Source of the DNA: Sphingomonas hankookensis
GTDB taxonomy: Bacteria > Pseudomonadota > Alphaproteobacteria > Sphingomonadales > Sphingomonadaceae
Direction of reading: 5' to 3'
Assembly (NCBI RefSeq): GCF_028551275.1
Contig: NZ_CP117025.1
Location: 3,495,318 to 3,559,317, forward strand
Length of the DNA stretch: 64,000 bases
Position 1 is the stretch's first letter. Each line of letters begins with the position of its first letter. A program made the translations under genes and the position numbers. This document shows positions 1 to 64,000 of the stretch, one piece after another. The notes below the pieces were generated by a model. That model searched no databases. It saw nothing but the letters and a program-made list of their open reading frames with translations, and was not told the DNA's origin.

Positions 1-421
1 GCTGCGGCATGCCGGCGGCGAGCGGATAGAGCGCGACGGTGCCCGACGAATAATTGGCGACCGCCAGCAGGCCGCCGTTCGGCGCGATCGCGACATGGCA
101 GGGATCGTCGCCGCCGCTCGGCAGGTCGGCAAGGACCTTGCCGTCGCGGTCGGTCGCGACCATCCGCCCCTGCGCGAATTCCCGCACGAAATAACGCATG
201 TCGCCGCGCGACACGCCGAAGGATGCGTCCTTCAGCGCGGGATCGGCGTCGCCGACGCTCCAGCTGCGTGCCGTAGCGGGCAGGCGATAGACCCCCGCCC
301 CGCCCTTTCCGGCATAGGTGCCGGCGATCAGCGCCTGCCGCCATCCCTGCGCGCGGACAGGCAGGGCGGACAGGGTGGCGGTGGCGGCCATGCCGGCCAG
401 AACGGAGCGTCGCGTGGTCAT
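1..421 (-). CDS. Lactonase-family beta-propeller protein, 5' part only
   Basis: The gene runs off the left edge; the first 140 codons are present. The protein opens with a twin-arginine type leader (TTRRSVLAGM, a hydrophobic run, then ALPVRAQ as a likely cleavage site), so export to the periplasm is expected. The stretch DDPCHVAIAPNGG followed by LLAVANYSSGTV is typical of the 6-phosphogluconolactonase / 3-carboxymuconate cyclase-like seven-bladed propeller family (Pfam Lactonase). Exported members usually have unproven substrates, so a sugar lactonase role is a family-level guess. It is the last gene of a minus-strand group that includes sodC. Confidence 0.75.
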   Translation of the reverse strand, partial: MTTRRSVLAGMAATATLSALPVRAQGWRQALIAGTYAGKGGAGVYRLPATARSWSVGDADPALKDASFGVSRGDMRYFVREFAQGRMVATDRDGKVLADLPSGGDDPCHVAIAPNGGLLAVANYSSGTVALYPLAAGMPQ

Positions 422-456
422 GGACCCGCTATGCGCCGCCCGGCCGCCATGCGCAA

Positions 457-981
457 TCAGGCGGCGGTGAACACCCCGCAGGCGATGCGACCACCCGAAT
501 TGCCCGACGGGTCGGTCTTATAGTCGTCGGCATTGGCGTGGACCACGAACGCCGCTCCATCGGCGTCGAGCAGCCCGTCCATCGTGCCGGCGGGCAGCAT
601 GATCGTGACCGACCCCGATCCATCGGCACCGATGGTCAGGTTGGGCGCGTCACCCGCATGCGGGCCGGCGGGGTTGCTGGTGCCGTGCTGCTTCGACGTG
701 GGGTTCCAATGCCCGCCGGCGGTGGTGAAATCGGGCGCGTCGCAGCGGCCGGTGGTGTGGACATGCGCGCCATGGACGCCGGCGGGCATGCCGCGTGCGT
801 CGATCATGATCTGGATGCCGCCCGCCATTTCGGTCGCGGTGACGGTGCCGACATCGGCACCGGCGGCGGTGCGCAGCGGCGCGGTGGCGGTCCGGCCGGC
901 ACTCGCTCCGGTCGAGGCGGTGGTGGTGCAGCCGGCAAGCGCGGTGGCGGCGATGGCGGTGAGCAAGGTGGCACGCAGCAT
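457..981 (-). CDS. sodC: Cu/Zn superoxide dismutase, lipoprotein
   Basis: 174 aa. It converts superoxide to hydrogen peroxide and oxygen in the periplasm. The start at 981 gives a lipoprotein signal ending in LAGC (Cys18); an AAGGGGAA ribosome site lies just upstream, and a longer in-frame extension overlapping the next gene is unlikely. Metal ligands are visible: His73 and His75 (HVH), His91, His99, His108, Asp111 and His148. The conserved disulfide pair would be Cys80 and Cys168, and Arg165 in GGRIACGV is the substrate-guiding arginine. Catalytic residues appear intact. It follows the M23 peptidase gene after 56 bases and may share its transcript. Confidence 0.95.
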   Translation of the reverse strand: MLRATLLTAIAATALAGCTTTASTGASAGRTATAPLRTAAGADVGTVTATEMAGGIQIMIDARGMPAGVHGAHVHTTGRCDAPDFTTAGGHWNPTSKQHGTSNPAGPHAGDAPNLTIGADGSGSVTIMLPAGTMDGLLDADGAAFVVHANADDYKTDPSGNSGGRIACGVFTAA

Positions 982-1037
982 GATCGAGTTCCCCTTTGAT
1001 ACAGATGCGGAATGTTTCTCTGGCACCGAGGGTTCCG

Positions 1038-1829
1038 TCACGGCGTCATCGGTCCGGTCAGCAGCAGCGGATCGATCCGCGCATCGTGCCATTTCATGCC
1101 CCAGTGGAGATGCGGCCCCGTCGCCCGCCCGGTCGCGCCGATGGCGCCCACCACCTGTCCCTGGCGCACATGGTCGCCCGGCTTCACATCGATGCGCGAC
1201 AGATGGAGGAACGCACTGTTCAGTCCCATGCCGTGGTCGATCATCAGCAGATTGCCCTCCAGCGTGAAGGGGGCCGACGCCGCGAGGATGACGACGCCAT
1301 CGGCGGGCGCGGCAACGGGCGTGCCGGTCGGGCGCGCGACATCGACGCCCGAATGATAGGCGCCGGGTTCGCCGGCATAGATACGCTGCGACCCGAACAG
1401 GCCGGAGATGCGACCCTTGACCGGCCAGGCGAAGCGTTGCCGCCACCCCTGCGCATCGGTCGCTATGTCCCGCGCGGCGGCGATCTGCGCAAGTTCGGGC
1501 GCACGGCGGCGCTGGAATTCGGCGGAGGGCTGCGCGATGCGCGGCAGGGTCGGCAGCCGCTCGATCCGCCACGCGCGCGGCGCGACGCTCAAAGGACGGA
1601 CGATGCGCTGGCCATCAGGCAGCGTCGCGATCAGTGTCGCGGACGGGCCGGCGTCGCGGTCGAACGCGATCAGGAACTGCCCGTCCGGCGCGACGGCGAC
1701 CGGCTGTCCGTCCAGTTGCAGCGTCGCGCCTACGGCCACGCTGCCGGTCAGCACCGCGCCCTGCCCCGGCGCACCGCTCAGCACGATCGCGGCGGGAGCG
1801 GCCGCGATCAGGACGGTGGCGGCGATCAC
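1038..1829 (-). CDS. M23 family metallopeptidase (LytM-type)
   Basis: 263 aa. Predicted zinc endopeptidase that cuts peptidoglycan cross-links outside the inner membrane. An N-terminal hydrophobic segment (residues 1-20) acts as signal or anchor; a beta-rich middle follows; the M23 domain spans about 135-255 with the HxxxD zinc motif His159-Asp163, the HLHW motif at 240-243 and the TGRATGPHLHW surroundings that are classic for active members. The start codon is GTG and overlaps the stop of the DUF2093 gene in a GTGA arrangement, so translation is probably coupled. It forms a minus-strand operon with xseA and DUF2093. Confidence 0.93.
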   Translation of the reverse strand: MIAATVLIAAAPAAIVLSGAPGQGAVLTGSVAVGATLQLDGQPVAVAPDGQFLIAFDRDAGPSATLIATLPDGQRIVRPLSVAPRAWRIERLPTLPRIAQPSAEFQRRRAPELAQIAAARDIATDAQGWRQRFAWPVKGRISGLFGSQRIYAGEPGAYHSGVDVARPTGTPVAAPADGVVILAASAPFTLEGNLLMIDHGMGLNSAFLHLSRIDVKPGDHVRQGQVVGAIGATGRATGPHLHWGMKWHDARIDPLLLTGPMTP

Positions 1830-2023
1830 TCCGGCGCGAGCGCCTTGGTCGATGCCTCGGCATCGACATAGGCTTCCTGGCGGCCTGCATTCCAGTAGCG
1901 CAGTTCGTCGAGCGGGATACGGCTGCCGGTGACCGCACAGGTCACGAAGTCGCCATCGGCCAGCACCCGGAAGTTATTGGTCAGGTAGTGGAGCTTGGCG
2001 GGGCGGCTTTCGGGCTTCAGCAT
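1826..2023 (-). CDS. DUF2093 domain protein
   Basis: 65 aa. Small soluble protein matching the DUF2093 family of alphaproteobacteria by its core (PAKLHYL, FRVLADGDFVTCAVTG, IPLDELRYWN). The function of the family is unknown. The IPLDELRYW segment with an aromatic pair is the most conserved part and could be a binding surface. It sits 14 bases after xseA and overlaps the M23 gene by four bases, so the three genes are very likely co-transcribed. No membrane segment or signal is visible, and only one cysteine is present. Confidence 0.88.
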   Translation of the reverse strand: MLKPESRPAKLHYLTNNFRVLADGDFVTCAVTGSRIPLDELRYWNAGRQEAYVDAEASTKALAPE

Positions 2024-2037
2024 CTTGGGTGTCCGGA

Positions 2038-3534
2038 TCAGAGCAGGGTGGGTTGCGTGGGCTCGACATAGGCGCGCCCTCCGGCACGCTCAACCTTCGC
2101 GTCCAGCACGCCGTCGCGGAAGTGGAGTTGCAGCGCCCCGGCCGCGCGCGCATCGGCGGCGGTGGCGACGGTCTTGCCGTTCGTCTTCGCGACGACGCGG
2201 ACATAGCCTTTCTGCAGCAGATTGTCGGGGTTCACCTGTTCCAGCATCCGTGCGGTGCCGTCGAATCGGGCGCGCGCCTGCGCCAGCCGCTGGGTCAGCA
2301 TCGCAGGCCTGAGCGCATGGCCGTGACGGTCGAGGTTGCGCCGCGCGGTTGCCACGCGGCGTTCGAGTGCCAGCGACAGGCGACCGGCGACATCGTCCAG
2401 CCGCTGGCGCTGCGGCCCCAGCAACGCGTCGCGGCGCGGCATGACGCGGACCAGCGCCGCGAGCTGCTCGCGCCCGCGATCATGATAGCGCCGCACGCAA
2501 CGCTGGGTGCGCAGCGACAGGGTGGCGAGCGTGTGGGCAAGGTCGGCGCGGACCGGCACCGCCAGTTCGGCGGCGGCGGTCGGCGTCGGCGCGCGCAGGT
2601 CGGCGGCATGGTCGCACAGGGTCGTGTCGGTCTCATGGCCTACCGCCGAGATGACCGGGATCGGCGAGGCGGCGACCGCGCGAACGACGACTTCCTCGTT
2701 GAAGCACCACAGATCCTCGATCGACCCGCCGCCGCGCGCGACGATCAGGAGGTCGGGGCGATAGATCGTGCCGCGCTCACCATTTGCCGTACCCCCGCGC
2801 AGGCGGGGGTCCAGGGTTTCAGTCGCCGACGCCGGTGCTTCCGGCTCTGGACCCCCGCCTGCGCGGGGGTACGGGTTCGATTCTTCGGAAGTCGGGCGCG
2901 GGGGGAGCGCAGCGAACCCCTTCACCGCCGCCGCGATCTCCGCCGCCGCGCCTTCGCCCTGCACCTTGACCGGCCAGACGAGCACATGCGTCGGGCAGCG
3001 ATCGGCCAGCCGGTGGAGGATGTCGCGGATGACCGCGCCGGTCGGCGAGGTGACGATGCCGATGGTGCGCGGCATGAACGGCAGCGGACGCTTCTTCGCC
3101 GGATCGAACAGCCCCTCGCCCGCCAGCTTCGCCTTCAACTTCTCGAGCAGCGCCATCAGCGCGCCCTCGCCGGCCAGCTCCAGATGATCGATCACGATCT
3201 GGTAGCGCGAGCGGCCGGGATAGGTGGTGAGCTTGCCGGTGGCGATCACCTCGACGCCGTCCTGCGGCGTGAACGCCAGCCGCCCCGCCGATCCGCGCCA
3301 CATTACCCCGTCGATCAGCGCAGCATCGTCCTTGAGCGCCAGATAGACATGGCCCGACGACGCGCGCTTATAGCCCGAAATCTCGCCGCGCAGCCGGACG
3401 CGGCCGAACTCCCCCTCGACCATCCGCTTCAACCGGCCGGCGAGTTCGCTGACGCTTTCGGGCGCGGCGTTGTCGTTCGCGCGCGGCTCGGCTACGAGCC
3501 GGCTCGACATAAAATCGGGGAAACGATCGTCCAT
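2038..3534 (-). CDS. xseA: Exodeoxyribonuclease VII large subunit with an in-frame repeat insertion
   Basis: 498 aa, against about 400-460 for usual XseA. With XseB it degrades single-stranded DNA. Residues 25-120 hold the OB-fold ([23 protein letters not shown]); the catalytic domain follows, with [15 protein letters not shown] at 158-172 and the [15 protein letters not shown] motif at 262-276. Between them, about residues 219-252, is an alien stretch (PYPRAGGGP ... LDPRLRGG) that is the translation of a palindromic repeat found between genes elsewhere in the window. The reading frame is kept. The ATG at 3534 has an AGGA site five bases upstream but overlaps the start codon of divergent purD. 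Confidence 0.95.
2788..2874. repeat. Full-length palindromic repeat (type 1) inside xseA
   Basis: About 87 bases. The left arm is GTACCCCCGCGCAGGCGGGG followed by TCCAGGG; the right arm is its near inverse, CTGGACCCCCGCCTGCGCGG followed by GGTAC; a variable spacer of about 30 bases lies between. Each arm is itself a hairpin (CCCCCGC-GCAG-GCGGGGG). Read on the minus strand it encodes [22 protein letters not shown] without a stop. The same arms recur at 20304-20391 and 61126-61212, and as single arms at three more places. Confidence 0.92.
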
Positions 3535-4804
3535 GAATGTCCTGTTGATCGGATCGGGTGGGCGCGAACATGCGCTGGCGTGGAAGCTGGCACAGTCGCC
3601 GCTTCTCGATACGCTTTATGCCGCGCCCGGCAACCCCGGCATCGCCCAATCCGCGACGCTGATCCCGCTGGACGTGACCGATCACGCCGCGGTGGTGCGC
3701 TTCTGCGTCGAACGGTCGGTCAAGCTGGTGGTGGTCGGGCCGGAAGCGCCGCTGGTCGCCGGCCTTGCCGACGATCTGCGCGCGGCCGGCATCGCGACCT
3801 TCGGGCCATCGGCAGCGGCGGCGCAGCTCGAAGGGTCGAAGGGCTATACCAAGGATCTGTGCCGCGAGGCCGATATCCCGACCGCAGGCTATGTCCGCGT
3901 GTCGTCGCTCGACGAGGCGATCGCCGCGCTCTCCCCCTTCTCGCTGCCGGTCGTCATCAAGGCCGATGGGCTTGCGGCAGGCAAGGGCGTGACCGTGGCG
4001 ATGGACCGTGCCGAGGCCGAGGGGGCATTGGCCGCGATCTTTGCCGATGCCGGCGGCGAGGCGGTGATCGAGGAGTTCCTCGCCGGCGAGGAAGCCAGCC
4101 TGTTCGTGCTGACCGATGGCGTGTCGCTGCTGCCGTTCGGGTCGGCGCAGGACCACAAGCGCGTCGGCGACGGCGATACCGGGCCGAATACCGGCGGCAT
4201 GGGGGCCTATTCCCCCGCCCCGGTCCTGACGCCGGCGCTGGAGAAACTGGCGATCGATACCATCGTCGCGCCGACCGTCCGCGCGATGGCAGCGCGTGGC
4301 ACGCCCTATTCCGGCGTTCTCTATGCCGGGCTGATGCTGACCGATCGCGGACCGAAGCTGATCGAATACAACGCGCGCTTCGGCGATCCCGAATGCCAGG
4401 TGCTGATGGCGCGGCTCGACAGCGATCTGCTGCCGGTGCTGCTGGCAGTCGCGCAGGGAACCCTGGCAGAGGTGGCGCCGCCCGCCTTCAGCGACGATAC
4501 CGCATTGACGGTCGTGATGGCGGCACCCGGCTATCCGGGCACGCCGGAAACGGGCCGCGCGATCGGCGGGATCGACGCGGCGGAGGCGACCGGCGCGACG
4601 GTGTTTCATGCGGGAACCCGTTCGGAGGGTGCAGGCGTTGTGACCGCCGGTGGCCGGGTGCTGGCCGTGACCGGGCGCGGGGCCAGTGTGACCGCCGCGC
4701 AGGAAGCGGCGTACCGGGCGGTCGATGCGCTCGACTTTCCGGGCTTCTGCCGCCGCGACATCGGCTGGCGGGAAGTCGCGCGCGAAGCGGCGATGAAGGA
4801 TTGA
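3533..4804 (+). CDS. purD: Phosphoribosylamine-glycine ligase (GAR synthetase)
   Basis: 423 aa, normal length. Second step of purine synthesis: joins glycine to 5-phosphoribosylamine using ATP. Start [19 protein letters not shown] matches the family N-terminus exactly, which fixes the ATG at 3533 although a longer frame is open upstream. The ATP-grasp domain spans about 105-310 ([21 protein letters not shown], then [13 protein letters not shown] near 285), followed by the C-terminal domain. The start codon shares two bases with that of xseA on the other strand, so the purD promoter must lie within xseA. A GGGGAA ribosome site lies about ten bases upstream. Confidence 0.97.
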
Positions 4805-4808
4805 GACG

Positions 4809-5384
4809 ATGGATAGCGGCACCACTCCCCTGCAATCGCCCGGTTTCCTGGGCGCGCTGACGACGGTCCATTTCGTCCTGATCGCCGTGCTGGCGGTGCT
4901 GACGATCATCGGCATCGCCTATGGCATGAAGCTGGCGCGGGCGCGGCGGCAGGCAGCGCGCGAGCTGGAGGATGCCGGGCATCTGGAGCATGGCGATGCG
5001 GCGGTCCCCGAGCCGGCGGCAGCGGTCGAGACTGCGCGTCCGACTCCGCCGGTCGAACGGACGCCGGTCGAGCGCATGCCGGAACCGGCGATCGCTCCCG
5101 CGCCTGCTCCGGTCGCCACCCCGATACCGGCCGCGCCCGCTGCTGCGGATACCGACCTGACCCGCCTGAAAGGTCTCGGCCCCAAGGTCGCGGCGATGCT
5201 GATCGAACAGGGCGTTCCCGATATCGCGACGTTGGCGACACTGGATGCCGCCCGGGCCGATGCGGTCGCCGCGCAACTCGGCATGTTCGCACCGCGCATG
5301 ACGAAGGATCGCTGGGTCGAACAGGCGCAGTTCCTTGCGGCGGGCGATATCGCCGGGTTCGAGGCCAGGTTCGGAAAGCTGTAG
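4809..5384 (+). CDS. Membrane-anchored helix-hairpin-helix protein
   Basis: 191 aa. One transmembrane helix near residues 20-42 (TTVHFVLIAVLAVLTIIGIAYG), a basic stretch, then a long Pro/Ala/Glu-rich linker (about 60-125) and a C-terminal domain with LTRLKGLGPKVAAMLIEQGVPDIATLA. That is a helix-hairpin-helix fold like those of DNA-binding and structure-recognition proteins, with the GLGPK hairpin intact. It would place the HhH unit in the cytoplasm on a tether. It starts four bases after purD and is probably co-transcribed. Function is not known; similar architectures are common in sphingomonads as conserved hypotheticals. Confidence 0.8.
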   Translation: MDSGTTPLQSPGFLGALTTVHFVLIAVLAVLTIIGIAYGMKLARARRQAARELEDAGHLEHGDAAVPEPAAAVETARPTPPVERTPVERMPEPAIAPAPAPVATPIPAAPAAADTDLTRLKGLGPKVAAMLIEQGVPDIATLATLDAARADAVAAQLGMFAPRMTKDRWVEQAQFLAAGDIAGFEARFGKL

Positions 5385-5412
5385 CGCCGGTCGATACCGC
5401 GTCGTACCCGCG

Positions 5413-6033
5413 CTACATCAGGCGCAGCGATTCATCGATGACGTGGTTGATGTGGTGCAGGACGTCGGACGTCTGGCGCGACAGATGCCGGATTTCGTCG
5501 GCGACGACCGCAAAGGCCCGGCCGCCCTCTCCGATCCGTGCCGCCTCGATCCGGGCATTGAAGGCGACCACCCGCTTCTGCGCGGCGATGTCGGCGACCC
5601 GGTGGAGCAACGTACCGGCTTCGCGGGTCAGGTTCTCGCGGCGCTCGCTGACCTTGGTCAGGTGGCGCGTATGGGTGACATCGACATAGGTCAGGATGGC
5701 GCCCCCCTGATCGACCGGCGTGAAGCAGATTTCCAGGATCGTCCCGTCGTCGAAATGATGGTCGAAGTGCCGCACTTCGCCCGCCCGCCGCCATGCGCGA
5801 TGATTTTCGACGACCCCGGCCACCCGGTCCGGCGACCAGCCGACGGCCGCGCCGACATGGGCGAGATATTCCGGCAAGCTCGCCCCGGGGCCGATGGCCG
5901 AACCGGCAAAGCCCAGCATGCGGCCGACATGCGCGTTCATCGGCACGATTCGCTCGGCAGCATCATAGACGAGCATGCCGTGGCGCATATGGTTCATGAC
6001 CAACGCTAGGAGTTCGGGTGCCGCCATCGCCAA
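5413..6033 (-). CDS. PAS domain protein with a chemoreceptor-tip segment
   Basis: 206 aa, soluble. Residues 1-125 form a PAS domain (MNHMRHGMLVYDAAERIVPMN ... GAILTYVDVTHTRHL), the kind that binds small ligands or cofactors. Residues 130-206 resemble the hairpin tip of methyl-accepting chemotaxis proteins: VAFNARIEAARIGEGGRAFAVVADEIRHLSRQTSDV matches the consensus [27 protein letters not shown]. The methylation helices and HAMP or membrane parts of full receptors are absent. It may be a minimal cytoplasmic sensor that contacts CheA/CheW, but no che genes are nearby. Its stop is close to that of the HhH gene (convergent). Confidence 0.8.
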   Translation of the reverse strand: MAMAAPELLALVMNHMRHGMLVYDAAERIVPMNAHVGRMLGFAGSAIGPGASLPEYLAHVGAAVGWSPDRVAGVVENHRAWRRAGEVRHFDHHFDDGTILEICFTPVDQGGAILTYVDVTHTRHLTKVSERRENLTREAGTLLHRVADIAAQKRVVAFNARIEAARIGEGGRAFAVVADEIRHLSRQTSDVLHHINHVIDESLRLM

Positions 6034-6110
6034 GATCGTATACCTTTCGACACGAGCGGTAGCCCCAATCTCCCTAACGGACCGTTACGCAGGCGAAACC
6101 GGGTGGCGCG

Positions 6111-7415
6111 TTACGCCGCCTGCTCCACCAGCAATTTGTCGATCTTGCGCCCGTCCATATCGACGATCTCGAAGCGCCAGCCCTGTTCGGTGAAATGCTC
6201 GCCCTCGGTCGGCAGGTGCTTGAGGATGGCGAGCGCGAGGCCGGCCACGGTCGCATAGTCGCGGTCCTCGGGCAGGTCGATGCCGATGCGTTCGGCCAGC
6301 TGGTCGGCAGGCGTCTGGCCCGATACCAGCAGCGATCCGTCGTCGCGCCGGACGATATGCGGATGGTCGCCCTCCTCCGCATCCGACGCGAAATCGCCCG
6401 CGATCGCGCGCAGCAGGTCGGCTGGCGTCACGATTCCTTCGAAATGGCCATATTCGTCATGGACGAGGCCCATCGGCACCGCCGCCCGGCGGATCGCCTG
6501 CAACGCGTCCATCGCATCGACCTGATCGGGCAGCACCGGTGCCTCGTGCAACAGCGTGCGCAGATCGAGCGGTTCGCCGCGACAGATCGCCGCGACGATG
6601 TCGCGCGCCTGCACCACGCCGATCACCGCATCGACCGATCCTTCGGCCACCGGCAGGCGGGTGTGCGGCGTCGTCGCCATCGCCGCGCGGATGCCGGCAT
6701 CGTCGAGCGTGACGTCGAGCCATTCGACTTCGGTCCGCGGCGTCATCACCTCGCGTACCGGACGGTCGGCAAGGCGGACGACGCCCGAGATGATCGAGCG
6801 CTCATGCTCCTCGATCACGCCCGACTTGCTGGCTTCGGCGACCAGCAGGTGCAGTTCCTCCGCCGTCACCCGGTTTTCGGATTCGCGGTTCATCCGCAGC
6901 AGCTTGAAGATCAGGCCCGAGGTGGTGTCGAGCAGCCACACGAACGGCGCGGTGATCCGCGACAGCCACAGCATCGGCAGCGCGACCAGCACCGCGATCG
7001 GTTCCGGGCTGCGCAGCGCGAACTGCTTGGGCACCAGTTCGCCGATCACCAGGCTGGCAAAGGTCGTGACGCCGATGACGACGCCGAACCCGACATTGGC
7101 CGCGAGCGATTCGGGCAGGCCCAGCAGCACCAGCCGCTCGCCGACCGGCCCGCCCAGGCTGGCGCCCGAATAGGCGCCCGACAGGATGCCGATCAGGGTG
7201 ATGCCGATCTGGACGGTCGACAGGAATTTGCCGGGATCGTCGGCCAGCCGCATCGCGGTAGCAGCACCCCTGCCCCCCGCTTTCGCCAAGCCTTCGAGCC
7301 GTGCCTTGCGCGCGGAGACGATGGCGAGTTCGGACATGGCGAACACGCCGTTCAACGCCACCAGCGCGAGGATGATGACGACGTCGAACCAGGGGAAGGG
7401 TGTGAGAGGTTCCAT
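6111..7415 (-). CDS. CNNM/CorC-type membrane protein (hemolysin family)
   Basis: 434 aa from the chosen start MEPLTPFPWFDVV; an in-frame ATG 39 bases upstream is possible. Residues 1-190 are the DUF21/CNNM transmembrane domain with three or four helices (ILALVALNGVFAMSELAIVSARKARLE is characteristic); about 200-330 hold two CBS domains (RPVREVMTPRTEVEWLD; MGLVHDEYGHFEGIVTPADLLRAIAG); the end is a CorC_HlyC domain. Members of this family are implicated in magnesium and cobalt efflux, and the old name hemolysin is a misnomer. It is divergent from the OmpA gene. Confidence 0.9.
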   Translation of the reverse strand: MEPLTPFPWFDVVIILALVALNGVFAMSELAIVSARKARLEGLAKAGGRGAATAMRLADDPGKFLSTVQIGITLIGILSGAYSGASLGGPVGERLVLLGLPESLAANVGFGVVIGVTTFASLVIGELVPKQFALRSPEPIAVLVALPMLWLSRITAPFVWLLDTTSGLIFKLLRMNRESENRVTAEELHLLVAEASKSGVIEEHERSIISGVVRLADRPVREVMTPRTEVEWLDVTLDDAGIRAAMATTPHTRLPVAEGSVDAVIGVVQARDIVAAICRGEPLDLRTLLHEAPVLPDQVDAMDALQAIRRAAVPMGLVHDEYGHFEGIVTPADLLRAIAGDFASDAEEGDHPHIVRRDDGSLLVSGQTPADQLAERIGIDLPEDRDYATVAGLALAILKHLPTEGEHFTEQGWRFEIVDMDGRKIDKLLVEQAA

Positions 7416-7589
7416 TGAACTGCCCCACCCATGCCGCAATGCCGCGCCCCGCACAACCGGCGAGTCGCGGCGGGACGATCAATTTGAGCGTCGGCCGGTC
7501 AGGAACCGTTCAAAACGGATGCGGAACAAGTGCGGCGTTGCCCGGTTTTTCCGGGCAAGACCGAAATTGGATACGTTGGAGGACATGAC

Positions 7590-8267
7590 ATGGCGAAGGG
7601 CTCGAAATTCTGGATCGCGGGTGCGCTGTCGGCGGCGCTGCTGACCGGCGGGTGCGTGACCGACCCGGAAACCGGCGAGCGCAGCATCTCGCGCGCGGCG
7701 ATCGGCGGCATCGGCGGTGCGGTCGGCGGCTATCTGCTGGGCGATCTCGTTGGCGGACGCCGCGACCGGACCGAGAAGATTTTGGGTGCCGGCATCGGCG
7801 GCCTCGCCGGCGCGGGGATCGGCGCGTACATGGACAAGCAGGAGCGCGACCTGCGCGCCCGCACCGCGGGCACCGATGTCGAAGTGACGCGGCGCGGCGA
7901 TGACCTCGTGCTCAACATGCCGGCGGGGATTACCTTCGCCTATGATAGCGCCAATGTGCAGCCGCAGTTCCGCGCGACGCTGGACCAGGTCGCCGACGTG
8001 CTGCGCGATTACAACCAGACCTATATCGACGTGTACGGCCACACCGACTCGACCGGTTCGGACGCCTATAACCAGACGCTGTCGGAGCGTCGCGCCGCAT
8101 CGGTCGCGACCTATCTGACCTCACGCGGGGTACAGTCGGCCCGCATCGGCACGCGCGGTTTCGGCGAGACCCAGCCGATCGCGTCGAACGAGACCGAGGA
8201 AGGCCGCGCCGAAAACCGCCGCGTCGAGATCAAGATCGTGCCGATCGAGCAGGACCAGCTGCGGTAA
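7590..8267 (+). CDS. OmpA-family outer-membrane lipoprotein (YiaD-like)
   Basis: 225 aa. The start at 7590 follows a strong GGAGGA site. Signal sequence with a lipid-acceptor Cys22 (LTGGC, a slightly atypical lipobox). Residues 35-85 are glycine-zipper segments (GGIGGAVGGYLLG, GAGIGGLAGAGIGAYMD) that probably insert in the membrane. The OmpA C-terminal domain occupies about 105-220 with YGHTDSTGSDAYNQTLSERRA, holding the Asp and Arg residues that grip diaminopimelate in peptidoglycan. It ties the outer membrane to the cell wall. It is convergent with map; a palindromic hairpin lies between them. Confidence 0.92.
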   Translation: MAKGSKFWIAGALSAALLTGGCVTDPETGERSISRAAIGGIGGAVGGYLLGDLVGGRRDRTEKILGAGIGGLAGAGIGAYMDKQERDLRARTAGTDVEVTRRGDDLVLNMPAGITFAYDSANVQPQFRATLDQVADVLRDYNQTYIDVYGHTDSTGSDAYNQTLSERRAASVATYLTSRGVQSARIGTRGFGETQPIASNETEEGRAENRRVEIKIVPIEQDQLR

Positions 8268-8278
8268 TGTGCGATGTT

Positions 8279-8312
8279 CCGCCGTACCCCTGCGCAGGCA
8301 GGGGTATGGCGG
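8279..8312. terminator. Hairpin between convergent ompA-like gene and map, a single type 1 repeat arm
   Basis: A 15-base stem, CCGCCGTACCCCTGC paired with GCAGGGGTATGGCGG, around a GCAG tetraloop, one base before the map stop. The core equals one arm of the type 1 palindromic repeat. No T-run follows on either strand, so it may act as a bidirectional stop or as a barrier to 3' exonucleases. Confidence 0.6.
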
Positions 8313-8313
8313 A

Positions 8314-9087
8314 TCAGCGGCGACCCGACGGCACCTCGTCGGACCGTAGCGTCAGCACTTCCACCCCCGTTGCGGTCACCGCGACCGTGTGTTCGAACTG
8401 TGCCGACAGCTTTCCGTCGGCGGTGACGACGGTCCAGTCGTCGTCCTCCTGCACGACCTTGCGCGACCCCTGATTGACCATCGGTTCGATGGTGAAGGTC
8501 ATCGCTTCCTGCAGCACGGCGCCGGTGCCGGGGCGGCCGAAATTCAGGACCGAGGGTTCCTCGTGCATCTCGCGGCCGATGCCATGGCCGCAATATTCGC
8601 GCACCACGCTATAGCCCTGCTTCTTCGCATGGCGTTCGATCGCCGCGCCGATATCGCCCAGTCGCGCGCCGGGGCGGACCTGTGCGATGCCCGCCCACAT
8701 CGCGCCCTGCGCCGCCTGCACCACCCGCCGCGCCTGCGGGGTAACGGTGCCGACCATATAGGTCTTGGACGAATCGGCGATGAAGCCGTTCTTTTCCAGC
8801 GTGATGTCGAGGTTCACGATATCGCCGTCGCGCACGATCGCCGCCGCATCGGGCACGCCGCGGCACACCACATCGTTGATCGAGCTGTTGAGGACATAGC
8901 CAAAGCCATATTGCCCCTTGCTGGCCGGGCGGGCGGCAAGGTCGTCGACGATGAACCGCTCGACCAGATCGTTGATCGCCAGCGTCGACATGCCCGACAG
9001 CGGCTGTCGGTTGAGCATTTCGAAAACGGAGGCCAGCAGCCGGCCCGATTCGCGCATCAGGCCGAGTTCGGCGGGGGACTTCACCAT
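8314..9087 (-). CDS. map: Methionine aminopeptidase, type I
   Basis: 257 aa from the chosen start MVKSPAELGLMRESG; another ATG lies 18 bases upstream. Removes the initiator methionine from new proteins. Metal-binding residues of the pita-bread fold are present: His in GYVLNSSINDVVCRGVPD is replaced in this region by Asn, as discussed below, while the Asp of LDITLEKNGFIADSSKTYMVG, the His of EYCGHGIGREMHEEP, Glu of TIEPMVNQG and Glu of AQFEHTVAVT are all visible. Where usual Map has SVNEVVCHGIP, here it reads SINDVVCRGVP, so the substrate-side His is Arg. It begins one base after the ParD-like gene stops, so the two are surely co-transcribed. Confidence 0.93.
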   Translation of the reverse strand: MVKSPAELGLMRESGRLLASVFEMLNRQPLSGMSTLAINDLVERFIVDDLAARPASKGQYGFGYVLNSSINDVVCRGVPDAAAIVRDGDIVNLDITLEKNGFIADSSKTYMVGTVTPQARRVVQAAQGAMWAGIAQVRPGARLGDIGAAIERHAKKQGYSVVREYCGHGIGREMHEEPSVLNFGRPGTGAVLQEAMTFTIEPMVNQGSRKVVQEDDDWTVVTADGKLSAQFEHTVAVTATGVEVLTLRSDEVPSGRR

Positions 9088-9088
9088 C

Positions 9089-9295
9089 TCAGGCGGCGAC
9101 CGCATCGACCGCGCCGACCTGTGCGGCGGCGAGGCGCGTACGGATGATGTCGTTGAACGACAGCTCGGGATTGGCCTCGGCGATCATGCCGATCGTCATC
9201 CAGAATTCGGCCTGTGCATTGATCGAGCGGCACAATACCCCGCTCGCCCGCCGCACCTCCTCGTGCAGCGCGTCGTCGATCTTCACGATACCCAT
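9089..9295 (-). CDS. ParD-like small protein, orphan antitoxin-type
   Basis: 68 aa. Sequence MGIVKIDDALHEEVRRASGVLCRSINAQAEFWMTIGMIAEANPELS-like composition is that of the ParD_like family: a short beta strand followed by two helices, the ribbon-helix-helix arrangement of antitoxins that bind their own promoter. No ParE or other toxin is adjacent; the downstream partner is map at a one-base distance. A near-perfect 26-bp palindrome lies 15 bases upstream of its start codon and would fit autoregulation. Whether it controls only its operon or also has a protein partner elsewhere is unknown. Confidence 0.8.
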   Translation of the reverse strand: MGIVKIDDALHEEVRRASGVLCRSINAQAEFWMTIGMIAEANPELSFNDIIRTRLAAAQVGAVDAVAA

Positions 9296-9309
9296 TGCCG
9301 TCCTTTCGA

Positions 9310-9335
9310 TATACGAACCATATATGGTCCGTATA
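9310..9335. promoter_or_regulatory. Palindromic operator in front of ParD-like/map
   Basis: Inverted repeat of 26 bases with one mismatched pair; central half-sites are ATACGAACCATA and TATGGTCCGTAT. It is AT-rich in very GC-rich surroundings and lies between the tadA stop and the ParD-like start, where the promoter of the pair should be. Ribbon-helix-helix proteins typically bind such sites as tandem dimers. Regulation is inferred. Confidence 0.6.
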
Positions 9336-9343
9336 CCGCGCGG

Positions 9344-9796
9344 TCAAACCCCGCGTCGTCCGGCGAAGAACGCGCGCAGCAGGGCAGCCGATTCGGCCTC
9401 GGCAATGCCGGGATAGATGTCGGGCCGGTGGTGGCAGGTCGGCTGGATGAAGAAGCGCGGGCCGTGCTCGACCGCCCCGCCCTTCGGATCGGACGCGCCA
9501 TAATAGAGCCGGGCGATCCGGGCATGGGCGATCGCCCCCGCGCACATCGCGCACGGCTCCAGCGTGACCCACAGGTCGCAATCCTCCAGCCGGTCGCGGC
9601 CAAGTGCCTGCGCGGCGGCCCGGATCGCGAGGATTTCGGCATGGGCGGTGGGGTCGGCCAGCGTGCGCGGGGCGTTGGCGGCGGTGGCGATCACCTGCCC
9701 GTGCCGCATCACCACCGCCCCCACCGGGACCTCGCCCGATTCGGCGGCGGCACGGGCGGCGGCAAGGGCATGGCGCATCGGCGCGGCGTCGAACAT
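9344..9796 (-). CDS. tadA: tRNA-specific adenosine deaminase
   Basis: 150 aa. Makes inosine at the wobble position of tRNA-Arg(ACG). The start MFDAAPMRHALAAA gives a normal-length protein; upstream extension runs through the neighbouring gene. Zinc and catalytic motifs are intact: TAHAEILAIRAAA (His and the proton-shuttling Glu) near residues 56-62, and PCAMCAGA near 86-93 with two zinc cysteines. The C-terminal LYYGASDPKGGAVEHG and FF segments are typical. It is preceded on the same strand by a small membrane protein gene and followed by ParD-like/map. Confidence 0.96.
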   Translation of the reverse strand: MFDAAPMRHALAAARAAAESGEVPVGAVVMRHGQVIATAANAPRTLADPTAHAEILAIRAAAQALGRDRLEDCDLWVTLEPCAMCAGAIAHARIARLYYGASDPKGGAVEHGPRFFIQPTCHHRPDIYPGIAEAESAALLRAFFAGRRGV

Positions 9797-9836
9797 GCCG
9801 GCCCCCTTGCCAGCCGGGGCCGCTACCCGCCAGCGG

Positions 9837-10064
9837 TTACTGCGGGGCCTTTTCCACGTCGACCGTAGGCACCGCGACCGTGCGGTTGACGGTGCCGACA
9901 TCCACCTTGCCGACCTCGACGTCGAACTTCGGTACCTGACCACCCTCGATCTTGACCTGGGGCAACGCCCCCTGCTGCGTCTGCGGAATGCCGATCACCT
10001 GAAAGATCATCAGCCCCGCGACGAACAGCACGACCACACCCAGCAATGCCAGAAATCCGCGCAT
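9837..10064 (-). CDS. Small single-span membrane protein
   Basis: 75 aa. One hydrophobic helix at residues 3-24 (GFLALLGVVVLFVAGLMIFQVI) followed by a polar, valine-rich region with a repeated Val-x-Val pattern (KIEGGQVPKFDVEVGKVDVGTVNRTVAVPTVDVEKAP). The pattern suggests a beta-structured periplasmic tail. The start at 10064 places the helix at the N-terminus. It is 40 bases upstream of tadA on the same strand. The family is not recognised beyond being a conserved hypothetical type in sphingomonads. Confidence 0.65.
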   Translation of the reverse strand: MRGFLALLGVVVLFVAGLMIFQVIGIPQTQQGALPQVKIEGGQVPKFDVEVGKVDVGTVNRTVAVPTVDVEKAPQ

Positions 10065-10150
10065 CCATCGTCTCCCGATCTTGTCATCATCCGAATCGTT
10101 GCCGTAACAACGCAGTCGCGGCGGTACCGGTTGCACGCGCGCCCTTGCGG

Positions 10151-10179
10151 TTGACGCGGCGGCCGTTCGACGCTATCCG
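10151..10179 (+). promoter_or_regulatory. Candidate promoter of rpmB
   Basis: TTGACG at 10151-10156 and TATCCG at 10174-10179 are separated by 17 bases, 49 bases upstream of the rpmB start. The -35 box is near consensus and the GC-rich -10 is normal for alphaproteobacteria. Confidence 0.45.
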
Positions 10180-10227
10180 CGCCGTCTTTCCGGGGCATGT
10201 GTCCCGACACAGAATCAGGATCAAATC

Positions 10228-10527
10228 ATGTCGCGCATCTGCGAGCTGACCGGCAAGGGCCGGCAGGTGGGTCACAATGTTTCCCACGCCAACAACAAGA
10301 CCAAGCGTACGTTCCTGCCGAACCTGCAGAACGTCACGCTGATGTCGGAAGCGCTGGAGCGCTCGATCCGCCTGCGCGTGTCGACCCATGGCCTGCGTTC
10401 GGTCGAGCATGTCGGCGGCCTCGACAACTGGCTGCTGAAGACCAGCGACGACGACCTGTCGCTGCGTGCCCGCCGCCTGAAGCGCGACGTGAAGAAGAAG
10501 GCCGCCGCGGCAACCGCCGCCGCCTGA
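10228..10527 (+). CDS. rpmB: 50S ribosomal protein bL28
   Basis: 99 aa. Structural protein of the large subunit. The start [27 protein letters not shown] is the family signature; [17 protein letters not shown] and [18 protein letters not shown] follow, with a basic Lys/Ala tail that is longer than in E. coli (78 aa) and usual for alphaproteobacteria. It stands alone with its own promoter candidate and a strong intrinsic terminator 24 bases after the stop. Confidence 0.98.
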
Positions 10528-10551
10528 TCCTGTTCGCGACGGATGATTCGA

Positions 10552-10584
10552 AACCCCGGACGGCCCGCCGCCGTCCGGGGTTTT
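10552..10584 (+). terminator. Rho-independent terminator of rpmB
   Basis: Perfect 12-base stem, AACCCCGGACGG with CCGTCCGGGGTT, around a 7-base loop, ending in a short T-run (TTTTC). Confidence 0.9.
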
Positions 10585-10656
10585 CGCGTGCCCGGTTGCC
10601 GGCAGGTGCGATGCCCGGTATCGGCGAAGATGCCGTCGGGCCGGTCGCTGCCCCGC

Positions 10657-11631
10657 TCAAAGCTTGAGGCGGAACTTCAACAGCAGCGAGCGTTGCCAGA
10701 ACGCCTGGTTATCGTCCGACGCGACCCACAGGATATCGCGCCCATTCTCGCGGGTAAGGGCCAGCGCTTCGAAATTGTCGTGGATCGCATCGCCCTCGAA
10801 CGCGGAGATGGTGCGGCCGGTCACGATCGCGCCGGGGCGGATCGCCCCCGCCTCGACCAGTTGCAGCCGCGCGGTGAACAGCTGGGGCAGGCCGAAGCGG
10901 CGGACCAGCACCAGCAGCCGTCCGTCGGGCAGCGCGAGTGCGTCGGTCACCGCGAATTCGGGCGGCGCCACATAGCGGAAACCGTACCACGGCACCGCCG
11001 GGTCGATCGGATTTCCCTTAAACCGGATCGCGGCAAAGCCCTTCAGCCCGCGCTTCGCGTTCGATTCGCTGAACACCACCACGCTGCCATCGGGCAGGGT
11101 CGCCACCGCCTCAGGCCCGCTATTGGCCGACCATTTGCGCATCGAGCGCGGCGCGCGCGACCCGACCACCCGGCGCAGGTCGTGATCGTAGCGCCACAGC
11201 GCATTGGCGCGTTCGAACCCGACCAGCACGTCGCCGCCGGGCAGCACCGCCATCGATTCGCTGTCGCGGTCGCGCTTTTCCCATCCGGTGCCCGGACCGC
11301 CGGGCAGTTCGCGCGCCGCCGCGTCGCGTACCTGCCAGTCGCGGCCCATCGTCAGCCGGACGATGCCGCCGCCGTCGGACAGCAGCGTGAAGCGCGTGCC
11401 CTCGACCCGCATCGACGAAAAGCCGCCGAACACCGGGTCGGGACTGCGCAGTTCGACCCCGCCCAGATAGGTCAGCGCGCCGAGCCGCCGCCGTGCCGGA
11501 TCGCCCGCGAACAGATCGACCGGCGTCGTGGTCACCTGCGCCGGTCCCGGTCGCAGCAGCGGCAACCGCTCCGCACCCGACCAGCCGGGCACGATCAGCA
11601 ACACCGCAAGGGTCACGAACAGGATACGCAT
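10657..11631 (-). CDS. Exported esterase-like/phytase-like domain protein
   Basis: 324 aa. Signal peptide at residues 1-20 (MRILFVTLAVLLIVPGWSGA), then a single propeller-like domain matching the 'esterase-like activity of phytase family' (Pfam Phytase-like): LTYLGGVELRSPDPVFGGFSSMRVEG, LTLLSDGG, DSESMAVLPGGDVLVGFE, GPEAVATLPDGSVVVFSE, DNFEALALTRENGRDILWVASDDNQAF. The alternating Asp/Ser-Glu-(G/A/M) motifs ending each blade are what define the family. Substrate is unknown. The start at 11631 is divergent from dapE, with 113 bases between. Confidence 0.85.
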   Translation of the reverse strand: MRILFVTLAVLLIVPGWSGAERLPLLRPGPAQVTTTPVDLFAGDPARRRLGALTYLGGVELRSPDPVFGGFSSMRVEGTRFTLLSDGGGIVRLTMGRDWQVRDAAARELPGGPGTGWEKRDRDSESMAVLPGGDVLVGFERANALWRYDHDLRRVVGSRAPRSMRKWSANSGPEAVATLPDGSVVVFSESNAKRGLKGFAAIRFKGNPIDPAVPWYGFRYVAPPEFAVTDALALPDGRLLVLVRRFGLPQLFTARLQLVEAGAIRPGAIVTGRTISAFEGDAIHDNFEALALTRENGRDILWVASDDNQAFWQRSLLLKFRLKL

Positions 11632-11744
11632 CGCCAACGGCTCTAGGGGGGCGCCGCCCCTGCCGCAATGTCGTGCGCCATTGCATCCGGCGCATAGCTG
11701 GGCGATGCGGCGGCAGTCCTGCCGTCCTGTTCGAAAGCCAATCG

Positions 11745-12872
11745 ATGTCCGATGTCGTCGCCCTGACCAAGGCCCTGCTCGCATGCGACAGCGTAACGCC
11801 CGCGACCGGCAGCGTGTTCGACGTCGCCGAAGCGATGCTGGCACCGCTGGGCTTCGCCGTCGAACGGTTCGTGACGGGCGAGGCGCCGGACGGGCCGGTC
11901 GAGAATCTGCTGGCGGTGCGCGGGGACGGCGGGCGGCATTTCGCCTTTGCCGGGCATCTCGACGTCGTGCCGCCGGGGCCGGGCTGGACCAGCGGGCCGT
12001 TCGAGCCGGCCGAACGCGGCGGGCTGATCCATGGGCGCGGCGCGGTCGACATGAAGGGGGCGATCGCCGCGTTCATCGCCGCCGCCGCGACGCTGCCCGC
12101 CGGGCTGGGCACGATCAGCCTGATCCTGACCGGCGACGAGGAGGGACCCGCGATCTTCGGCACCCGCGCGCTGATCGACCGGATGACCGAACGCGATCTT
12201 GCCCCCGACCTGATCCTCGTCGGCGAACCGACGTCGCAGGCGCTGCTGGGCGACATGATAAAGATCGGGCGGCGCGGATCGGTCAATCTCTGGATCGACG
12301 TGCCCGGGCGGCAGGGCCATGTCGCCTATCCGCACCTGGCCGACAATCCGATCCCGAAGCTGGTCGCGGCGCTGGCGGCGATCGAGGCGGTGGTGCTCGA
12401 CACCGGCAACGACTGGTTCCAGCCGTCGAACATCGAGGTGACCGACATCGCCGTCGGCAATCCGGCGACCAACGTCATTCCCGGCCATGCCCAGGCGCGG
12501 CTGTCGATCCGCTTCAACGACCTGCATCGCGGCGACGCGCTGATCGAGCGGGTCCGCGCCATCGTCTATGCCCATGCGCCCGAAGCGGTGGTGACCGGTC
12601 GCGTGTCGGGCGAGGCGTTCCTGACCCCGCCGGGCGCGTTCTCGACGCTGATCGCCGATGCGATCCGGCGGCACACCGGTCGCACGCCCGAATTGTCGAC
12701 GACCGGCGGCACGTCCGACGCCCGGTTCCTGTCCCGCCTGGCCCCCACCGTCGAATTCGGCCTGCTCAACGCGACGATGCACAAGGTCGACGAAGCGGTC
12801 GCGGTCGACGATCTGCGGCTGCTGACCGCCATCTATGCCGATATCGCGAAGGGGGCGCTGCGCCAGATATGA
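11745..12872 (+). CDS. dapE: Succinyl-diaminopimelate desuccinylase
   Basis: 375 aa, the family length. Releases succinate from N-succinyl-LL-diaminopimelate in lysine and cell-wall synthesis; two zinc ions. Start MSDVVALTKALLACDSVTP matches the family. Motifs in order: FAGHLDVVPPG near 66-76 (His, Asp), GRGAVDMKG near 95-103 (bridging Asp), TGDEEGPA near 128-135 (catalytic Glu pair), a dimerisation domain at about 175-290, and the last zinc His in LLNATMHKVDE near 350. No dap genes are adjacent. Confidence 0.95.
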   Translation: MSDVVALTKALLACDSVTPATGSVFDVAEAMLAPLGFAVERFVTGEAPDGPVENLLAVRGDGGRHFAFAGHLDVVPPGPGWTSGPFEPAERGGLIHGRGAVDMKGAIAAFIAAAATLPAGLGTISLILTGDEEGPAIFGTRALIDRMTERDLAPDLILVGEPTSQALLGDMIKIGRRGSVNLWIDVPGRQGHVAYPHLADNPIPKLVAALAAIEAVVLDTGNDWFQPSNIEVTDIAVGNPATNVIPGHAQARLSIRFNDLHRGDALIERVRAIVYAHAPEAVVTGRVSGEAFLTPPGAFSTLIADAIRRHTGRTPELSTTGGTSDARFLSRLAPTVEFGLLNATMHKVDEAVAVDDLRLLTAIYADIAKGALRQI

Positions 12873-12885
12873 GCTTTCAGGCCTA

Positions 12886-13002
12886 CCCGTTCGTCCTGAG
12901 TAGTCACTGAGCTTGTCGAAGGGACGTATCGAAGGACCGTTTGCGGCAAGTGCTTCGATACGGGTCTTCGACTGCGCTCAGCCCCTGCTCAGCACGAACG
13001 GG
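12886..13002. repeat. Palindromic repeat (type 2) between dapE and epimerase
   Basis: 117-base imperfect inverted repeat. The left arm starts CCCGTTCGTCCTGAGTAG and contains GAGCTTGTCGAAGGG; the right arm contains GGGTCTTCGACTGCGCTCAG and ends CTCAGCACGAACGGG. An element of this general form is familiar from sphingomonad intergenic regions (from memory, not checked). It lies between two convergent genes and could end transcription from both sides. Confidence 0.85.
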
Positions 13003-13066
13003 TGGCTTTCAACTCGTCAGCTCCAAGCGCCAACGCACCACTCCGTCCAGCTATAGCCGCTCCGGC

Positions 13067-14047
13067 TCAACCGACCCGATAATAGTCCCGATACCAGTCG
13101 GCGAAGCGCTGCAACCCTTCGGCCAGCATCACCTTGGGCTGATAGCCGGTCAGCTCGCGCAGCTTCGACACATCGGCATAGGTCGCGGTTACGTCGCCCG
13201 GCTGCATCGGCTTCATGATCTTGACCGCTTCCCGCCCGATGGCGTTTTCCAGCGTCGAGATCATCTCCATCAGCCCGACCGGATGGCTGTCGCCGATGTT
13301 CAGCACGCGGTGCCCGCCCTGTTCCGGCGGATGGTCGAGCGCGCCGAGGATGCCGGTGACGATATCGTCGATATAGGTGAAGTCGCGCGCCATCTTGCCT
13401 TCGCCGTACACCTCGATCGATTCCCCCGCCATGATGCGGTTGGTGAACGAGAAATAGGCCATGTCCGGCCGGCCCCACGGGCCATAGACGGTGAAGAAGC
13501 GCAGGCCTGTCTGCGGAAAGCCGTAGAGCTTCGCATAGGACTGGCTCATCAGCTCGCACGCACGCTTGGTCGCGGCATAGAGCGAGACCGGATCGACCGA
13601 GGGTTCGTCCTCGCTGAACCCCTGCCCGCCCATCGGCTTGTCGCCATAGACCGAGCTGGACGAGGCATAGACCAGATGCTCGAACCCCGGTGCGTGGCGG
13701 CACGCCTCCATGATCGACAGATGCCCGGCGAGGTTCGACCGTTCATAGGCCATCGGGTTGTCGATGCTGTAGCGCACCCCCGCCTGTGCCGCGAGATGGA
13801 CGACGCGGGTCACGCCATTGTCGCGCACCAGCTTCGCCATCGCCTCGGTATCGGCGATGTCGGCGCGGTGGAAGCTGAACTCCCGCCGGCCGTTGAAGGT
13901 CGACAGGCGCGCTTCCTTGAGCGACGGGTCGTAATAGTCGTTGACGATGTCGACGCCGATCACCGTCTCGCCCCGCTCCAGCAGGCGGTGCGCGGTCGCG
14001 TGACCGATGAAACCGGCGGCGCCGGTGACGAGGACGGGACCGGCCAT
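13067..14047 (-). CDS. NAD-dependent epimerase, UDP-glucuronate 4-epimerase type
   Basis: 326 aa. Extended short-chain dehydrogenase with NAD motif GAAGFIG at 9-15, HLAAQAGVRYSIDNP near 89-103, SSSSVYG near 133-139 and the catalytic YAATK near 162-166. The sequence AAQAGVRYSIDNPMAYxxSN and the TVYGPWGRPDMA motif identify the UDP-glucuronate/UDP-galacturonate 4-epimerase branch (LpsL/WbnF type). Its stop-start distance from ugd (4 bases) supports sequential action: UDP-glucose to UDP-glucuronate by Ugd, then to UDP-galacturonate here. Confidence 0.88.
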   Translation of the reverse strand: MAGPVLVTGAAGFIGHATAHRLLERGETVIGVDIVNDYYDPSLKEARLSTFNGRREFSFHRADIADTEAMAKLVRDNGVTRVVHLAAQAGVRYSIDNPMAYERSNLAGHLSIMEACRHAPGFEHLVYASSSSVYGDKPMGGQGFSEDEPSVDPVSLYAATKRACELMSQSYAKLYGFPQTGLRFFTVYGPWGRPDMAYFSFTNRIMAGESIEVYGEGKMARDFTYIDDIVTGILGALDHPPEQGGHRVLNIGDSHPVGLMEMISTLENAIGREAVKIMKPMQPGDVTATYADVSKLRELTGYQPKVMLAEGLQRFADWYRDYYRVG

Positions 14048-14051
14048 CGGA

Positions 14052-15353
14052 TCAGCGGCCCACGGCGGTGTAGGAGAAGCCGGCAGCCTCCACCACGTCC
14101 CGCGGATAGATGTTGCGCAGGTCGACCAGGATCGGCTGCGACAGCAGCGACTTCACCCGCGGCAGGTCCAGCGCGCGGAACGCGTCCCATTCGGTGACGA
14201 TGACCAGCGCGTCCGATCCCTCGATCGCCTGATACACCCCGTCGCAGAAGGTGACGTTGTCGACCAGCTTGGCGGCATGTTCCATGCCTTCCGGGTCATA
14301 AGCGCGGATGGTCGCACCCGCGTCCTGCAACGTCTGGATCACCGCGATCGCCGGGCTGTCGCGCATGTCGTCGGTGTTCGGCTTGAAGGTCAGGCCCAGC
14401 ACCGCGACGGTCTTGCCACGGACATCCTCGCCCATCGCGGTGATGACCTTTCGGCCCATCGCGCGCTTGCGGTTGTCGTTGACCGCCACGACCGCCTCGA
14501 CGATGCGCTGCGGCGCTTCGAAATCCTGGCTGGTCTTGAGCAGGGCCAGCGTGTCCTTGGGGAAGCACGACCCGCCATAGCCGGGGCCAGCGTGCAGGAA
14601 CTTGGCACCGATACGGTTGTCGAGGCCGATGCCGCGCGCGACGTCCTGCACATCGGCGCCGACCTTCTCGCACAGGTCGGCGATCTCGTTGATGAAGGTG
14701 ATCTTGGTGGCGAGGAACGCATTGCCCGCATATTTCGTCAGTTCGGCCGCGCGGCGGGCCATTTCGATCACCGGCGCACGGTTCAGGCTGAGCGGACGGT
14801 AGATTTCGCGCATCACCGCCATCGCCCGCTCGTCATCGCCGCCGACGACGACGCGGTCGGGACGCTTGAAATCGTCGATCGCGGCGCCTTCGCGCAGGAA
14901 TTCGGGGTTGGAGACGACCGCGAAATTGCCCTCGGGATTATGCTTGGCAAGGATGCGCTCGACTTCGTCGCCGGTGCCGACCGGCACGGTCGACTTGGTC
15001 ACGACGACCGTGAAGTCGGTGATCGCCTGCGCGATTTCTTCCGCTGCGGCATAGACATAGCCGAGATCGGCATGACCGTCGCCCCGGCGCGACGGGGTGC
15101 CGACCGCGATGAAGATCGCCTGCGCGCCCTTCACCCCTTCGGCAAGGTCGGTGGTGAATTCGAGCCGGCCGGCCGCGACGTTGGAGGCGACCAGCGCGTC
15201 GAGGCCCGGTTCGAAGATCGGAATGCGGCCGGCATGAAGCGCGTCGATCTTGCTCGCATCCTTGTCGACGCACACGACATGGTGCCCGAAATCGGAGAAG
15301 CACGCCCCCGACACCAGACCGACATAGCCCGTTCCAATTACCGCGATGCGCAT
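14052..15353 (-). CDS. ugd: UDP-glucose 6-dehydrogenase
   Basis: 433 aa. Oxidises UDP-glucose to UDP-glucuronate with two NAD. The NAD-binding start MRIAVIGTGYVGLVSGACFSD is textbook; the catalytic cysteine is in GYGGSCFPKDTLAL near residue 260; the C-terminal domain GLTFKPNTDDMRDSPA binds UDP-sugar. It is first of the two-gene minus operon with the epimerase and diverges from the polyprenyl glycosylphosphotransferase across a 326-base gap, which suggests linked control of exopolysaccharide synthesis. Confidence 0.96.
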   Translation of the reverse strand: MRIAVIGTGYVGLVSGACFSDFGHHVVCVDKDASKIDALHAGRIPIFEPGLDALVASNVAAGRLEFTTDLAEGVKGAQAIFIAVGTPSRRGDGHADLGYVYAAAEEIAQAITDFTVVVTKSTVPVGTGDEVERILAKHNPEGNFAVVSNPEFLREGAAIDDFKRPDRVVVGGDDERAMAVMREIYRPLSLNRAPVIEMARRAAELTKYAGNAFLATKITFINEIADLCEKVGADVQDVARGIGLDNRIGAKFLHAGPGYGGSCFPKDTLALLKTSQDFEAPQRIVEAVVAVNDNRKRAMGRKVITAMGEDVRGKTVAVLGLTFKPNTDDMRDSPAIAVIQTLQDAGATIRAYDPEGMEHAAKLVDNVTFCDGVYQAIEGSDALVIVTEWDAFRALDLPRVKSLLSQPILVDLRNIYPRDVVEAAGFSYTAVGR

Positions 15354-15679
15354 TTCCTGGCCTCCATACGTCCGTTCCTGCCCGGCAACGTTGTTTTGCG
15401 GCAGGGCAACATGAAAATTGCCTCACCTTGTTTCCACGGGAATGACAAGCCCTGTTTTTGTGGAACAGGTCAAGCGCGGGACGAAGCGTCCCGGGTGCAG
15501 GATGATCGGGTCCGGGGTTTCCCAAGCGGTCCGACGGCGGCTTGTCCTTCCAAAGCTTCCATTTGGCGCGGGTTTCCGGCAATGGTTGAAATCAGGCTTT
15601 TCATTTAGTCACTTTTGCATAACGGATTTCGGTCAATGGGCCGGTACGTGGTCACAACCGTCCAAGGGGTGCGAATCCG
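15354..15679. other. Divergent regulatory region between ugd and glycosylphosphotransferase
   Basis: 326 bases without a convincing gene. It is lower in GC than its flanks and holds a hairpin at 15477-15493 (CGGGAC-GAAGC-GTCCCG) and a loose inverted repeat around TTGTTTCCAC and GTGGAACAGG (about 15427-15468). Promoters for both directions must lie here; the long leader of the plus-strand gene could host post-transcriptional control. Confidence 0.5.
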
Positions 15680-17068
15680 GTGAACTCTACACCGACCGAC
15701 ATGATCGTTTCGCCGGACGATGCTGCAGCGCAGCAAGGCTTCTGGAGTACCCCGCACGCCCTTCGCTTGCGGGTATTCGGCATCCTGCTGATCCTCGACC
15801 TGTTGTCGATCGGGATCGGTTTCGCCGTTCCCTGCATCTGGTATCGCTACGACCCGTCGCTGGTCGGCGTCTTCTTCGTGGCGAGCGCGGTCTATGTCGC
15901 GATCGCGTTCAACGGCGGGGCATTCTCGTTCAAGCCGTCGCGGACGTTCATGATCGATACCGGCCCGGCCGTCCGGTCGCTGCTGTTCACCTATGGCACG
16001 CTGTTCCTGATGTCGTACTTCCTGCGGCTGGACCAGACGCTGCCGCGCGGATTGCTGGTGATCGCGATGGCGACCGGGCTGATCCTGCTGTCGGTCCTGC
16101 GCCAGATCGTGGTCGTCTATACCGCGACCCATTTGCGCGACCGGCTGCTGACCCAGTTGCTGATCGTCGACGGCATGCCGATCACCCCGCCCGACGGGTT
16201 CCAGGTGTTCGACGCCCGTGCGCGCGGGCTGCGTCCGAACCTGCGCGATCCGGCGATGCTCAATGCCTTCGGCCTGCTGATCCGGGGATGCGAACGGGTC
16301 GCGATCGCGTGCCGGCCGGAGGATCGCAATAACTGGGCGATGATGCTGAAGGGCGTGAACGTCCGTGGCGAGATCGTCGTCAACGACCTCGAATCCTATG
16401 GCGCGTTCGGCGTGTCGAACGTCGGCGACCTGCCGGCGCTGACGGTCGCGGTCGGGCCGCTGCCCTTGCGCAAGGCGCTGGCGAAGCGGCTGTTCGACCT
16501 TGCCATCTGCGTGCCGGCCCTGATCGCGCTGCTGCCGGGCATCATCCTGATCGCCATCGCGATCAAGCTGGACAGCAAGGGCCCGGTACTGTTCCGCCAG
16601 CGCCGCGTCGGACAGGGCAACGAATTCTTCTACATCCTGAAATTCCGGTCGATGAAAGTCGAGCAGAGCGACCCCGACGGCAAGAAATCGGCCAGCCGCG
16701 ACGACGACCGCATCACCCGGGTCGGCTATTTCATTCGGCGGACGAGCATCGACGAGCTGCCGCAGTTGTTCAACGTGCTGCTGGGCGACATGAGCATCGT
16801 CGGGCCGCGTCCGCACGCGCTCGGCTCGCTGGCCGGGGACAAGCTGTTCTGGGATATCGACGAACGCTATTGGCACCGCCATGCGCTCAAGCCCGGCATC
16901 ACCGGCCTGGCGCAGGTCCGCGGTTTCCGGGGCGCGACGACCGAGACGACCGACCTGACCCAGCGGTTGCAGGCGGACCTCGAATATATCTCCAAATGGT
17001 CGTTCTGGCGCGATGCCGCGATCCTCGTGCTGACCGTCCGGGTGCTGGTCCACCGCAACACCTTCTGA
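15680..17068 (+). CDS. Undecaprenyl-phosphate glycosylphosphotransferase (exopolysaccharide initiation)
   Basis: 462 aa from a GTG start with an AAGGGG site upstream; ATG at 15701 is the alternative. N-terminal half: about four transmembrane helices (residues 30-160) and a small cytosolic Rossmann-like region, then a fifth helix and the bacterial sugar transferase domain (about 265-460): KRLFDLAICVPALIALL, GPVLFRQRRVGQGNEFFYILKFRSM, RRTSIDELPQLFNVLLGDMSIVGPRP, KPGITGLAQVRGFRG. It moves a sugar-1-phosphate onto undecaprenyl phosphate. Sphingan systems use such an enzyme (SpsB/GelB type). No other glycosyltransferase or Wzx/Wzy gene is adjacent. Confidence 0.92.
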   Translation: MNSTPTDMIVSPDDAAAQQGFWSTPHALRLRVFGILLILDLLSIGIGFAVPCIWYRYDPSLVGVFFVASAVYVAIAFNGGAFSFKPSRTFMIDTGPAVRSLLFTYGTLFLMSYFLRLDQTLPRGLLVIAMATGLILLSVLRQIVVVYTATHLRDRLLTQLLIVDGMPITPPDGFQVFDARARGLRPNLRDPAMLNAFGLLIRGCERVAIACRPEDRNNWAMMLKGVNVRGEIVVNDLESYGAFGVSNVGDLPALTVAVGPLPLRKALAKRLFDLAICVPALIALLPGIILIAIAIKLDSKGPVLFRQRRVGQGNEFFYILKFRSMKVEQSDPDGKKSASRDDDRITRVGYFIRRTSIDELPQLFNVLLGDMSIVGPRPHALGSLAGDKLFWDIDERYWHRHALKPGITGLAQVRGFRGATTETTDLTQRLQADLEYISKWSFWRDAAILVLTVRVLVHRNTF

Positions 17069-17081
17069 CCGGTCGGACCGG

Positions 17082-17642
17082 TCAGTCGGGGCGACGCCCC
17101 GGCCGGCGCAGGATCAGGTACAGCGCCCCCTGCCCGCCATGGCGGATATGCGCGCCGCGGATCGATGCCACCCGGTCGGCATAGGGACCGGCGATGATCC
17201 AGTCGTGCACCGCCGCCCGGATCGCGCCGCGCGCATGCGGGCGTTCCGATTCGGCGCGGGGCGGCTTGCCGGTCACCAGCAGCAGCACCCGGTCGCCGCG
17301 CTGGATCGCGCGCGCCAGCCCCTGGTCGAGCAGCGCATGCGCCGATGCCAGCGTATGGCCGTGCAGGTCGAGCGTCGAATCGGGGCTGACCAGCCCGCGC
17401 GCGAGCTTCCGGTCCCACCCTGCGTCGAGCGTCGGTCCGGGGATGCGCGCCTTGGCCGGGGCCGGCGGGGGGACGCAGGCGCAGGCGCGGACCGGCTTGG
17501 GCGCCGGCACGCCATGCTTCTCCAGCCGTTCGAGCGGCGGCGGCGCGGAGGGCCTCGCGCGGGCGGCGTGGAGCGGCTTTACCGCCGCGACCACCCGCGC
17601 CCATAGCGCCGCCTCGCCCGGATCAAGGCGTCGCCCGGCCAC
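17082..17642 (-). CDS. Smr/MutS2 C-terminal domain protein
   Basis: 186 aa, GTG start. N-terminal half is a basic, Pro/Ala-rich unstructured region (1-70); the Smr domain spans about 85-185 with STLDLHGHTLASAHALLDQGL, VLLLVTGKPPRAE and the end GQGALYLILRRPG. Smr domains are nucleases or nucleic-acid binders; the LDLHG motif carrying the proposed active residues is intact, whereas the usual TGKGxH motif reads TGKPP. It overlaps the end of mltA by 20 bases, so the pair is coupled. Its DNA or RNA target is unknown. Confidence 0.88.
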   Translation of the reverse strand: MAGRRLDPGEAALWARVVAAVKPLHAARARPSAPPPLERLEKHGVPAPKPVRACACVPPPAPAKARIPGPTLDAGWDRKLARGLVSPDSTLDLHGHTLASAHALLDQGLARAIQRGDRVLLLVTGKPPRAESERPHARGAIRAAVHDWIIAGPYADRVASIRGAHIRHGGQGALYLILRRPGRRPD

Positions 17643-18909
17643 CCGCGATCCGTGCGACGGTGCCGATCGGCAACAGGAGGAAGGCGGTGCCGCGCGCGCT
17701 CATGCCGCCGGCGATCGCCCGCGCTTCGTCGCCCGCACCCCAGAAGGTGTCGAAGCGGTTCGTGCCTTTGATCGCGCCGCCGGTATCCTGCGCCACCCAC
17801 AACCCGCTGGCGTCGGTGCGGTCCATCGACAGGAAGACCGGCGCGCCCAAGGGCACGAAGCGTATGTCCGCCGCGACGCTGGCATTGCCGGTGACGGGCA
17901 GGCCCATGGCGCCCAGCGGCCCCGGCCCGGTCAGTTCGCGGAAGAAGACGAAGCTCTTGTTCTCGCGCATGATCGCGCGGCCCTGTTCGGGATTGGCGCG
18001 CAGCCATGCCATCAGCCCCTGCATCGACGCCTGCCCCAGCTGGACCAGCCCGCGGTCGCGCATCAACTTGCCGATGCCGGTATATTCCCGGCCATTCTGC
18101 CCGGCATAGCCAATGCGCATGACGCCGCCATCGGGCAGCCGCAACCGGCCCGATCCTTGTACCTGCAGGAAGAACATCTCGACCGGATCGGCCGCCCACG
18201 CGATCTCCAGCCCGCGTCCGGCCAAGGCGCCTTGCTCGATCGCGGTCCGGTCGAAATAGGGAACGAAGGCGGTGCCATCGACCCGCCCGCGAATGCGCTT
18301 GCCCTTCAGATCGGGCGAGAACAGGCCGAGGTCGACCTCGACCAGATCGCCCGGCACGCCGTAGATCGGCGTTTCATAGCCGCTGCGCCGGGTACGCGAT
18401 CCATGGATTTCGGGTTCGTAATAGCCGGTGGCGAAGGCCTTGCCGTCGCCGACCTGCGCGGTTTCGAACCAGCGCGCGAAAAAGGCGCGCGCACCGCCCG
18501 AGGGAACGCCGCGCGCCGCGTCGCATGCCGGCTGCCAGTCGACCGGGCGGGTCAGGCCGGTCGGGTCGGCGCGGCGCACGACCGAGGCGCAGCTGATCCG
18601 GAAGGCGGCCACCGCGCGGGCAGCGACATCTTCGGCAATCGGCAGGTCGGCGACCGGCGGTCCGGCGACGACACCGGCCGCCAGCGCGGTCGTCGCGCCA
18701 TCGACGGTGCCGACCCCGGTGATTGGCGGCAGGGGTACCGACGCGGTCGGCTGGCGCACCGGTAGCGGCCGGGTCGGCGTGCCGGGCGACGGATCGACCC
18801 GACCCGGCGCGGGCCGCGACGCCACGCTCTCCGCCCCGCGCGGCACGATCGCGTTCGAACAGCCGGCCAGCAGCAGCGCAGCGAATGCCGCCATCCCCCC
18901 TGTGCGCAT
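17623..18909 (-). CDS. mltA: Membrane-bound lytic murein transglycosylase A
   Basis: 428 aa. Lipoprotein signal with lipobox LLAGC (Cys about 17), a Pro-rich linker to about residue 60, then the MltA barrel domain (about 130-330) with ATGYYEPEIHGSRTRR and FFLQVQGSGRLRLPDGGVMRIGYAGQNGREYTGIG, and the C-terminal 3D domain with the DTGGAIKGTNRFDTFWGAGDEA aspartates. It cleaves glycan strands of peptidoglycan to 1,6-anhydro ends in the outer membrane's inner leaflet. It follows timA by five bases and overlaps smr, forming a minus-strand operon timA-mltA-smr. Confidence 0.96.
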   Translation of the reverse strand: MRTGGMAAFAALLLAGCSNAIVPRGAESVASRPAPGRVDPSPGTPTRPLPVRQPTASVPLPPITGVGTVDGATTALAAGVVAGPPVADLPIAEDVAARAVAAFRISCASVVRRADPTGLTRPVDWQPACDAARGVPSGGARAFFARWFETAQVGDGKAFATGYYEPEIHGSRTRRSGYETPIYGVPGDLVEVDLGLFSPDLKGKRIRGRVDGTAFVPYFDRTAIEQGALAGRGLEIAWAADPVEMFFLQVQGSGRLRLPDGGVMRIGYAGQNGREYTGIGKLMRDRGLVQLGQASMQGLMAWLRANPEQGRAIMRENKSFVFFRELTGPGPLGAMGLPVTGNASVAADIRFVPLGAPVFLSMDRTDASGLWVAQDTGGAIKGTNRFDTFWGAGDEARAIAGGMSARGTAFLLLPIGTVARIAGGRATP

Positions 18910-18914
18910 CGCGA

Positions 18915-19559
18915 TCAGGCTTCGTCGGTGTCGGCAAGCTTCCAGTTCGGGTCACTGCTCTTGAGCACCCGCAGGAACGTCCACACGTCATGCGTCTCGA
19001 CCGCGTCCGACAGCGAGCCGGCGATCATGTTGCCATCGGCATCGCGGGTGACCGCGGCGATATCGGCATCAAAACGGACCGCGACGCGGGCGACCCCGCC
19101 CTCGACCGATGCCTCGGTCACGACCGCGCGCTCGATCGAGACGAGGCGGTTGTCGAGCGTCTGGCCGGCGGCGTTACGCTCGGCGATCGCCTGTCCGAAG
19201 GCTTCGCGCACGTCGCGTTCGGTCAGCCATTCCAGCGTCGCCTCGTCGTCTTTCCAGAAAGCCTCGAGGATCATGCGATAGGCGGACTTGGCCCCTTCGA
19301 TGAACTGCGCGACGTCGAAGCTAGGATCGGCCGCGATCAGCGCGCGCAGGCCGGGTTCGGCACCGCTTTCGACATGGCGCGGACCCAGCACGCGCGCCTC
19401 CGGCGTCACCTCGATCGGGCGGGCGGCCGGCGGCGTGCCGATGCGTTCCTCGGCCGGGCGCGGCAGGGGTTCATGGCCGGTGCGCTTGCCCAACACGGCA
19501 TAGAGCCGCATCGCCAGAAACGCCGCCACCATCGCGAGCAGGACGACAAAAACCAACAT
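18915..19559 (-). CDS. timA: Tim44-like adaptor protein (TimA)
   Basis: 214 aa. An N-terminal membrane helix (MLVFVVLLAMVAAFLAMRLY), a short charged linker, and a Tim44/TimA domain (about 75-210: FDVAQFIEGAKSAYRMILEAFWKDDEATLEWLTERDVREAF ... WTFLRVLKSSDPNWKLADTDEA). The domain resembles the peptide-binding region of mitochondrial Tim44. In alphaproteobacteria such proteins are proposed membrane-side adaptors in protein traffic. It lies divergent from secB, a cytosolic export chaperone, which fits a role at the membrane in export. The chosen start excludes a long upstream frame crossing secB. Confidence 0.88.
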   Translation of the reverse strand: MLVFVVLLAMVAAFLAMRLYAVLGKRTGHEPLPRPAEERIGTPPAARPIEVTPEARVLGPRHVESGAEPGLRALIAADPSFDVAQFIEGAKSAYRMILEAFWKDDEATLEWLTERDVREAFGQAIAERNAAGQTLDNRLVSIERAVVTEASVEGGVARVAVRFDADIAAVTRDADGNMIAGSLSDAVETHDVWTFLRVLKSSDPNWKLADTDEA

Positions 19560-19739
19560 GCCTTCACTTCCTTCCGTCGATCGGACATAGGACCGATCGG
19601 GCGCGGATACAAACGCTGCGGCGGCCATCTGTTTCGCCGGGCGGGTCGACCCGTTGAATCGCGGTCCTGCCGCTGCTAGTCCGCGCCATCTTAACGCGGC
19701 AAGCGCCAAAGCTTTCCGCCGTAGCGGACAGGAACTACC

Positions 19740-20240
19740 ATGGAAGATCAGAACGACGCCACCGGCATCGACGCCTTTGCCAATGGGGACGACAGCCAGC
19801 CGTCGGTCAACGTCATCACCCAGTACGTCAAGGACCTGTCGTTCGAGAATCCGAACGCGCCGGGCGTGTACCAGCTGCCGGGCAGCCCGAAGCTGGACGT
19901 GCAGTTCAACATCGGCGCGAACCAGGTCGGCGACGATGTCCATGAAGTCGTGCTTAAGATCGAGGCCCGGGCCGAGATCGAGGATCAGGTGATGTATCTG
20001 GTCGACCTGTCGTTCGCCGGCCTGTTCGGCCTGCGCAACATTCCCGCCGAGCATCTCCAGCCGTTCCTGCTGGGTGAAGCGCCACGCATCCTGTTCCCCT
20101 TCGCCCGCCGGGTGCTGGCCGATGCGGTGCGCGACGGCGGCTTCCCGCCGCTGATGCTGGAGCCGATCGACTTCGCGCAGCTGTATCTCAGCCAGGCCGA
20201 ACAGCAGGCCGGGATGGGCGAGGTCGCCGGTCACGCCTGA
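19740..20240 (+). CDS. secB: Protein-export chaperone SecB
   Basis: 166 aa. Tetrameric chaperone that keeps precursor proteins unfolded and delivers them to SecA. Family motifs: NVITQYVKDLSFENPNAP at about 24-41, SPKLDVQFNIGANQ, VHEVVLKIEARA, VDLSFAGLFGLRNIP and PRILFPFARRVLADAVRDGGFPPLMLEPIDFAQLY. An AGGAA site lies six bases before the ATG. A weak promoter match, TTGAAT-17-TAGTCC, is at 19654-19682. It is alone on its strand, back to back with timA. Confidence 0.97.
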   Translation: MEDQNDATGIDAFANGDDSQPSVNVITQYVKDLSFENPNAPGVYQLPGSPKLDVQFNIGANQVGDDVHEVVLKIEARAEIEDQVMYLVDLSFAGLFGLRNIPAEHLQPFLLGEAPRILFPFARRVLADAVRDGGFPPLMLEPIDFAQLYLSQAEQQAGMGEVAGHA

Positions 20241-20303
20241 AGTCTTGGCGGCGGGGCTGACGGAAGTCCGATCGGCATTCAGACCCTGACTGCCGCCCGC
20301 TTC

Positions 20304-20391
20304 CGTACCCCCGCGCAGGCGGGGGTCCAGAGCCAGGCAAGACGAAGGCTTGCGTATGTTGCCCTGAATCCCCGCCTGCGCGGGGATACGC
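20304..20391. repeat. Full-length palindromic repeat (type 1) between secB and murJ
   Basis: Left arm CGTACCCCCGCGCAGGCGGG followed by GGTCCAG, a variable 32-base spacer, and right arm CTGAATCCCCGCCTGCGCGG followed by GGATACG. Same architecture as the copy in xseA; the right arm here has two changes from it. Confidence 0.9.
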
Positions 20392-20497
20392 CAAGGGCTA
20401 CTTCGCCGAGGTCTCGACCATGTCCGGGATGATGAACGTCGCGGCCCCTCGATCCAGAACGGCACCGGGAACACTGCATGTCGATCGGCCCTAGGGC

Positions 20498-22078
20498 ATG
20501 AAACTCGCAAAATCGCTGGGATCGGTCGGCGGGCTGACGCTTGCCAGCCGGGTGCTGGCGCTGGTCCGCGATTCGCTGCAGGCGACGTTCGTCGGCGCGG
20601 GCTTCGCGTCGGATGCGTTCCTCGTCGCGTTCCGGCTGCCCAACATGTTCCGCGCGCTGTTCGCCGAAGGGGCGTTCAACGCCGCGTTCGTGCCGCTGTT
20701 CAACAAGAAGGTGGCCGAAGGCGACGAGGCCGCCGAGGGACAGGGGCTCAGCGCCGGCATCGCCTTTGCCCGCGACGTGCTCTCGGTGCTGCTGCCGGTG
20801 CTGATCGCGGCGACGGTGGTCATGCTGATCGCCGCTTGGCCGCTGACCTATTTGTTGTCGGGCGGGTTCAACGATCCGACGCCCGACCAGTTCGCCTATG
20901 CGGTCACGCTGTCGCGGATCACCATTCCCTATCTGTTGCTGATCTCGATCGTGTCCTTGCTGGGCGCGATCCTCAATTCGCTCGATAAATTCTGGGTGAA
21001 TGCCGCCGCCCCGATCCTGCTCAACGTCGCGATGGTCGCAGGGCTGTTGTTCTTCCACGGGCCGGACGCCTATGCGACGGCGCGGGTGCAGGCATGGGCG
21101 GTGACGGCGGGCGGCGCGTTGCAGCTGGGCTGGCTGATGTTCGCCTGCCGCCGCGCGGGCGTGTCGCTCAAACCCCGCCGGCCGCGCATGACCGACGATG
21201 TGCGCGCGATGCTGAAGCTGATCGTGCCCGCCGCCGCCGGGGCGGGGGCGATGCAGTTCAACCTGGTCATATCCACCGCGCTGTCGGGCAAGCTGCTCGA
21301 TGCCGGGTCGATCTCCTACATCTATTATGCCGACCGGCTGAACCAGCTGCCGCTGGGGCTGATCGGAATCGGGCTTGGCACCATCCTGCTCCCCACCATT
21401 TCGCGCCAGTTGAGCCGCAAGGACGATGCGGGCGCGATGGATACGCAGAATCGCGGCATCGAACTGGCGCTGCTGCTGACGCTGCCCGCGACCATCGCGT
21501 TCCTGACCGTCGCCGAACCGATCATCCGCGCGCTGTTCCAGCATGGCGCGTTCGGGCCGGAGGATACGATCCGCTGCGCCCAGTCGCTCGCCGCCTTCTC
21601 GCTGGGACTCCCGGCCTATGTCCTGATCAAGGTGCTGACGCCGGGCTTCTATGCGCGGCAGGATACGCGGACGCCGGTGCGCTTCGCCATGTGGTCGATC
21701 GGGATCAACATCGTGCTGAACCTCGCGTTGATCCCGACCGTCGCCCATATCGGCCCGCCGCTGGCGACCGCCGTTGCCGCATGGGTCAATGTCGCGATGC
21801 TGTACGTCACGCTCAAACGGCGCGGCCATTTCGCGCTGGACCGGCAGCTGACCCATCGCCTGCCGCGCTTCGCCGTCGCCGCGCTGCTGATGGGGGCGGC
21901 GCTGTTCTTTGCCGATACGCTGGTCGCGCCGTGGACGACGGGGGCGGTCGTCACCCGCATCCTCGGCATGGTCGCCCTCGTCGGCGCGGGCGCGATCGTC
22001 TATGGCGTCGCCTGCCTTGCCACCGGAGCGTTCCGGCTGGCCGATCTTCGCGCGCTGCTCCGGCGGCGCGCCGCGTAA
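20498..22078 (+). CDS. murJ: Lipid II flippase MurJ
   Basis: 526 aa, about 14 transmembrane helices. Moves undecaprenyl-linked peptidoglycan precursor across the inner membrane. MOP-superfamily start GSVGGLTLASRVLALVRDSLQATFVGAGFASDAFLVAFRLPNMFRALFAEGAFNAAFVPLF is diagnostic, including the conserved Arg residues of the RDS and RLPN motifs. Later PGFYARQDTRTPVR is also conserved. The start has a poor ribosome site (AGGG nearly touching the ATG). trpS follows 14 bases downstream, probably in one transcript. Confidence 0.96.
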   Translation: MKLAKSLGSVGGLTLASRVLALVRDSLQATFVGAGFASDAFLVAFRLPNMFRALFAEGAFNAAFVPLFNKKVAEGDEAAEGQGLSAGIAFARDVLSVLLPVLIAATVVMLIAAWPLTYLLSGGFNDPTPDQFAYAVTLSRITIPYLLLISIVSLLGAILNSLDKFWVNAAAPILLNVAMVAGLLFFHGPDAYATARVQAWAVTAGGALQLGWLMFACRRAGVSLKPRRPRMTDDVRAMLKLIVPAAAGAGAMQFNLVISTALSGKLLDAGSISYIYYADRLNQLPLGLIGIGLGTILLPTISRQLSRKDDAGAMDTQNRGIELALLLTLPATIAFLTVAEPIIRALFQHGAFGPEDTIRCAQSLAAFSLGLPAYVLIKVLTPGFYARQDTRTPVRFAMWSIGINIVLNLALIPTVAHIGPPLATAVAAWVNVAMLYVTLKRRGHFALDRQLTHRLPRFAVAALLMGAALFFADTLVAPWTTGAVVTRILGMVALVGAGAIVYGVACLATGAFRLADLRALLRRRAA

Positions 22079-22092
22079 CTAGGAACCCTGCA

Positions 22093-23097
22093 ATGCGTGT
22101 CGTCTCCGGCATCCAGACCACCGGCAATCTCCACCTCGGCAATTATCTGGGCGCGATCCGCAACTGGGTGCGGTTGCAGGACCGGATGGGCGCGGACGAT
22201 GTGTGCCTGTTCTTCCTCGCCGACCTCCATGCGCTGACCGTCACGCAGGACCCAAAGGAACTGGCGTCGAACACGATCGAGATGGCGGCGACCTTGCTGG
22301 CGGCGGGAATCGATCCCGACCGTTCGATCCTGTTCAACCAGGCGCGCGTGCCGGCGCATAGCGAGCTGGCCTGGATTCTCGGCGGCACGGCGCGGGTCGG
22401 CTGGCTCAACCGCATGACCCAGTGGAAGGACAAGGCCGGCAAGAACCGCGAAGGTGCCAGCGTCGGGCTGTTCACCTATCCGGTGCTGCAGGCCGCCGAC
22501 ATCTTGGCGTACAAGGCGACGCATGTGCCGGTCGGCGAGGACCAGAAGCAGCATCTGGAGCTGGCGCGCGATATCGCGACCAAGTTCAACCTCGATTTCG
22601 GGGTCGAGCTGTTCCCGCTGCCCGAACCGATGATCCCGGAGGATACGCCGCGGATCATGAGCCTGCGCGATGGTAGCGCCAAGATGTCCAAGTCCGATCC
22701 CTCGGACATGAGCCGCATCAACCTGATCGATTCGGACGAGGCGATCGCGACCAAGTTCCGCAAGGCGAAGACCGACCCCGAACCGCTTCCGTCCGAGGTC
22801 GCGGGGCTGGCGGAACGGCCCGAGGCGCGCAACCTCGTCACCATCTATGCCGCACTGTCGGGACAGACGCCGCAGGACGTGCTCGGGCAGTTCGGCGGAC
22901 AGGGATTCGGCGCGTTCAAGCCGGCGCTGGCCGATCTGGCGGTGGCGAAGCTGGGGCCGATCCGCGACCGGCTGGTCGCGCTGCTCGACGACCGGGTGGC
23001 GGTCGGCGCGACGCTGGCCAAGGGCGCGGCCAGGGCCGAGGCGCTGGCGCGGCCGACGCTGCTGGCGGCGCAGCAGGCGCTCGGCCTGCAAGTCTGA
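22093..23097 (+). CDS. trpS: Tryptophanyl-tRNA synthetase
   Basis: 334 aa, usual length for bacterial TrpRS. Charges tRNA-Trp. Class I signatures are present: the HIGH-equivalent TGNLHLGN at residues 11-18 and KMSKS near 197-201; GVELFPLPEP and MSLRDGSAKMSKSDPSD are typical. The start MRVVSGIQTTGNLHLGNYLGA fits the family with no extension. It follows murJ closely and has a hairpin, overlapping the pgm ribosome site, 43 bases after its stop. Confidence 0.97.
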   Translation: MRVVSGIQTTGNLHLGNYLGAIRNWVRLQDRMGADDVCLFFLADLHALTVTQDPKELASNTIEMAATLLAAGIDPDRSILFNQARVPAHSELAWILGGTARVGWLNRMTQWKDKAGKNREGASVGLFTYPVLQAADILAYKATHVPVGEDQKQHLELARDIATKFNLDFGVELFPLPEPMIPEDTPRIMSLRDGSAKMSKSDPSDMSRINLIDSDEAIATKFRKAKTDPEPLPSEVAGLAERPEARNLVTIYAALSGQTPQDVLGQFGGQGFGAFKPALADLAVAKLGPIRDRLVALLDDRVAVGATLAKGAARAEALARPTLLAAQQALGLQV

Positions 23098-23117
23098 GCC
23101 TGATTTCACTGTCATAG

Positions 23118-24797
<1,680 letters not shown>

Positions 24798-24803
24798 GAA
24801 ATT

Positions 24804-24962
24804 GGGTTCACGCGGAGGCGCGGAGGCGCGGAGGGAGTGCGATCGGGGCACCTCCTCCGCGATCGGGAGATGCTTGCGCTAGCGATAGCCCTAGGGGTGA
24901 GGCTGCTGCCGCGGCAAGGCGCCTGCCCGACGCGCACACGCTCCGCGCCTCCGCGTGAACCC
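24804..24962. repeat. Palindromic element (type 3) with perfect 22-base ends
   Basis: Terminal inverted repeats at 24804-24825 (begins GGGTTCACGCGGAGG) and 24941-24962 (ends CCTCCGCGTGAACCC) are exact complements over 22 bases. The 115 bases between them contain further short palindromes. No reading frame for a transposase. It may be a non-autonomous mobile element or a REP-like structure. Confidence 0.85.
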
Positions 24963-24992
24963 TTCTGCCCCCTTCCCCCGCAATCCGTTCGG

Positions 24993-25097
24993 TTCGAGCA
25001 GCTTCGAGCTTGTCGAGAAGCGTCTGTCGAGAACTTGGTCGTTTGGGGCACCCCCTTCTCGACTTCGGTTCTCAACAGGCTCGAACCTGCGCTCGAA
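24993..25097. repeat. Palindromic element (type 4) rich in TCGAG
   Basis: Imperfect inverted repeat: the left arm TTCGAGCAGCTTCGAGCTTG continues into TCGAGAAGC; the right arm CTTCTCGACTTCGGTTCTCA continues to TGCGCTCGAA. Shares the GAGCTTGTCGA core with the type 2 element at 12886. Confidence 0.75.
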
Positions 25098-25127
25098 GCA
25101 AACGGCAGTGGCGTTGGGTAAGGGGCT

Positions 25128-26552
25128 TCAGCCTTCGAGCGAGCGCATCAGCGTACGGACCGCCGCGTCGATTTCGCGATCCACCCCACGCAGTTCCTCG
25201 ATCCGCCGAACCGCATGGATCACGGTCGAATGGTCGCGATTGCCGAACTTGCGGCCGATCTCCGGCAGCGACCGGGTGGTCAGCCGCTTGGCGAGATACA
25301 TCGCCACCTGACGCGGTCGCGCGATCACCTGTGCGCGGCGCGCCGATACCAGGTCGAGCTGCTTCACCTCGAAATGCGCTGATACCGCGCGCTGGATATC
25401 GTCGATCGTAACCCGCTTGGCCGGCCCCGCCAGCATCTCGCCCAGCGTCGCATGGGCAAACGCCATGTCGATCGTCTCACCGGTCAGCGAGGCATAGGCG
25501 ACAAGGCGGTTGAGCGCGCCTTCCAGCTCGCGCACGCTGCCGCGAATCCGCCCGGCGAGCAGGTCGATCACATCCTCCGGCACCGCGGTACCCGGCACCT
25601 CGGCCAGCTTGGCGGCCAGGATTTCGTGACGCAGCTCGGTTTCGGGCGTCTTGATATCGGCGACCAGACCGCCGCCCAGCCGCGACAGCAGCCGCGGGTC
25701 GATCCCGTCGAGCAGCGCCGGCGAGCGGTCGCAGGCGATCACCACCCGCTTGCCCGCGTCCATGAACGCGTTGATCGTGTGGAGGCATTCCTCCTGCGTG
25801 GCGTCCTTCCCGGCAACGAACTGCAGGTCGTCGATCATCAGCAGGTCGACGCCGCGCAGCCGCGCCTTGAAGCTGTGCGTGTCGCGCGCGCGCATCGCCG
25901 CGACGAATTCGAACATGAACCGCTCGGCCGGCAGATAGACCGCGCTCGCACCCGGATCGGCCTCGAGGAAGGCATGGCCGATGGCGTGCATCAGGTGCGT
26001 CTTGCCCAAGCCCGTGGCGCTGTGGAGGAACAGCGGGCTGAAACGCGGCACGCCCGGTTCGGCCAGCGCCTTAGCCGCGTTGAACGCCACGCGATTCGAC
26101 GGCGCGACCACGAACCGGTCGAATCGATAGCGCGGGTCGAACGCCGGACGCTCGGCCGGGGCACGCTGCGGCACGGCGGGCATCGGTGCGGCGGCGGCCG
26201 CCGCCATCAGCGGCAACGGCGCTTCGGCCGGTGCCGAATCGAACAACGGAGCGGGCGGAACGATTCGGGTGGGCAAGGCGGTGGCGGTTTCGACGGTGAC
26301 GTCACGGACATGGGGCAGCTGGGCACGGAATTCATGCGCCAAGCGCTCGGCATAATGGTTGCGGACCCAATCGGTCATGAAGGCCGATGGCAGCGTCAGG
26401 CGGACCACGCCGTCGCCATCGGGCGCGACCAGCTCCATCGGCTTCAACCACCGGTCGAACAGTCGCTGCCCGGCGGACACGCGCAGGTTCTGGCGCACGC
26501 GGGCCCAAGCCGCTGCCACCTCCACCTGTTCATGATCCACCGGCATCGTCAC
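25128..26552 (-). CDS. dnaA: Chromosomal replication initiator DnaA
   Basis: 474 aa. Domain I at 1-85 (AWARVRQNLRVSAGQRLFDRWLKPMELV); a Pro/Ala-rich domain II; the AAA+ core (about 145-360) with Walker A SATGLGKTHLMHAIGH, Walker B LLMIDDLQF, sensor ACDRSP and box VII RLLSRLGGGLVADI; and DNA-binding domain IV with RQVAMYLAKRLTTRSLPEIGRKFGNRDHSTVIHAVRRI. Complete and apparently active. Upstream is rpsT on the same strand, 472 bases away; no exact DnaA boxes were seen there, so the chromosome origin is probably elsewhere. Confidence 0.97.
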   Translation of the reverse strand: MTMPVDHEQVEVAAAWARVRQNLRVSAGQRLFDRWLKPMELVAPDGDGVVRLTLPSAFMTDWVRNHYAERLAHEFRAQLPHVRDVTVETATALPTRIVPPAPLFDSAPAEAPLPLMAAAAAAPMPAVPQRAPAERPAFDPRYRFDRFVVAPSNRVAFNAAKALAEPGVPRFSPLFLHSATGLGKTHLMHAIGHAFLEADPGASAVYLPAERFMFEFVAAMRARDTHSFKARLRGVDLLMIDDLQFVAGKDATQEECLHTINAFMDAGKRVVIACDRSPALLDGIDPRLLSRLGGGLVADIKTPETELRHEILAAKLAEVPGTAVPEDVIDLLAGRIRGSVRELEGALNRLVAYASLTGETIDMAFAHATLGEMLAGPAKRVTIDDIQRAVSAHFEVKQLDLVSARRAQVIARPRQVAMYLAKRLTTRSLPEIGRKFGNRDHSTVIHAVRRIEELRGVDREIDAAVRTLMRSLEG

Positions 26553-27024
26553 TGAAACATACCTCTCCCGCGCCGGGAAGCATGCCTCCCGGCCCTGTCG
26601 GTCCGTCGTCTAAAAATCCCCCCTCGACCGCGCCGAAGCGTCGGTCGCACGCGAAGATTCGCGTGGGCCCCTGCTCGCCACGAGTGCGTCGGGGAGTGCT
26701 GTTTAGGAACCGGAATGCGCTTCGATCAAGTCATCAAACCGAAATAAAGGCAGTTGACACGCCCCCAGCCGCAGAAATGCGTCGGATTTCTTTTTTATGG
26801 TTCAATAACAATATGTTAAGCGCAAGTTCGCGCCGTGAATCAGCGGAATCCTAGGATTTCCGCCATTTCCCGAAGGCTTGATTCGACGTGGGCTCGCGGA
26901 ACCAATTTGGGGATGGTTGGCCGGCATCGATACCATAGCGCGCTTGGCATAGGCCGAACGCAACAAACCCCGCCGGCGCTATGGCCGACGGGGTATCCTG
27001 CTTGCCGACAATGGCCTTACGCGA
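26553..27024. other. dnaA upstream region
   Basis: 472 bases without a gene. Holds the rpsT terminator (26967-26994) and, at about 26700-26835, an unusually AT-rich block (TTTTTTATGGTTCAATAACA and neighbours) that probably carries the dnaA promoter on the minus strand. No TTATCCACA-type DnaA box was found on either strand by eye. Confidence 0.6.
26967..26994 (-). terminator. Terminator of rpsT
   Basis: An 11-base stem with one mismatch, ACCCCGCCGGC and GCCGACGGGGT, around a 6-base loop; on the minus strand it runs into TTTGTT. Confidence 0.8.
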
Positions 27025-27288
27025 TCAGGCGATCGCGCCGACGGCCTTGGTCAGACGCGAGAACTTGCGGCTCGCGGTGTTCTTGTGCAGCACGCCCTTG
27101 GCGACGCCACGGGCCAGTTCCGGCTGGACGTTCGCCAGCGCGGTGGTGGCTGCTTCGCGGTCGCCGGCGACGATCGCTGCCTCGACCTTCTTCACGAAGG
27201 TACGGATGCGGCCGACGCGCGCACCATTGATTTCCGCACGACGCGCATTGCGCCGGATACGCTTCTTCGCCTGTGGCGTATTCGCCAT
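27025..27288 (-). CDS. rpsT: 30S ribosomal protein bS20
   Basis: 87 aa. The start [34 protein letters not shown] is the family signature: a basic helix bundle that binds 16S rRNA. The end, [19 protein letters not shown], is also typical. A candidate promoter (TTGACC-17-TAAGGG) is upstream, and a strong terminator is downstream, so it is probably a single-gene unit ahead of dnaA. Confidence 0.98.
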
Positions 27289-27352
27289 GCCGTCCTCGAC
27301 TCTCGCAAATGATTGGTGCCGATCGAGTAGATCCCGACCGGAGAAGGTGCGC

Positions 27353-27381
27353 CCCTTAAACGCTTAAGCCCGCGCGGTCAA
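27353..27381 (-). promoter_or_regulatory. Candidate promoter of rpsT
   Basis: On the minus strand TTGACC (27381-27376) and TAAGGG (27358-27353) are 17 bases apart, 65 bases ahead of the rpsT start. The -35 box touches the last bases after the mutM stop. Confidence 0.45.
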
Positions 27382-28194
27382 CTATTGCTGGCATGTCCGG
27401 CACCAGAAGGTGGAGCGCCCGCCATCGACCCGGCGCTCGACCGTGCCGCCGCACGGACACCGCTCGCCTTCCCGGCCATAGACCCGGAATTGCTTCGAAA
27501 AATAGCCGAGCTCGCCGTCCGGCCGGGCATAGTCGCGCAGGGTCGACCCGCCCGCCTCGATCGCTGACAACAGCACCGCGCGAGTCGCATCGACCAGTGC
27601 CGCGAGCCGTTCGGGCGCGATCTGTCCTGCCGGCCGGGTGGGGGCGATTCGCGCGACGTTCAGCGCCTCGCAGACATAGATATTGCCGAGTCCCGCGACG
27701 ATCCGCTGGTCGAGCAGCAGCAGCTTCACCGGCGCGATCCGCCCGGCGAAGCGGCGTTCCAGATGCTCGGCGGTGAAGTCCGGTCCCAACGGCTCGGGCC
27801 CCAAGGCGAGGAACGGCGGCCATGCCGGCACCTCGGCGGTCGGCATCAGGTCGACCGAACCGAAGCGGCGCGGGTCGTTCAGCACCACCTGCCGCCCCGC
27901 CGCCGTTTCCAGCACGAGATGATCGTGGACCAGCGGCTCCTCCGGGTCGACCCGCCAGCGCCCCGACATGCCGAGGTGGAAGATGAAGCTGTCGCCGCGA
28001 TCGGTATCGATCAGCCCATATTTGGCCCGGCGCGAAAGACCGGTCACCGTCGCCCCGGTCAGCCGCTGGCCCAGATCGACCGGTATCGCCCGACGCAGGT
28101 CGGCGCGGTTGGCGACGACGCGGGTCAGCCGCTGGCCGTGCAGCACGGGGGCGAGGCCCCGGACGGTGGTTTCGACTTCGGGCAGTTCGGGCAT
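27382..28194 (-). CDS. mutM: Formamidopyrimidine-DNA glycosylase
   Basis: 270 aa. Removes 8-oxoguanine and formamidopyrimidines from DNA and nicks the strand. Mature start PELPEVETTVRGL supplies the catalytic N-terminal proline and Glu3, which fixes the start at 28194. Lys in the SRRAKYGLI loop (beta-F) and the zinc finger CPCGG ... STFWCRTCQQ at the C-terminus are intact, as is the H2TH region LLLDQRIVAGLGNIYVCEALN. Divergent from ubiE with 92 bases between. Confidence 0.97.
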   Translation of the reverse strand: MPELPEVETTVRGLAPVLHGQRLTRVVANRADLRRAIPVDLGQRLTGATVTGLSRRAKYGLIDTDRGDSFIFHLGMSGRWRVDPEEPLVHDHLVLETAAGRQVVLNDPRRFGSVDLMPTAEVPAWPPFLALGPEPLGPDFTAEHLERRFAGRIAPVKLLLLDQRIVAGLGNIYVCEALNVARIAPTRPAGQIAPERLAALVDATRAVLLSAIEAGGSTLRDYARPDGELGYFSKQFRVYGREGERCPCGGTVERRVDGGRSTFWCRTCQQ

Positions 28195-28286
28195 GGGATC
28201 CTGACGATCGGGACGGTACGCCCCTTGGTGCAAAGAAAGCTAGGTTCGGTTTGCCCCCGCCACAAGGCGCGGCTAGGGCTGTGCCC

Positions 28287-29018
28287 ATGAACGACACGGT
28301 ATCCTTCGGTTACGAAGACGTAGCCCCCGATGAGAAGACGCGGCGCGTCGGCGATGTGTTCGCGAGCGTCGCTGCCCGCTACGACCTGATGAACGACGCC
28401 ATGTCGGGGGGCATGCACCGGTTGTGGAAGGACCGGTTCGTCGCGCGGGTGAAGCCGGGCAAGGGCGAATCGATCCTCGACATGGCCGGCGGCACCGGCG
28501 ACATCGCGTTCCGCATGGCGAAGCACGGCGCGGCCATCACCGTCGCCGACATCAACCCGGCGATGCTGGGCGTCGGCATGGAACGCGCCGAAAAGCGCGG
28601 GATCGACGGCCTCGTCTGGTCCGAACAGAATGCCGAGACGCTGGATTTCGCCGATCGCAGCTTCGATGCGTACACGATCGCGTTCGGCATCCGCAACGTG
28701 ACCGACATCCCCAAGGCCCTGCGCGAAGCGCACCGCGTGCTGAAGCGCGGCGGGCGGTTCTTCTGCCTCGAATTCTCGACCGTCACCTGGCCGGGCTTTG
28801 CCGATGTGTACGACCAATATTCGCACAAGCTGGTGCCAAAGCTCGGCAAGCTGCTGGCGAATGACGAGGACAGCTATCGCTACCTGATCGAATCGATCCG
28901 GCGCTTTCCCGACATGCCGACCTTCGAGCGAATGATCGCCGATGCGGGCTTCATCCGCACCCGGGTCGAACCGATCATGGGCGGGCTGGTCGCGATCCAT
29001 AGCGGGTGGAAGATTTGA
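28287..29018 (+). CDS. ubiE: Ubiquinone/menaquinone C-methyltransferase
   Basis: 243 aa from MNDTVSFGYEDV; an upstream in-frame start is less likely. SAM-dependent C-methylation of the quinone ring. Class I methyltransferase motifs: VFASVAARYDLMNDAMSGGMHRLWKD, the SAM loop ILDMAGGTGDIAFR near 65-78, FGIRNVTDIPKALREAHRVLKRGGRFFCLEFS near 138-169. First gene of a co-directional group of quinone, CoA and nucleotide genes; ubiB follows 52 bases later. Confidence 0.97.
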   Translation: MNDTVSFGYEDVAPDEKTRRVGDVFASVAARYDLMNDAMSGGMHRLWKDRFVARVKPGKGESILDMAGGTGDIAFRMAKHGAAITVADINPAMLGVGMERAEKRGIDGLVWSEQNAETLDFADRSFDAYTIAFGIRNVTDIPKALREAHRVLKRGGRFFCLEFSTVTWPGFADVYDQYSHKLVPKLGKLLANDEDSYRYLIESIRRFPDMPTFERMIADAGFIRTRVEPIMGGLVAIHSGWKI

Positions 29019-29033
29019 TGCCGAAGGCATCAA

Positions 29034-29050
29034 ACCCCCGCGCAGGCGGG
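29034..29050. repeat. Single arm of type 1 repeat between ubiE and ubiB
   Basis: CCCCCGC-GCAG-GCGGGG hairpin followed by CTCCAGGG, matching the left arm of the full-length copies. The mate arm is missing. It occupies the only non-overlapping junction of the ubiE-to-dsrE gene row. Confidence 0.75.
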
Positions 29051-29070
29051 GCTCCAGGGCCAAAGGCAGC

Positions 29071-30603
29071 ATGACCTCGACGCTCACCCACACATGGCGC
29101 ATCCTGAAATGGGGCCGCACGCTGGCGCGGCACGGCGCGCTGATCGATATCGAGCGCAACCCGCGCACGCCGCCGCGCCTGCGCCGCGTGGTGCGCCTTG
29201 CCCGGTTCGGCGCGCGCGTGCCGAAGACCCCGCGCTATGCCGAGGCGTTCGCCGCGCTGGGTCCGGCGGCGATCAAGCTCGGCCAGACGCTCGCCACCCG
29301 CCCCGATCTGGTCGGCGAGGCGGTCGCGCAGGATCTGCTGTCGCTGCAGGACGCCCTGCCCCCGCTGCCCTGGGACGTGGTGCGCCCGGCGATCGAATCG
29401 GGCCTGGGCCAGCCGATCGAGGCGCTGTTCGCCTCCATCGAGGAAAGCCCGGTCGGTGCCGCCTCGATCGCGCAGGTCCACCGCGCGATCACCACCGATG
29501 GCCGCCGCGTCGCGGTCAAGGTGCTGCGGCCGGGCGTCGAGGCGCAGTTCTTCGACGCGATCGACACCTATGAATGGGCCGCCGCCCGGCTGGAGACGAT
29601 GGGCGGCGAGCTGAAGCGTCTGCGCCCGCGCCTCGTCATCGAAACGATGAAGCGCTGGACCGCGCGCGAACTCGACCTGCGTCGCGAAGCCGCCTCCGCC
29701 TCCGAACTGGCCGACGGCATGGAGGCCGAGCCCGACTTCACCGTCCCCGCGATCGATTGGCAGCGCACCACGTCCAAGGTGCTGACCACCGAATGGATCG
29801 ACGGGATCAAGCTGTCGAACCGCCCCGCGCTGATCGCCGCCGGCCATGACCTGAACGCGATGGCGACCCGCCTCGTCCGCGCCTTCCTGCGACAGGCGAT
29901 CGCCGACGGCTTCTTCCATGCCGACATGCACCAGGGCAATTTGTTCGCCTTGCCCGACGGGCGCATCGCCGCGATCGATTTCGGCATCATGGGCCGGATC
30001 GACCGGCGCGCGCGGGTGTGGCTGGCGGAGATTCTCTACGGCCTGATCACCGGCGACTATAAGCGCGTCGCGGAAATCCATTTCGAAGCGGGCTATGTGC
30101 CGGCGCACCACAATGTCGCCGAATTCGCCACCGCCCTGCGCGCGGTGGGCGAACCGATGCGCGGCCTGGCGGTCAAGGACATGTCGGTCGGCATGATGCT
30201 CGATTCGCTGTTCAACATCACCCGCGATTTCGACATGCAGACCCAGCCGCACCTGTTGCTGCTGCAAAAGACGATGGTGATGGTGGAGGGGGTTGCGACC
30301 GCGCTCGATCCCGATATCAACCTGTGGGAGACGGCGGCACCGTTCGTGCGCGGCTGGATCCGCGACGAGCTGGGGCCGGAGGCGATGGTCGCCGACCGCA
30401 TCGTCACCGACCTGCGCACCTTTGCCCGGCTGCCCGACCTGATCCGCAATATCGAGGCACGCTATCCCGCCCCCGGCGGCGCCCCGCCCTCTCCGCCGCT
30501 GCCCGATATCGCGGTGGTGAAGGTCGGCGGCGGTTGGCGCTATGGCCTCGTCGCCCTGGCGAGCGGAGCGGCCGGCGCGGCGCTGGTACAGCTGCTGGGA
30601 TGA
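29071..30603 (+). CDS. ubiB: ADCK/UbiB atypical kinase, ubiquinone biosynthesis
   Basis: 510 aa. Membrane-associated ABC1/ADCK family ATPase needed for ubiquinone synthesis. The KxGQ motif is in GPAAIKLGQTLATRPDLVG near 70-87; the Ala-rich loop EESPVGAASIAQVHRA and VAVKVLRPG (ATP-anchoring Lys) follow; catalytic HADMHQGN near 287-294 and the DFG triad AAIDFGIMGRI are intact. Two C-terminal hydrophobic segments anchor it. The start MTSTLTHTWRI is chosen for length. Its stop overlaps the next ATG by four bases. Confidence 0.95.
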   Translation: MTSTLTHTWRILKWGRTLARHGALIDIERNPRTPPRLRRVVRLARFGARVPKTPRYAEAFAALGPAAIKLGQTLATRPDLVGEAVAQDLLSLQDALPPLPWDVVRPAIESGLGQPIEALFASIEESPVGAASIAQVHRAITTDGRRVAVKVLRPGVEAQFFDAIDTYEWAAARLETMGGELKRLRPRLVIETMKRWTARELDLRREAASASELADGMEAEPDFTVPAIDWQRTTSKVLTTEWIDGIKLSNRPALIAAGHDLNAMATRLVRAFLRQAIADGFFHADMHQGNLFALPDGRIAAIDFGIMGRIDRRARVWLAEILYGLITGDYKRVAEIHFEAGYVPAHHNVAEFATALRAVGEPMRGLAVKDMSVGMMLDSLFNITRDFDMQTQPHLLLLQKTMVMVEGVATALDPDINLWETAAPFVRGWIRDELGPEAMVADRIVTDLRTFARLPDLIRNIEARYPAPGGAPPSPPLPDIAVVKVGGGWRYGLVALASGAAGAALVQLLG

Positions 30604-31694
30604 TCCGCCCGCGGCCACCGCTGTGGCTGTCGTCGCCCAGCCGGTTCGCAGGAGTGCGGCCGGCCATGGCGCTGGTGCTCCTGCTGCTCGGCATCGCCCT
30701 GTTGCTGACGGCATGGATGCGGCCGGTCGAGGATGTCGGCACCCGCGCCGGGGGACAGGGCGACCTCGGCCTCTACGGCGCGGTGATCGACGGGTTGCGG
30801 CGCGGCGGCGACTATTACGGCGTCATCGCGACCGAATTTCGTGCAGCCGGCTATCCGCTGCGCCCGTTCACCGCCGTCCGCCTGCCGACGCTGACCGTGA
30901 TTCAGGCGGCCCTGCCCGATATGGTGTCGGTCGTGCTGCTGGTGCTGATCGCCGCCGCGACCGGTTTCGCCTGGACCCGGCGGATCGGCGACTGGTTCGA
31001 TCGCGGCCCGCCGCGCATCACCGCGCTGTTCCTGCTCGCCGGCGGCATGGTCGCCTTCGTCCAGCCGGCGCTGGTCCATTTCCATGAGCTGTGGGCCGGG
31101 CTGCTGGTCGCATGGTCGCTCGCCATCCGGCGTGCCGATCGCTGGATCGAGGCCGTCGCGCTGGCACTGTGCGCGATGCTGATTCGGGAGACTGCCGCGC
31201 TCTATGCCGTCGTCATGCTTCTCGCCGCGCTGGTCGGGCGGCAGCGGCGCGAGGCGCTGGCATGGGGTGCGATCCTGCTGCTGTTCGTCGCCATCCTGTC
31301 GCTCCACGCCCGCGCGATCGCCATGGTGTCGGGGCCGCTCGACATGAGTGCCGCTGCCTGGGGCGGCTGGCACGGCCCCGCGCTGTTCGCATCGGGCATG
31401 GCGCGCTCGACCGCGCTGACCATGCTGCCCTGGTGGCTAGGCGCGCCGCTGGCGATGCTCGCGCTGGTCGGCTGGGCGGCGGCGCCGGGGCCGGTCGGCG
31501 TGCGCGCGGCGGCGACGTTCGGCGTCTTCGCCCTGTTGATCGCGGCATTCGCACGGACCGACAGCTTTCACTGGGTACTGATCGCCGCGCCCGCCTATCT
31601 GGTCGGCATGGCCTTTCTGCCCGATGCCTTGCGCGATCTGACGCGCACCTTGCTCGACAGGCGGCGCGTTCGGGTGCAGAGGATTACCCGATGA
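30600..31694 (+). CDS. Polytopic membrane protein, glycosyltransferase-like
   Basis: 364 aa with about nine or ten hydrophobic helices and few conserved polar motifs. A short loop after the first helix carries a negatively charged region (EDVGTRAGGQGDLGLYGAVIDGLRRGGDYYG), the place where GT-C mannosyltransferase-like proteins put catalytic acids, so a lipid-linked sugar transferase is possible but unproven. ATGA overlap with ubiB and with coaBC on either side shows it belongs to this operon. The family is not recognised with confidence. Confidence 0.75.
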   Translation: MIRPRPPLWLSSPSRFAGVRPAMALVLLLLGIALLLTAWMRPVEDVGTRAGGQGDLGLYGAVIDGLRRGGDYYGVIATEFRAAGYPLRPFTAVRLPTLTVIQAALPDMVSVVLLVLIAAATGFAWTRRIGDWFDRGPPRITALFLLAGGMVAFVQPALVHFHELWAGLLVAWSLAIRRADRWIEAVALALCAMLIRETAALYAVVMLLAALVGRQRREALAWGAILLLFVAILSLHARAIAMVSGPLDMSAAAWGGWHGPALFASGMARSTALTMLPWWLGAPLAMLALVGWAAAPGPVGVRAAATFGVFALLIAAFARTDSFHWVLIAAPAYLVGMAFLPDALRDLTRTLLDRRRVRVQRITR

Positions 31695-32869
31695 CACGCA
31701 TATTGCTGATCGTCGGTGGGGGCATCGCCGCCTATAAGGCGTGCGAGCTGATCCGCCTGCTGCGCGGGGCCGGGCACAGCGTCCGCTGTGTCCTGACCGA
31801 TGGCGGCGCGCAGTTCGTGACACCGATGACGCTCGCGGCGCTGAGCGAACAGCCGGTCCATACCAGCCTGTGGGACCTGAAGGACGAGGCGGAGATGGGC
31901 CATATCCAGCTCAGCCGCCAGGCCGATCTGGTCGTGGTCGCACCTGCCACCGCCGACCTGATGGCGCGCATGGCCGCCGGCGTCGCCGACGATCTCGCCA
32001 CCACCTTGCTGCTCGCGACCGACAAGCCGGTGCTGGCCGTGCCGGCGATGAACGTGCGCATGTGGCAGCATCCCGCGACCGTCCGCAACGTCGCGACGCT
32101 GCGCGGCGACGGCGTGAGCGTGATGGACCCGGACGAGGGCGCGATGGCGTGCGGCGAATATGGCCCCGGCCGCCTGCCCGAACCGGCGGCGATCGTCGCC
32201 GCGATCGAATCACTGACCGCGCCCGCTGCGCGACAGACGCTGGCCGGACGGCATGTGCTCGTCACCGCCGGCCCGACGCATGAGGCGATCGATCCGGTCC
32301 GCTACCTCGCCAACCGTTCCTCGGGGAAACAGGGTTTTGCCATCGCCGCCGCCTGTGCCGCGCGCGGGGCGCGGGTGACGCTGATCGCCGGTCCGGTGAC
32401 CCTCCCCACGCCCGGGGGCGTCGACCGCGTCAATGTCGAATCGGCGCGCGACATGGCGAACGCCGTTGCGCAGGCGTTGCCGGCCGATGCGGCGGTGATG
32501 GTCGCCGCCGTCGCCGACTGGCAGGTGGAGGCCGCGCCATCGAAGCTGAAGAAGGGCGACGGCCCGCCGACCCTGACGCTGCTGCCCAATCCCGACATCC
32601 TCGCGATGCTCGGCAAAAGCCCGCGTCGCCCGCGGCTGCTGGTCGGCTTCGCGGCGGAAACCGACGACGTGCTGGCGCATGCCACCGCCAAGCGGATCGC
32701 GAAGAATGCTGACTGGATCGTCGCCAACGACGTATCGGGCGATGTGATGGGTGGCGACCGCAACAGCGTCCACCTCGTCACCGCCGACGGCATCGACCAT
32801 TGGGCCGATGCGCCCAAGAGCGACGTCGCCGGTCGACTGGCCGACAGGATTGCCGATGCGCTGGCTTAG
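31691..32869 (+). CDS. coaBC: Bifunctional phosphopantothenoylcysteine decarboxylase/synthetase
   Basis: 392 aa. Coenzyme A steps two and three: ligates cysteine to 4-phosphopantothenate, then decarboxylates. CoaC part 1-185 with flavin site GGGIAAYKACELIRLL, PAMNVRMW and the catalytic cysteine in GAMACGEYGPGRL near 155; CoaB part 190-392 with VLVTAGPTHEAIDPVRYLANRSSGKQGFAIA, AAVADWQ and the KLKK motif with its catalytic Lys near 285. Complete. Overlaps neighbours at both ends. Confidence 0.96.
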   Translation: MTRILLIVGGGIAAYKACELIRLLRGAGHSVRCVLTDGGAQFVTPMTLAALSEQPVHTSLWDLKDEAEMGHIQLSRQADLVVVAPATADLMARMAAGVADDLATTLLLATDKPVLAVPAMNVRMWQHPATVRNVATLRGDGVSVMDPDEGAMACGEYGPGRLPEPAAIVAAIESLTAPAARQTLAGRHVLVTAGPTHEAIDPVRYLANRSSGKQGFAIAAACAARGARVTLIAGPVTLPTPGGVDRVNVESARDMANAVAQALPADAAVMVAAVADWQVEAAPSKLKKGDGPPTLTLLPNPDILAMLGKSPRRPRLLVGFAAETDDVLAHATAKRIAKNADWIVANDVSGDVMGGDRNSVHLVTADGIDHWADAPKSDVAGRLADRIADALA

Positions 32870-33674
32870 CCCCCTCCTCCTGCTCGCCGCCGCCGGATGT
32901 GCGACGCATGGCACGTCCTCCGCACCGTCCGCGCCTGCCCTGGCCGGGCAGAGCTTCGGCCCCGCCGCGCCGCGCGACGTCCGCACGCTGGTCGTCTTGC
33001 TGCATGGCGATGGCGACGGCGCGGTTCCGGCGACCTTCACCGGTGCCGCGCACCGACTGGCCGACGCGATCCCGCACGCGCGCGCCATCGCGCTGCTGCG
33101 GCCGGGCTATCATGACGATGCGGGCAATCATTCCCCCGGATCGCGCGGCGGCACCGGCGGCGACAGCTACACCGCCGACCGGATCGCAGCGGTGGCCGAT
33201 ACGATCAGGAGATGGCGGGATCGCTATCCCCAGGCGCGGACGATCCTCGTCGGGCAATCGGGCGGCGCGGCGATGGCGGCGGCGCTGGTCGGCCTCCGCC
33301 CCGGGCTGGTCGACGGCGTCGTGCTCGCCGGCTGTCCGTGCATGTTACCCGAATGGCGCAAGTTCCGCGCGAAACAGGGCCATGGCGGCTTCGCCACGCC
33401 GGTCGACAGCTTCGACCCGTTGATGACGGTCGGCGGGGTCGCCCCGGTCACCCGCGTCGCGCTGCTGGTCGGTGCCAACGACAGCGAGACGCCGCAGCGT
33501 TTCTCGCGCGCCTATGCAGAGGCACTGGCACTGCGCGGCATCGCCACCGATTATCGCGTGCTGCCGGGACGCGGCCATGACCTGCTCGACGACCCCGACC
33601 TGATCGACGCGGTGCGCCGCATGTCCGCCGACCCCGCCCCCGTACCGGTCCGGAACGCGATGGTGACCCCGTGA
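32856..33674 (+). CDS. Alpha/beta hydrolase lipoprotein
   Basis: 272 aa. Lipoprotein signal [15 protein letters not shown] (Cys15). The hydrolase domain has the oxyanion strand [11 protein letters not shown], the nucleophile elbow [11 protein letters not shown] (Ser near 136) and the late acid and His in [11 protein letters not shown] and [10 protein letters not shown], in the right order for a catalytic triad. Esterases of the dienelactone hydrolase or polyhydroxybutyrate depolymerase-like class look like this. Substrate unknown. It overlaps coaBC by 14 bases and dut by four. Confidence 0.85.
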
Positions 33675-34108
33675 TCGCGCTGCAGATCCTCCGCCTGCCC
33701 CATGGTGCCGGCCTGCCGCTGCCCGCCTATGCCACCGCCGGCGCGGCGGGGATGGACGTCGTTGCCGCCGAGGATGTCGAACTGGCCCCCGGCGCACGTC
33801 ACGCCGTCGCCACCGGCTTCGCCATGGCGATTCCGGAGGGCTATGAGGTACAGGTGCGCCCGCGCTCGGGCCTGGCGCTCAAGCACGGCATCACCTGTCT
33901 CAACACCCCCGGCACGATCGACAGCGACTATCGCGGCGAGGTGAAGGTGATCCTCGCCAATCTCGGGCAGGAACCGTTCCGCGTGGTGCGCGGCGAACGC
34001 ATCGCACAGCTGGTCCCGGCCGAGGTCACCCGCGCCACCCTCACCGAAGTCGACCTGCTCGACGATACCGTGCGCGGGGCGGGCGGGTTCGGATCGACCG
34101 GCCGATGA
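33671..34108 (+). CDS. dut: dUTP pyrophosphatase
   Basis: 145 aa, GTG start inside a GTGA overlap. Hydrolyses dUTP to dUMP, keeping uracil out of DNA. All five trimeric dUTPase motifs are visible: [44 protein letters not shown] and the flexible tail [10 protein letters not shown]. In many alphaproteobacteria dut follows coaBC, as here. Confidence 0.97.
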
Positions 34109-34548
34109 TGCCCTTCGCCCTGCTCGGCCTTACCGCCCAGCTGGTGCAGGCGTCGCCTCTGGTCGCACCGTCGCCGCCCATCGCGCCGCAGCCTGCGCCG
34201 CTGGCCCGGTCGCCGATCGACTGGAGCGCGCTGCCGCCGCTGCCCTATCGCCGCACCCCGCATCCGACACCGCGCATGGCCGCCTTCGTCCAGTCCGAAA
34301 TGCGCCGGACCGGCTGTCCCCGCCCCGCCCCGGTCGGCGGCCGCCTGCAGGTACAGGTCGATGTCGCGGTGCTGATCGGCGAGGATCATGTCGTCCGCGC
34401 GACGATCCCCCGCGCGATCAACTGCCCGACCGTCGAACAATATGCCGCCGGGCTGGTGGTCAGCTATGCGCGCGGCAATCTGGTGCCCCGCTTCGTCGGC
34501 GCGGGCAACTGGTATCGCGCCGTGCTGCTGTTCGACTGGGCCGAATGA
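34105..34548 (+). CDS. Secreted protein of unknown function
   Basis: 147 aa. Signal peptide ([21 protein letters not shown]), a Pro-rich stretch, then a compact region with two cysteines (RRTGCPRP and [12 protein letters not shown]) likely paired, and [17 protein letters not shown] and [17 protein letters not shown]. The alternating hydrophobic pattern suggests a small beta-alpha domain, vaguely similar in layout to the TonB C-terminal fold, without firm evidence. ATGA overlaps with dut and with the thiF-like gene. Confidence 0.7.
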
Positions 34549-35294
34549 CCTTCTCCGACGCCGAACTCGATCGCTACGCCCGCCACCTCGTCCTGCGCGA
34601 AGTTGGCGGTGCCGGACAGGCTGCGCTGAAGGCCGCGCGCGTGGTCGTGATCGGCGCGGGCGGCATCGGATCGCCCGCTTTGCAATATCTTGCGGCGGCC
34701 GGGGTCGGCACGCTGGTCGTGATCGACGACGACCGGGTCGATGCCAGCAACCTGCAACGCCAGACGCTGTTCACCGGTGACAACATCGGTGCGCAAAAGG
34801 TCACGGCGGCAGCATCCGCCATCGCCCGAATCAATCCGTTCGTCGCAGTAGAGCCACGCTCCGTCCGAATTGACGCCACCAACGCCGCCGATCTGCTCGC
34901 CAACGCCTCCGCCATACTCGACGGGTGCGACAACTTCGCAACCCGCCTCACCGTCGCCGACACCGCCCTCGCCGCCCGTATCCCCTTGATATCGGCCGCT
35001 GTCGGCCAGTTCGAAGGGCAATTGGGCGTGTTCCGCGGCTGGGAACCGCACCTCCCCTGCTATCGCTGCTTCGTCGGCAACGACCCCGCGCGCGCCGACG
35101 CCAGCTGCGCCGACCAGGGGGTGCTGGGCGCCCTGACCGGCATCCTCGGCAGCATGGCCGCGCTGGAGGTCATGCGCGCGATCATCGGCTTCGGCGAGGA
35201 CCCTGCGGGCAAGCTGCTGATCGCCGACCTGCTCGCCTTCCGCTTCCGCACCCTGACCCTGCCCAAGGACCCCGGCTGCCGATGCGCGGGCTGA
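34545..35294 (+). CDS. MoeB/ThiF-family adenylyltransferase
   Basis: 249 aa. Activates the C-terminus of a ubiquitin-like sulfur carrier (ThiS or MoaD) by adenylation. RYARHLVLREVGGAGQAALKAARVVVIGAGGIGSPALQYLAAAGVGTLVVIDDDRVDASNLQRQ is diagnostic, with ATP loop GAGGIG; zinc cysteines sit in PCYRCF and GCRCAG; ASCADQGVLGALTGILGS carries the potential thioester Cys. No rhodanese domain is fused. The partner carrier is not in the window. It overlaps a DsrE-like gene by 13 bases. Confidence 0.92.
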   Translation: MTFSDAELDRYARHLVLREVGGAGQAALKAARVVVIGAGGIGSPALQYLAAAGVGTLVVIDDDRVDASNLQRQTLFTGDNIGAQKVTAAASAIARINPFVAVEPRSVRIDATNAADLLANASAILDGCDNFATRLTVADTALAARIPLISAAVGQFEGQLGVFRGWEPHLPCYRCFVGNDPARADASCADQGVLGALTGILGSMAALEVMRAIIGFGEDPAGKLLIADLLAFRFRTLTLPKDPGCRCAG

Positions 35295-35617
35295 CGGTTG
35301 TCGTCGCCGGTCCCGATCCGGACCGGCTGCGCGTCGCGCTGACCATGGCCTGCGCCGCCGCCGCGCTGGGCGGACGTGCCCAAGTCTATCTGCATGAAAA
35401 CGCAGTCGAGTTACTCGCGACCGATGCCACCGCGCCGGAAGGCCTGCCGAGCCTGAACGACCTCCGCGCCATCGCGACCGACAGCGGCGTGGACCTGATC
35501 GCGTGCCAGACCGGCCTCGCGCTCGCCGGCCTGTCCGCCGACACGCAAAGGGTCGCGGCAGGCGGTCTGATCGACCTGCTCGCGACCCTCGGGGATGACC
35601 GGCTGGTCACCCTGTAG
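35282..35617 (+). CDS. DsrE/F-like small protein
   Basis: 111 aa. MRGLTVVVAGPDPDRLRVALTMACAAAALGGRAQVYLHENAVELL resembles the DsrE/DsrF/YchN fold used in sulfur relay, with the helix bearing a Cys (DLIACQTGLALAGLS near 81-95), the usual active position in DsrE and TusD. Overlaps the thiF-like gene, so a functional link to sulfur transfer is likely. It ends the row of overlapping genes and is convergent with galU. Confidence 0.8.
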   Translation: MRGLTVVVAGPDPDRLRVALTMACAAAALGGRAQVYLHENAVELLATDATAPEGLPSLNDLRAIATDSGVDLIACQTGLALAGLSADTQRVAAGGLIDLLATLGDDRLVTL

Positions 35618-35618
35618 C

Positions 35619-35640
35619 GGCGGGAGCCTCGGCCCCCGCC
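35619..35640. terminator. Weak hairpin between dsrE-like and galU
   Basis: GGCGGG pairs with CCCGCC around a 10-base loop, in a 30-base gap between convergent genes. No T-run. Confidence 0.35.
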
Positions 35641-35647
35641 CTGTTCC

Positions 35648-36511
35648 TTACTTGGCCAGCGCTTCCTCGGCGAAGGCCCGCACCGCCGGACCGATGTCCG
35701 CGCGCGCCAGCGCCAGCGCGATGTTCGCCTGCACCCAACCGGCCTTGTCGCCGCAGTCGTACCGCTTGCCGTCGAAGGTGAAGCCGTGGAACGGCTGGTT
35801 GCCGATCAGCTTGGCCATCGCATCGGTCAGCTGGATTTCGCCGCCGGCGCCCGGCTCCTGCGAATCGAGGATCTGCATGACTTCGGGCTGCAGGATGTAA
35901 CGACCCGGAATCATCAGGTTCGACGGCGCCTTGCCCTTGGGCTTTTCGACCAGCGCGGTGACTTCGGTCAGGCGACCATCGGTCTTGCCCGGCGAGATGA
36001 TGCCATACTTGTCGGTTTCGCTGTCCGGCACTTCCAGCGCGCCGATCACGTTGCCGCCGACCTGATTATAGGCGTCGACCATCTGCTTCAGGAACCCGCC
36101 GACCATCAGTTCGTCAGGCAGCAGCACCGCAAACGGCTCGTCGCCGACGATCTCCCGCGCGCACCACACCGCATGGCCGAGACCCAGCGGTTCCTGCTGG
36201 CGGACATAGACCGGGCTGCCCGGCTTCTGCCGGATGCCTTCGATCAGCGCCATCGACTTGCCGCGCGCCTTCATCGTCGCTTCCAGTTCGTAGGAAACGT
36301 CGAAATGATCCTCCAGCGCGCCCTTGCCGCGGCCGGTGACGAAGATGATCTGTTCGATCCCGGCTTCCAGCGCCTCTTCGACGGCATACTGGATCAGGGG
36401 CTTGTCGACGACGGTCAACATTTCCTTCGGCATCGACTTGGTCGCGGGAAGAAACCGCGTGCCCAAGCCGGCGACGGGGAAGACTGCCTTGCGTACCTTC
36501 TTGATCGTCAT
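35648..36511 (-). CDS. galU: UTP-glucose-1-phosphate uridylyltransferase
   Basis: 287 aa from MTIKKVRKAVFPVAGLGTRFLPATKSMPKEML; an ATG nine bases upstream is also possible, but the AGGGA site is better spaced for 36511. Makes UDP-glucose. Nucleotide-binding GxGTRFLPATKSxPKEM, the GHAVWCAREIVGDEPFAVLLPDELM region with metal Asp, and the Lys in VEKPK are intact. Precursor step for ugd and the glycosylphosphotransferase in this window. Confidence 0.97.
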   Translation of the reverse strand: MTIKKVRKAVFPVAGLGTRFLPATKSMPKEMLTVVDKPLIQYAVEEALEAGIEQIIFVTGRGKGALEDHFDVSYELEATMKARGKSMALIEGIRQKPGSPVYVRQQEPLGLGHAVWCAREIVGDEPFAVLLPDELMVGGFLKQMVDAYNQVGGNVIGALEVPDSETDKYGIISPGKTDGRLTEVTALVEKPKGKAPSNLMIPGRYILQPEVMQILDSQEPGAGGEIQLTDAMAKLIGNQPFHGFTFDGKRYDCGDKAGWVQANIALALARADIGPAVRAFAEEALAK

Positions 36512-36622
36512 CGTTTCCATCCCTGAAAATTGCTGCGCCGCAATAGAACGATGTCAGCCGATTGGCAAACCCGGCGCTTTATTGATCGTGCCACCCCTTT
36601 CGCCTAGAGGCCTTGGCGCATC

Positions 36623-37405
36623 ATGGTCTTTTCCAAGCTCTTTCGCCGATCCGCAGCCCCCGCTCCCCGCGTACCCGATGACGGCGTCGTCTATGCGATC
36701 GGCGATATCCACGGCCGGCTCGACTGTCTCGAGCAATTGCTGGCGCAGATCGATGCCGATCCCGAACGGGGCGATCGCCGCGTCACCCTGGTCTTTCTCG
36801 GCGACCTGATCGACCGCGGTCCCGATTCGCGCGGCGTCGTCGACCGGGTGATGGCGCTGTGCGCCGCCAGCCCCGACGTCCACTGCCTGTGCGGCAACCA
36901 TGAGGAACTGCTGCTCGAAGCCGCCGATGGCGCACGACAGGCACTCGGCATCTTCAACCGTGCCGGCGGGCGCGAGACGCTGCTCAGCTACGGCGTCGAC
37001 GACGAAACCTATGAGCGCGAGGACCTGAAGGGTGTTCAGCGCCTGATCCGTGACCATGTGCCGCCGGCCCATATCGATTTTCTGCGGTCGCTGCCCGACA
37101 GCATCGTGATCGGCGATTATGTGATGGTCCACGCCGGCATCCGCCCCGGCGTCGCGCTGGCCGATCAGAAGTCGTCGGACCTGCGCTGGATCCGCGCGCC
37201 GTTCCTCGACCATCGCGGGCACCATGAACGGTTCGTGGTCCATGGCCACACCGTCACCGATCAGCCCGATCTTCGCGACAACCGGATCGGCATCGATACC
37301 GGCGCCTATCGCACCGGCCGACTGACCGCCCTCGCCCTGTCGGGTGAAACGCGGCGATTCCTGACGACCCATTGTCCCGAAGGAACCGGCGCAAGCGTCG
37401 ACTGA
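36623..37405 (+). CDS. PP1/PP2A-type metallophosphoesterase
   Basis: 260 aa, cytoplasmic. The calcineurin-like phosphoesterase core has YAIGDIHGRLDCLEQLL near 24-40, VFLGDLIDRGPDSRGVV near 57-73, CGNHEELLL near 92-100, and the late His residues in VMVHAGI and VVHGHT, all of the bacterial Ser/Thr phosphatase (PrpA/B) and ApaH type. Could act on phosphoproteins or on Ap4A; the length and spacing fit the phosphoprotein phosphatase group better. Stands alone between galU and a small membrane protein gene. Confidence 0.9.
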   Translation: MVFSKLFRRSAAPAPRVPDDGVVYAIGDIHGRLDCLEQLLAQIDADPERGDRRVTLVFLGDLIDRGPDSRGVVDRVMALCAASPDVHCLCGNHEELLLEAADGARQALGIFNRAGGRETLLSYGVDDETYEREDLKGVQRLIRDHVPPAHIDFLRSLPDSIVIGDYVMVHAGIRPGVALADQKSSDLRWIRAPFLDHRGHHERFVVHGHTVTDQPDLRDNRIGIDTGAYRTGRLTALALSGETRRFLTTHCPEGTGASVD

Positions 37406-37718
37406 TCCGGCGCGACGGCGATCGGGTTCCGGTTCGTTTCAGCGTTGCCGGACCCCGCCAGCTTCGTCCGGAGCCGGCCCAACCGACCTGTAGCGGCCGC
37501 CCCCGGCAAAGTCAGGCGCCCGGCGCTTCGTGCTTCCATCAGCACGATCGTCGACCGCTTGCCGAGACGGCGCCCCGCTGCCGAGCCACCTGCTCGACAC
37601 GCCCGTCGCCGCCGGAGCCGACATCTGCCGGTCCGACCAACCATCACCATAACGAAAAAGGGCGCCCCGTGAGGGACGCCCTTTCAACAGATCGCGGCGC
37701 GGTTACCCGCGCGGACAA
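37406..37718. other. Gap after the phosphatase gene
   Basis: 313 bases. Apart from the terminator at 37657-37684 nothing convincing is seen; the open frames here have no ribosome site and no recognisable protein features. Confidence 0.6.
37657..37684 (-). terminator. Terminator of the Asp/Ser-tailed protein gene
   Basis: 12-base stem AAAGGGCGCCCC / GGGACGCCCTTT (one wobble) around GTGA; on the minus strand it is followed by TTTTTCGTTAT. It could also stop transcription from the left. Confidence 0.88.
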
Positions 37719-37955
37719 TCAGTTGCTGTCCGAATCGCTGTCCGAGTCAGCGACGACGACGATGCCGGCGACGACGGCAGCAGCGGCCAGGATCGCGACG
37801 ATCACGCCACCGCCGGCCAGCTTCTCACCCTTGGCAGCCGGAGCCGACGCACGAGCAACCGACAGCTTCGAAGCGTTGGCAGCGTTGGCGATCGTCGGAG
37901 CAACGGTCATCGACACGGCCGAGGCCGCGATCAGCATCTTCTTGGCAAAACCCAT
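37719..37955 (-). CDS. Small exported membrane protein with Asp-Ser repeat tail
   Basis: 78 aa. N-terminal signal (MGFAKKMLIAASAVSMTVAPTIANA), a short basic stretch, a hydrophobic helix (GGGVIVAILAAAAVVAGIVVVA), and a tail DSDSDSDSN. The acidic-serine tail would lie on one face of the membrane and might bind cations. Good Shine-Dalgarno (AAGGGAG) upstream and a strong terminator after it support real expression. No family recognised. Confidence 0.72.
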   Translation of the reverse strand: MGFAKKMLIAASAVSMTVAPTIANAANASKLSVARASAPAAKGEKLAGGGVIVAILAAAAVVAGIVVVADSDSDSDSN

Positions 37956-38169
37956 TTCTACACTCCCTTGCAAAACTTTACGTCGGATCGCCTTTTGCAC
38001 AGCAGCACGCCACCTGCAAGTCCTATCGTTCCGTTCGCGATCAGCCGTTGGGCCATCAAGACCAGAATGGTCGCGCGAACGACTGGCCGGGAACCGGTTA
38101 AGATCGCGTTAGTTCCCGCGCCAAAAACAATAGTGGCAACATATTGTTACGATTCGGCTGCGCTCGAAC

Positions 38170-39150
38170 CTATTGCAGCGGCTGATCGCGCGTCGACAGC
38201 ACTGGCGGCCGATAGGGAATGGGTGCGCCCTTTGGCAGCGCGGCAAGTTCCGCCGCAATCAATTGGGCGCGTTTGGACGCGGATGAATGGGTTCTGCTGT
38301 GAAAGATCCCGCCATCGATTCGCGCGCCCGGCCCCCGCCAGAACCGGACTGCCTCCTGCGGGTCCCATCCGGCGTTGCGCAACAGATGCACGCCCAGTCG
38401 GTCGGCATCGTCCTCGGTCGCACGGTGCAGTCGCCCGTTACGGCCCAGTTCACCCAGCAACCCCCGGCTGACCCGCGCGGCATCCAGCCGCGCATGATGG
38501 CGCAGGATGTTGTGCGACAGTTCATGCCCGACGACTACCGCGAGTTGCGGATCCGCCAGCTTGTCCAGAAACGCGCTCGATATCTGCACCAGCCGCCCGT
38601 CGGCGACCGCATCCATGGTGGTGCCGACGCGTAGTTCGAACAGCGTGCGACACCCCGGCGATGGCGCGATGACGACGCTGCGGTCGCTTCCGGCCCGCCG
38701 CACGACCATCGTCAGCGGCCGGTCGACCGGCTGGGCGTCGATCAGCGCGACCATGGCGTCGCGGGTGCGGACATGACCGGCGCCATCGGCAACCGGAACC
38801 GGCTGTCCGTTGACGCTGACGATCGCATCGTCGGCGTGCAGTCCGGCCAGGGCGGCCGGACTGCCGGGCACCACGCCCTCTACCGCCACGCCGGTCGCAA
38901 AGCCGAACGCCGTACGCGCGGCCGGTTGCTCCGACTCGGCATATTGGTCGATGGCATGGACCACGATGCCCGGCACCGGCGCCACATCGCTGCAGAGCGC
39001 GGCGTTCGCCGTCGCCAGTCGATACCCGATCGCACCCAGCCGCAAATCGGCGGCACGCAGTGCCTCCAGCGTGGCCGTATCGGCGGGAGCAGCCGCGGGC
39101 GCCGCACTGATCGTCAACAGCGTCGCCAGCAGCGCCGTCGATCGAAGCAT
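38170..39150 (-). CDS. M48-family metalloprotease with PDZ domain
   Basis: 326 aa. Signal peptide (MLRSTALLATLLTISAAPAAA). A PDZ domain at about 85-165 (GVAVEGVVPGSPAALAGLHADDAIVSVNGQPVP) precedes the peptidase: AVVVGHELSHNILRHH near 215-230 has HExxH, and EDDADRLGVHLLRNAGWDP supplies the third zinc ligand. An exported BepA/YfgC- or HtpX-like protease with a substrate-binding PDZ module placed before the catalytic domain. The start is chosen for a clean signal peptide; earlier in-frame starts exist. Confidence 0.85.
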   Translation of the reverse strand: MLRSTALLATLLTISAAPAAAPADTATLEALRAADLRLGAIGYRLATANAALCSDVAPVPGIVVHAIDQYAESEQPAARTAFGFATGVAVEGVVPGSPAALAGLHADDAIVSVNGQPVPVADGAGHVRTRDAMVALIDAQPVDRPLTMVVRRAGSDRSVVIAPSPGCRTLFELRVGTTMDAVADGRLVQISSAFLDKLADPQLAVVVGHELSHNILRHHARLDAARVSRGLLGELGRNGRLHRATEDDADRLGVHLLRNAGWDPQEAVRFWRGPGARIDGGIFHSRTHSSASKRAQLIAAELAALPKGAPIPYRPPVLSTRDQPLQ

Positions 39151-39674
39151 ATGGGAAGTCCGGCCGGGAACGCGGCGGAACGGGATGCAGAAAGCCATGG
39201 CGTGCGAATAGCACGAAATGCGGCGGGCGCGATGGCCGCCCTGCGGCGCGCATCCGGTTCTGGACACCGACATGATCGCCACGATCGACCGTCCAACTCT
39301 CGCAGGATCATGTCGTCAATGTACTGATGCGGAGTATGCGACCAGCGCCCGAGACCGTATCATTCGGCGTTCCGCGCGAAACCGTCGCTCCAGCGAGGGC
39401 AGGAGCCTCTCGCGGCTCCTGCCATGGGCAAGAACCAGGCGGAATTTCGATCGCCCTTACACGAACGTTCGGTACAAGGCGGATCGGCCCCTGAGCCTTA
39501 GCACCTGTTCCAGAGCGCCCGTCCGCCAATCAGACTACGCCACATCGACGGCAGCGCGCGATAACCGGCACCGGCCACGCGTAAACCAGCCATTCGCGCC
39601 CCGCCCCCGCAGCACCCCAAACGAAAACGGCGCCGGTACTACCGGCGCCGTCTGCGATTCGTTCGGAGGCTGGT
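39151..39674. other. Gap between M48 protease and FKBP genes
   Basis: 524 bases. Contains the FKBP terminator (39627-39651), and an isolated perfect 10-base hairpin at 39398-39423 (GGCAGGAGCC-TCTCGC-GGCTCCTGCC). The rest shows lower codon-like order than the neighbours. A plus-strand open frame exists but has a composition full of Arg/Ser/Pro and no ribosome site; not accepted as a gene. Confidence 0.55.
39627..39651 (-). terminator. Terminator of the FKBP gene
   Basis: Perfect 11-base stem ACGGCGCCGGT / ACCGGCGCCGT with a 3-base loop; the minus-strand transcript ends in TTTTCGTTT. Confidence 0.93.
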
Positions 39675-40286
39675 TCAGCGGCCGGCCGGCGGCGGGACCG
39701 CGCCCGGCGGGGGCGTAGCGCCGCCCTGCTGTTGCTGCATCATCTGCTGCATCTGAATCTGCTGCAGCACCGTTTCCGGAATGAAGTCGAGCATCTCGAC
39801 ATCGAACACCAGCACCTGCTTCGACAGCTTCTCGACTTCCGGCGACATCGGCGGCGCGCCTTCGGGACGCGGCGCGGCATAGCCGAGTTCGGGCTTCAGC
39901 CAGAAGCGGTACTTCGACCCCTTCGGCATCAGCTTGATCGCTTCACCGAAACCCGGGACGACACCCTTTGGCGACGTCGGCGTCGGCTGGCGGCTCTGGT
40001 CGAAGATGGTGCCGTCGGTGAACTTGCCGACATAGTTGACCAGCGCGACGTCGGCGTCGGTCGGCGTCGGGCCGCTGCCCTTGGTCAGCACTTCATATTG
40101 CAGGCCGCTGGCGGTCGTCACGACGCCGGAGCGCGATGCGTTGCTGGCAAGGAACGAATCGGTGCCGCTGCGCGTGCCGGCCCAGGCGAATCCGGCCGCG
40201 AGCAGCAGGGCCAGAACGATCCCTACCCATATCCAGACGATATGACGCTGCTTGACGGGACGGAGCGGAACGGCAGTGACCGACAT
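39675..40286 (-). CDS. Membrane-anchored FKBP-type prolyl isomerase
   Basis: 203 aa. AAGAGG ribosome site before the ATG at 40286. An N-terminal membrane helix (residues 16-37) exposes the FKBP domain (about 65-165: TASGLQYEVLTKGSGPTPTDADVALVNYVGKFTDGTIFDQS, GVVPGFGEAIKLMPKGSKYRFWLKPELGYA) to the periplasm; key aromatic and Asp residues fit an active isomerase. The tail is Gln/Met then Pro-rich (QMQQMMQQQQGG). Helps folding of exported proteins. Strong terminator downstream; rpsU is the next gene upstream on the same strand. Confidence 0.93.
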   Translation of the reverse strand: MSVTAVPLRPVKQRHIVWIWVGIVLALLLAAGFAWAGTRSGTDSFLASNASRSGVVTTASGLQYEVLTKGSGPTPTDADVALVNYVGKFTDGTIFDQSRQPTPTSPKGVVPGFGEAIKLMPKGSKYRFWLKPELGYAAPRPEGAPPMSPEVEKLSKQVLVFDVEMLDFIPETVLQQIQMQQMMQQQQGGATPPPGAVPPPAGR

Positions 40287-40373
40287 CGAAACCTCTTCCG
40301 GCGCAGCCTGTGCGCCGCATCGCATGGATCAAACAAGGCCGCCGGTCGGATGACCCGCGACCCGATTCGATAC

Positions 40374-40580
40374 TTACCGTGCGCTGTCGCGTTCCATCCG
40401 CTTGCGCTCCAGCTTGCGGGCGCGACGGACGGCGGCGGCACGCTCGCGAGCGCGCTTTTCCGAAGGCTTTTCGTAGTGACGGCGCAGCTTCATCTCGCGA
40501 TACACGCCTTCGCGCTGCAGCTTCTTCTTCAGCGCACGAAGGGCCTGATCGACATTGTTGTCACGGACGATGATCTGCAT
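40374..40580 (-). CDS. rpsU: 30S ribosomal protein bS21
   Basis: 68 aa. Start [46 protein letters not shown] is the family signature, and the C-terminus is the usual Arg/Lys-rich helix. In alphaproteobacteria it commonly starts with [14 protein letters not shown] as here. Longer in-frame starts upstream are rejected. Confidence 0.97.
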
Positions 40581-40698
40581 GGGGTCGGTAAACTCCGGGT
40601 CTTTATCGCAATAGAATAGGGTTCGCCGAAGCATGGCTGCGGCGTGACGAATCTCCCTAACAGGACTGTCCCGCGCGGGCAAGCCAAACCGGCAGGGT

Positions 40699-41088
40699 TC
40701 AGAAGATCAGGTCGCCCCCTGCGCGACCGGCGACGATTCGGCCGATCGCATCGAACAAGGCGTCCATCGCCACGGGCTTGAACAACACCTCGTCCGCCCC
40801 GGCCGCGATGCATCGCTGGGTCAGGTCGATCGCGGTATCGGCGGTGACGACTACGATCGGCAGCGTCCGCTTGGCATCGTCCCGCGCGCGAACCCGCCGG
40901 ATCACCTCGAAGCCGTCCATGCCGGGCATGCGCAGGTCGAGCAGGACGAGGTCATAGTCCCCCTCCTCGATCCGCTGCAACCCGGCCTCTGCGCTGTCCG
41001 CCTCGACCATGGCCGCCCCGGCCACGTCGAGCATGTCGCGGACGACACGACGATTCATCGCATCATCCTCAACAAAAAGGATGTTCAT
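40699..41088 (-). CDS. Single-domain response regulator
   Basis: 129 aa, REC domain only. Acidic pair Asp8-Asp9 in [12 protein letters not shown], phosphoacceptor Asp51 in [13 protein letters not shown], Thr in VVVTAD and Lys in LFKPV are all present, so it should be phosphorylated. No output domain. It is 63 bases downstream of the TPR histidine kinase on the same strand, whose own receiver is degenerate, and is therefore its likely partner. CheY-like or phosphorelay role is inferred. Confidence 0.93.
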
Positions 41089-41151
41089 GCGACGCACGCC
41101 GATCGGACAGGGCAGACATTGACGCTGTTCATATTGCAATCCGCTATCGCG

Positions 41152-43596
41152 CTATGCGGCGTTCGGTACAAGGGGGACCGCAGGCGCCCGGCCTTTCCCT
41201 ACGACAAATAAGGCGTCGATTAGTTGCGTAGCCGAAACAGGTTTTTGCAGCAATGTGACATTCTTGCATGGAGGAGCGATATCATCTTGCTCCCGCGCCA
41301 GCAGCACGATGCGCAAGTTACGCTGATGCGCTTCCGCGACTACCATCGATAGTATGCCGTCGGCATCGGTGCTCCCCGCCGACAGCGAGGCCATATCGAC
41401 CAGCACCGTGTCGGTCGATCCCAGCGCCAGCACGTCCAGCAAGCCCGCGGCGTCGTCGACGAACGCCATGTCGTCGACATGATCGGCGAACAGGGTGCGC
41501 ATCATCCCCCGGGTGATCGGATTGCGTTCGAGGATCGCAAGCGTCGTCGCCGACGCCGCACGGTCCGCCGGACCGGTCCCGACAACCTCCGGCGCCACCT
41601 CGACCAGCGGCAGATCGACGGTAAAGGTCGCCCCCTGCCCCGGCGCGCTGCTGACGATGATATCGCCGCCCATCGCCCGCGCGAGATTGCGGCAGATCGT
41701 CAGACCGAGACCGGTGCCGCCATAGCGACGCGTGGTGCTGGTGTCGGCCTGCTGGAAGGATTCGAACACCTCCTCCAACCGATCGGGTGCGATGCCGATC
41801 CCGGTGTCCGCCACGGCGATCGACAGCCGGTCGCCCGTCGCCGCCATCCGTAGCGCGATCTCGCCCGACGGCGTGAATTTCAGCGCATTCGACAACAGGT
41901 TGAACAGGATCTGCCGCAGCCGGACCGGGTCTCCCTCCACCCAGCGCGGCACGTCGCCCAGTTCGACAACGAAGCCCAGTCCGCGATCCTCCGCCTGTCG
42001 CCGCCACAGCCGTGCCAGATCCTCGACCGTCGCGATCAGGTCGGTCGGCACACGTTCGACCGACAAATTCCCCGACTGCATCTTCGCGACGTCCAGAATG
42101 TCGTCGACCAGCGATCGCATCGTGACCCCTGCGTCGTGAATGATGTCCAGCCGGTCGCGGGTTGCCGGGGCCAGCGATTCGTCGCGCAGCATCACCTGCG
42201 CCATGCCGAGAATACCGTTCAGGGGTGTGCGAATCTCGTGGCTGGTCGTGGCGAGGAAATCGCCCTTGGCCTTCAGCGCCTTTTCGAGCGCGGCATTGGT
42301 CGCGGCAAGATCGACGTTGGCGCGCCGGATCGCATCGCGGCTGCGACGCAACGTCACCACGCCGAAGCTCAGCAGCGCAAGGAGCACTGCGACGGCCGCG
42401 GCGATGCTGCCGAACAGGATACGCTCGAACCGCGCATTGGCCCGTTCGAACGCGACGTTGCGGCGCAATTCCTCCTGCTGCAACCGCGCAATGCGCAGTT
42501 CCTGGTTCTGGAAATCGAACCGCGCCGACATCAGCGCGGTCTTGGTCGAGGTGGTGAGCTGCGTCGCCTGCTCGTTCAGCCGGTCGAGCGCCTCGAGATG
42601 GGCGAGCGCCTTCGCGGTTTCCCCGGCGGCGGCATAAACCCCGTAAGCATTGCGATGATTGTCCCGCGCCGTCAGTGGCGTGGTCGTCAGGTCGACATCC
42701 TCGAACGCCGTATCCACCAGCCTTACCGCAGTCCGGAAGTCGCCGCGATCAGCGGCTATCCGCCCGGCCAGCGTCTGCAACTGATTAAGCGCGGTTATCG
42801 CATCGGCGGCCCGCGCGATCGCCATCCCCCGAACGGCCGCCTGCCATGCAGCATTCGGCGCACCCTCGCCACGATAGGCGCGCGCGATGTTACCGTAGAT
42901 ACGTGCTTCGAAGGCAGGATTGCTGATCCGGCCTACCAGTTCCAATGCACGGCGGAAGTCGGTCAAAGCGCGACGATACTGCCCCATTTCGGTGAGTACG
43001 TTACCGCGATTGTTCAGCAACGATACCGACAGGACGGGATCAGCAGCATAGGCATCGATCGCTTGCCCATAATATTTGAGAGCGGCGCTGAAATCCGATC
43101 CCTGTCGATACAAGGCACCTATGCTCAGCAGCGCCAGCGACTGACCTCTGGCGTCTCCTGTTTCCCGATAGATGCGATACGACATCTGATAGTCGTTCAG
43201 CGCAGAACTGACATTCCCTTCGTCGGAAGCGACGTCCCCTCGCGTGCGAAGAATATCACCTTCCAGCGGAAGCCGGGGTCGCCGTCGTTGCACGAGCGAC
43301 AGCGCAGAGCGAATTTCGCGACGCGCGTCGGCACGTCGACCGAGCCGGGCATACGCCTCCGCCTGGAGCCAGATACTGGCAGCAACCAAGGGTGAGTCCG
43401 CACCATCACGCTCGCCTGCCGCCTTTTCCAGCGACTCGCCTTCTTGCAATCCCCGCTCGGGTTGGGCGACCAGCCCCGAACGTGCTGCCTCGAACCTTGC
43501 TTCGAGGGTGGGCTGGTTGGCCTGCGCCATGGCCGGCATCGGCGCCAGTGAGGCGGCAGCGAAGAACAGGACGGGAGCGGCACGTCGCGCGGTCAT
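41152..43596 (-). CDS. TPR-sensor histidine kinase with degenerate receiver
   Basis: 814 aa. Signal peptide to about 25; a periplasmic TPR solenoid (about 80-340); a membrane helix 394-415 preceded by a coiled coil; HisKA with phospho-His453 in TTSHEIRTPLNG; ATPase domain with N-box near 567-572, DTGIG at 598-602 and GGTGLGL near 626-632. The C-terminal receiver-like part (685-800) keeps a possible Asp734 and Lys785 but has Glu-Arg-Asn where the acidic pair should be, so it is probably unable to bind Mg. Periplasmic TPRs suggest protein or peptide sensing. Confidence 0.92.
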   Translation of the reverse strand: MTARRAAPVLFFAAASLAPMPAMAQANQPTLEARFEAARSGLVAQPERGLQEGESLEKAAGERDGADSPLVAASIWLQAEAYARLGRRADARREIRSALSLVQRRRPRLPLEGDILRTRGDVASDEGNVSSALNDYQMSYRIYRETGDARGQSLALLSIGALYRQGSDFSAALKYYGQAIDAYAADPVLSVSLLNNRGNVLTEMGQYRRALTDFRRALELVGRISNPAFEARIYGNIARAYRGEGAPNAAWQAAVRGMAIARAADAITALNQLQTLAGRIAADRGDFRTAVRLVDTAFEDVDLTTTPLTARDNHRNAYGVYAAAGETAKALAHLEALDRLNEQATQLTTSTKTALMSARFDFQNQELRIARLQQEELRRNVAFERANARFERILFGSIAAAVAVLLALLSFGVVTLRRSRDAIRRANVDLAATNAALEKALKAKGDFLATTSHEIRTPLNGILGMAQVMLRDESLAPATRDRLDIIHDAGVTMRSLVDDILDVAKMQSGNLSVERVPTDLIATVEDLARLWRRQAEDRGLGFVVELGDVPRWVEGDPVRLRQILFNLLSNALKFTPSGEIALRMAATGDRLSIAVADTGIGIAPDRLEEVFESFQQADTSTTRRYGGTGLGLTICRNLARAMGGDIIVSSAPGQGATFTVDLPLVEVAPEVVGTGPADRAASATTLAILERNPITRGMMRTLFADHVDDMAFVDDAAGLLDVLALGSTDTVLVDMASLSAGSTDADGILSMVVAEAHQRNLRIVLLAREQDDIAPPCKNVTLLQKPVSATQLIDALFVVGKGRAPAVPLVPNAA

Positions 43597-43711
43597 GGTT
43601 CATCATGCGACGGACGAGGTTAACCGCGAGTAAGTTTGCCCAGTCGGCTGATCGCGGCATCTGTCGTGCACGTTGCAGGGTAGGATCATCCGGTCCGTCG
43701 CGGCTTCCTGC

Positions 43712-45040
43712 TTAGCCGACCTTCCACTGCCCCACGTCACGGTGAAACGAGAATCGCGGTCCCGCCATCGCCGCGACATGCCGTTCTTCGGACAGGAAGG
43801 TCAGGAACGCGGCAAATTCGATCGGGCGGCTGATCAGGAACCCCTGCACCATGTCGCACCCCATGACCCCCAGCAGCGCCAGCGCGGCGGGCGTCTCCAC
43901 GCCTTCCGCCGTCACTTCCATGTCCAGCGCATGGGCCAGATCGATGGTCGAGCGGACGATCAGCGGATCGCGGTTGCTGCTGGTCAGCTGGGTCACGAAC
44001 AGCTTGTCGATCTTCAGTTCGCGGGCGGGTAGCCGCTTCAGATAGGCGAGCGACGACAATCCCGCACCGTAATCGTCGATCGCGAGCGGCACGCCGATGC
44101 GCGCGAAGATGCCGAGATTGGCGATGGCGCTTTCCGGATCGCGGATCACCGCCGTTTCGGTAATCTCGAACCCGATCTTCGCGCCGCCCCCGCTGACCAG
44201 CGCGCAGGCATCGCGGACGAAGCCCGCATCGGACAGCAGCACGCCCGAGATGTTGATGAAGATCGGAATGTCATGGCCCTGCGCGGCAAGCACGCGCTGG
44301 TCGGCGATTGCCCGCTCGATGATCCACAGCGTCAGCGGACCGATCGCGTTCGAACGCTCGGCTGCTTCGATGAACATGCCCGGCAAGATCAGCCCGCGCA
44401 CCGGATGGCGCCAGCGCACCAATGCCTCGGCGCTGACCACCTGTTGCTGCCGCACCCGCACCTTGGGCTGATATTGCAGGAAAATCTGCCCGCTGGCGAT
44501 CGCCTCGGGCAGTTCGCGCATCAGCTGGATGGGGTCGTCGCCGGCCGATGGATTGGCAAGGTCGCGCACGACGTCGCTGCGAATCTCGCGAGCATCGGCC
44601 AGCGCCTGTTCGGCGGATTCGATCAGGCGAAGCTCGTCGGCATCATGGGTTGGCGCGCCGCCACCACCGATTCGCAACGACAAGCGATGGGATTCACCAT
44701 CCAGGTCGAACGGCGCAGCCATGGTCGCTCGCACCCGCTCGACGGTCGCGACGCCTTCGGCGGACGAGTCGCAGTCGAACGACAGTTCCAGCATCGCCGG
44801 TCCTGCCGGAATGCCGCGGATCATCGGCAGCGCCGTTTCCAGCCGTGCGATGACGTCGTCCATTACCAGCCGTGCGCGGGCCACCCCGACGCTGCGACGC
44901 AGGGCGACGAAATCTTCGAGTTCGGCCAGCAACAGGAATCGGTAGGGGGGAACCGCATGCCCAACCGACGCTCCGCTAGCGGATCGTGATGGATCCCGGG
45001 CCCCGACCAGCGGGAATTGGTCCGATTCGGCGCGACGCAT
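43712..45040 (-). CDS. EAL-domain cyclic-di-GMP phosphodiesterase
   Basis: 442 aa, no membrane segment. Residues 35-160 look like a degenerate GGDEF fold without the signature. The EAL domain (about 175-425) has SAEALVRWRHP at 203-213 (Glu205), INISG, FEITETAVI, AIDDYGAGLSSLAYL with the DD pair, KIDK, AEGVET and QGFLISRP: every catalytic and metal residue of active phosphodiesterases. It should hydrolyse cyclic-di-GMP to pGpG. It is upstream of, and on the same strand as, the TPR kinase and response regulator. Confidence 0.93.
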   Translation of the reverse strand: MRRAESDQFPLVGARDPSRSASGASVGHAVPPYRFLLLAELEDFVALRRSVGVARARLVMDDVIARLETALPMIRGIPAGPAMLELSFDCDSSAEGVATVERVRATMAAPFDLDGESHRLSLRIGGGGAPTHDADELRLIESAEQALADAREIRSDVVRDLANPSAGDDPIQLMRELPEAIASGQIFLQYQPKVRVRQQQVVSAEALVRWRHPVRGLILPGMFIEAAERSNAIGPLTLWIIERAIADQRVLAAQGHDIPIFINISGVLLSDAGFVRDACALVSGGGAKIGFEITETAVIRDPESAIANLGIFARIGVPLAIDDYGAGLSSLAYLKRLPARELKIDKLFVTQLTSSNRDPLIVRSTIDLAHALDMEVTAEGVETPAALALLGVMGCDMVQGFLISRPIEFAAFLTFLSEERHVAAMAGPRFSFHRDVGQWKVG

Positions 45041-45112
45041 GACCCGCCTTCGCTACCTACCCAACTGCAAAACTTCGGTTAACGGCGATGACCCGCACTC
45101 TGCGTGCGGTCG

Positions 45113-45141
45113 TTGCGATTCCGATTTGGCGTAGGGTTAAT
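45113..45141 (+). promoter_or_regulatory. Candidate promoter of the 21-codon ORF
   Basis: TTGCGA at 45113-45118 and GTTAAT at 45136-45141, 17 bases apart, in an AT-rich patch ending about 40 bases before the ORF. Four of six consensus bases in each box. Confidence 0.35.
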
Positions 45142-45182
45142 TTTACGTTAATACGTCCGGACGCCTCGGCGTAACTGGGAGA

Positions 45183-45248
45183 ATGAAGATGCAGGCATTT
45201 TTTGCTCTGTTCCGTGACAATTACGGCGACGATCTGCGTCCGATCTGA
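45183..45248 (+). CDS. 21-residue small ORF with its own terminator
   Basis: Starts MKMQAFFALF and ends DDLRPI. A GGGAG ribosome site sits six bases upstream and a strong rho-independent terminator begins ten bases after the stop, so the ORF fills a self-contained unit. It has no cysteine or run of one amino acid as expected from a classical attenuator leader. The first half is amphipathic and aromatic, the second acidic. No family is recognised. It may be a small protein, the coding part of a regulatory RNA, or a leader controlling read-through to cysD. Confidence 0.5.
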   Translation: MKMQAFFALFRDNYGDDLRPI

Positions 45249-45257
45249 ACGGAACCG

Positions 45258-45303
45258 GCGCCTGGGACGGTCCGGTACGCCGGGCAGTTCCCAGGCGCTT
45301 TTT
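45258..45303 (+). terminator. Rho-independent terminator upstream of cysD
   Basis: GCGCCTGGGA (45258-45267) pairs with TCCCAGGCGC (45289-45298), with an inner CCGG/CCGG pairing, followed by TTTTT. No other plus-strand gene is upstream, so it belongs to the 21-codon ORF unit. Confidence 0.88.
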
Positions 45304-45439
45304 GACTGCACATGATCGCGGTACGATGGACAGGGCCGTGATCGTATCGGTCCCAGCTCCACGCGATAGCTGAACTGCCGCACGCTGCAGGAATCGTTGC
45401 TTTGGTGGGCCGGACCGGATCGCTACCTGCGATCCCGAC

Positions 45440-46357
45440 ATGACCGAGCCTTCCCCCGACCGCCTCACCCATCTCCAGCGCCTGGAAGCGGAGAGCATCC
45501 ATATCCTGCGCGAAGTCGTGGCAGAGGCCGAACGCCCGGTCATGCTCTACTCGGTCGGCAAGGATTCGGCGGTGATGCTGCACCTTGCCAAGAAGGCTTT
45601 CTACCCCGCTCCCCCGCCCTTCCCGCTGCTCCATGTCGATACGACGTGGAAATTCCGCGCGATGTACGACCTACGCGACAAGGCGGCGCGCGATGCCGGC
45701 ATGGAATTGCTCGTTCACCAGAACCCGGAAGCGAAGGCGCGCGGGATCAACCCGTTCGACCACGGCAGCCTGCACACCGATCTGTGGAAGACCGAGGGGC
45801 TGAAGCAGGCGCTCGACCATTATGGCTTCGATGCGGCGTTCGGCGGCGCGCGTCGCGACGAGGAGAAGAGCCGCGCCAAGGAGCGCGTCTTCTCGTTCCG
45901 CTCGGCCAACCACCGCTGGGACCCGAAGGCGCAGCGGCCCGAGCTGTGGCATTTGTACAATGCGCGCAAGGCGAAGGGCGAATCGATCCGCGTCTTCCCG
46001 CTGTCGAACTGGACCGAGTTGGATATCTGGCAGTACATCCTGTCGCAGGGGATCGAGATCGTGCCGCTCTATTTCGCGGCCCCGCGTCCAACCGTCGAGC
46101 GCGACGGCATGTTGCTGATGGTCGATGACGACCGCTTCCGGCTACTGCCCGGCGAAGTCCCGGTCGATCGCTCGATCCGTTTCCGCACGCTCGGCTGCTA
46201 TCCGCTGACCGGCGCGGTCGAGAGCGAGGCAGCAACCCTGTCGGAGGTCATTCAGGAGATGCTGCTGACCACCACCTCCGAAAGGCAGGGTCGCGCGATC
46301 GACCGCGATGCGGGATCGGCCAGCATGGAAAAGAAGAAGCAGGAGGGGTATTTTTGA
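45440..46357 (+). CDS. cysD: Sulfate adenylyltransferase subunit 2
   Basis: 305 aa. With CysN makes adenylyl sulfate (APS) from sulfate and ATP. PP-loop [13 protein letters not shown] near 37-49; [15 protein letters not shown] and [13 protein letters not shown] are family signatures; the end [14 protein letters not shown] is near-invariant. The start [29 protein letters not shown] fits the family. First of cysD-cysNC-cysQ; the 118-base gap to cysNC holds three hairpins. Confidence 0.97.
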
Positions 46358-46364
46358 CGCGCCA

Positions 46365-46467
46365 CGTCATGCGCAGCATGACGAAGCGTCAACCCCGGCG
46401 AAGGCCGGGGCCTCCCGCCGATAGAATGCCCTCATTTCAGGGAGACCCCAGCCTTAGCTGGGGTGAC
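46365..46467. repeat. Three consecutive hairpins between cysD and cysNC
   Basis: CGTCATGC-GCA-GCATGACG (46365-46383, perfect), then ACCCCGGCGAAGGCCGGGGCC (about 46392-46412), then ACCCCAGCCTTAGCTGGGGT (about 46445-46464). The latter two have the form of alphaproteobacterial REP-like palindromes. They may protect cysD mRNA from degradation or set its level relative to cysNC. Confidence 0.7.
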
Positions 46468-46475
46468 GTGCAGAT

Positions 46476-48407
46476 ATGAACGCCCAGACGCCCGCCCCCG
46501 CCTACACGCCCGATGCGCTAATCGCGTCCGACATCGACGCCTATCTGGCGCAGCATCAATCCAAGTCGCTGCTGCGCTTCATCACCTGCGGGTCGGTCGA
46601 CGACGGCAAGTCGACGCTGATCGGCCGGCTGCTCTACGATTCGAAGATGATCTTCGAGGATCAGCTGGCGGCGCTGGAAAGCGATTCGAAGCGGGTCGGC
46701 ACGCAAGGCGGCGAAATCGACTTCGCGCTGCTCGTCGACGGCCTCGCCGCCGAGCGCGAACAGGGCATCACCATCGACGTCGCCTATCGTTTCTTCGCGA
46801 CGGAGAAGCGCAAGTTCATCGTCGCCGACACCCCCGGCCACGAACAATATACCCGCAACATGGTGACCGGCGCATCGACCGCCGACCTCGCCGTCATCCT
46901 GATCGACGCGCGCAAGGGTGTGCTGACGCAGACGCGGCGGCACAGCTATCTGGCGCACCTGATCGGCATCCGCCACATCGTGCTGGCGGTGAACAAGATG
47001 GATCTGGTCGGCTATGATCGCGCGACCTTCGACAGCATCGTCGCCGATTATGCCGCCTTCGCCGAATCGATCGGCATCGCCGGCTTTACCGCAATTCCGC
47101 TGTCGGGGTTCAAGGGCGACAATATCGCCGCCGCTTCGGCCAACACGCCATGGTACAGCGGACCGGCGCTGATCGAGCATCTCGAATCGGTCGAACTGGA
47201 CAGCGAGGCGGCGGCCGCGCGGCCCTTCCGCCTGCCGGTGCAATGGGTCAACCGCCCGGATCTCGACTTTCGCGGGTTCGCCGGACTGATCGCCAGCGGC
47301 ACGGTGCGCCCCGGCGATGCGGTGCGGGTGCTGCCATCGGGCAAGACGTCGCATGTCGCGCGCATCGTCACGATGGACGGCGATCTGGAACAGGCGGTCG
47401 CAGGGCAGTCTGTTACGATCACTCTTGCGGACGAGATCGACTGTTCGCGCGGCGACGTGATCGCTGCTGCCGACGCCCCGCCCCAGGTCGCCGACCAGTT
47501 CCGCACGACCATCGTATGGATGGATGGCGAACCGCTGCTGCCCGGCCGTGCCTATTGGTTGAAGACTGGTTCAGGCTTGGTCTCCGCTACGGTGCAGACT
47601 CCGCGCCACGCGGTCGACGTCAACACGCTGGCCGAACTGTCGGTCAAGACGCTGCAGCTGAACGACATCGGCGTGGCCGACGTGTTCACCGACCGCGGCA
47701 TCGCCTTCGAACCCTATGCCGACAATCGCGACCTTGGCGGGTTCATCCTGATCGACAAGATCACCAACGCCACCGTCGCCGCCGGCATGATCGATTATTG
47801 CCTGCGCCGCAGCCAGAACGTCCATTGGCAGTCGATCGACATCACCCGCGAGGCCCATGCCGCGCAGAAGAACCAGTCCCCGCGCGTGCTGTGGTTCACC
47901 GGCCTGTCCGGGTCGGGCAAGTCGACGATTGCGAATTTGGTGGAGAAGAAACTTCACGCGTTGGGCAAACATAGCTTCCTGCTGGATGGCGACAATGTCC
48001 GCCATGGCCTTAACCGCGATCTGGGGTTCACCGATGCCGATCGGGTGGAGAATGTCCGTCGCGTAGGCGAGGTCGCCAAGCTGATGGCCGATGCGGGCTT
48101 GATCGTGCTGACCGCGTTCATCTCACCCTTCCGGGCCGAGCGCGACCTGGCGCGGTCGATGCTTCCGGAGGGCGAGTTCGTCGAGGTGTTCGTCGATACG
48201 CCCCTGGCCGTCGCGGAGGCACGCGACGTGAAAGGGCTGTACGCCAAGGCACGTAGCGGGGCGTTGGCCAACTTCACCGGCATCGACAGCCCATACGAAC
48301 CGCCGCTTTCACCCGAAATCCATGTCGATACGACGCGTGAAACGCCGGAAGCCGCCGCCGAGCGCATCGTCGAGCATGTTCTGGGTATCTGGGCGCCGGT
48401 GCTGTGA
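46476..48407 (+). CDS. cysNC: Bifunctional sulfate adenylyltransferase subunit 1/adenylylsulfate kinase
   Basis: 643 aa fusion. CysN part (about 1-440) is a translational-GTPase relative with [54 protein letters not shown] and [11 protein letters not shown]; its GTP hydrolysis drives APS synthesis. CysC part (about 460-643) has the Walker [17 protein letters not shown] and [15 protein letters not shown], and [15 protein letters not shown], and phosphorylates APS to PAPS. Both active sites appear intact. Its stop overlaps the GTG of cysQ by four bases. Confidence 0.97.
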
Positions 48408-49132
48408 CCGACGACGCGCTGCTGGCGACCGCCATCGCCGCCGAGGCCGGCAAATTGCTCCTCGCGATCCGGGAGGAAGGGCGCGAGACCGGCAAGGCGC
48501 TGGGCGACCGGGCCGACAGGGAAGCGAACGCGCTGATCCTCGAGCGGCTGCGTGCGGCGCGACCGCAGGCGTTCGTGCTGTCCGAGGAGTCGGCGGACGA
48601 CAAGGCCCGCTGCGCGGCGTCGCAGACATGGATCGTCGATCCACTGGACGGCACGCGCGAATATGCCGAGGGGCGCGACGACTGGGCGGTGCACGTAGCA
48701 CTTGCCATAGGCGGGCGCGCGGCGGCGGGTGCGGTCGCGCTGCCCGCACTCGGCGTTACCCTGTCGAGCAACCCCGCGCCGATCGTGCCCCCCGCCCCGG
48801 CACGCGCGCGCATGGTCGTCAGCCGCACCCGCCCCGCGCCGCAGGCACTGGCGGTGGCGGAGGCGATCGATGCCGAGCTGATCCCGATGGGGTCGGCCGG
48901 CGCGAAGGCGATGGCCGTGGTTCGCGGTGAGGCCGACATCTATCTCCACGCCGGCGGGCAATATGAATGGGACAGCTGTGCGCCGGTCGCCGTTGCGCTT
49001 GCCGCCGGGCTGCATGCGTCGCGGATCGATGGGACGCCGCTTTATTATAATTGTCATGATACCTGGCTGCCCGATCTGCTGATCTGCCGGCATGCCGATG
49101 CGGCGCGGATTTTGTCCCTGATCGCGGTGTAA
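48404..49132 (+). CDS. cysQ: 3'(2'),5'-bisphosphate nucleotidase
   Basis: 242 aa, GTG start in a GTGA overlap with cysNC. Inositol monophosphatase-superfamily enzyme that removes the 3'-phosphate from PAP, the by-product of PAPS reduction. Metal-site motifs: Glu pair in [10 protein letters not shown] near 57-66, [15 protein letters not shown] near 76-90 (DPLDGT), and [19 protein letters not shown] near 185-203 (WDxxAP). The operon position strongly favours the CysQ role over inositol phosphatase. Confidence 0.93.
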
Positions 49133-49158
49133 TCGTCCCAACGACAAGAAGAAGCGAG

Positions 49159-49179
49159 ACCCCGGATCAAGTCCGGGGT
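49159..49179. terminator. Hairpin between convergent cysQ and histidine kinase
   Basis: ACCCCGGA / TCCGGGGT with loop TCAAG, a REP-like palindrome related to those between cysD and cysNC. Lies in the 64-base gap between two convergent genes. Confidence 0.55.
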
Positions 49180-49196
49180 GACGGAGCGGATGCCCC

Positions 49197-50345
49197 TTAC
49201 CCCGCGGGCAGCGTCAGGATGGCGCGGGCGCCCAGACCCGGGCCCTCGCTTTCGAGGCGCAGCGCGCCGCCCATCGCCGCCATCCAGTTCGCGCACCAAT
49301 GCAGTCCCAGCCCGCCCGACTTGGCCTTGCGGGTGGAATAGCCGGCCTGGAACAGCATCGGCGCATCGAGCGGATCGAAGCCCTCGCCATCATCGGCGAT
49401 CGTCACCGTCACGACGGGTGCGTCGACGATGGTGACGATCACCTGCCCGTCGCCGCCGCCCCGGGCGGCGATCGCTTCGGTCGCGTTGCGGAACAGGTTG
49501 CCGATCACCTGGCTGAGGATCACCCGGTCGGCCCGCACCCAGCAGGGCGATGCGGGAAAGGTCACCGCGATCGAGCGGTCGTCGCCATAGCGGGCGATCG
49601 CGCCGTTGCGCGCGATCAGGTCGGTGACGTCGCAGCGGTCGAGCGCCACGCCCTCCGCCGCCATGTCCTGCGGCCCTCCGATGATGTCGAGTACGTTGGC
49701 GAGCGCCGCGCGGCCCGTTTCGAACTGCGCCAGCCGTTCCATCCGCGCCCGCGCCGCCGCATCGATCGCGGTCATGACATAGGCGGCGAGCTTTTCGCGC
49801 CGGTCGGGCGGCACATCCCCGCGCGCCAGTTCGGACACGACCCGCTCGATCACGTCGCGCTCGGCGACCGGCGGCTGGGCTAGCCCGTGCGACAGGATCG
49901 CGCTGATCGGCGACAGCGCGTTGCGCGCGTTATGGACCAGTGCCGCGCGGCTTTCCGAGCGCCCCAGCCGAAAGGAGCGCAATTCGCGCTGCCCCGCCTG
50001 ATCCTGCATCTGCCGCCGCACCACCGCCAGCCGCCGCGACAGCGAGTGGATCTCGGCCGGAGCCGGCGAAGGATCGGATGCAGGGACTTCCCCGGGTTCG
50101 ACCATCGCCGCCATGTCCTGATCGACTTGGCGCAGCGGATCGGTGACCCAGCGGGCAATGCCGCGCCACAGCGTGACCAGCAGCAGCAGGAGCAGGAACA
50201 GGCCTGCCGAAACGCTTCCCCACGCCACCGCCGGTCCCGCGACGAGTGCCAGCACCCCGCCCGCCAGCGCGATCCCGGCGAGCCCGACCAGCGCCATGCG
50301 TCCGAGCAGCGCCGCGCCGAGCGGACGGGCGCGCCGCGCGGTCAT
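49197..50345 (-). CDS. Sensor histidine kinase
   Basis: 382 aa. Two membrane helices (about 12-36 and 42-60) with almost no periplasmic loop, a HAMP-like region, a helical pairing region with the probable phospho-His138 in ALVHNARNALSPISAILSHG, and an ATPase domain with NLFRNATEAIAARGG, TIADDGEGFDPLDAPML and SGGLGLHWCANWMAAMGG. With no periplasmic domain, it senses within the membrane or cytoplasm. ATGA overlap with the REC-GGDEF-EAL gene shows the pair is a two-component system. Confidence 0.9.
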   Translation of the reverse strand: MTARRARPLGAALLGRMALVGLAGIALAGGVLALVAGPAVAWGSVSAGLFLLLLLLVTLWRGIARWVTDPLRQVDQDMAAMVEPGEVPASDPSPAPAEIHSLSRRLAVVRRQMQDQAGQRELRSFRLGRSESRAALVHNARNALSPISAILSHGLAQPPVAERDVIERVVSELARGDVPPDRREKLAAYVMTAIDAAARARMERLAQFETGRAALANVLDIIGGPQDMAAEGVALDRCDVTDLIARNGAIARYGDDRSIAVTFPASPCWVRADRVILSQVIGNLFRNATEAIAARGGGDGQVIVTIVDAPVVTVTIADDGEGFDPLDAPMLFQAGYSTRKAKSGGLGLHWCANWMAAMGGALRLESEGPGLGARAILTLPAG

Positions 50346-52231
50346 GCGCGGCCGGGTTCGGCCGATATCCGCGCCTGCCCCGGCCACGTGCCGCTGCGCG
50401 CCATATCGGTCGCCGCCGCGCCATCGACCGGGCGGGAGAGGAAATAGCCCTGGAGATGCGAACATCCCGCAAGGCGCAGCGCCTGCACCTGCTGTTCGGT
50501 CTCCACCCCTTCGGCCACGACCTCCAGCCGGAGCGCGCGGGCGAGGTGGATGATCGAATGGACGATCGCCGCGCTTTCGCGTTCGCGCCCCATGCCGTCG
50601 ATGAAGCTGCGGTCGATCTTCAGGCAATCGAGCGCGAATTTGCGGATATTGTAGAGCGAGGAATAGCCGGTCCCGAAATCGTCGAGCGCGATGCGGAACC
50701 CCATCTGCCGCAGCCGGTACAGCGTATCGGCGGCGCGTTCGGCATCGTCGAAGATCGCGGTTTCGGTAATTTCGATCTGCAACCGGTCGGGGGCGATGCC
50801 GGCGCGCTGCACCTTTTCGACCAGATGCCCGACGAAATTCTGCCGTCGGAACTGGCGCGGGGAAAAATTGACCGAGACATATTGGCTTGGCCAGTCGGCG
50901 AGCATCGCCAGCGCGCTATTCAGCACCCAGTCGCCAAGGTCGTGGATCAGGTTCGATTCCTCGGCGATCGGCACGAAGGTCGCCGGACCGATCGCGCCAT
51001 GATCGGGGCTGTTCCAGCGCAGCAGCCCTTCGAACCCGACGATGTCGAGCGTCCCCTGCGCAACGATCGGTTGATAGAGCAGCGCCAGTTCCCGCTTCGC
51101 GATCGCCTGGGTCAGCCCCTCCTCGACCCGCCGACGGAATCGGATCGATTCGTCCATGCTGTCGTCGAACAGCCGCACCACGCCCCGGCCCGAACGCTTG
51201 GCCTCGTTCAGCGCCAGATCGGCACGGCGCATCACGTCGACCGGATCGCGCCCGGTATCGCCGGCGACCATGACCACGCCGATCGACGCCGCACCATGGA
51301 TCGGATGGCCGAACACCTGCAGATCGGCCGAACAGGCGCGCACCAGCCGTTCGCAGCGCATCACCGCCGCATCGGCGGTATCGACATGCAGCAGCACGCC
51401 GAATTCGTCCCCGCCCAGCCGGGCGACGAAGCCATGGTCGCCGGTCCGGTCGATCAGGATGGCGCAGATGGTACGGATCAGCTCGTCGCCGACCAGATGG
51501 CCGAGCGTGTCGTTGATCAGCTTGAACCGGTCGAGATCGATCATCGCCATCGCGAACGCGCCCGGTCGCCGCGCCTGTTCGGACAGGTTGCGCAGGAAGG
51601 CCAACCGATTGGGCGCGCCGGTCAGCGGATCGCGATTGGCGAGGCGGATCGCCTTGCTCTCGTTCGCGGCCAGCTCGCGCGCCTGATCCTCCAGCTCCTC
51701 GATCTTGACCGCCAGCGCGGCGCGGGTCCGGGCAAGCTCGCGATCCGCCAGCCAGCGATGCGACAGCGCGGTCGCGGTCTGGACGACTTCCTCGGCGGTG
51801 AACGGCTTGGCGATGTAGAACAGCCGGTCGGGCGGTCCGGCGACGTGCGCGATCTGTGCCGGCGAAAAGTCGGAATAGCCGGTGACGATCACGATCTGCA
51901 CATCGGGGTCGATCGCACGAATCCGGCGTGCGGTCTCGCGCCCGTCGATGCCCGGCGGCATCCGCACGTCGATGAAGGCGACGGCAAAGCGCCGGTCGTC
52001 CCGCACCGCGCGTTCGACGGCCGCGACCGCTTCATTCCCCTGATGGACATGATCGAAGGTCATGGCGAGCGGCGGCGTGTCGCCGGGCGTCACATCGTCG
52101 AACAGTTCGGCCGCCAGATCGGCCAGCTGCGCGGCATCGTCCGCCGGAGCGAACGACATGCGATAGGAATCATGCACCGCCGGATCGTCATCGACGATCA
52201 GGACGCGCGCTACGGGGTCATTCGGTTCCAT
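50342..52231 (-). CDS. Response regulator with GGDEF and EAL domains
   Basis: 629 aa. REC domain (9-145) with acidic cluster 14-16, phosphoacceptor Asp87 in AFIDVRMPPGIDG and Lys141; a coiled-coil linker; GGDEF domain (195-350) with intact RLGGDEFGVL at 270-279 but no RxxD inhibitory site before it; EAL domain (about 375-615) with FEGLLRWN (EGL form), VNFSPRQF, IEITETAIF, ALDDFGTGYSSL, KIDR, AEGVET, QGYFLSRP. Both making and breaking of cyclic-di-GMP look possible. Partner of the overlapping histidine kinase gene. Confidence 0.94.
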   Translation of the reverse strand: MEPNDPVARVLIVDDDPAVHDSYRMSFAPADDAAQLADLAAELFDDVTPGDTPPLAMTFDHVHQGNEAVAAVERAVRDDRRFAVAFIDVRMPPGIDGRETARRIRAIDPDVQIVIVTGYSDFSPAQIAHVAGPPDRLFYIAKPFTAEEVVQTATALSHRWLADRELARTRAALAVKIEELEDQARELAANESKAIRLANRDPLTGAPNRLAFLRNLSEQARRPGAFAMAMIDLDRFKLINDTLGHLVGDELIRTICAILIDRTGDHGFVARLGGDEFGVLLHVDTADAAVMRCERLVRACSADLQVFGHPIHGAASIGVVMVAGDTGRDPVDVMRRADLALNEAKRSGRGVVRLFDDSMDESIRFRRRVEEGLTQAIAKRELALLYQPIVAQGTLDIVGFEGLLRWNSPDHGAIGPATFVPIAEESNLIHDLGDWVLNSALAMLADWPSQYVSVNFSPRQFRRQNFVGHLVEKVQRAGIAPDRLQIEITETAIFDDAERAADTLYRLRQMGFRIALDDFGTGYSSLYNIRKFALDCLKIDRSFIDGMGRERESAAIVHSIIHLARALRLEVVAEGVETEQQVQALRLAGCSHLQGYFLSRPVDGAAATDMARSGTWPGQARISAEPGRA

Positions 52232-52480
52232 GACGTCTGCAAACTTACCCGACTGGCGACCGGAGTCGCAGGAATTGCCGGGTCAGCGCGCGACGGGCCG
52301 TTTCGATCCCGTTTTGGTCGGTTACCGGCGCGTTAGCCACGATGGGCCGGGCGGGCCGTCGGTCCGAGATGTCTGCGAACGGTCTTGCCCGACACCGTCC
52401 AACCCGGAAGGTCAGCCAAGGCAGCTCCACCGCCACGGACGAGTCTGGTCAGCACGGCGGGCCGGTGCCAGAAGGCGGAC

Positions 52481-53443
52481 ATGGGCGCACATCATCACGG
52501 TCATGGCCATCACGATCACGGGCACGGTCACGGGCACGGCCATGCGCACGGTCACGGCGCGGGCGGGCATCATCACCTGCCGACCGATTTCGGCCGGGCC
52601 TTCGCCATCGGGACGATCCTCAACATCGGCTTCGTCATTGTCGAAGGGGCCGCCGGCTTCTGGTTCGATTCGGTCGCGCTGCTCGCCGATGCCGGGCACA
52701 ACCTGTCCGACGTGCTGGGGTTGCTGATCGCTTGGGGCGGCATGGAACTGGCCAAGCGGCCGGCGACGCCGCGCTTCACCTACGGGCTGGGCGCGTCGAC
52801 CATCCTCGCCGCACTCGCCAATGCGCTGGTGCTGCTGATGGCGGTCGGCGCGATCCTGCTGGAAACGATCCAGCGGCTCGGCAGCCCGCGCGCGATCGAT
52901 GGCTGGCCGGTGGTGTGGGTGGCGCTGGCCGGGATCGTCGTCAATGTCGCGACCGCGCTGCTGTTCGCGCGCGGACGGCATGGCGACGTCAACATCCGCG
53001 GTGCCTATCTCCACATGGCCGCCGATGCGGCGGTGTCGGCCGGGGTGGTGATCGCCGGGCTGGCGATGCTGTGGACCGGGGCGACATGGATCGACCCGCT
53101 GGTCAGCCTGATCGTCGTCGCGATCATCCTGATCGGGACCTGGGGGTTGCTGAGCGAATCGGTGCTGCTGGCGCTACAGGCGGTGCCGCGCGGGATCGAC
53201 GCGGCGGCGGTGGAGGCGGTGCTGGCGGCGCAGCCGGGCGTGGTGCGGGTGCACGACCTGCATATCTGGCCGATGAGCACGACCCAGACCGCGCTGACCG
53301 CGCATCTGGTGGTGCCCGGCGGGCATCCGGGCGATGCGTTCCTCGCCGCGCTGGGCGAGCGGCTGGAGCACGACTTCGGCATCGGTCATGCGACGGTGCA
53401 GATCGAGACGGGGGATGATTGCGCGATGGTGCACGCACATTGA
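52481..53443 (+). CDS. Cation diffusion facilitator metal exporter with His-rich N-terminus
   Basis: 320 aa. The first 32 residues hold 16 histidines (HHHGHGHHDHGHGHGHGH and so on), a metal-gathering tail. Six transmembrane helices follow; the transport site motifs are LLADAGHNLSDVLG (HxxxD, helix II) and LHMAADAAVSAGV (helix V). The C-terminal cytosolic domain (about 230-320) has VHDLHIWPMS. CzcD/ZitB-like zinc, cobalt or cadmium export is expected. The start at 52481 preserves the His tail; longer frames upstream are unlikely. Confidence 0.95.
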   Translation: MGAHHHGHGHHDHGHGHGHGHAHGHGAGGHHHLPTDFGRAFAIGTILNIGFVIVEGAAGFWFDSVALLADAGHNLSDVLGLLIAWGGMELAKRPATPRFTYGLGASTILAALANALVLLMAVGAILLETIQRLGSPRAIDGWPVVWVALAGIVVNVATALLFARGRHGDVNIRGAYLHMAADAAVSAGVVIAGLAMLWTGATWIDPLVSLIVVAIILIGTWGLLSESVLLALQAVPRGIDAAAVEAVLAAQPGVVRVHDLHIWPMSTTQTALTAHLVVPGGHPGDAFLAALGERLEHDFGIGHATVQIETGDDCAMVHAH

Positions 53444-53470
53444 GGCGAATGTCGCGCTGCGTATAGCCGC

Positions 53471-53490
53471 ATCCCCGCGCAGGCGGGGAT
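53471..53490. repeat. Single arm of type 1 repeat between CDF gene and aldose epimerase
   Basis: ATCCCCGC-GCAG-GCGGGGAT, a perfect eight-base stem in a 67-base gap between convergent genes. Probably doubles as a transcription stop for both. Confidence 0.7.
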
Positions 53491-53510
53491 ACGGTTCCAG
53501 CTAGGAAGTT

Positions 53511-54650
53511 TCAGCGCGCCACCGACACGCGGTACACCATGCGGTGATGGTACGGCTTGCCCGGCTCCACCCGTGCCGAACCGAAGGCCGGCTGGTTGGG
53601 GGTGTCGGGGAATTTCTGCGGCTCCAGCGCGATGCCGTCGCCCATGCGGTACACATGGCCCTTCTTGCCGATCAGCGTGCCGTCGAGGAAATTGCCCGAG
53701 TAGAATTGCACGCCCGGTTCGGTGGTCAGCACTTCCAGCACGCGACCCGAGGCGGGGTCCTCCAGCCGTGCGGCCAGCTTCGGCTCCTTCGTGATCCCGG
53801 CGTCGAGCACGAAATTATGGTCGTATCCGCGCCCGGCGACGATCTGCGCATCGCGGCCGTCGCGCACGTCCTGTCCGACGATGCGGCCACGGGTGAAGTC
53901 GAACACCGTACCGGCGACCGCGCGCCGCTCGCCGGTCGGGATCAGCGCGTCGTTTACGGGCGTGTAGCGGCTGGCGGGGATGGTCAGCTTGTGGTTCATC
54001 GTGCCGACCGTGCTGCCCTCGCCGCCCATGTCGAACAGCGCGTGGTTGGTCAGGTTGACGATGGTCGGTGCGTCGCTCTTGGCATCGAAATCGATGGTCA
54101 GTGCGCCCTTGTCGTCCAGCGCATAGGTGACGGTGACGTCGAGCGCACCGGGATAGCCCTGGTCGCCGTTCGGGCTGTTCAGCGCCATGGTGACCGACGC
54201 GGTCGGGCCGTCCTTGACCGACACGATCCGCCACACGCGCTTGTCGAAGCCGACCGTGCCGCCGTGGAGCGAATTGGCCTTGTCGTTCTGGGTCAGCTGA
54301 TACGCCTTGCCGTCCAGCGTGAACTTGCCGCCGGCGATGCGGTTGGCATAGCGGCCGATGGTCTGGCCCCAGTAATTGGGCGCGGTGACGTAGCTGGCGG
54401 CGTCGTCATAGCCGAGCGTGACGTCGGCGACCTTGCCGTTGCGGTCGGGGGCGTTCAGCGCCTGCAGCGTGGCGCCGAGCGTCATGATCCGCGCGCTGAC
54501 GCCGTTGCTGCCGGTCAGGGTGACCATCTCGACCGTCGTGCCGTCGGGCAGCTTGCCGAAGCTCGACCGCTTGGCCGTGGCGGCGCCCGCCGCCTGTGCC
54601 CCGATCAACATTGCCATGGCCGTCGACCCGACCAGAAGCGCCTTCTTCAT
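53511..54650 (-). CDS. Exported aldose 1-epimerase
   Basis: 379 aa. GGAGGG ribosome site before the ATG at 54650, two codons inside a possible GTG start. Signal peptide (MKKALLVGSTAMAMLIGAQAAGA). Galactose mutarotase fold: FGKLPDGTTVEMVTLTGSNGVSARIMTLGATLQALNAPDRNG, GRYANRIAGGKFTLDG, NSLHGGTVGFDKRVW (catalytic His), LTNHALFDMGG (second His), and GVQFYSGNFLDG with the catalytic Glu in LTTEPGVQ. Converts alpha- to beta-aldoses, here in the periplasm. Confidence 0.93.
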   Translation of the reverse strand: MKKALLVGSTAMAMLIGAQAAGAATAKRSSFGKLPDGTTVEMVTLTGSNGVSARIMTLGATLQALNAPDRNGKVADVTLGYDDAASYVTAPNYWGQTIGRYANRIAGGKFTLDGKAYQLTQNDKANSLHGGTVGFDKRVWRIVSVKDGPTASVTMALNSPNGDQGYPGALDVTVTYALDDKGALTIDFDAKSDAPTIVNLTNHALFDMGGEGSTVGTMNHKLTIPASRYTPVNDALIPTGERRAVAGTVFDFTRGRIVGQDVRDGRDAQIVAGRGYDHNFVLDAGITKEPKLAARLEDPASGRVLEVLTTEPGVQFYSGNFLDGTLIGKKGHVYRMGDGIALEPQKFPDTPNQPAFGSARVEPGKPYHHRMVYRVSVAR

Positions 54651-54746
54651 CGTCACCCTCCCACTGCACCGGCGGGCTATCGCGCCACGTCCGGTCCGTT
54701 GGGAAGGATATAGTCCGACAATAAGCGTCAGTTCAAGCGGCGAGGA

Positions 54747-56030
54747 TCAGCCGTCGCCCAGCCGTTCGATATCGGCACCGACCGCCTGCAGCTTTTCCTC
54801 CAGCCGTTCATAGCCGCGGTCGAGGTGGTAGACGCGGCTGACCGACGTCTCACCCACCGCCGCCAGGCCGGCGATGATCAGGCTCATCGATGCGCGCAGG
54901 TCGGTCGCCATGACCGGGGCCCCGGCGAGGCCGGCGACCCCGCGCACCACCGCCGACCGGCCGGTGACGGTGATGTCCGCACCCATCCGTGCCAGTTCGG
55001 GGACGTGCATGTAGCGGTTCTCGAAGATCGTCTCGGTCAGCACGCTCGCCCCGTCGGCGCGGGTCAGCAGCGCCATGAACTGCGCCTGCATGTCGGTGGC
55101 GAAACCCGGATAGGGCGCGGTCGACAGGTTGATCGGGCGGATATCTCCGCTCGCCTCGACGAACAGCGAGGTCGCTTCCTCGCGCACCGCGACACCGGCC
55201 TCGACCAGCGCGTCGATGGTCGCGCGCATGTCGGACGGCACGACATTGGCCAGCTCGACCGCGCCGCCGGTGATCGCGGCGGCACAGGCATAGCTGCCCG
55301 CCTCGATCCGGTCGGGCATGACCGCATAGGTCGCGCCGTGCAGCCGGTCGCGGCCCTCGATGGTCAGCGTGTCGCTGCCGATGCCGTCGATTGCCGCGCC
55401 CATCGCGACGAGGCAGCGGCACAGGTCGACGATTTCCGGCTCGCGCGCGGCGTTTTCGAGGACGCTGGTGCCCTTGGCCAGTACCGCCGCCATCACCGCA
55501 TTCTCGGTCGCGCCGACCGAGACGACCGGGAAGCGATAGCGCCCGCCGGGCAGGCGACCGCCGGGGGCCGTGGCCTTCACATAGCCGGCCGCCAGTTCGA
55601 TCTCGGCGCCCAGCGCTTCCAGCGCCTTGAGGTGAAGGTCGATCGGACGGTTGCCGATCGCGCAGCCGCCGGGCAGCGACACCGTCGCCTCGCCCGCGCG
55701 CGCGACCAGGGGACCCAGCACGAGGATCGACGCACGCATCTTGCGCACGATATCATAGGGGGCGACGGTCGAGGTCAGCCGCTGGCCGCGCATCGTCATC
55801 ACCCGGCCGAACTCGGACGGATGCGATCCCTCGACCGTGGTCGACACGCCGAACTGGTTGAGCAGATGGCCGAAGCTGTCGACGTCCGCCAGCCGCGGCA
55901 GGTTGCGCAGCGTCAGCGGTTCCTCGGTCAGCAGCGCGCATGGCAGCAGCGTCAGCGCCGCGTTCTTGGCCCCGGAAATGACGATGCGGCCCGACAGGCG
56001 ATTGCCGCCGCGAATGACGATACGATCCAT
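54747..56030 (-). CDS. murA: UDP-N-acetylglucosamine 1-carboxyvinyltransferase
   Basis: 427 aa. First committed step of peptidoglycan synthesis. The start [34 protein letters not shown] matches the family (Lys22, Asn23). The reactive cysteine is in [24 protein letters not shown] near 115, so the fosfomycin target Cys is present. Arg and Asp residues in [28 protein letters not shown] and [13 protein letters not shown] are conserved. A repeat region lies upstream; the next gene on the same strand is a lipoprotein. Confidence 0.97.
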
Positions 56031-56079
56031 GGGGCAGCTTCTAGTGTGTGCACGGGGGTGTGCAAGAGGCGCACATCGA

Positions 56080-56217
56080 TCCTCCCCGCTTTGGGAGGAG
56101 GGGCCGTCCCGCGCGGCCGGATGGTCGAGGGAGTTCACGGCATACGCAGCGGTTCCGACTGCGGCCCTCCCCCTCCACCAGCCTGCGGCTGGTCCCCCTC
56201 CCCACCATGTGGGGAGG
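56080..56217. repeat. Palindrome-rich region between lipoprotein gene and murA
   Basis: Several CCTCCCC-based hairpins, including the perfect CCTCCCCAC-CAT-GTGGGGAGG (56197-56217), CCAGCCTGCGGCTGG (about 56177-56191) and CCTCCCCGCTTTGGGAGG (about 56081-56098). A fifth repeat type in the window (type 5). Confidence 0.7.
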
Positions 56218-56225
56218 AACAGGCG

Positions 56226-56690
56226 CTACCTGCCGTTCAGAAAGTCCGCTTCGCTATACGGTTCGAACAGGAAAGCCGGTCCTTCGGGTGGTTCGGCCTC
56301 ACGCATGTAGATGTGTCCGTCGGCACTGCGGTAGAAGGCAAGGCGTTGCACATCACCAACCACCCTTCCCTCTATACGTACTTCGTTGCCGACGATCGTG
56401 TAGCTCCCCTGCGGATCGCCCCAGCCGCTATAGACGATCCAGCTGCCATCGGCCCGCAGGCACATCGGGCCACCATCGGGCATATAGGGCGGCGGCTGAA
56501 GGCAGGCCATGGCGACCCGTCGAATGTCGGCGGGACTCATCGCCGTCAAACTGCGCGGATCAACCGGGGGTGCCGGCGGTGGCGGGGCAGTATCGAACAC
56601 CGCGAGCCTCGCCGGATCATTCGGCGGATCGGGCTGGCACGCGGTCAGGAGGGGCAGCAACGTGCAGACGAATGCTGCGCCGCGCGTCAC
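56226..56690 (-). CDS. Lipoprotein of unknown function
   Basis: 154 aa. Lipobox LLTAC (Cys18) after a short signal. A Pro-rich linker, then a small domain with two Cys residues (MACLQPPPY and GPMCLRADG) and beta-strand-like runs (SWIVYSGWGDPQGSYTIVGNEVRIEGRVVGDVQRLAFYRSADGHIYM). The strand pattern suggests a small beta-barrel. It starts one base before the clpS stop, so it is co-transcribed with clpS. No known family. Confidence 0.75.
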   Translation of the reverse strand: MTRGAAFVCTLLPLLTACQPDPPNDPARLAVFDTAPPPPAPPVDPRSLTAMSPADIRRVAMACLQPPPYMPDGGPMCLRADGSWIVYSGWGDPQGSYTIVGNEVRIEGRVVGDVQRLAFYRSADGHIYMREAEPPEGPAFLFEPYSEADFLNGR

Positions 56691-56691
56691 T

Positions 56692-57042
56692 TCACGCCTT
56701 CTCCAGCGTGCATTGCAGCGGATGCTGGTTCTGGCGGGCGAAGTCCATCACCTGCGCCACCTTGGTCTCCGCCACCTCATAGGTGAAGACGCCGCAGACG
56801 CCGACGCCGCGTTGGTGGACATGCAGCATCACCCGGGTCGCTTCCTCCATGCTCATGCGGAAGAAGCGTTGCAGGCACAGCACGACGAATTCCATCGGCG
56901 TGTAGTCGTCGTTGAGCATCAGGACGCGGTAGGGCGTCGGCTTCTTGACGCGGGTCTGCGTGGCGACGCCGAGGCCGGTCGAGCGGTCGTCGTCATGGTC
57001 GCGGTCGTCACCGGCCATCGGGATGCTGGGCTGTCGAGACAT
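56692..57042 (-). CDS. clpS: ATP-dependent Clp protease adaptor ClpS
   Basis: 116 aa. Binds N-degron proteins and hands them to ClpAP. Conserved core [62 protein letters not shown] with the substrate-pocket Asn-Asp-Asp and His66-type residues. The N-terminal 35 residues are an acidic, flexible extension; a later in-frame ATG (57018) is an alternative start. clpA is not in the window. Confidence 0.95.
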
Positions 57043-57115
57043 GTCGCCGCAAAATATGGCATTGCCGGGGGACAGGGCAAGGGGGTGCGGCACCGGTCGA
57101 TACCACCCCCGAAGC

Positions 57116-57144
57116 AAAAAGGGCGACCGCTCGCGCGATCGCCC
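57116..57144 (-). terminator. Terminator of the phasin gene
   Basis: Ten-base stem GGGCGACCGC / GCGATCGCCC (one wobble) around TCGC; on the minus strand it is followed by TTTTTGC. Confidence 0.88.
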
Positions 57145-57172
57145 CCTTCGTTCGACCAGGTGAACCGGTCGC

Positions 57173-57979
57173 TTACGCGACGGTCTTCACCTTGTCGGCG
57201 GCAACCGCAACGCGGTTGCTGATCGGCTGCGCGGCATCGCCGGCCAGCTTGATCATCATTTCCGTGGTCTTCGACGCTTCGGCGACGAACGAGTCGAACG
57301 ACTGGCGCACGAAGTCCGACTGGAGCTTCATGAATTCGGTCGGCGACTTGACCGATGCCAGCGTCTTGGCGGTCGAGGTCGCGTGCTCGAACGACTTGCG
57401 GCCGTACTCAGCCATTTCCTGGCCGAGGGTTTCGAGGCCCTTGGCGGCGATGCGGCTGGCTTCGACGAAGGCTTCGACATTGCCCTTGGTCAGTTCGTTC
57501 ATTTCCTCGAACCCCTTTTGGCTCTTTTCGAACGCGGCCTTCGCCTTCTCGTTCATGTCGCTCATCATCGCCTGCGCCTTGTTGGCGGCGTTCTGGGTGG
57601 TGGCGGTCGCTTCGTTGGTGACGTCCATGGTCTTTTCCTCGACTTGCGCGGTCACGGTCTCGACCGCCGCGGTGGTTTCCTCGACCGCGTTCTGCGCGGT
57701 TTCGACGACGGCTTCCGCCGCCTTGGCCACCGGTTCCACGACGGGCGCGGCATCGATGGCGGGTAGTTCAGCCTTGAAGGGCAGTTCGGCAGGAGCGGTC
57801 TTCGGTTCGGCGACGAACGGCACCGGCGGAACCTCCGCCTTGGCCGGCGCCTTCACCGGTTCGGCGACCGGCGCGACCGGCGTCGATGCGGCAGCCTCGA
57901 CCGGAGCGGTCGCGGCCGGGCGGGTGGATCGGGAACTGGCGGGCTTGCGCGCGCCGGTCTTCGGACCTCTCGTGGCCAC
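57173..57979 (-). CDS. Phasin family protein
   Basis: 268 aa from a GTG start with a GGAGGA site; other frames upstream do not fit. Residues 1-100 are Ala/Pro/Lys/Glu-rich and unstructured; residues 125-268 are helical ([105 protein letters not shown]), the classic phasin coiled-coil pattern. It coats polyhydroxyalkanoate granules. phaC lies upstream on the same strand, and a strong terminator follows. Confidence 0.93.
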
Positions 57980-58049
57980 TCGACATCCTCCATCTACTAC
58001 TGCTGCGTCGCACCAAATAGAGGAGGCCGGTTTCACTTTCAAGACGCTA

Positions 58050-58062
58050 TTTTGTGCAGCGC
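58050..58062. promoter_or_regulatory. Candidate PhaR-type operator before the phasin gene
   Basis: TTGTGCAGCGCAA: near-palindrome with a TTGYGC half and its inverse GCRCAA, lying 71-83 bases upstream of the phasin start, in the interval between phaC and phasin. PhaR repressors of PHA genes bind TGC-rich palindromes of this sort in related bacteria; identity here is inferred from place and pattern. Confidence 0.4.
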
Positions 58063-58092
58063 AACATAAAGTTACGCTCCAGTATTCGCGCG

Positions 58093-59820
58093 TTATCGCG
58101 TCCGCACATACTCGCCGGGTGCATCGCACAAGGCCGGCATCGCGCCCTCGCCCGGCACCCGTGCGCCGGTCGCCGGGACGGTCGCGCCATCGGCGGCGGC
58201 GATCCATGCGCGCCAGTCCGGCCACCAGCTGCCCTTGGTTTCCTTCGCCCCGGCGACGAACGCCTCCAGCGAATCGGCCGCTTCGTCATTGGTCCAGTAC
58301 TGATATTTCCCGGCCGAGGGCGGGTTGACCACGCCGGCGATATGCCCTGATCCGGCCAGCACGAAGCGCAGCGGACCTGCGAAATGCTCGGTCACCTTCC
58401 ACACGCTTTCGGCAGGCGCGATATGATCCTCGCGCCCCGCCTGGATATACGCCGGCGTCTTGACGGTGGAGAGGTCGATCGGCACCCCGTCGACCGTCAT
58501 CGACCCGGCCTGCACCAGCCGGTTGTCGCGATACAGGTCGGTCAGATAGCCCAGATGCCAGTTCGCCGGCAGGTTGGTGACATCGGCATTCCAGTGGAGC
58601 AGGTCGAACGGCGCATAATCGTTGCCGAGCAGGTAATTGTTGGTGACGTAGTTCCAGATCAGGTCGCGCCCGCGCAGCAGGTTGAACGTCGCCGCCATGT
58701 AGCGCCCGTCGAGATAGCCGTCCTGCCCGACCTGCCGGATAAGCTTCAGCTGTTCATCGTCGACGAACAGGGAAAGTTCACCGGCTTGCGAAAAGTCGAC
58801 CTGCGCGGTGAAGAAGGTGGCGGTGGCGACCTTCGCCGCCTCGCCCCGCGCCGCCAGCAACGCCAGCGTCGCGGCCAGCGTCGTGCCCGCCACGCAATAG
58901 CCGATGGTATGGACCGATTCGACGCCCAGCAGCTCGCGCACCGTGTCGATCGCGTCGATCTGCCCGCGCACGACATAATCGTCCCACGTCACGTCCTTCA
59001 TCGACGCATCGGCCGACTTCCACGACACGACGAACACGCTGAGGCCCTGTTCGACCGCCCAGCGGATGAAGCTCTTCTCCGCCGTCAGGTCGAGGATGTA
59101 GAAGCGGTTGATCCACGGCGGAAAGATCAGCAGTGGAATCGCACCGACCGCCTCGGTCGTCGGCGCATAATGGATCAGTTCGTAGAGCGCGGTGCGCTTG
59201 ATGACCTTGCCCGGCGTGGTCGCGACGTTGCGGCCCAGTTCGAACGCGCTGGTGTCGCTCTGCGTCATCTGCCCCTTGGCCATGTCGGCCAGCATGTTCT
59301 GCAGGCCTTTCAGCAGATTCTCGCCGCGCGTCTCGATGATCTTTTCGACCACGACCGGATTGGTCGCCGGGAAGTTGGTCGGGCTCATCGCGTCGATCAG
59401 CCCGCGCGTGGCGAAGCGCAGCTGTTCCTTCTGCTTGGGCTCCACGCCGTCCAGCGCGTCGACGCTTTTCAGCATATGGTCGGCGACCAGGAAATAGCTT
59501 TGGCGGATGAAGGCGAACAGCGGGTCGTCATGCCATTGCTTCGCCTTGAACCGTTTGTCGCGGGCGCGTTCGGGCGATTCCTCGACCGGTTCGGCGTTGG
59601 CCGGGTCGAGGAATCGCTGCCACAGCTTCATCGTGTCGGCCCAGAAATCGGTCTGCGCCTTCACCATGCCGGTCGGATCGGGGATCGCGGGGGTCCGTTC
59701 CAGCAGGTCGATGCCCTGTTCCAGCATCATCTGCTGCGCGCGGCCGAGCATCTGCGTCCAGTGCTGCAGGTCCTCCAAGGACATTGGCGTGGTGGGCGGC
59801 ATATTCGACTCGGCGGTCAT
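58093..59820 (-). CDS. phaC: Class I poly(R)-hydroxyalkanoate synthase
   Basis: 575 aa. GGGAG ribosome site before the ATG at 59820; the frame is open far beyond but belongs to the opposite-strand aminotransferase. Polymerises hydroxyacyl-CoA into PHA. The lipase-like box GYCVAG carries the nucleophile Cys309; Asp and His partners are in AGREDHIAPAES and LAGSGHIAG. Motifs PPWINRFYILDL, SWKSADASMKDVTWDDYV, and LLHWNADVTNLP match class I synthases. No phaA or phaB is adjacent. Confidence 0.96.
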   Translation of the reverse strand: MTAESNMPPTTPMSLEDLQHWTQMLGRAQQMMLEQGIDLLERTPAIPDPTGMVKAQTDFWADTMKLWQRFLDPANAEPVEESPERARDKRFKAKQWHDDPLFAFIRQSYFLVADHMLKSVDALDGVEPKQKEQLRFATRGLIDAMSPTNFPATNPVVVEKIIETRGENLLKGLQNMLADMAKGQMTQSDTSAFELGRNVATTPGKVIKRTALYELIHYAPTTEAVGAIPLLIFPPWINRFYILDLTAEKSFIRWAVEQGLSVFVVSWKSADASMKDVTWDDYVVRGQIDAIDTVRELLGVESVHTIGYCVAGTTLAATLALLAARGEAAKVATATFFTAQVDFSQAGELSLFVDDEQLKLIRQVGQDGYLDGRYMAATFNLLRGRDLIWNYVTNNYLLGNDYAPFDLLHWNADVTNLPANWHLGYLTDLYRDNRLVQAGSMTVDGVPIDLSTVKTPAYIQAGREDHIAPAESVWKVTEHFAGPLRFVLAGSGHIAGVVNPPSAGKYQYWTNDEAADSLEAFVAGAKETKGSWWPDWRAWIAAADGATVPATGARVPGEGAMPALCDAPGEYVRTR

Positions 59821-59895
59821 TTTCTTCTCCCAGGGGCGCGCGGGCCTACCCGTTAGTTGCTTCGTAGCGTAAGGGCGATGACGAAAGGAACGAGA

Positions 59896-61107
59896 ATGTC
59901 CGACGAATTCTACCGCATGAAGCGCCTGCCCCCCTATGTCATCGCCGAAGTGAACGCGATGCGGGCCGCCGCGCGTGCGGGGGGTGAGGACATTATCGAC
60001 CTGGGCATGGGCAACCCCGACCTGCCGCCGCCCGACCACGTCATCGAAAAGCTGGTCGAAGTGGCGCGCAAGCCGTCGGCGCATGGTTATTCGCAGTCGC
60101 GCGGCATTCCCGGGCTGCGTCGCGCCCAGGCCAATTATTACGGCCGCCGCTTCGGCGTCGACATCGATCCCGAGAGCGAGGTCGTGGTGACGATGGGGTC
60201 GAAGGAGGGCCTGGCCAGCCTCGCCACCGCGATCACCGCGCCGGGCGACGTCATCCTCGCGCCCAATCCCAGCTACCCGATCCACATGTTCGGCTTCATC
60301 ATCGCCGGGGCAACGATCCGCGCGGTGCCGACCACGCCCGACGAACATTATTTCGAAAGCCTCGAACGCGCGATGGCGTTTACGGTGCCACGCCCCAGCG
60401 TGCTGGTGATGGGCTATCCGTCGAACCCGACCGCCGAGGTCGTCGACCTCGCCTTCTACGAACGGGTCGTCGCGTTCGCCAAGGAACATGGGCTGTGGGT
60501 CATTTCCGACCTCGCCTATAGCGAGCTCTATTATGACGGCTGCCCGACGCCCTCGATCCTGCAGGTGAAGGGCGCGAAGGACGTCGCGATCGAATTCACC
60601 TCGCTCAGCAAGACCTATTCGATGGCCGGCTGGCGCATGGGGTTCGGCGTCGGCAACAAGAAGCTGATCGCGGCGATGACGCGGGTGAAGTCGTATCTCG
60701 ATTATGGCGCCTTCACCCCGATCCAGGCGGCGGCGTGCGCGGCGCTCAACGGGCCGCAGGATATCGTCGAGAAGAACCGCCAGCTGTACCACAAGCGCCG
60801 CGACGTGCTGGTCGAAAGCTTCGGCCGGGCCGGGTGGGACATCCCCAGCCCACGCGCATCGATGTTCGCCTGGGCCCCGCTGCCGCCGGCGCTGGCGCAT
60901 CTCGGGAGCCTCGAATTTTCCAAGCAGCTGCTGACCGAGGCCAAGGTCGCGGTCGCGCCTGGCGTCGGCTATGGCGAGAATGGCGAGGGCTATGTCCGGA
61001 TCGCCATGGTCGAGAACGAACAACGCCTGCGCCAGGCGGCGCGCAACGTGAAGAAGTATCTTCAGTCGATGGGGGTCAATACGCCGGCGGGGCGCAGCGC
61101 GGGGTAG
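59896..61107 (+). CDS. Pyridoxal-phosphate aminotransferase, alanine transaminase type
   Basis: 403 aa from MSDEFYRMKRLPPYVIAEVNAMRAAARA with an AAGGAA site. Fold-type I aminotransferase: IIDLGMGNPDLPPP, GYSQSRGIPGLRRAQANYYGRRFGVDIDPESEVVVTMGSKEGLASLA, PSYPIH, MGYPSNPTAEV, ISDLAYSELYYDG, and the PLP lysine in SLSKTYSMAGWRMGFGVGN. The sequence resembles AlaC (glutamate-pyruvate aminotransferase) and LL-diaminopimelate aminotransferase relatives. Its precise amino donor is inferred. Divergent from phaC across 75 bases. Confidence 0.9.
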   Translation: MSDEFYRMKRLPPYVIAEVNAMRAAARAGGEDIIDLGMGNPDLPPPDHVIEKLVEVARKPSAHGYSQSRGIPGLRRAQANYYGRRFGVDIDPESEVVVTMGSKEGLASLATAITAPGDVILAPNPSYPIHMFGFIIAGATIRAVPTTPDEHYFESLERAMAFTVPRPSVLVMGYPSNPTAEVVDLAFYERVVAFAKEHGLWVISDLAYSELYYDGCPTPSILQVKGAKDVAIEFTSLSKTYSMAGWRMGFGVGNKKLIAAMTRVKSYLDYGAFTPIQAAACAALNGPQDIVEKNRQLYHKRRDVLVESFGRAGWDIPSPRASMFAWAPLPPALAHLGSLEFSKQLLTEAKVAVAPGVGYGENGEGYVRIAMVENEQRLRQAARNVKKYLQSMGVNTPAGRSAG

Positions 61108-61125
61108 GAGCCGCCAAGGCCGTTA

Positions 61126-61212
61126 CGTACCCCCGCGCAGGCTGGGGTCCAGGGTTCTGGAACACGACGGCTGGGCTGTGCCGCCCTGGATCCCCGCCTG
61201 CGCGGGGATACG
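61126..61212. repeat. Full-length palindromic repeat (type 1) after the aminotransferase gene
   Basis: CGTACCCCCGCGCAGGCTGG followed by GGTCCAGGG, a 30-base variable spacer, and CCCTGGATCCCCGCCTGCGC followed by GGGGATACG. Third full copy in the window; read in one frame it again gives the YPRAGG-like and LDPRLRG-like peptides. Confidence 0.9.
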
Positions 61213-61286
61213 ATACGGCCGGGTCAGCGGCTGGAACCCCCACCCGCTTCCCGGCGCTATAGGCAACAACGCAACCCGGAGCGCCC

Positions 61287-61685
61287 ATGACCCCCCTCCC
61301 CCTCGAACTCACCCTGCTCGGCTGGTCGGTCGTGCTGCTGGTCGTGGCGCTCATGCTGCAGGGGCAGCTGGCGACGCGCGAGCTGGGCGTCAAATGGAAC
61401 GCCGGTCCGCGCGACGGGGACCAGCATCCCAAGGGCGCACTGGCCGGGCGGGCGCAGCGCGCGCTCGACAATTTCAAGGAAACCTATCCGGCGTTCATCG
61501 CACTAGCACTGGCGCTGGCGGTCAGCGGGCGGACCGGGGGGCTGGGCGCGACCGGCGCGCTGCTGTGGTTCGTCGCGCGGATCGTCTATCACCCGCTCTA
61601 CCTGTTCGGGGTGCCCTATGTCCGCAGCCTGGTATGGGTCGCGTCGATGTTCGGGCTGCTGCTGATGCTGATCCGCCTATTGTGA
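61287..61685 (+). CDS. MAPEG family membrane protein
   Basis: 132 aa, four hydrophobic helices. MAPEG members include microsomal glutathione transferases; this is a short bacterial form of unknown substrate. Typical features: NLRxxE-like positions, RAQRALDNFKETYPAFIALALALAV near 49-73 and ARIVYHPLYLFGVPYVRSLVWVAS near 89-112, which are the strongest family matches. Located after the type 1 repeat; no enzyme of glutathione metabolism is adjacent. Confidence 0.9.
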   Translation: MTPLPLELTLLGWSVVLLVVALMLQGQLATRELGVKWNAGPRDGDQHPKGALAGRAQRALDNFKETYPAFIALALALAVSGRTGGLGATGALLWFVARIVYHPLYLFGVPYVRSLVWVASMFGLLLMLIRLL

Positions 61686-61787
61686 CAAAGTGTTGCTTGC
61701 GCGGCCCCATATTTTCCTCGCTACGCACCGCCCAGCCCCTGTCGCACCCATGGCTGCCCCGCATTCCGCGCGGGCGGAGTCGTCGCC

Positions 61788-62051
61788 ATGTTCCTGTTCA
61801 AGGGTCTTGAAAGCCATCCGCGCAGTTTCGTGAAGGCGGTGTCGTGGCGCACCGTGGGATCGATCGATACCTTCGTGCTCGGGCTGTTCTTTTCGGGATC
61901 GGCCAAGCTGGCGGGTGCGATCGCCGGGACCGAGGTCATCACCAAGATCCTGCTCTTCTATTTCCACGAGCGCGCCTGGTCGCTGGTCCGCTGGGGTCAT
62001 CGCACCGAGGAGGAGGTAGCGGAAGCGCCCGCGCCGGTGGCCGCCGCGTAA
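61788..62051 (+). CDS. DUF2061 membrane protein
   Basis: 87 aa. ESHPRSFVKAVSWRTVGSIDTFVLGLFFSGSAKLAGAIAGTEVITKILLFYFHERAWSLVRWG is the full DUF2061 signature, with two hydrophobic helices. The family is of unknown function and is sometimes found near sulfur assimilation genes, though those are 12 kb away here. No evident ribosome site other than weak GGCGG; the start is set by family length. Confidence 0.88.
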   Translation: MFLFKGLESHPRSFVKAVSWRTVGSIDTFVLGLFFSGSAKLAGAIAGTEVITKILLFYFHERAWSLVRWGHRTEEEVAEAPAPVAAA

Positions 62052-62147
62052 AAATCATACTGATTCAAATCAGTTACCGCGATTTCCGTGCGACCATTGC
62101 CGCACGGATCGCGTTGGGTCGCAACTATTCCCGTTGAGGAGGTTCCG

Positions 62148-62627
62148 ATGGCCCGACCGATGATGATCGCCCTGACCCTGTCCGTGCTGGCCGCCGCCCC
62201 GGCGCTGGCGCAGACGCCCGCCACCTATGTCGCCAAGGCCGGCGCCAGCGACCTGTACGAGCGCACGTCGAGCCAGCTGGTGCTGCAGTCGACCAAGGAC
62301 GCCAAGATCCGCGACTTCGCGACGATGATGATCCGCGATCACCAGAAGAGCACCGCGGATGTAAAGCGCGCCGCCACCGCCGCGCGTGTCGCCGTGCCCG
62401 CGCCGAAGCTGGAGCCGGCCCAGGCGCAGATGGTCGCCGAACTGCGCCGCGCGACCGGTGCCGCACGCGACCGACTCTACGTTACCCAGCAGCGAACCGC
62501 GCATCAGCAGGCGCTGGCGCTGCACAGCGGCTATGCCCAGAACGGCACGGCCGCGCCGCTGAAGACCGTCGCCGCCGCCACCGCGCCGGTGGTGCAGCAT
62601 CATATCGAGATGCTGCAAGGCATGTGA
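62148..62627 (+). CDS. DUF4142 exported protein
   Basis: 159 aa. GAGGAGG ribosome site before the ATG. Signal peptide MARPMMIALTLSVLAAAPALAQ, then a helical bundle (AKAGASDLYERTSSQLVLQSTKDAKIRDFATMMIRDHQKSTADVKRAA ... HHIEMLQGM), the DUF4142 ferritin-like arrangement. The pairs of His and Glu often seen in these proteins are present (DHQK, HQQALALH, HHIEM), so metal or small-ligand binding is possible. Function unknown. Confidence 0.9.
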   Translation: MARPMMIALTLSVLAAAPALAQTPATYVAKAGASDLYERTSSQLVLQSTKDAKIRDFATMMIRDHQKSTADVKRAATAARVAVPAPKLEPAQAQMVAELRRATGAARDRLYVTQQRTAHQQALALHSGYAQNGTAAPLKTVAAATAPVVQHHIEMLQGM

Positions 62628-62634
62628 TCGTGAT

Positions 62635-62662
62635 GACCGGCCGGCGCAATCGCCGGCCGGTC
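62635..62662. terminator. Bidirectional hairpin between DUF4142 and HxlR genes
   Basis: Perfect 12-base stem GACCGGCCGGCG / CGCCGGCCGGTC around CAAT, in a 36-base gap between convergent genes. No T-run on either side. Confidence 0.75.
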
Positions 62663-62663
62663 G

Positions 62664-63134
62664 TCAATCGCGCACCACGTCCTCGGGCAGCGACCAGATC
62701 AGGTCGCCCTTGCCCAGCACGCGCCCGTCATGGCTGTGCACCGCGACCGGCTGGATCGGACGGCGGTCGCGGGCATCGACCAGCACCGGCGTCGCCGCGA
62801 CGCCCGTCTCCCACCGCTCGCCCCATTGGCGCAACGCGACCATCGTCGGCAGCAGCGCATAGCCCTTTTCGGTCAGGCGATATTCGATCTTGCGCCGGTC
62901 GCTTTCGACCGCACGACGTTCGAGGATGCCGTGCCCGACCAGCCGCGACAGCCGGTTGGCGAGGATGTTGCGCGCAATGCCCAGCTCCGACTGGAACTCC
63001 TCGAAATGGCTGAGACCGTTGAACGACCCGCGCAGGATCAGGAACGACCAGCGTTCGCCCATCGCCTCCAGCGCGGCGGGCAGGCTGCAATGGTTGGCCA
63101 GTTCGCGCAGCGGTTCTCGAAGGGCGGTCGTCAT
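62664..63134 (-). CDS. HxlR-family transcriptional regulator
   Basis: 156 aa. Winged-helix DNA-binding domain at 10-110: HCSLPAALEAMGERWSFLILRGSFNGLSHFEEFQSELGIARNILANRLSRLVGHGILERR, matching HxlR (DNA-binding) with the conserved Cys14-type residue near the N-terminus that can sense redox or aldehydes. The C-terminal 45 residues are an extension with VLVDARDRRPIQPVAVHSHDGRVL. Divergent from a small secreted protein gene; the space between contains a perfect 12-base palindrome that may be its operator. Confidence 0.9.
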   Translation of the reverse strand: MTTALREPLRELANHCSLPAALEAMGERWSFLILRGSFNGLSHFEEFQSELGIARNILANRLSRLVGHGILERRAVESDRRKIEYRLTEKGYALLPTMVALRQWGERWETGVAATPVLVDARDRRPIQPVAVHSHDGRVLGKGDLIWSLPEDVVRD

Positions 63135-63215
63135 TCCTGCCGGTCTAGCGCAACCATGGGGGTAAGGGAAATGATGCGTTTTTCGCATCCGCAGCAAAGA
63201 TAGTCATTTGCAACT

Positions 63216-63227
63216 TACATTAATGTA
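63216..63227. promoter_or_regulatory. Palindrome between HxlR and CC_3452-like gene
   Basis: TACATTAATGTA, a perfect 12-base palindrome in an AT-rich stretch (TTGCAACTTACATTAATG and following TATATTAG), located between the divergent starts. A good candidate site for the adjacent HxlR regulator and for a promoter. Confidence 0.4.
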
Positions 63228-63270
63228 TATTAGCGCCGGCATAACGAATCACCCGCCGGAGATGCGCGCC

Positions 63271-63588
63271 ATGAAGACCCCCGCTTTGCTGACGTCCGCC
63301 CTGCTGTCCGCCGCCGCCCTCACCCTGCCCTTCGCCGCCGCCGCACAGCCACGCGGCTATAGCGCGGTGCCCGCCACCGCCCCGACGATCGCGGCGATGA
63401 TGACGCGCAGCACGCCGTGGAAATGCGCCGGCGACCGCTGCGTCACCAACCGGACCGAAGGCAGCCCGCTGACCATGTGCCAGCTCGCCGCAAAGGAACT
63501 GGGTACGCTCACCGCCTTCACCGCCAATGGCGAGGCGTTCGCCGCCGAACAGCTCGCCAAATGCAACACCCGCGCCAAGAGTGCGTGA
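63271..63588 (+). CDS. CC_3452-like small secreted protein
   Basis: 105 aa. GGAG at nine bases before the ATG; an ATG nine bases earlier is too close to the site. Signal peptide MKTPALLTSALLSAAALTLPFAAAAQ. The mature part has WKCAGDRCVTNRTEGSPLTMCQLAAKELGTLTAFTANGEAFAAEQLAKCN with four cysteines, the pattern of the CC_3452 family of alphaproteobacteria. Function unknown; disulfide-stabilised periplasmic protein. Confidence 0.85.
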   Translation: MKTPALLTSALLSAAALTLPFAAAAQPRGYSAVPATAPTIAAMMTRSTPWKCAGDRCVTNRTEGSPLTMCQLAAKELGTLTAFTANGEAFAAEQLAKCNTRAKSA

Positions 63589-63640
63589 GGCGCCGTAAAA
63601 ACGGTTGCATTCGGTCGTTGCCCCGCCCCATCTAGATTCC

Positions 63641-64000
63641 ATGCTGCGGCAGTATGAATTGGTGGAGCGGGTCAAGGCCTATGACCCGAATGCGAACGAG
63701 GCGCTGCTGAACCGCGCCTATGTCTTTTCGATGCACGCGCATGGCAGCCAGAAGCGCGCCAGCGGCGACCCCTATTTCAGCCACCCGATCGAGGTGGCCG
63801 GCATCCTGACCGACCTGCACCTCGATGACGAGACGATCGCGACCGCGATCCTGCACGACACGGTCGAGGACACGGTCGCCACGCACGAGGAAATCCAGGC
63901 CAAGTTCGGCGAGAATGTCGCGCGGCTGGTCGAAGGCGTGACCAAGCTCAGCAAGATCGAGGCGCAGACCGAGAACGAGCGCGCCGCCGAAAACCTGCGC
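63641..64000 (+). CDS. RelA/SpoT-family (p)ppGpp synthetase/hydrolase, 5' part
   Basis: 120 codons seen before the right edge. MLRQYELVERVKAYDPNANEALLNRAYVFSMHAHGSQKRASGDPYFSHPIEVAGILTDLHLDDETIATAILHDTVEDTVATHEEIQAKFGENVARLVEGVTKLSKIE is the HD hydrolase domain of bifunctional Rsh proteins; His and Asp of AILHDTVEDT are the metal-binding pair, intact here. Hydrolyses and, if complete, makes the stringent-response alarmone. The start has no clear ribosome site. Confidence 0.95.
   Translation, partial: MLRQYELVERVKAYDPNANEALLNRAYVFSMHAHGSQKRASGDPYFSHPIEVAGILTDLHLDDETIATAILHDTVEDTVATHEEIQAKFGENVARLVEGVTKLSKIEAQTENERAAENLR

Follow-up and report, generated by a model that had tools for sequence, protein, structure and literature searches.

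Relation to described palindromic repeats

Inverted doublets of GTAG REPs associated with RAYT transposases are called REPINs. The repeat family described here also forms inverted REP doublets, with tags facing outward and dispersed between genes, but it carries no GTAG tag and its genome contains no match to PF01797, which places it outside this group. Rickettsia palindromic elements, from another genus, are palindromic repeats that lie in frame in protein genes as the present one does, a likeness taken from their description. The initial annotation of our locus had drawn this parallel and in kind it holds, RPE-6 and RPE-4 of R. conorii having been classed as CGTC REPs (PMC3733652). The main-text sections on CGTC REPs in that paper (Di Nocera, De Gregorio and Rocco 2013) already describe in-frame REPs, some of them in DNA-repair genes, as well as the tag variants TGTC and CCTC and a pair of Xanthomonas recB genes with different REPs at roughly one position. 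They leave open the means by which CGTC-type REPs spread with no transposase. The CGTC-1 REPs of these sections resemble our main family, F1 (the labels F1 to F5 and F3' are our own), in their 8-bp stem, 4-nt loop, CCA tail and predominance of inverted dimers. They also resemble the present case in being mostly alphaproteobacterial, with several families per genome, no associated transposase and in-frame copies in genes, but differ at the last base of the tag, having CGTC before the stem where F1 mostly has NCGT. The dRS3 repeat of Neisseria, assigned to CGTC-1 in the same sections, is again like F1 by description; Neisseria elements are said there to lie mostly in large clusters, whereas ours are mostly dispersed dimers. 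Searches of an open-licence library listed none on REPs in Sphingomonas xseA among its papers, and neither xseA nor a ygjP-like gene is named in these main-text sections, although the supplementary list of intragenic REPs of PMC3733652 could name xseA. Compared with the Xanthomonas recB pair of those sections, we describe replacement of families at one coding site across 15 genomes.

The F1 family and its spread in the genus

The window is a 64,000-nt stretch of the Sphingomonas hankookensis genome (NZ_CP117025.1, positions 3,495,318 to 3,559,317). With up to one mismatch, the F1 core CCCGCGCAGGCGGGG occurs 282 times (135 + 147) in the whole 3.95-Mb genome, against 7 (3 + 4) for a reversed-pattern control. 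The loci that we sampled from this genome cover 174 of the 282 cores and hold 78 strict same-family dimers: 70 F1, 4 F3, 2 F4, 1 F2 and 1 F5. An F1 unit has an 8-bp stem (ACCCCCGC/GCGGGGGT) and the 4-nt loop GCAG, as expected of CGTC REPs, whose palindromic units have stems of 8-9 bp and loops of 4-5 nt, and a CCA tail follows the stem in 132 of 144 exact-core units. The stem is preceded by NCGT in 124 of these units and by CGTC in 2; the units of F2, F4 and F5 that we read do carry the CGTC tag. Because NCGT, and rarely CGTC, precedes the stem, we would class F1 by its sequence as CGTC-like and not as a strict CGTC REP. The inverted, tags-outward arrangement, which we take as equivalent to the HH arrangement in the sections of PMC3733652 cited above, was found in 89 of 102 close pairs, these pairs being drawn from cores with up to three mismatches and including a few chance pairs (e.g., at window 59967). 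F1 dimers are 77-90 nt long (n = 70), and 7 of the 70 have perfectly complementary 28-nt arms, the xseA copy described below being of that type. A search of Rfam gave eight matches, one to snaR-A and the other seven to microRNA models, and all scored far below gathering level; strong hairpins can give such matches and an Rfam identity was rejected.

Within the window, a family search located two further F1 dimers at 20303..20391 and 61125..61213, both taken as intergenic, in agreement with the repeats initially placed at 20304 and 61126. A single F1 unit, or half element, lies at 29030..29057 (plus strand); the orthologous site holds a different dimer in genome G199 and no REP in G148.

A search with the Y1/RAYT transposase model PF01797 gave no match in the S. 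hankookensis genome, and mobilization by a RAYT today was rejected on that ground. This domain is present in 12 of 121 genomes of the genus, and these hold no more than one exact core apiece. Exact cores occur in 80 of the 121 genomes, with 186 in our genome, 80 in G117, 40 in G095 and 37 in G087, and counts at up to one mismatch in five genomes reach 282 in our genome and 274, 227, 195 and 181 in four relatives. The core has thus expanded strongly in this Sphingomonas clade. Cores of G087 are unevenly oriented at one mismatch (137 forward, 58 reverse; 15 and 22 for exact cores), and this genome may contain another repeat one base off the core on one strand. We also observed that RPSH01000004.1 (L031), titled Bacillus sp. 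2B10, contains numerous REP cores and an xseA resembling that of Sphingomonas; its title looks mistaken.

An in-frame REP dimer in xseA

The xseA gene (2038..3534, minus strand) encodes the 498-aa large subunit of exodeoxyribonuclease VII, as identified from its open reading frame, Pfam domains (PF13742, OB fold, residues 26-117; PF02601, Exonuc_VII_L, residues 141-478; numbered on the translation without Met) and best PDB match (8txr_A, E = 1.6e-70). The frame is open along its full length, the insert included. This insert contains an 88-nt F1 dimer (2787..2874, minus strand) made of two inverted units with CGT tags outward and CCA tails inward, as indicated by its arms, its fold and the 70 such dimers sampled. 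The first arm, CCGTACCCCCGCGCAGGCGGGGGTCCAG (2787..2814, plus strand), and the second (2847..2874, minus strand), its exact reverse complement, are 28 nt each with 100% complementarity, and a 32-nt spacer (2815..2846) separates them. As single-stranded DNA the repeat folds at -50.2 kcal/mol (z = -9.6), a stability reached by none of 200 shuffled sequences. Codon-position G+C on the two sides of the insert is 0.72/0.52/0.92 and 0.74/0.55/0.90. The initial proposal of a palindromic repeat of intergenic type in frame in xseA is thereby confirmed, and the insert proves to be a genuine REP dimer, read in frame within a loop that tolerates it, and belongs to a known kind.

The dimensions first given require revision. 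About 34 residues (219-252) had been assigned to the repeat; it encodes residues ~221-250, and compared with the 30-residue loop found in most relatives the protein gains a net 41 residues (123 nt). The gain exceeds the repeat because extra codons flank the latter on both sides: the variable segment enclosed by the LP and RPDLL codons, as delimited by sequence and allele comparison (2761..2901, minus strand), consists of 47 codons, the dimer plus flanking codons, in the place of 6 codons in alleles devoid of an insert. Comparison of filled and empty alleles by eye revealed no clean target site duplication of the sort that MITEs leave on insertion, the six ancestral codons being replaced.

It had also been suggested that a length of about 87 bases, divisible by three, and a lack of stops in this orientation might let the element spread in genes. 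The element is 88 nt long, and only 12 of the 70 sampled F1 dimers have a length that is a multiple of three, which excludes a length tuned for genes. Openness does exceed chance and may help tolerance: F1 dimers have a mean of 5.04 open frames out of six, against 3.90 after base shuffling, where the maximum over 200 shuffles was 4.27, and 4.09 for 87-nt pieces drawn at random from the window. It is a property of all six frames, in all of which the F1 arm is stop-free, and so is not specific to one orientation. Intragenic dimers were called by eye from codon-position G+C, open reading frames over dimers having given dozens of spurious high-GC frames. The resulting list contains two convincing cases, with L173 (F4) as a third entry. 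Since only 2 of the 78 sampled dimers look intragenic, genes are tolerated places for such dimers rather than their habitat.

Structural context of the XseA loop

Alignment of XseA to 8txr, the E. coli ExoVII H238A structure, extends to residue 205 and resumes from 261, that is, around the insert. A first AlphaFold2 model, built on a shallow alignment (mean pLDDT 54.9), was superseded by a second one (mean pLDDT 78.0), numbered as full length minus one since its translation lacks Met1. The second model has a helix at 195-207, a loop at 221-250 with pLDDT 44-46, following residues at pLDDT 96, and a strand at 261-265. Foldseek ranked 8txr first, and its low TM score by query length (0.34-0.35) and high rmsd (15-31) make the placement of domains in the model unreliable. 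The invariant residues D170, R266, H299 and D302 are outside the insert; their E. coli counterparts are catalytic, and H238 is the residue mutated in 8txr. The alignment places the insert in a loop that follows a helix and precedes the strand running into the RGGGS motif; extra residues at this loop are predicted to be disordered and tolerated.

Turnover of REP alleles at the XseA loop

The alignment of other XseA proteins proposed at the outset, in which the insert might have turned up in distant relatives, did not reveal it there. Across 109 aligned loci, the stretch from AAAVRGF to ARGGGS most often measures 30 residues (93 loci); it spans 25-35 residues in a further 9 and 49-71 in the remaining 7, among them the S. 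hankookensis protein with 71. Outside the clade, none of these loci showed a REP peptide. When the closest homologues were parsed, 97 of the 125 rows again gave the 30-residue loop. Among the matches listed for 295 genomes of the genus, those unbroken over the loop came from the clade itself and from G084 and G013, whose linkers are of another kind and shorter. Among the best 120 of 8000 scored homologues, we recognized by eye the F1 peptide in 7, F3 in 5, F5 in 1 and a collapsed F1 in 2, along with 2 long and 3 short unrecognized inserts; two rows were unparsed and one was misparsed. At this loop the XseA proteins P0024 and P0025 carry a 42-residue insert that we could not assign to any of the five REP families. 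A distant alphaproteobacterial XseA, that of UBA6178 (L052), has a 36-residue insert at the same loop, and its DNA contains short direct and inverted repeats.

Comparison of 15 clade genomes at the DNA level, with alleles assigned by eye, distinguished five states of the loop: F1 in 3 genomes (ours, S. hankookensis CN3 and G198), collapsed F1 in 1 (G148), F3 in 4 (G167, G287, G286 and G218), F5 in 1 (G087) and empty in 6 (G199, G195, G155, Leaf67, G194 and G232). In all nine insert alleles the insert follows LPxRP and precedes [IV]YRPDLL, and all six empty alleles read LPxDGPVRRPDLL. Close flanks can be common to different families, as in P0003 (F1, LPPRPQ...GDGANQIYRP) and L031 (F3, LPPRPQ...GDGGNQIYRP). 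Collapsed forms occur in xseA of G148, P0007 and P0026, and between genes too. The new result is one of turnover: sister species have at this loop dimers of three families, a collapsed hairpin, or none.

On a tree of xseA outside the loop (15 tips, full support on only 4 of 12 inner branches), the alleles require 8 changes, against a mean of 8.2 for shuffled labels. The sister pairs G198/Leaf67 and G218/G148, each with support 100/99, carry different alleles. For the nine closest genomes, pairs with the same allele (n = 8) are no more alike than pairs with different alleles (n = 28) in flanks of 40, 80, 160, 320 and 540 nt. Over all 15 genomes, the relation between insert presence and flank identity was reached by 558 of 2000 permutations at 40 nt and by 116, 44, 59 and 61 at 80, 160, 320 and 540 nt, a weak association. 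Linkage is limited to the last few nucleotides: CTTCCC stands at the LP codons in 5 of 9 filled alleles and in 0 of 6 empty ones. Because flanks of 40 nt or more do not sort by allele in the nine closest genomes, the alleles were not brought in by long recombination tracts; very short tracts may have carried them.

A second gene and sites between genes

The second clear intragenic F1 dimer lies in a gene for a YgjP-like metallopeptidase (PF01863; L019 1081-1869, minus strand; near 482,887 of contig C1 of our genome), identified by Pfam and codon-position G+C. It is read in another frame than in xseA. REP dimers occupy the corresponding loop in 13 of the 15 genomes: F1 in 3, F4 in 4, F3' (a further CGTC family found at this loop) in 3, and in 3 an F3' half that precedes an F4-type dimer, the tandem allele of G194 having been assigned by eye; G087 retains a remnant and G232 has no REP. 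The three tandem alleles are, on their sequences, the best candidates for replacement intermediates, and could instead be recombinants. Flanks of 40 to 290 nt showed no grouping by allele in 11 genomes, ours included, with S. hankookensis CN3, G087, G232 and the unparsed G195 set aside.

Regions of 20 to 140 kb around xseA from seven genomes contain 23 orthologous REP sites, grouped by hand and then by script with the same counts. REPs are present in at least two genomes at 13 of these sites, and 5 of the 13, xseA included, have disjoint families in at least one pair, the families being assigned by edit distance to the five cores, a rough measure that can err. One further site has a different dimer under the same core-match label, and many have a REP in one genome and none in others. 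Turnover at fixed places is thus a general feature, recorded most clearly in the coding loops.

Comparison with the second strain of the species, CN3, bears on present activity. Of 37 REP clusters with both flanks mapped to pieces of CN3, 35 fall inside a single alignment, mostly at loci with 99.8-100% identity; the CN3 pieces were picked around its own cores, which favours shared copies, and counts of this kind can reveal only shared copies that fall inside an alignment. The two exceptions, at window 46387-46469 and 53467-53494, lie in blocks ~95-98% identical. At the former, our genome has an F3/F4-type dimer and extra flanking sequence just before a start codon, and CN3 has no dimer, the two genes overlapping there. 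At the latter, a single collapsed F1-type hairpin stands opposite an F2-type dimer in CN3; simple replacement fails to explain this site because the near flanks differ as well. As no replacement between near-identical strains was caught among the 37 clusters, current REP mobility looks low. For the 78 strict dimers, the comparison with CN3 placed 21 in blocks whose identity was 99.5% or more and 10 in blocks below that level. The block containing xseA (window 3-5387, against L211) is only 87.6% identical to the genome of the same species, most other compared loci reaching 99.9-100%, and is probably a recombined tract. Species plainly do recombine with one another, and if only very short tracts were exchanged the outcome could look like replacement in place.

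Origin and persistence of the inserts

We consider it fairly probable (about 0.65) that a disordered XseA loop became a landing site for REPs, in which resident dimers were replaced or lost under selection for the reading frame. A REP insertion would have opened the loop in this clade and left it as a standing landing site, where the resident dimer has been replaced by other families, reduced to one hairpin, or is absent. All copies read are in frame, a pattern suggesting that frame-breaking versions were lost by selection. The likeliest route would be for a new dimer to insert within the resident one or next to it and for the old one then to be deleted, perhaps helped by hairpin-induced breaks or by template switching between the many REP copies; the search with PF01797 found no Y1/RAYT gene that might do this today. 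We propose far more tentatively that REP dimers lacking a transposase persist because one dimer is exchanged for another. The dimer in residence would mark the site, dimers of other families would be copied or inserted into it and the old one trimmed off, such that fixed sites, coding loops included, would cycle through families like cassettes.

Part of the evidence would also suit a few old alleles (F1, F3, F5 and empty) being exchanged between species by homologous recombination, with no replacement in place. The 87.6% tract at xseA looks foreign in a genome that otherwise mostly matches the second strain at 99.9% identity, and LPxRP and YRPDLL are common to insert alleles in two sub-clades. 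The presence of CTTCCC beside the insert in 5 of 9 filled alleles and the weak association of insert presence with flank identity over all 15 genomes point the same way, and the CTTCCC linkage and the one-sided strain comparison led us to move some weight, slightly, to this explanation. It nevertheless seems rather improbable: same-allele pairs are no more alike at 40-540 nt in the nine closest genomes, the flanks of the YgjP-like gene show no grouping over 40 to 290 nt in 11 genomes, and different families in near-identical flanks (P0003 and L031) still require a swap. Separate hits in each lineage, at the one place where XseA tolerates inserts, would account for the scatter of empty alleles on the tree and for the other unrecognized inserts at this loop in P0024/P0025, G084, G013 and UBA6178; that the flanking codons are common to different families and that the F1 and F3 copies use the same frame makes this unlikely.

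Retention of the REP-encoded segment for a role in exonuclease VII appears very unlikely. The insert alleles are read in frame, although a protein database can show only open ones, and many replication and repair genes are among the REP-tagged genes in the sections of PMC3733652 considered here. Yet sister species have three unrelated peptides, a collapsed one or none at a loop predicted to be disordered, and the second gene encodes a peptidase and reads the repeat in another frame. We found nothing in favour of an assembly or annotation artefact, which we regard as extremely unlikely: the F1 insert recurs with substitutions in CN3 as well as in proteins of other origin, and the codon-position G+C on the two sides of the insert also speaks against it.

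A coding loop is a clean recorder of REP turnover. Because the reading frame and the conserved flanks fix the site, its state (filled, swapped, tandem, collapsed or empty) can be assigned with orthology hardly in doubt. The clade offers a pair of such loops, and with 282 cores and no match found to PF01797 in the genome, the question of how these repeats spread becomes testable by population sequencing. Meanwhile, a repair nuclease subunit and a peptidase of these bacteria carry clade-specific loops built of repeat DNA.
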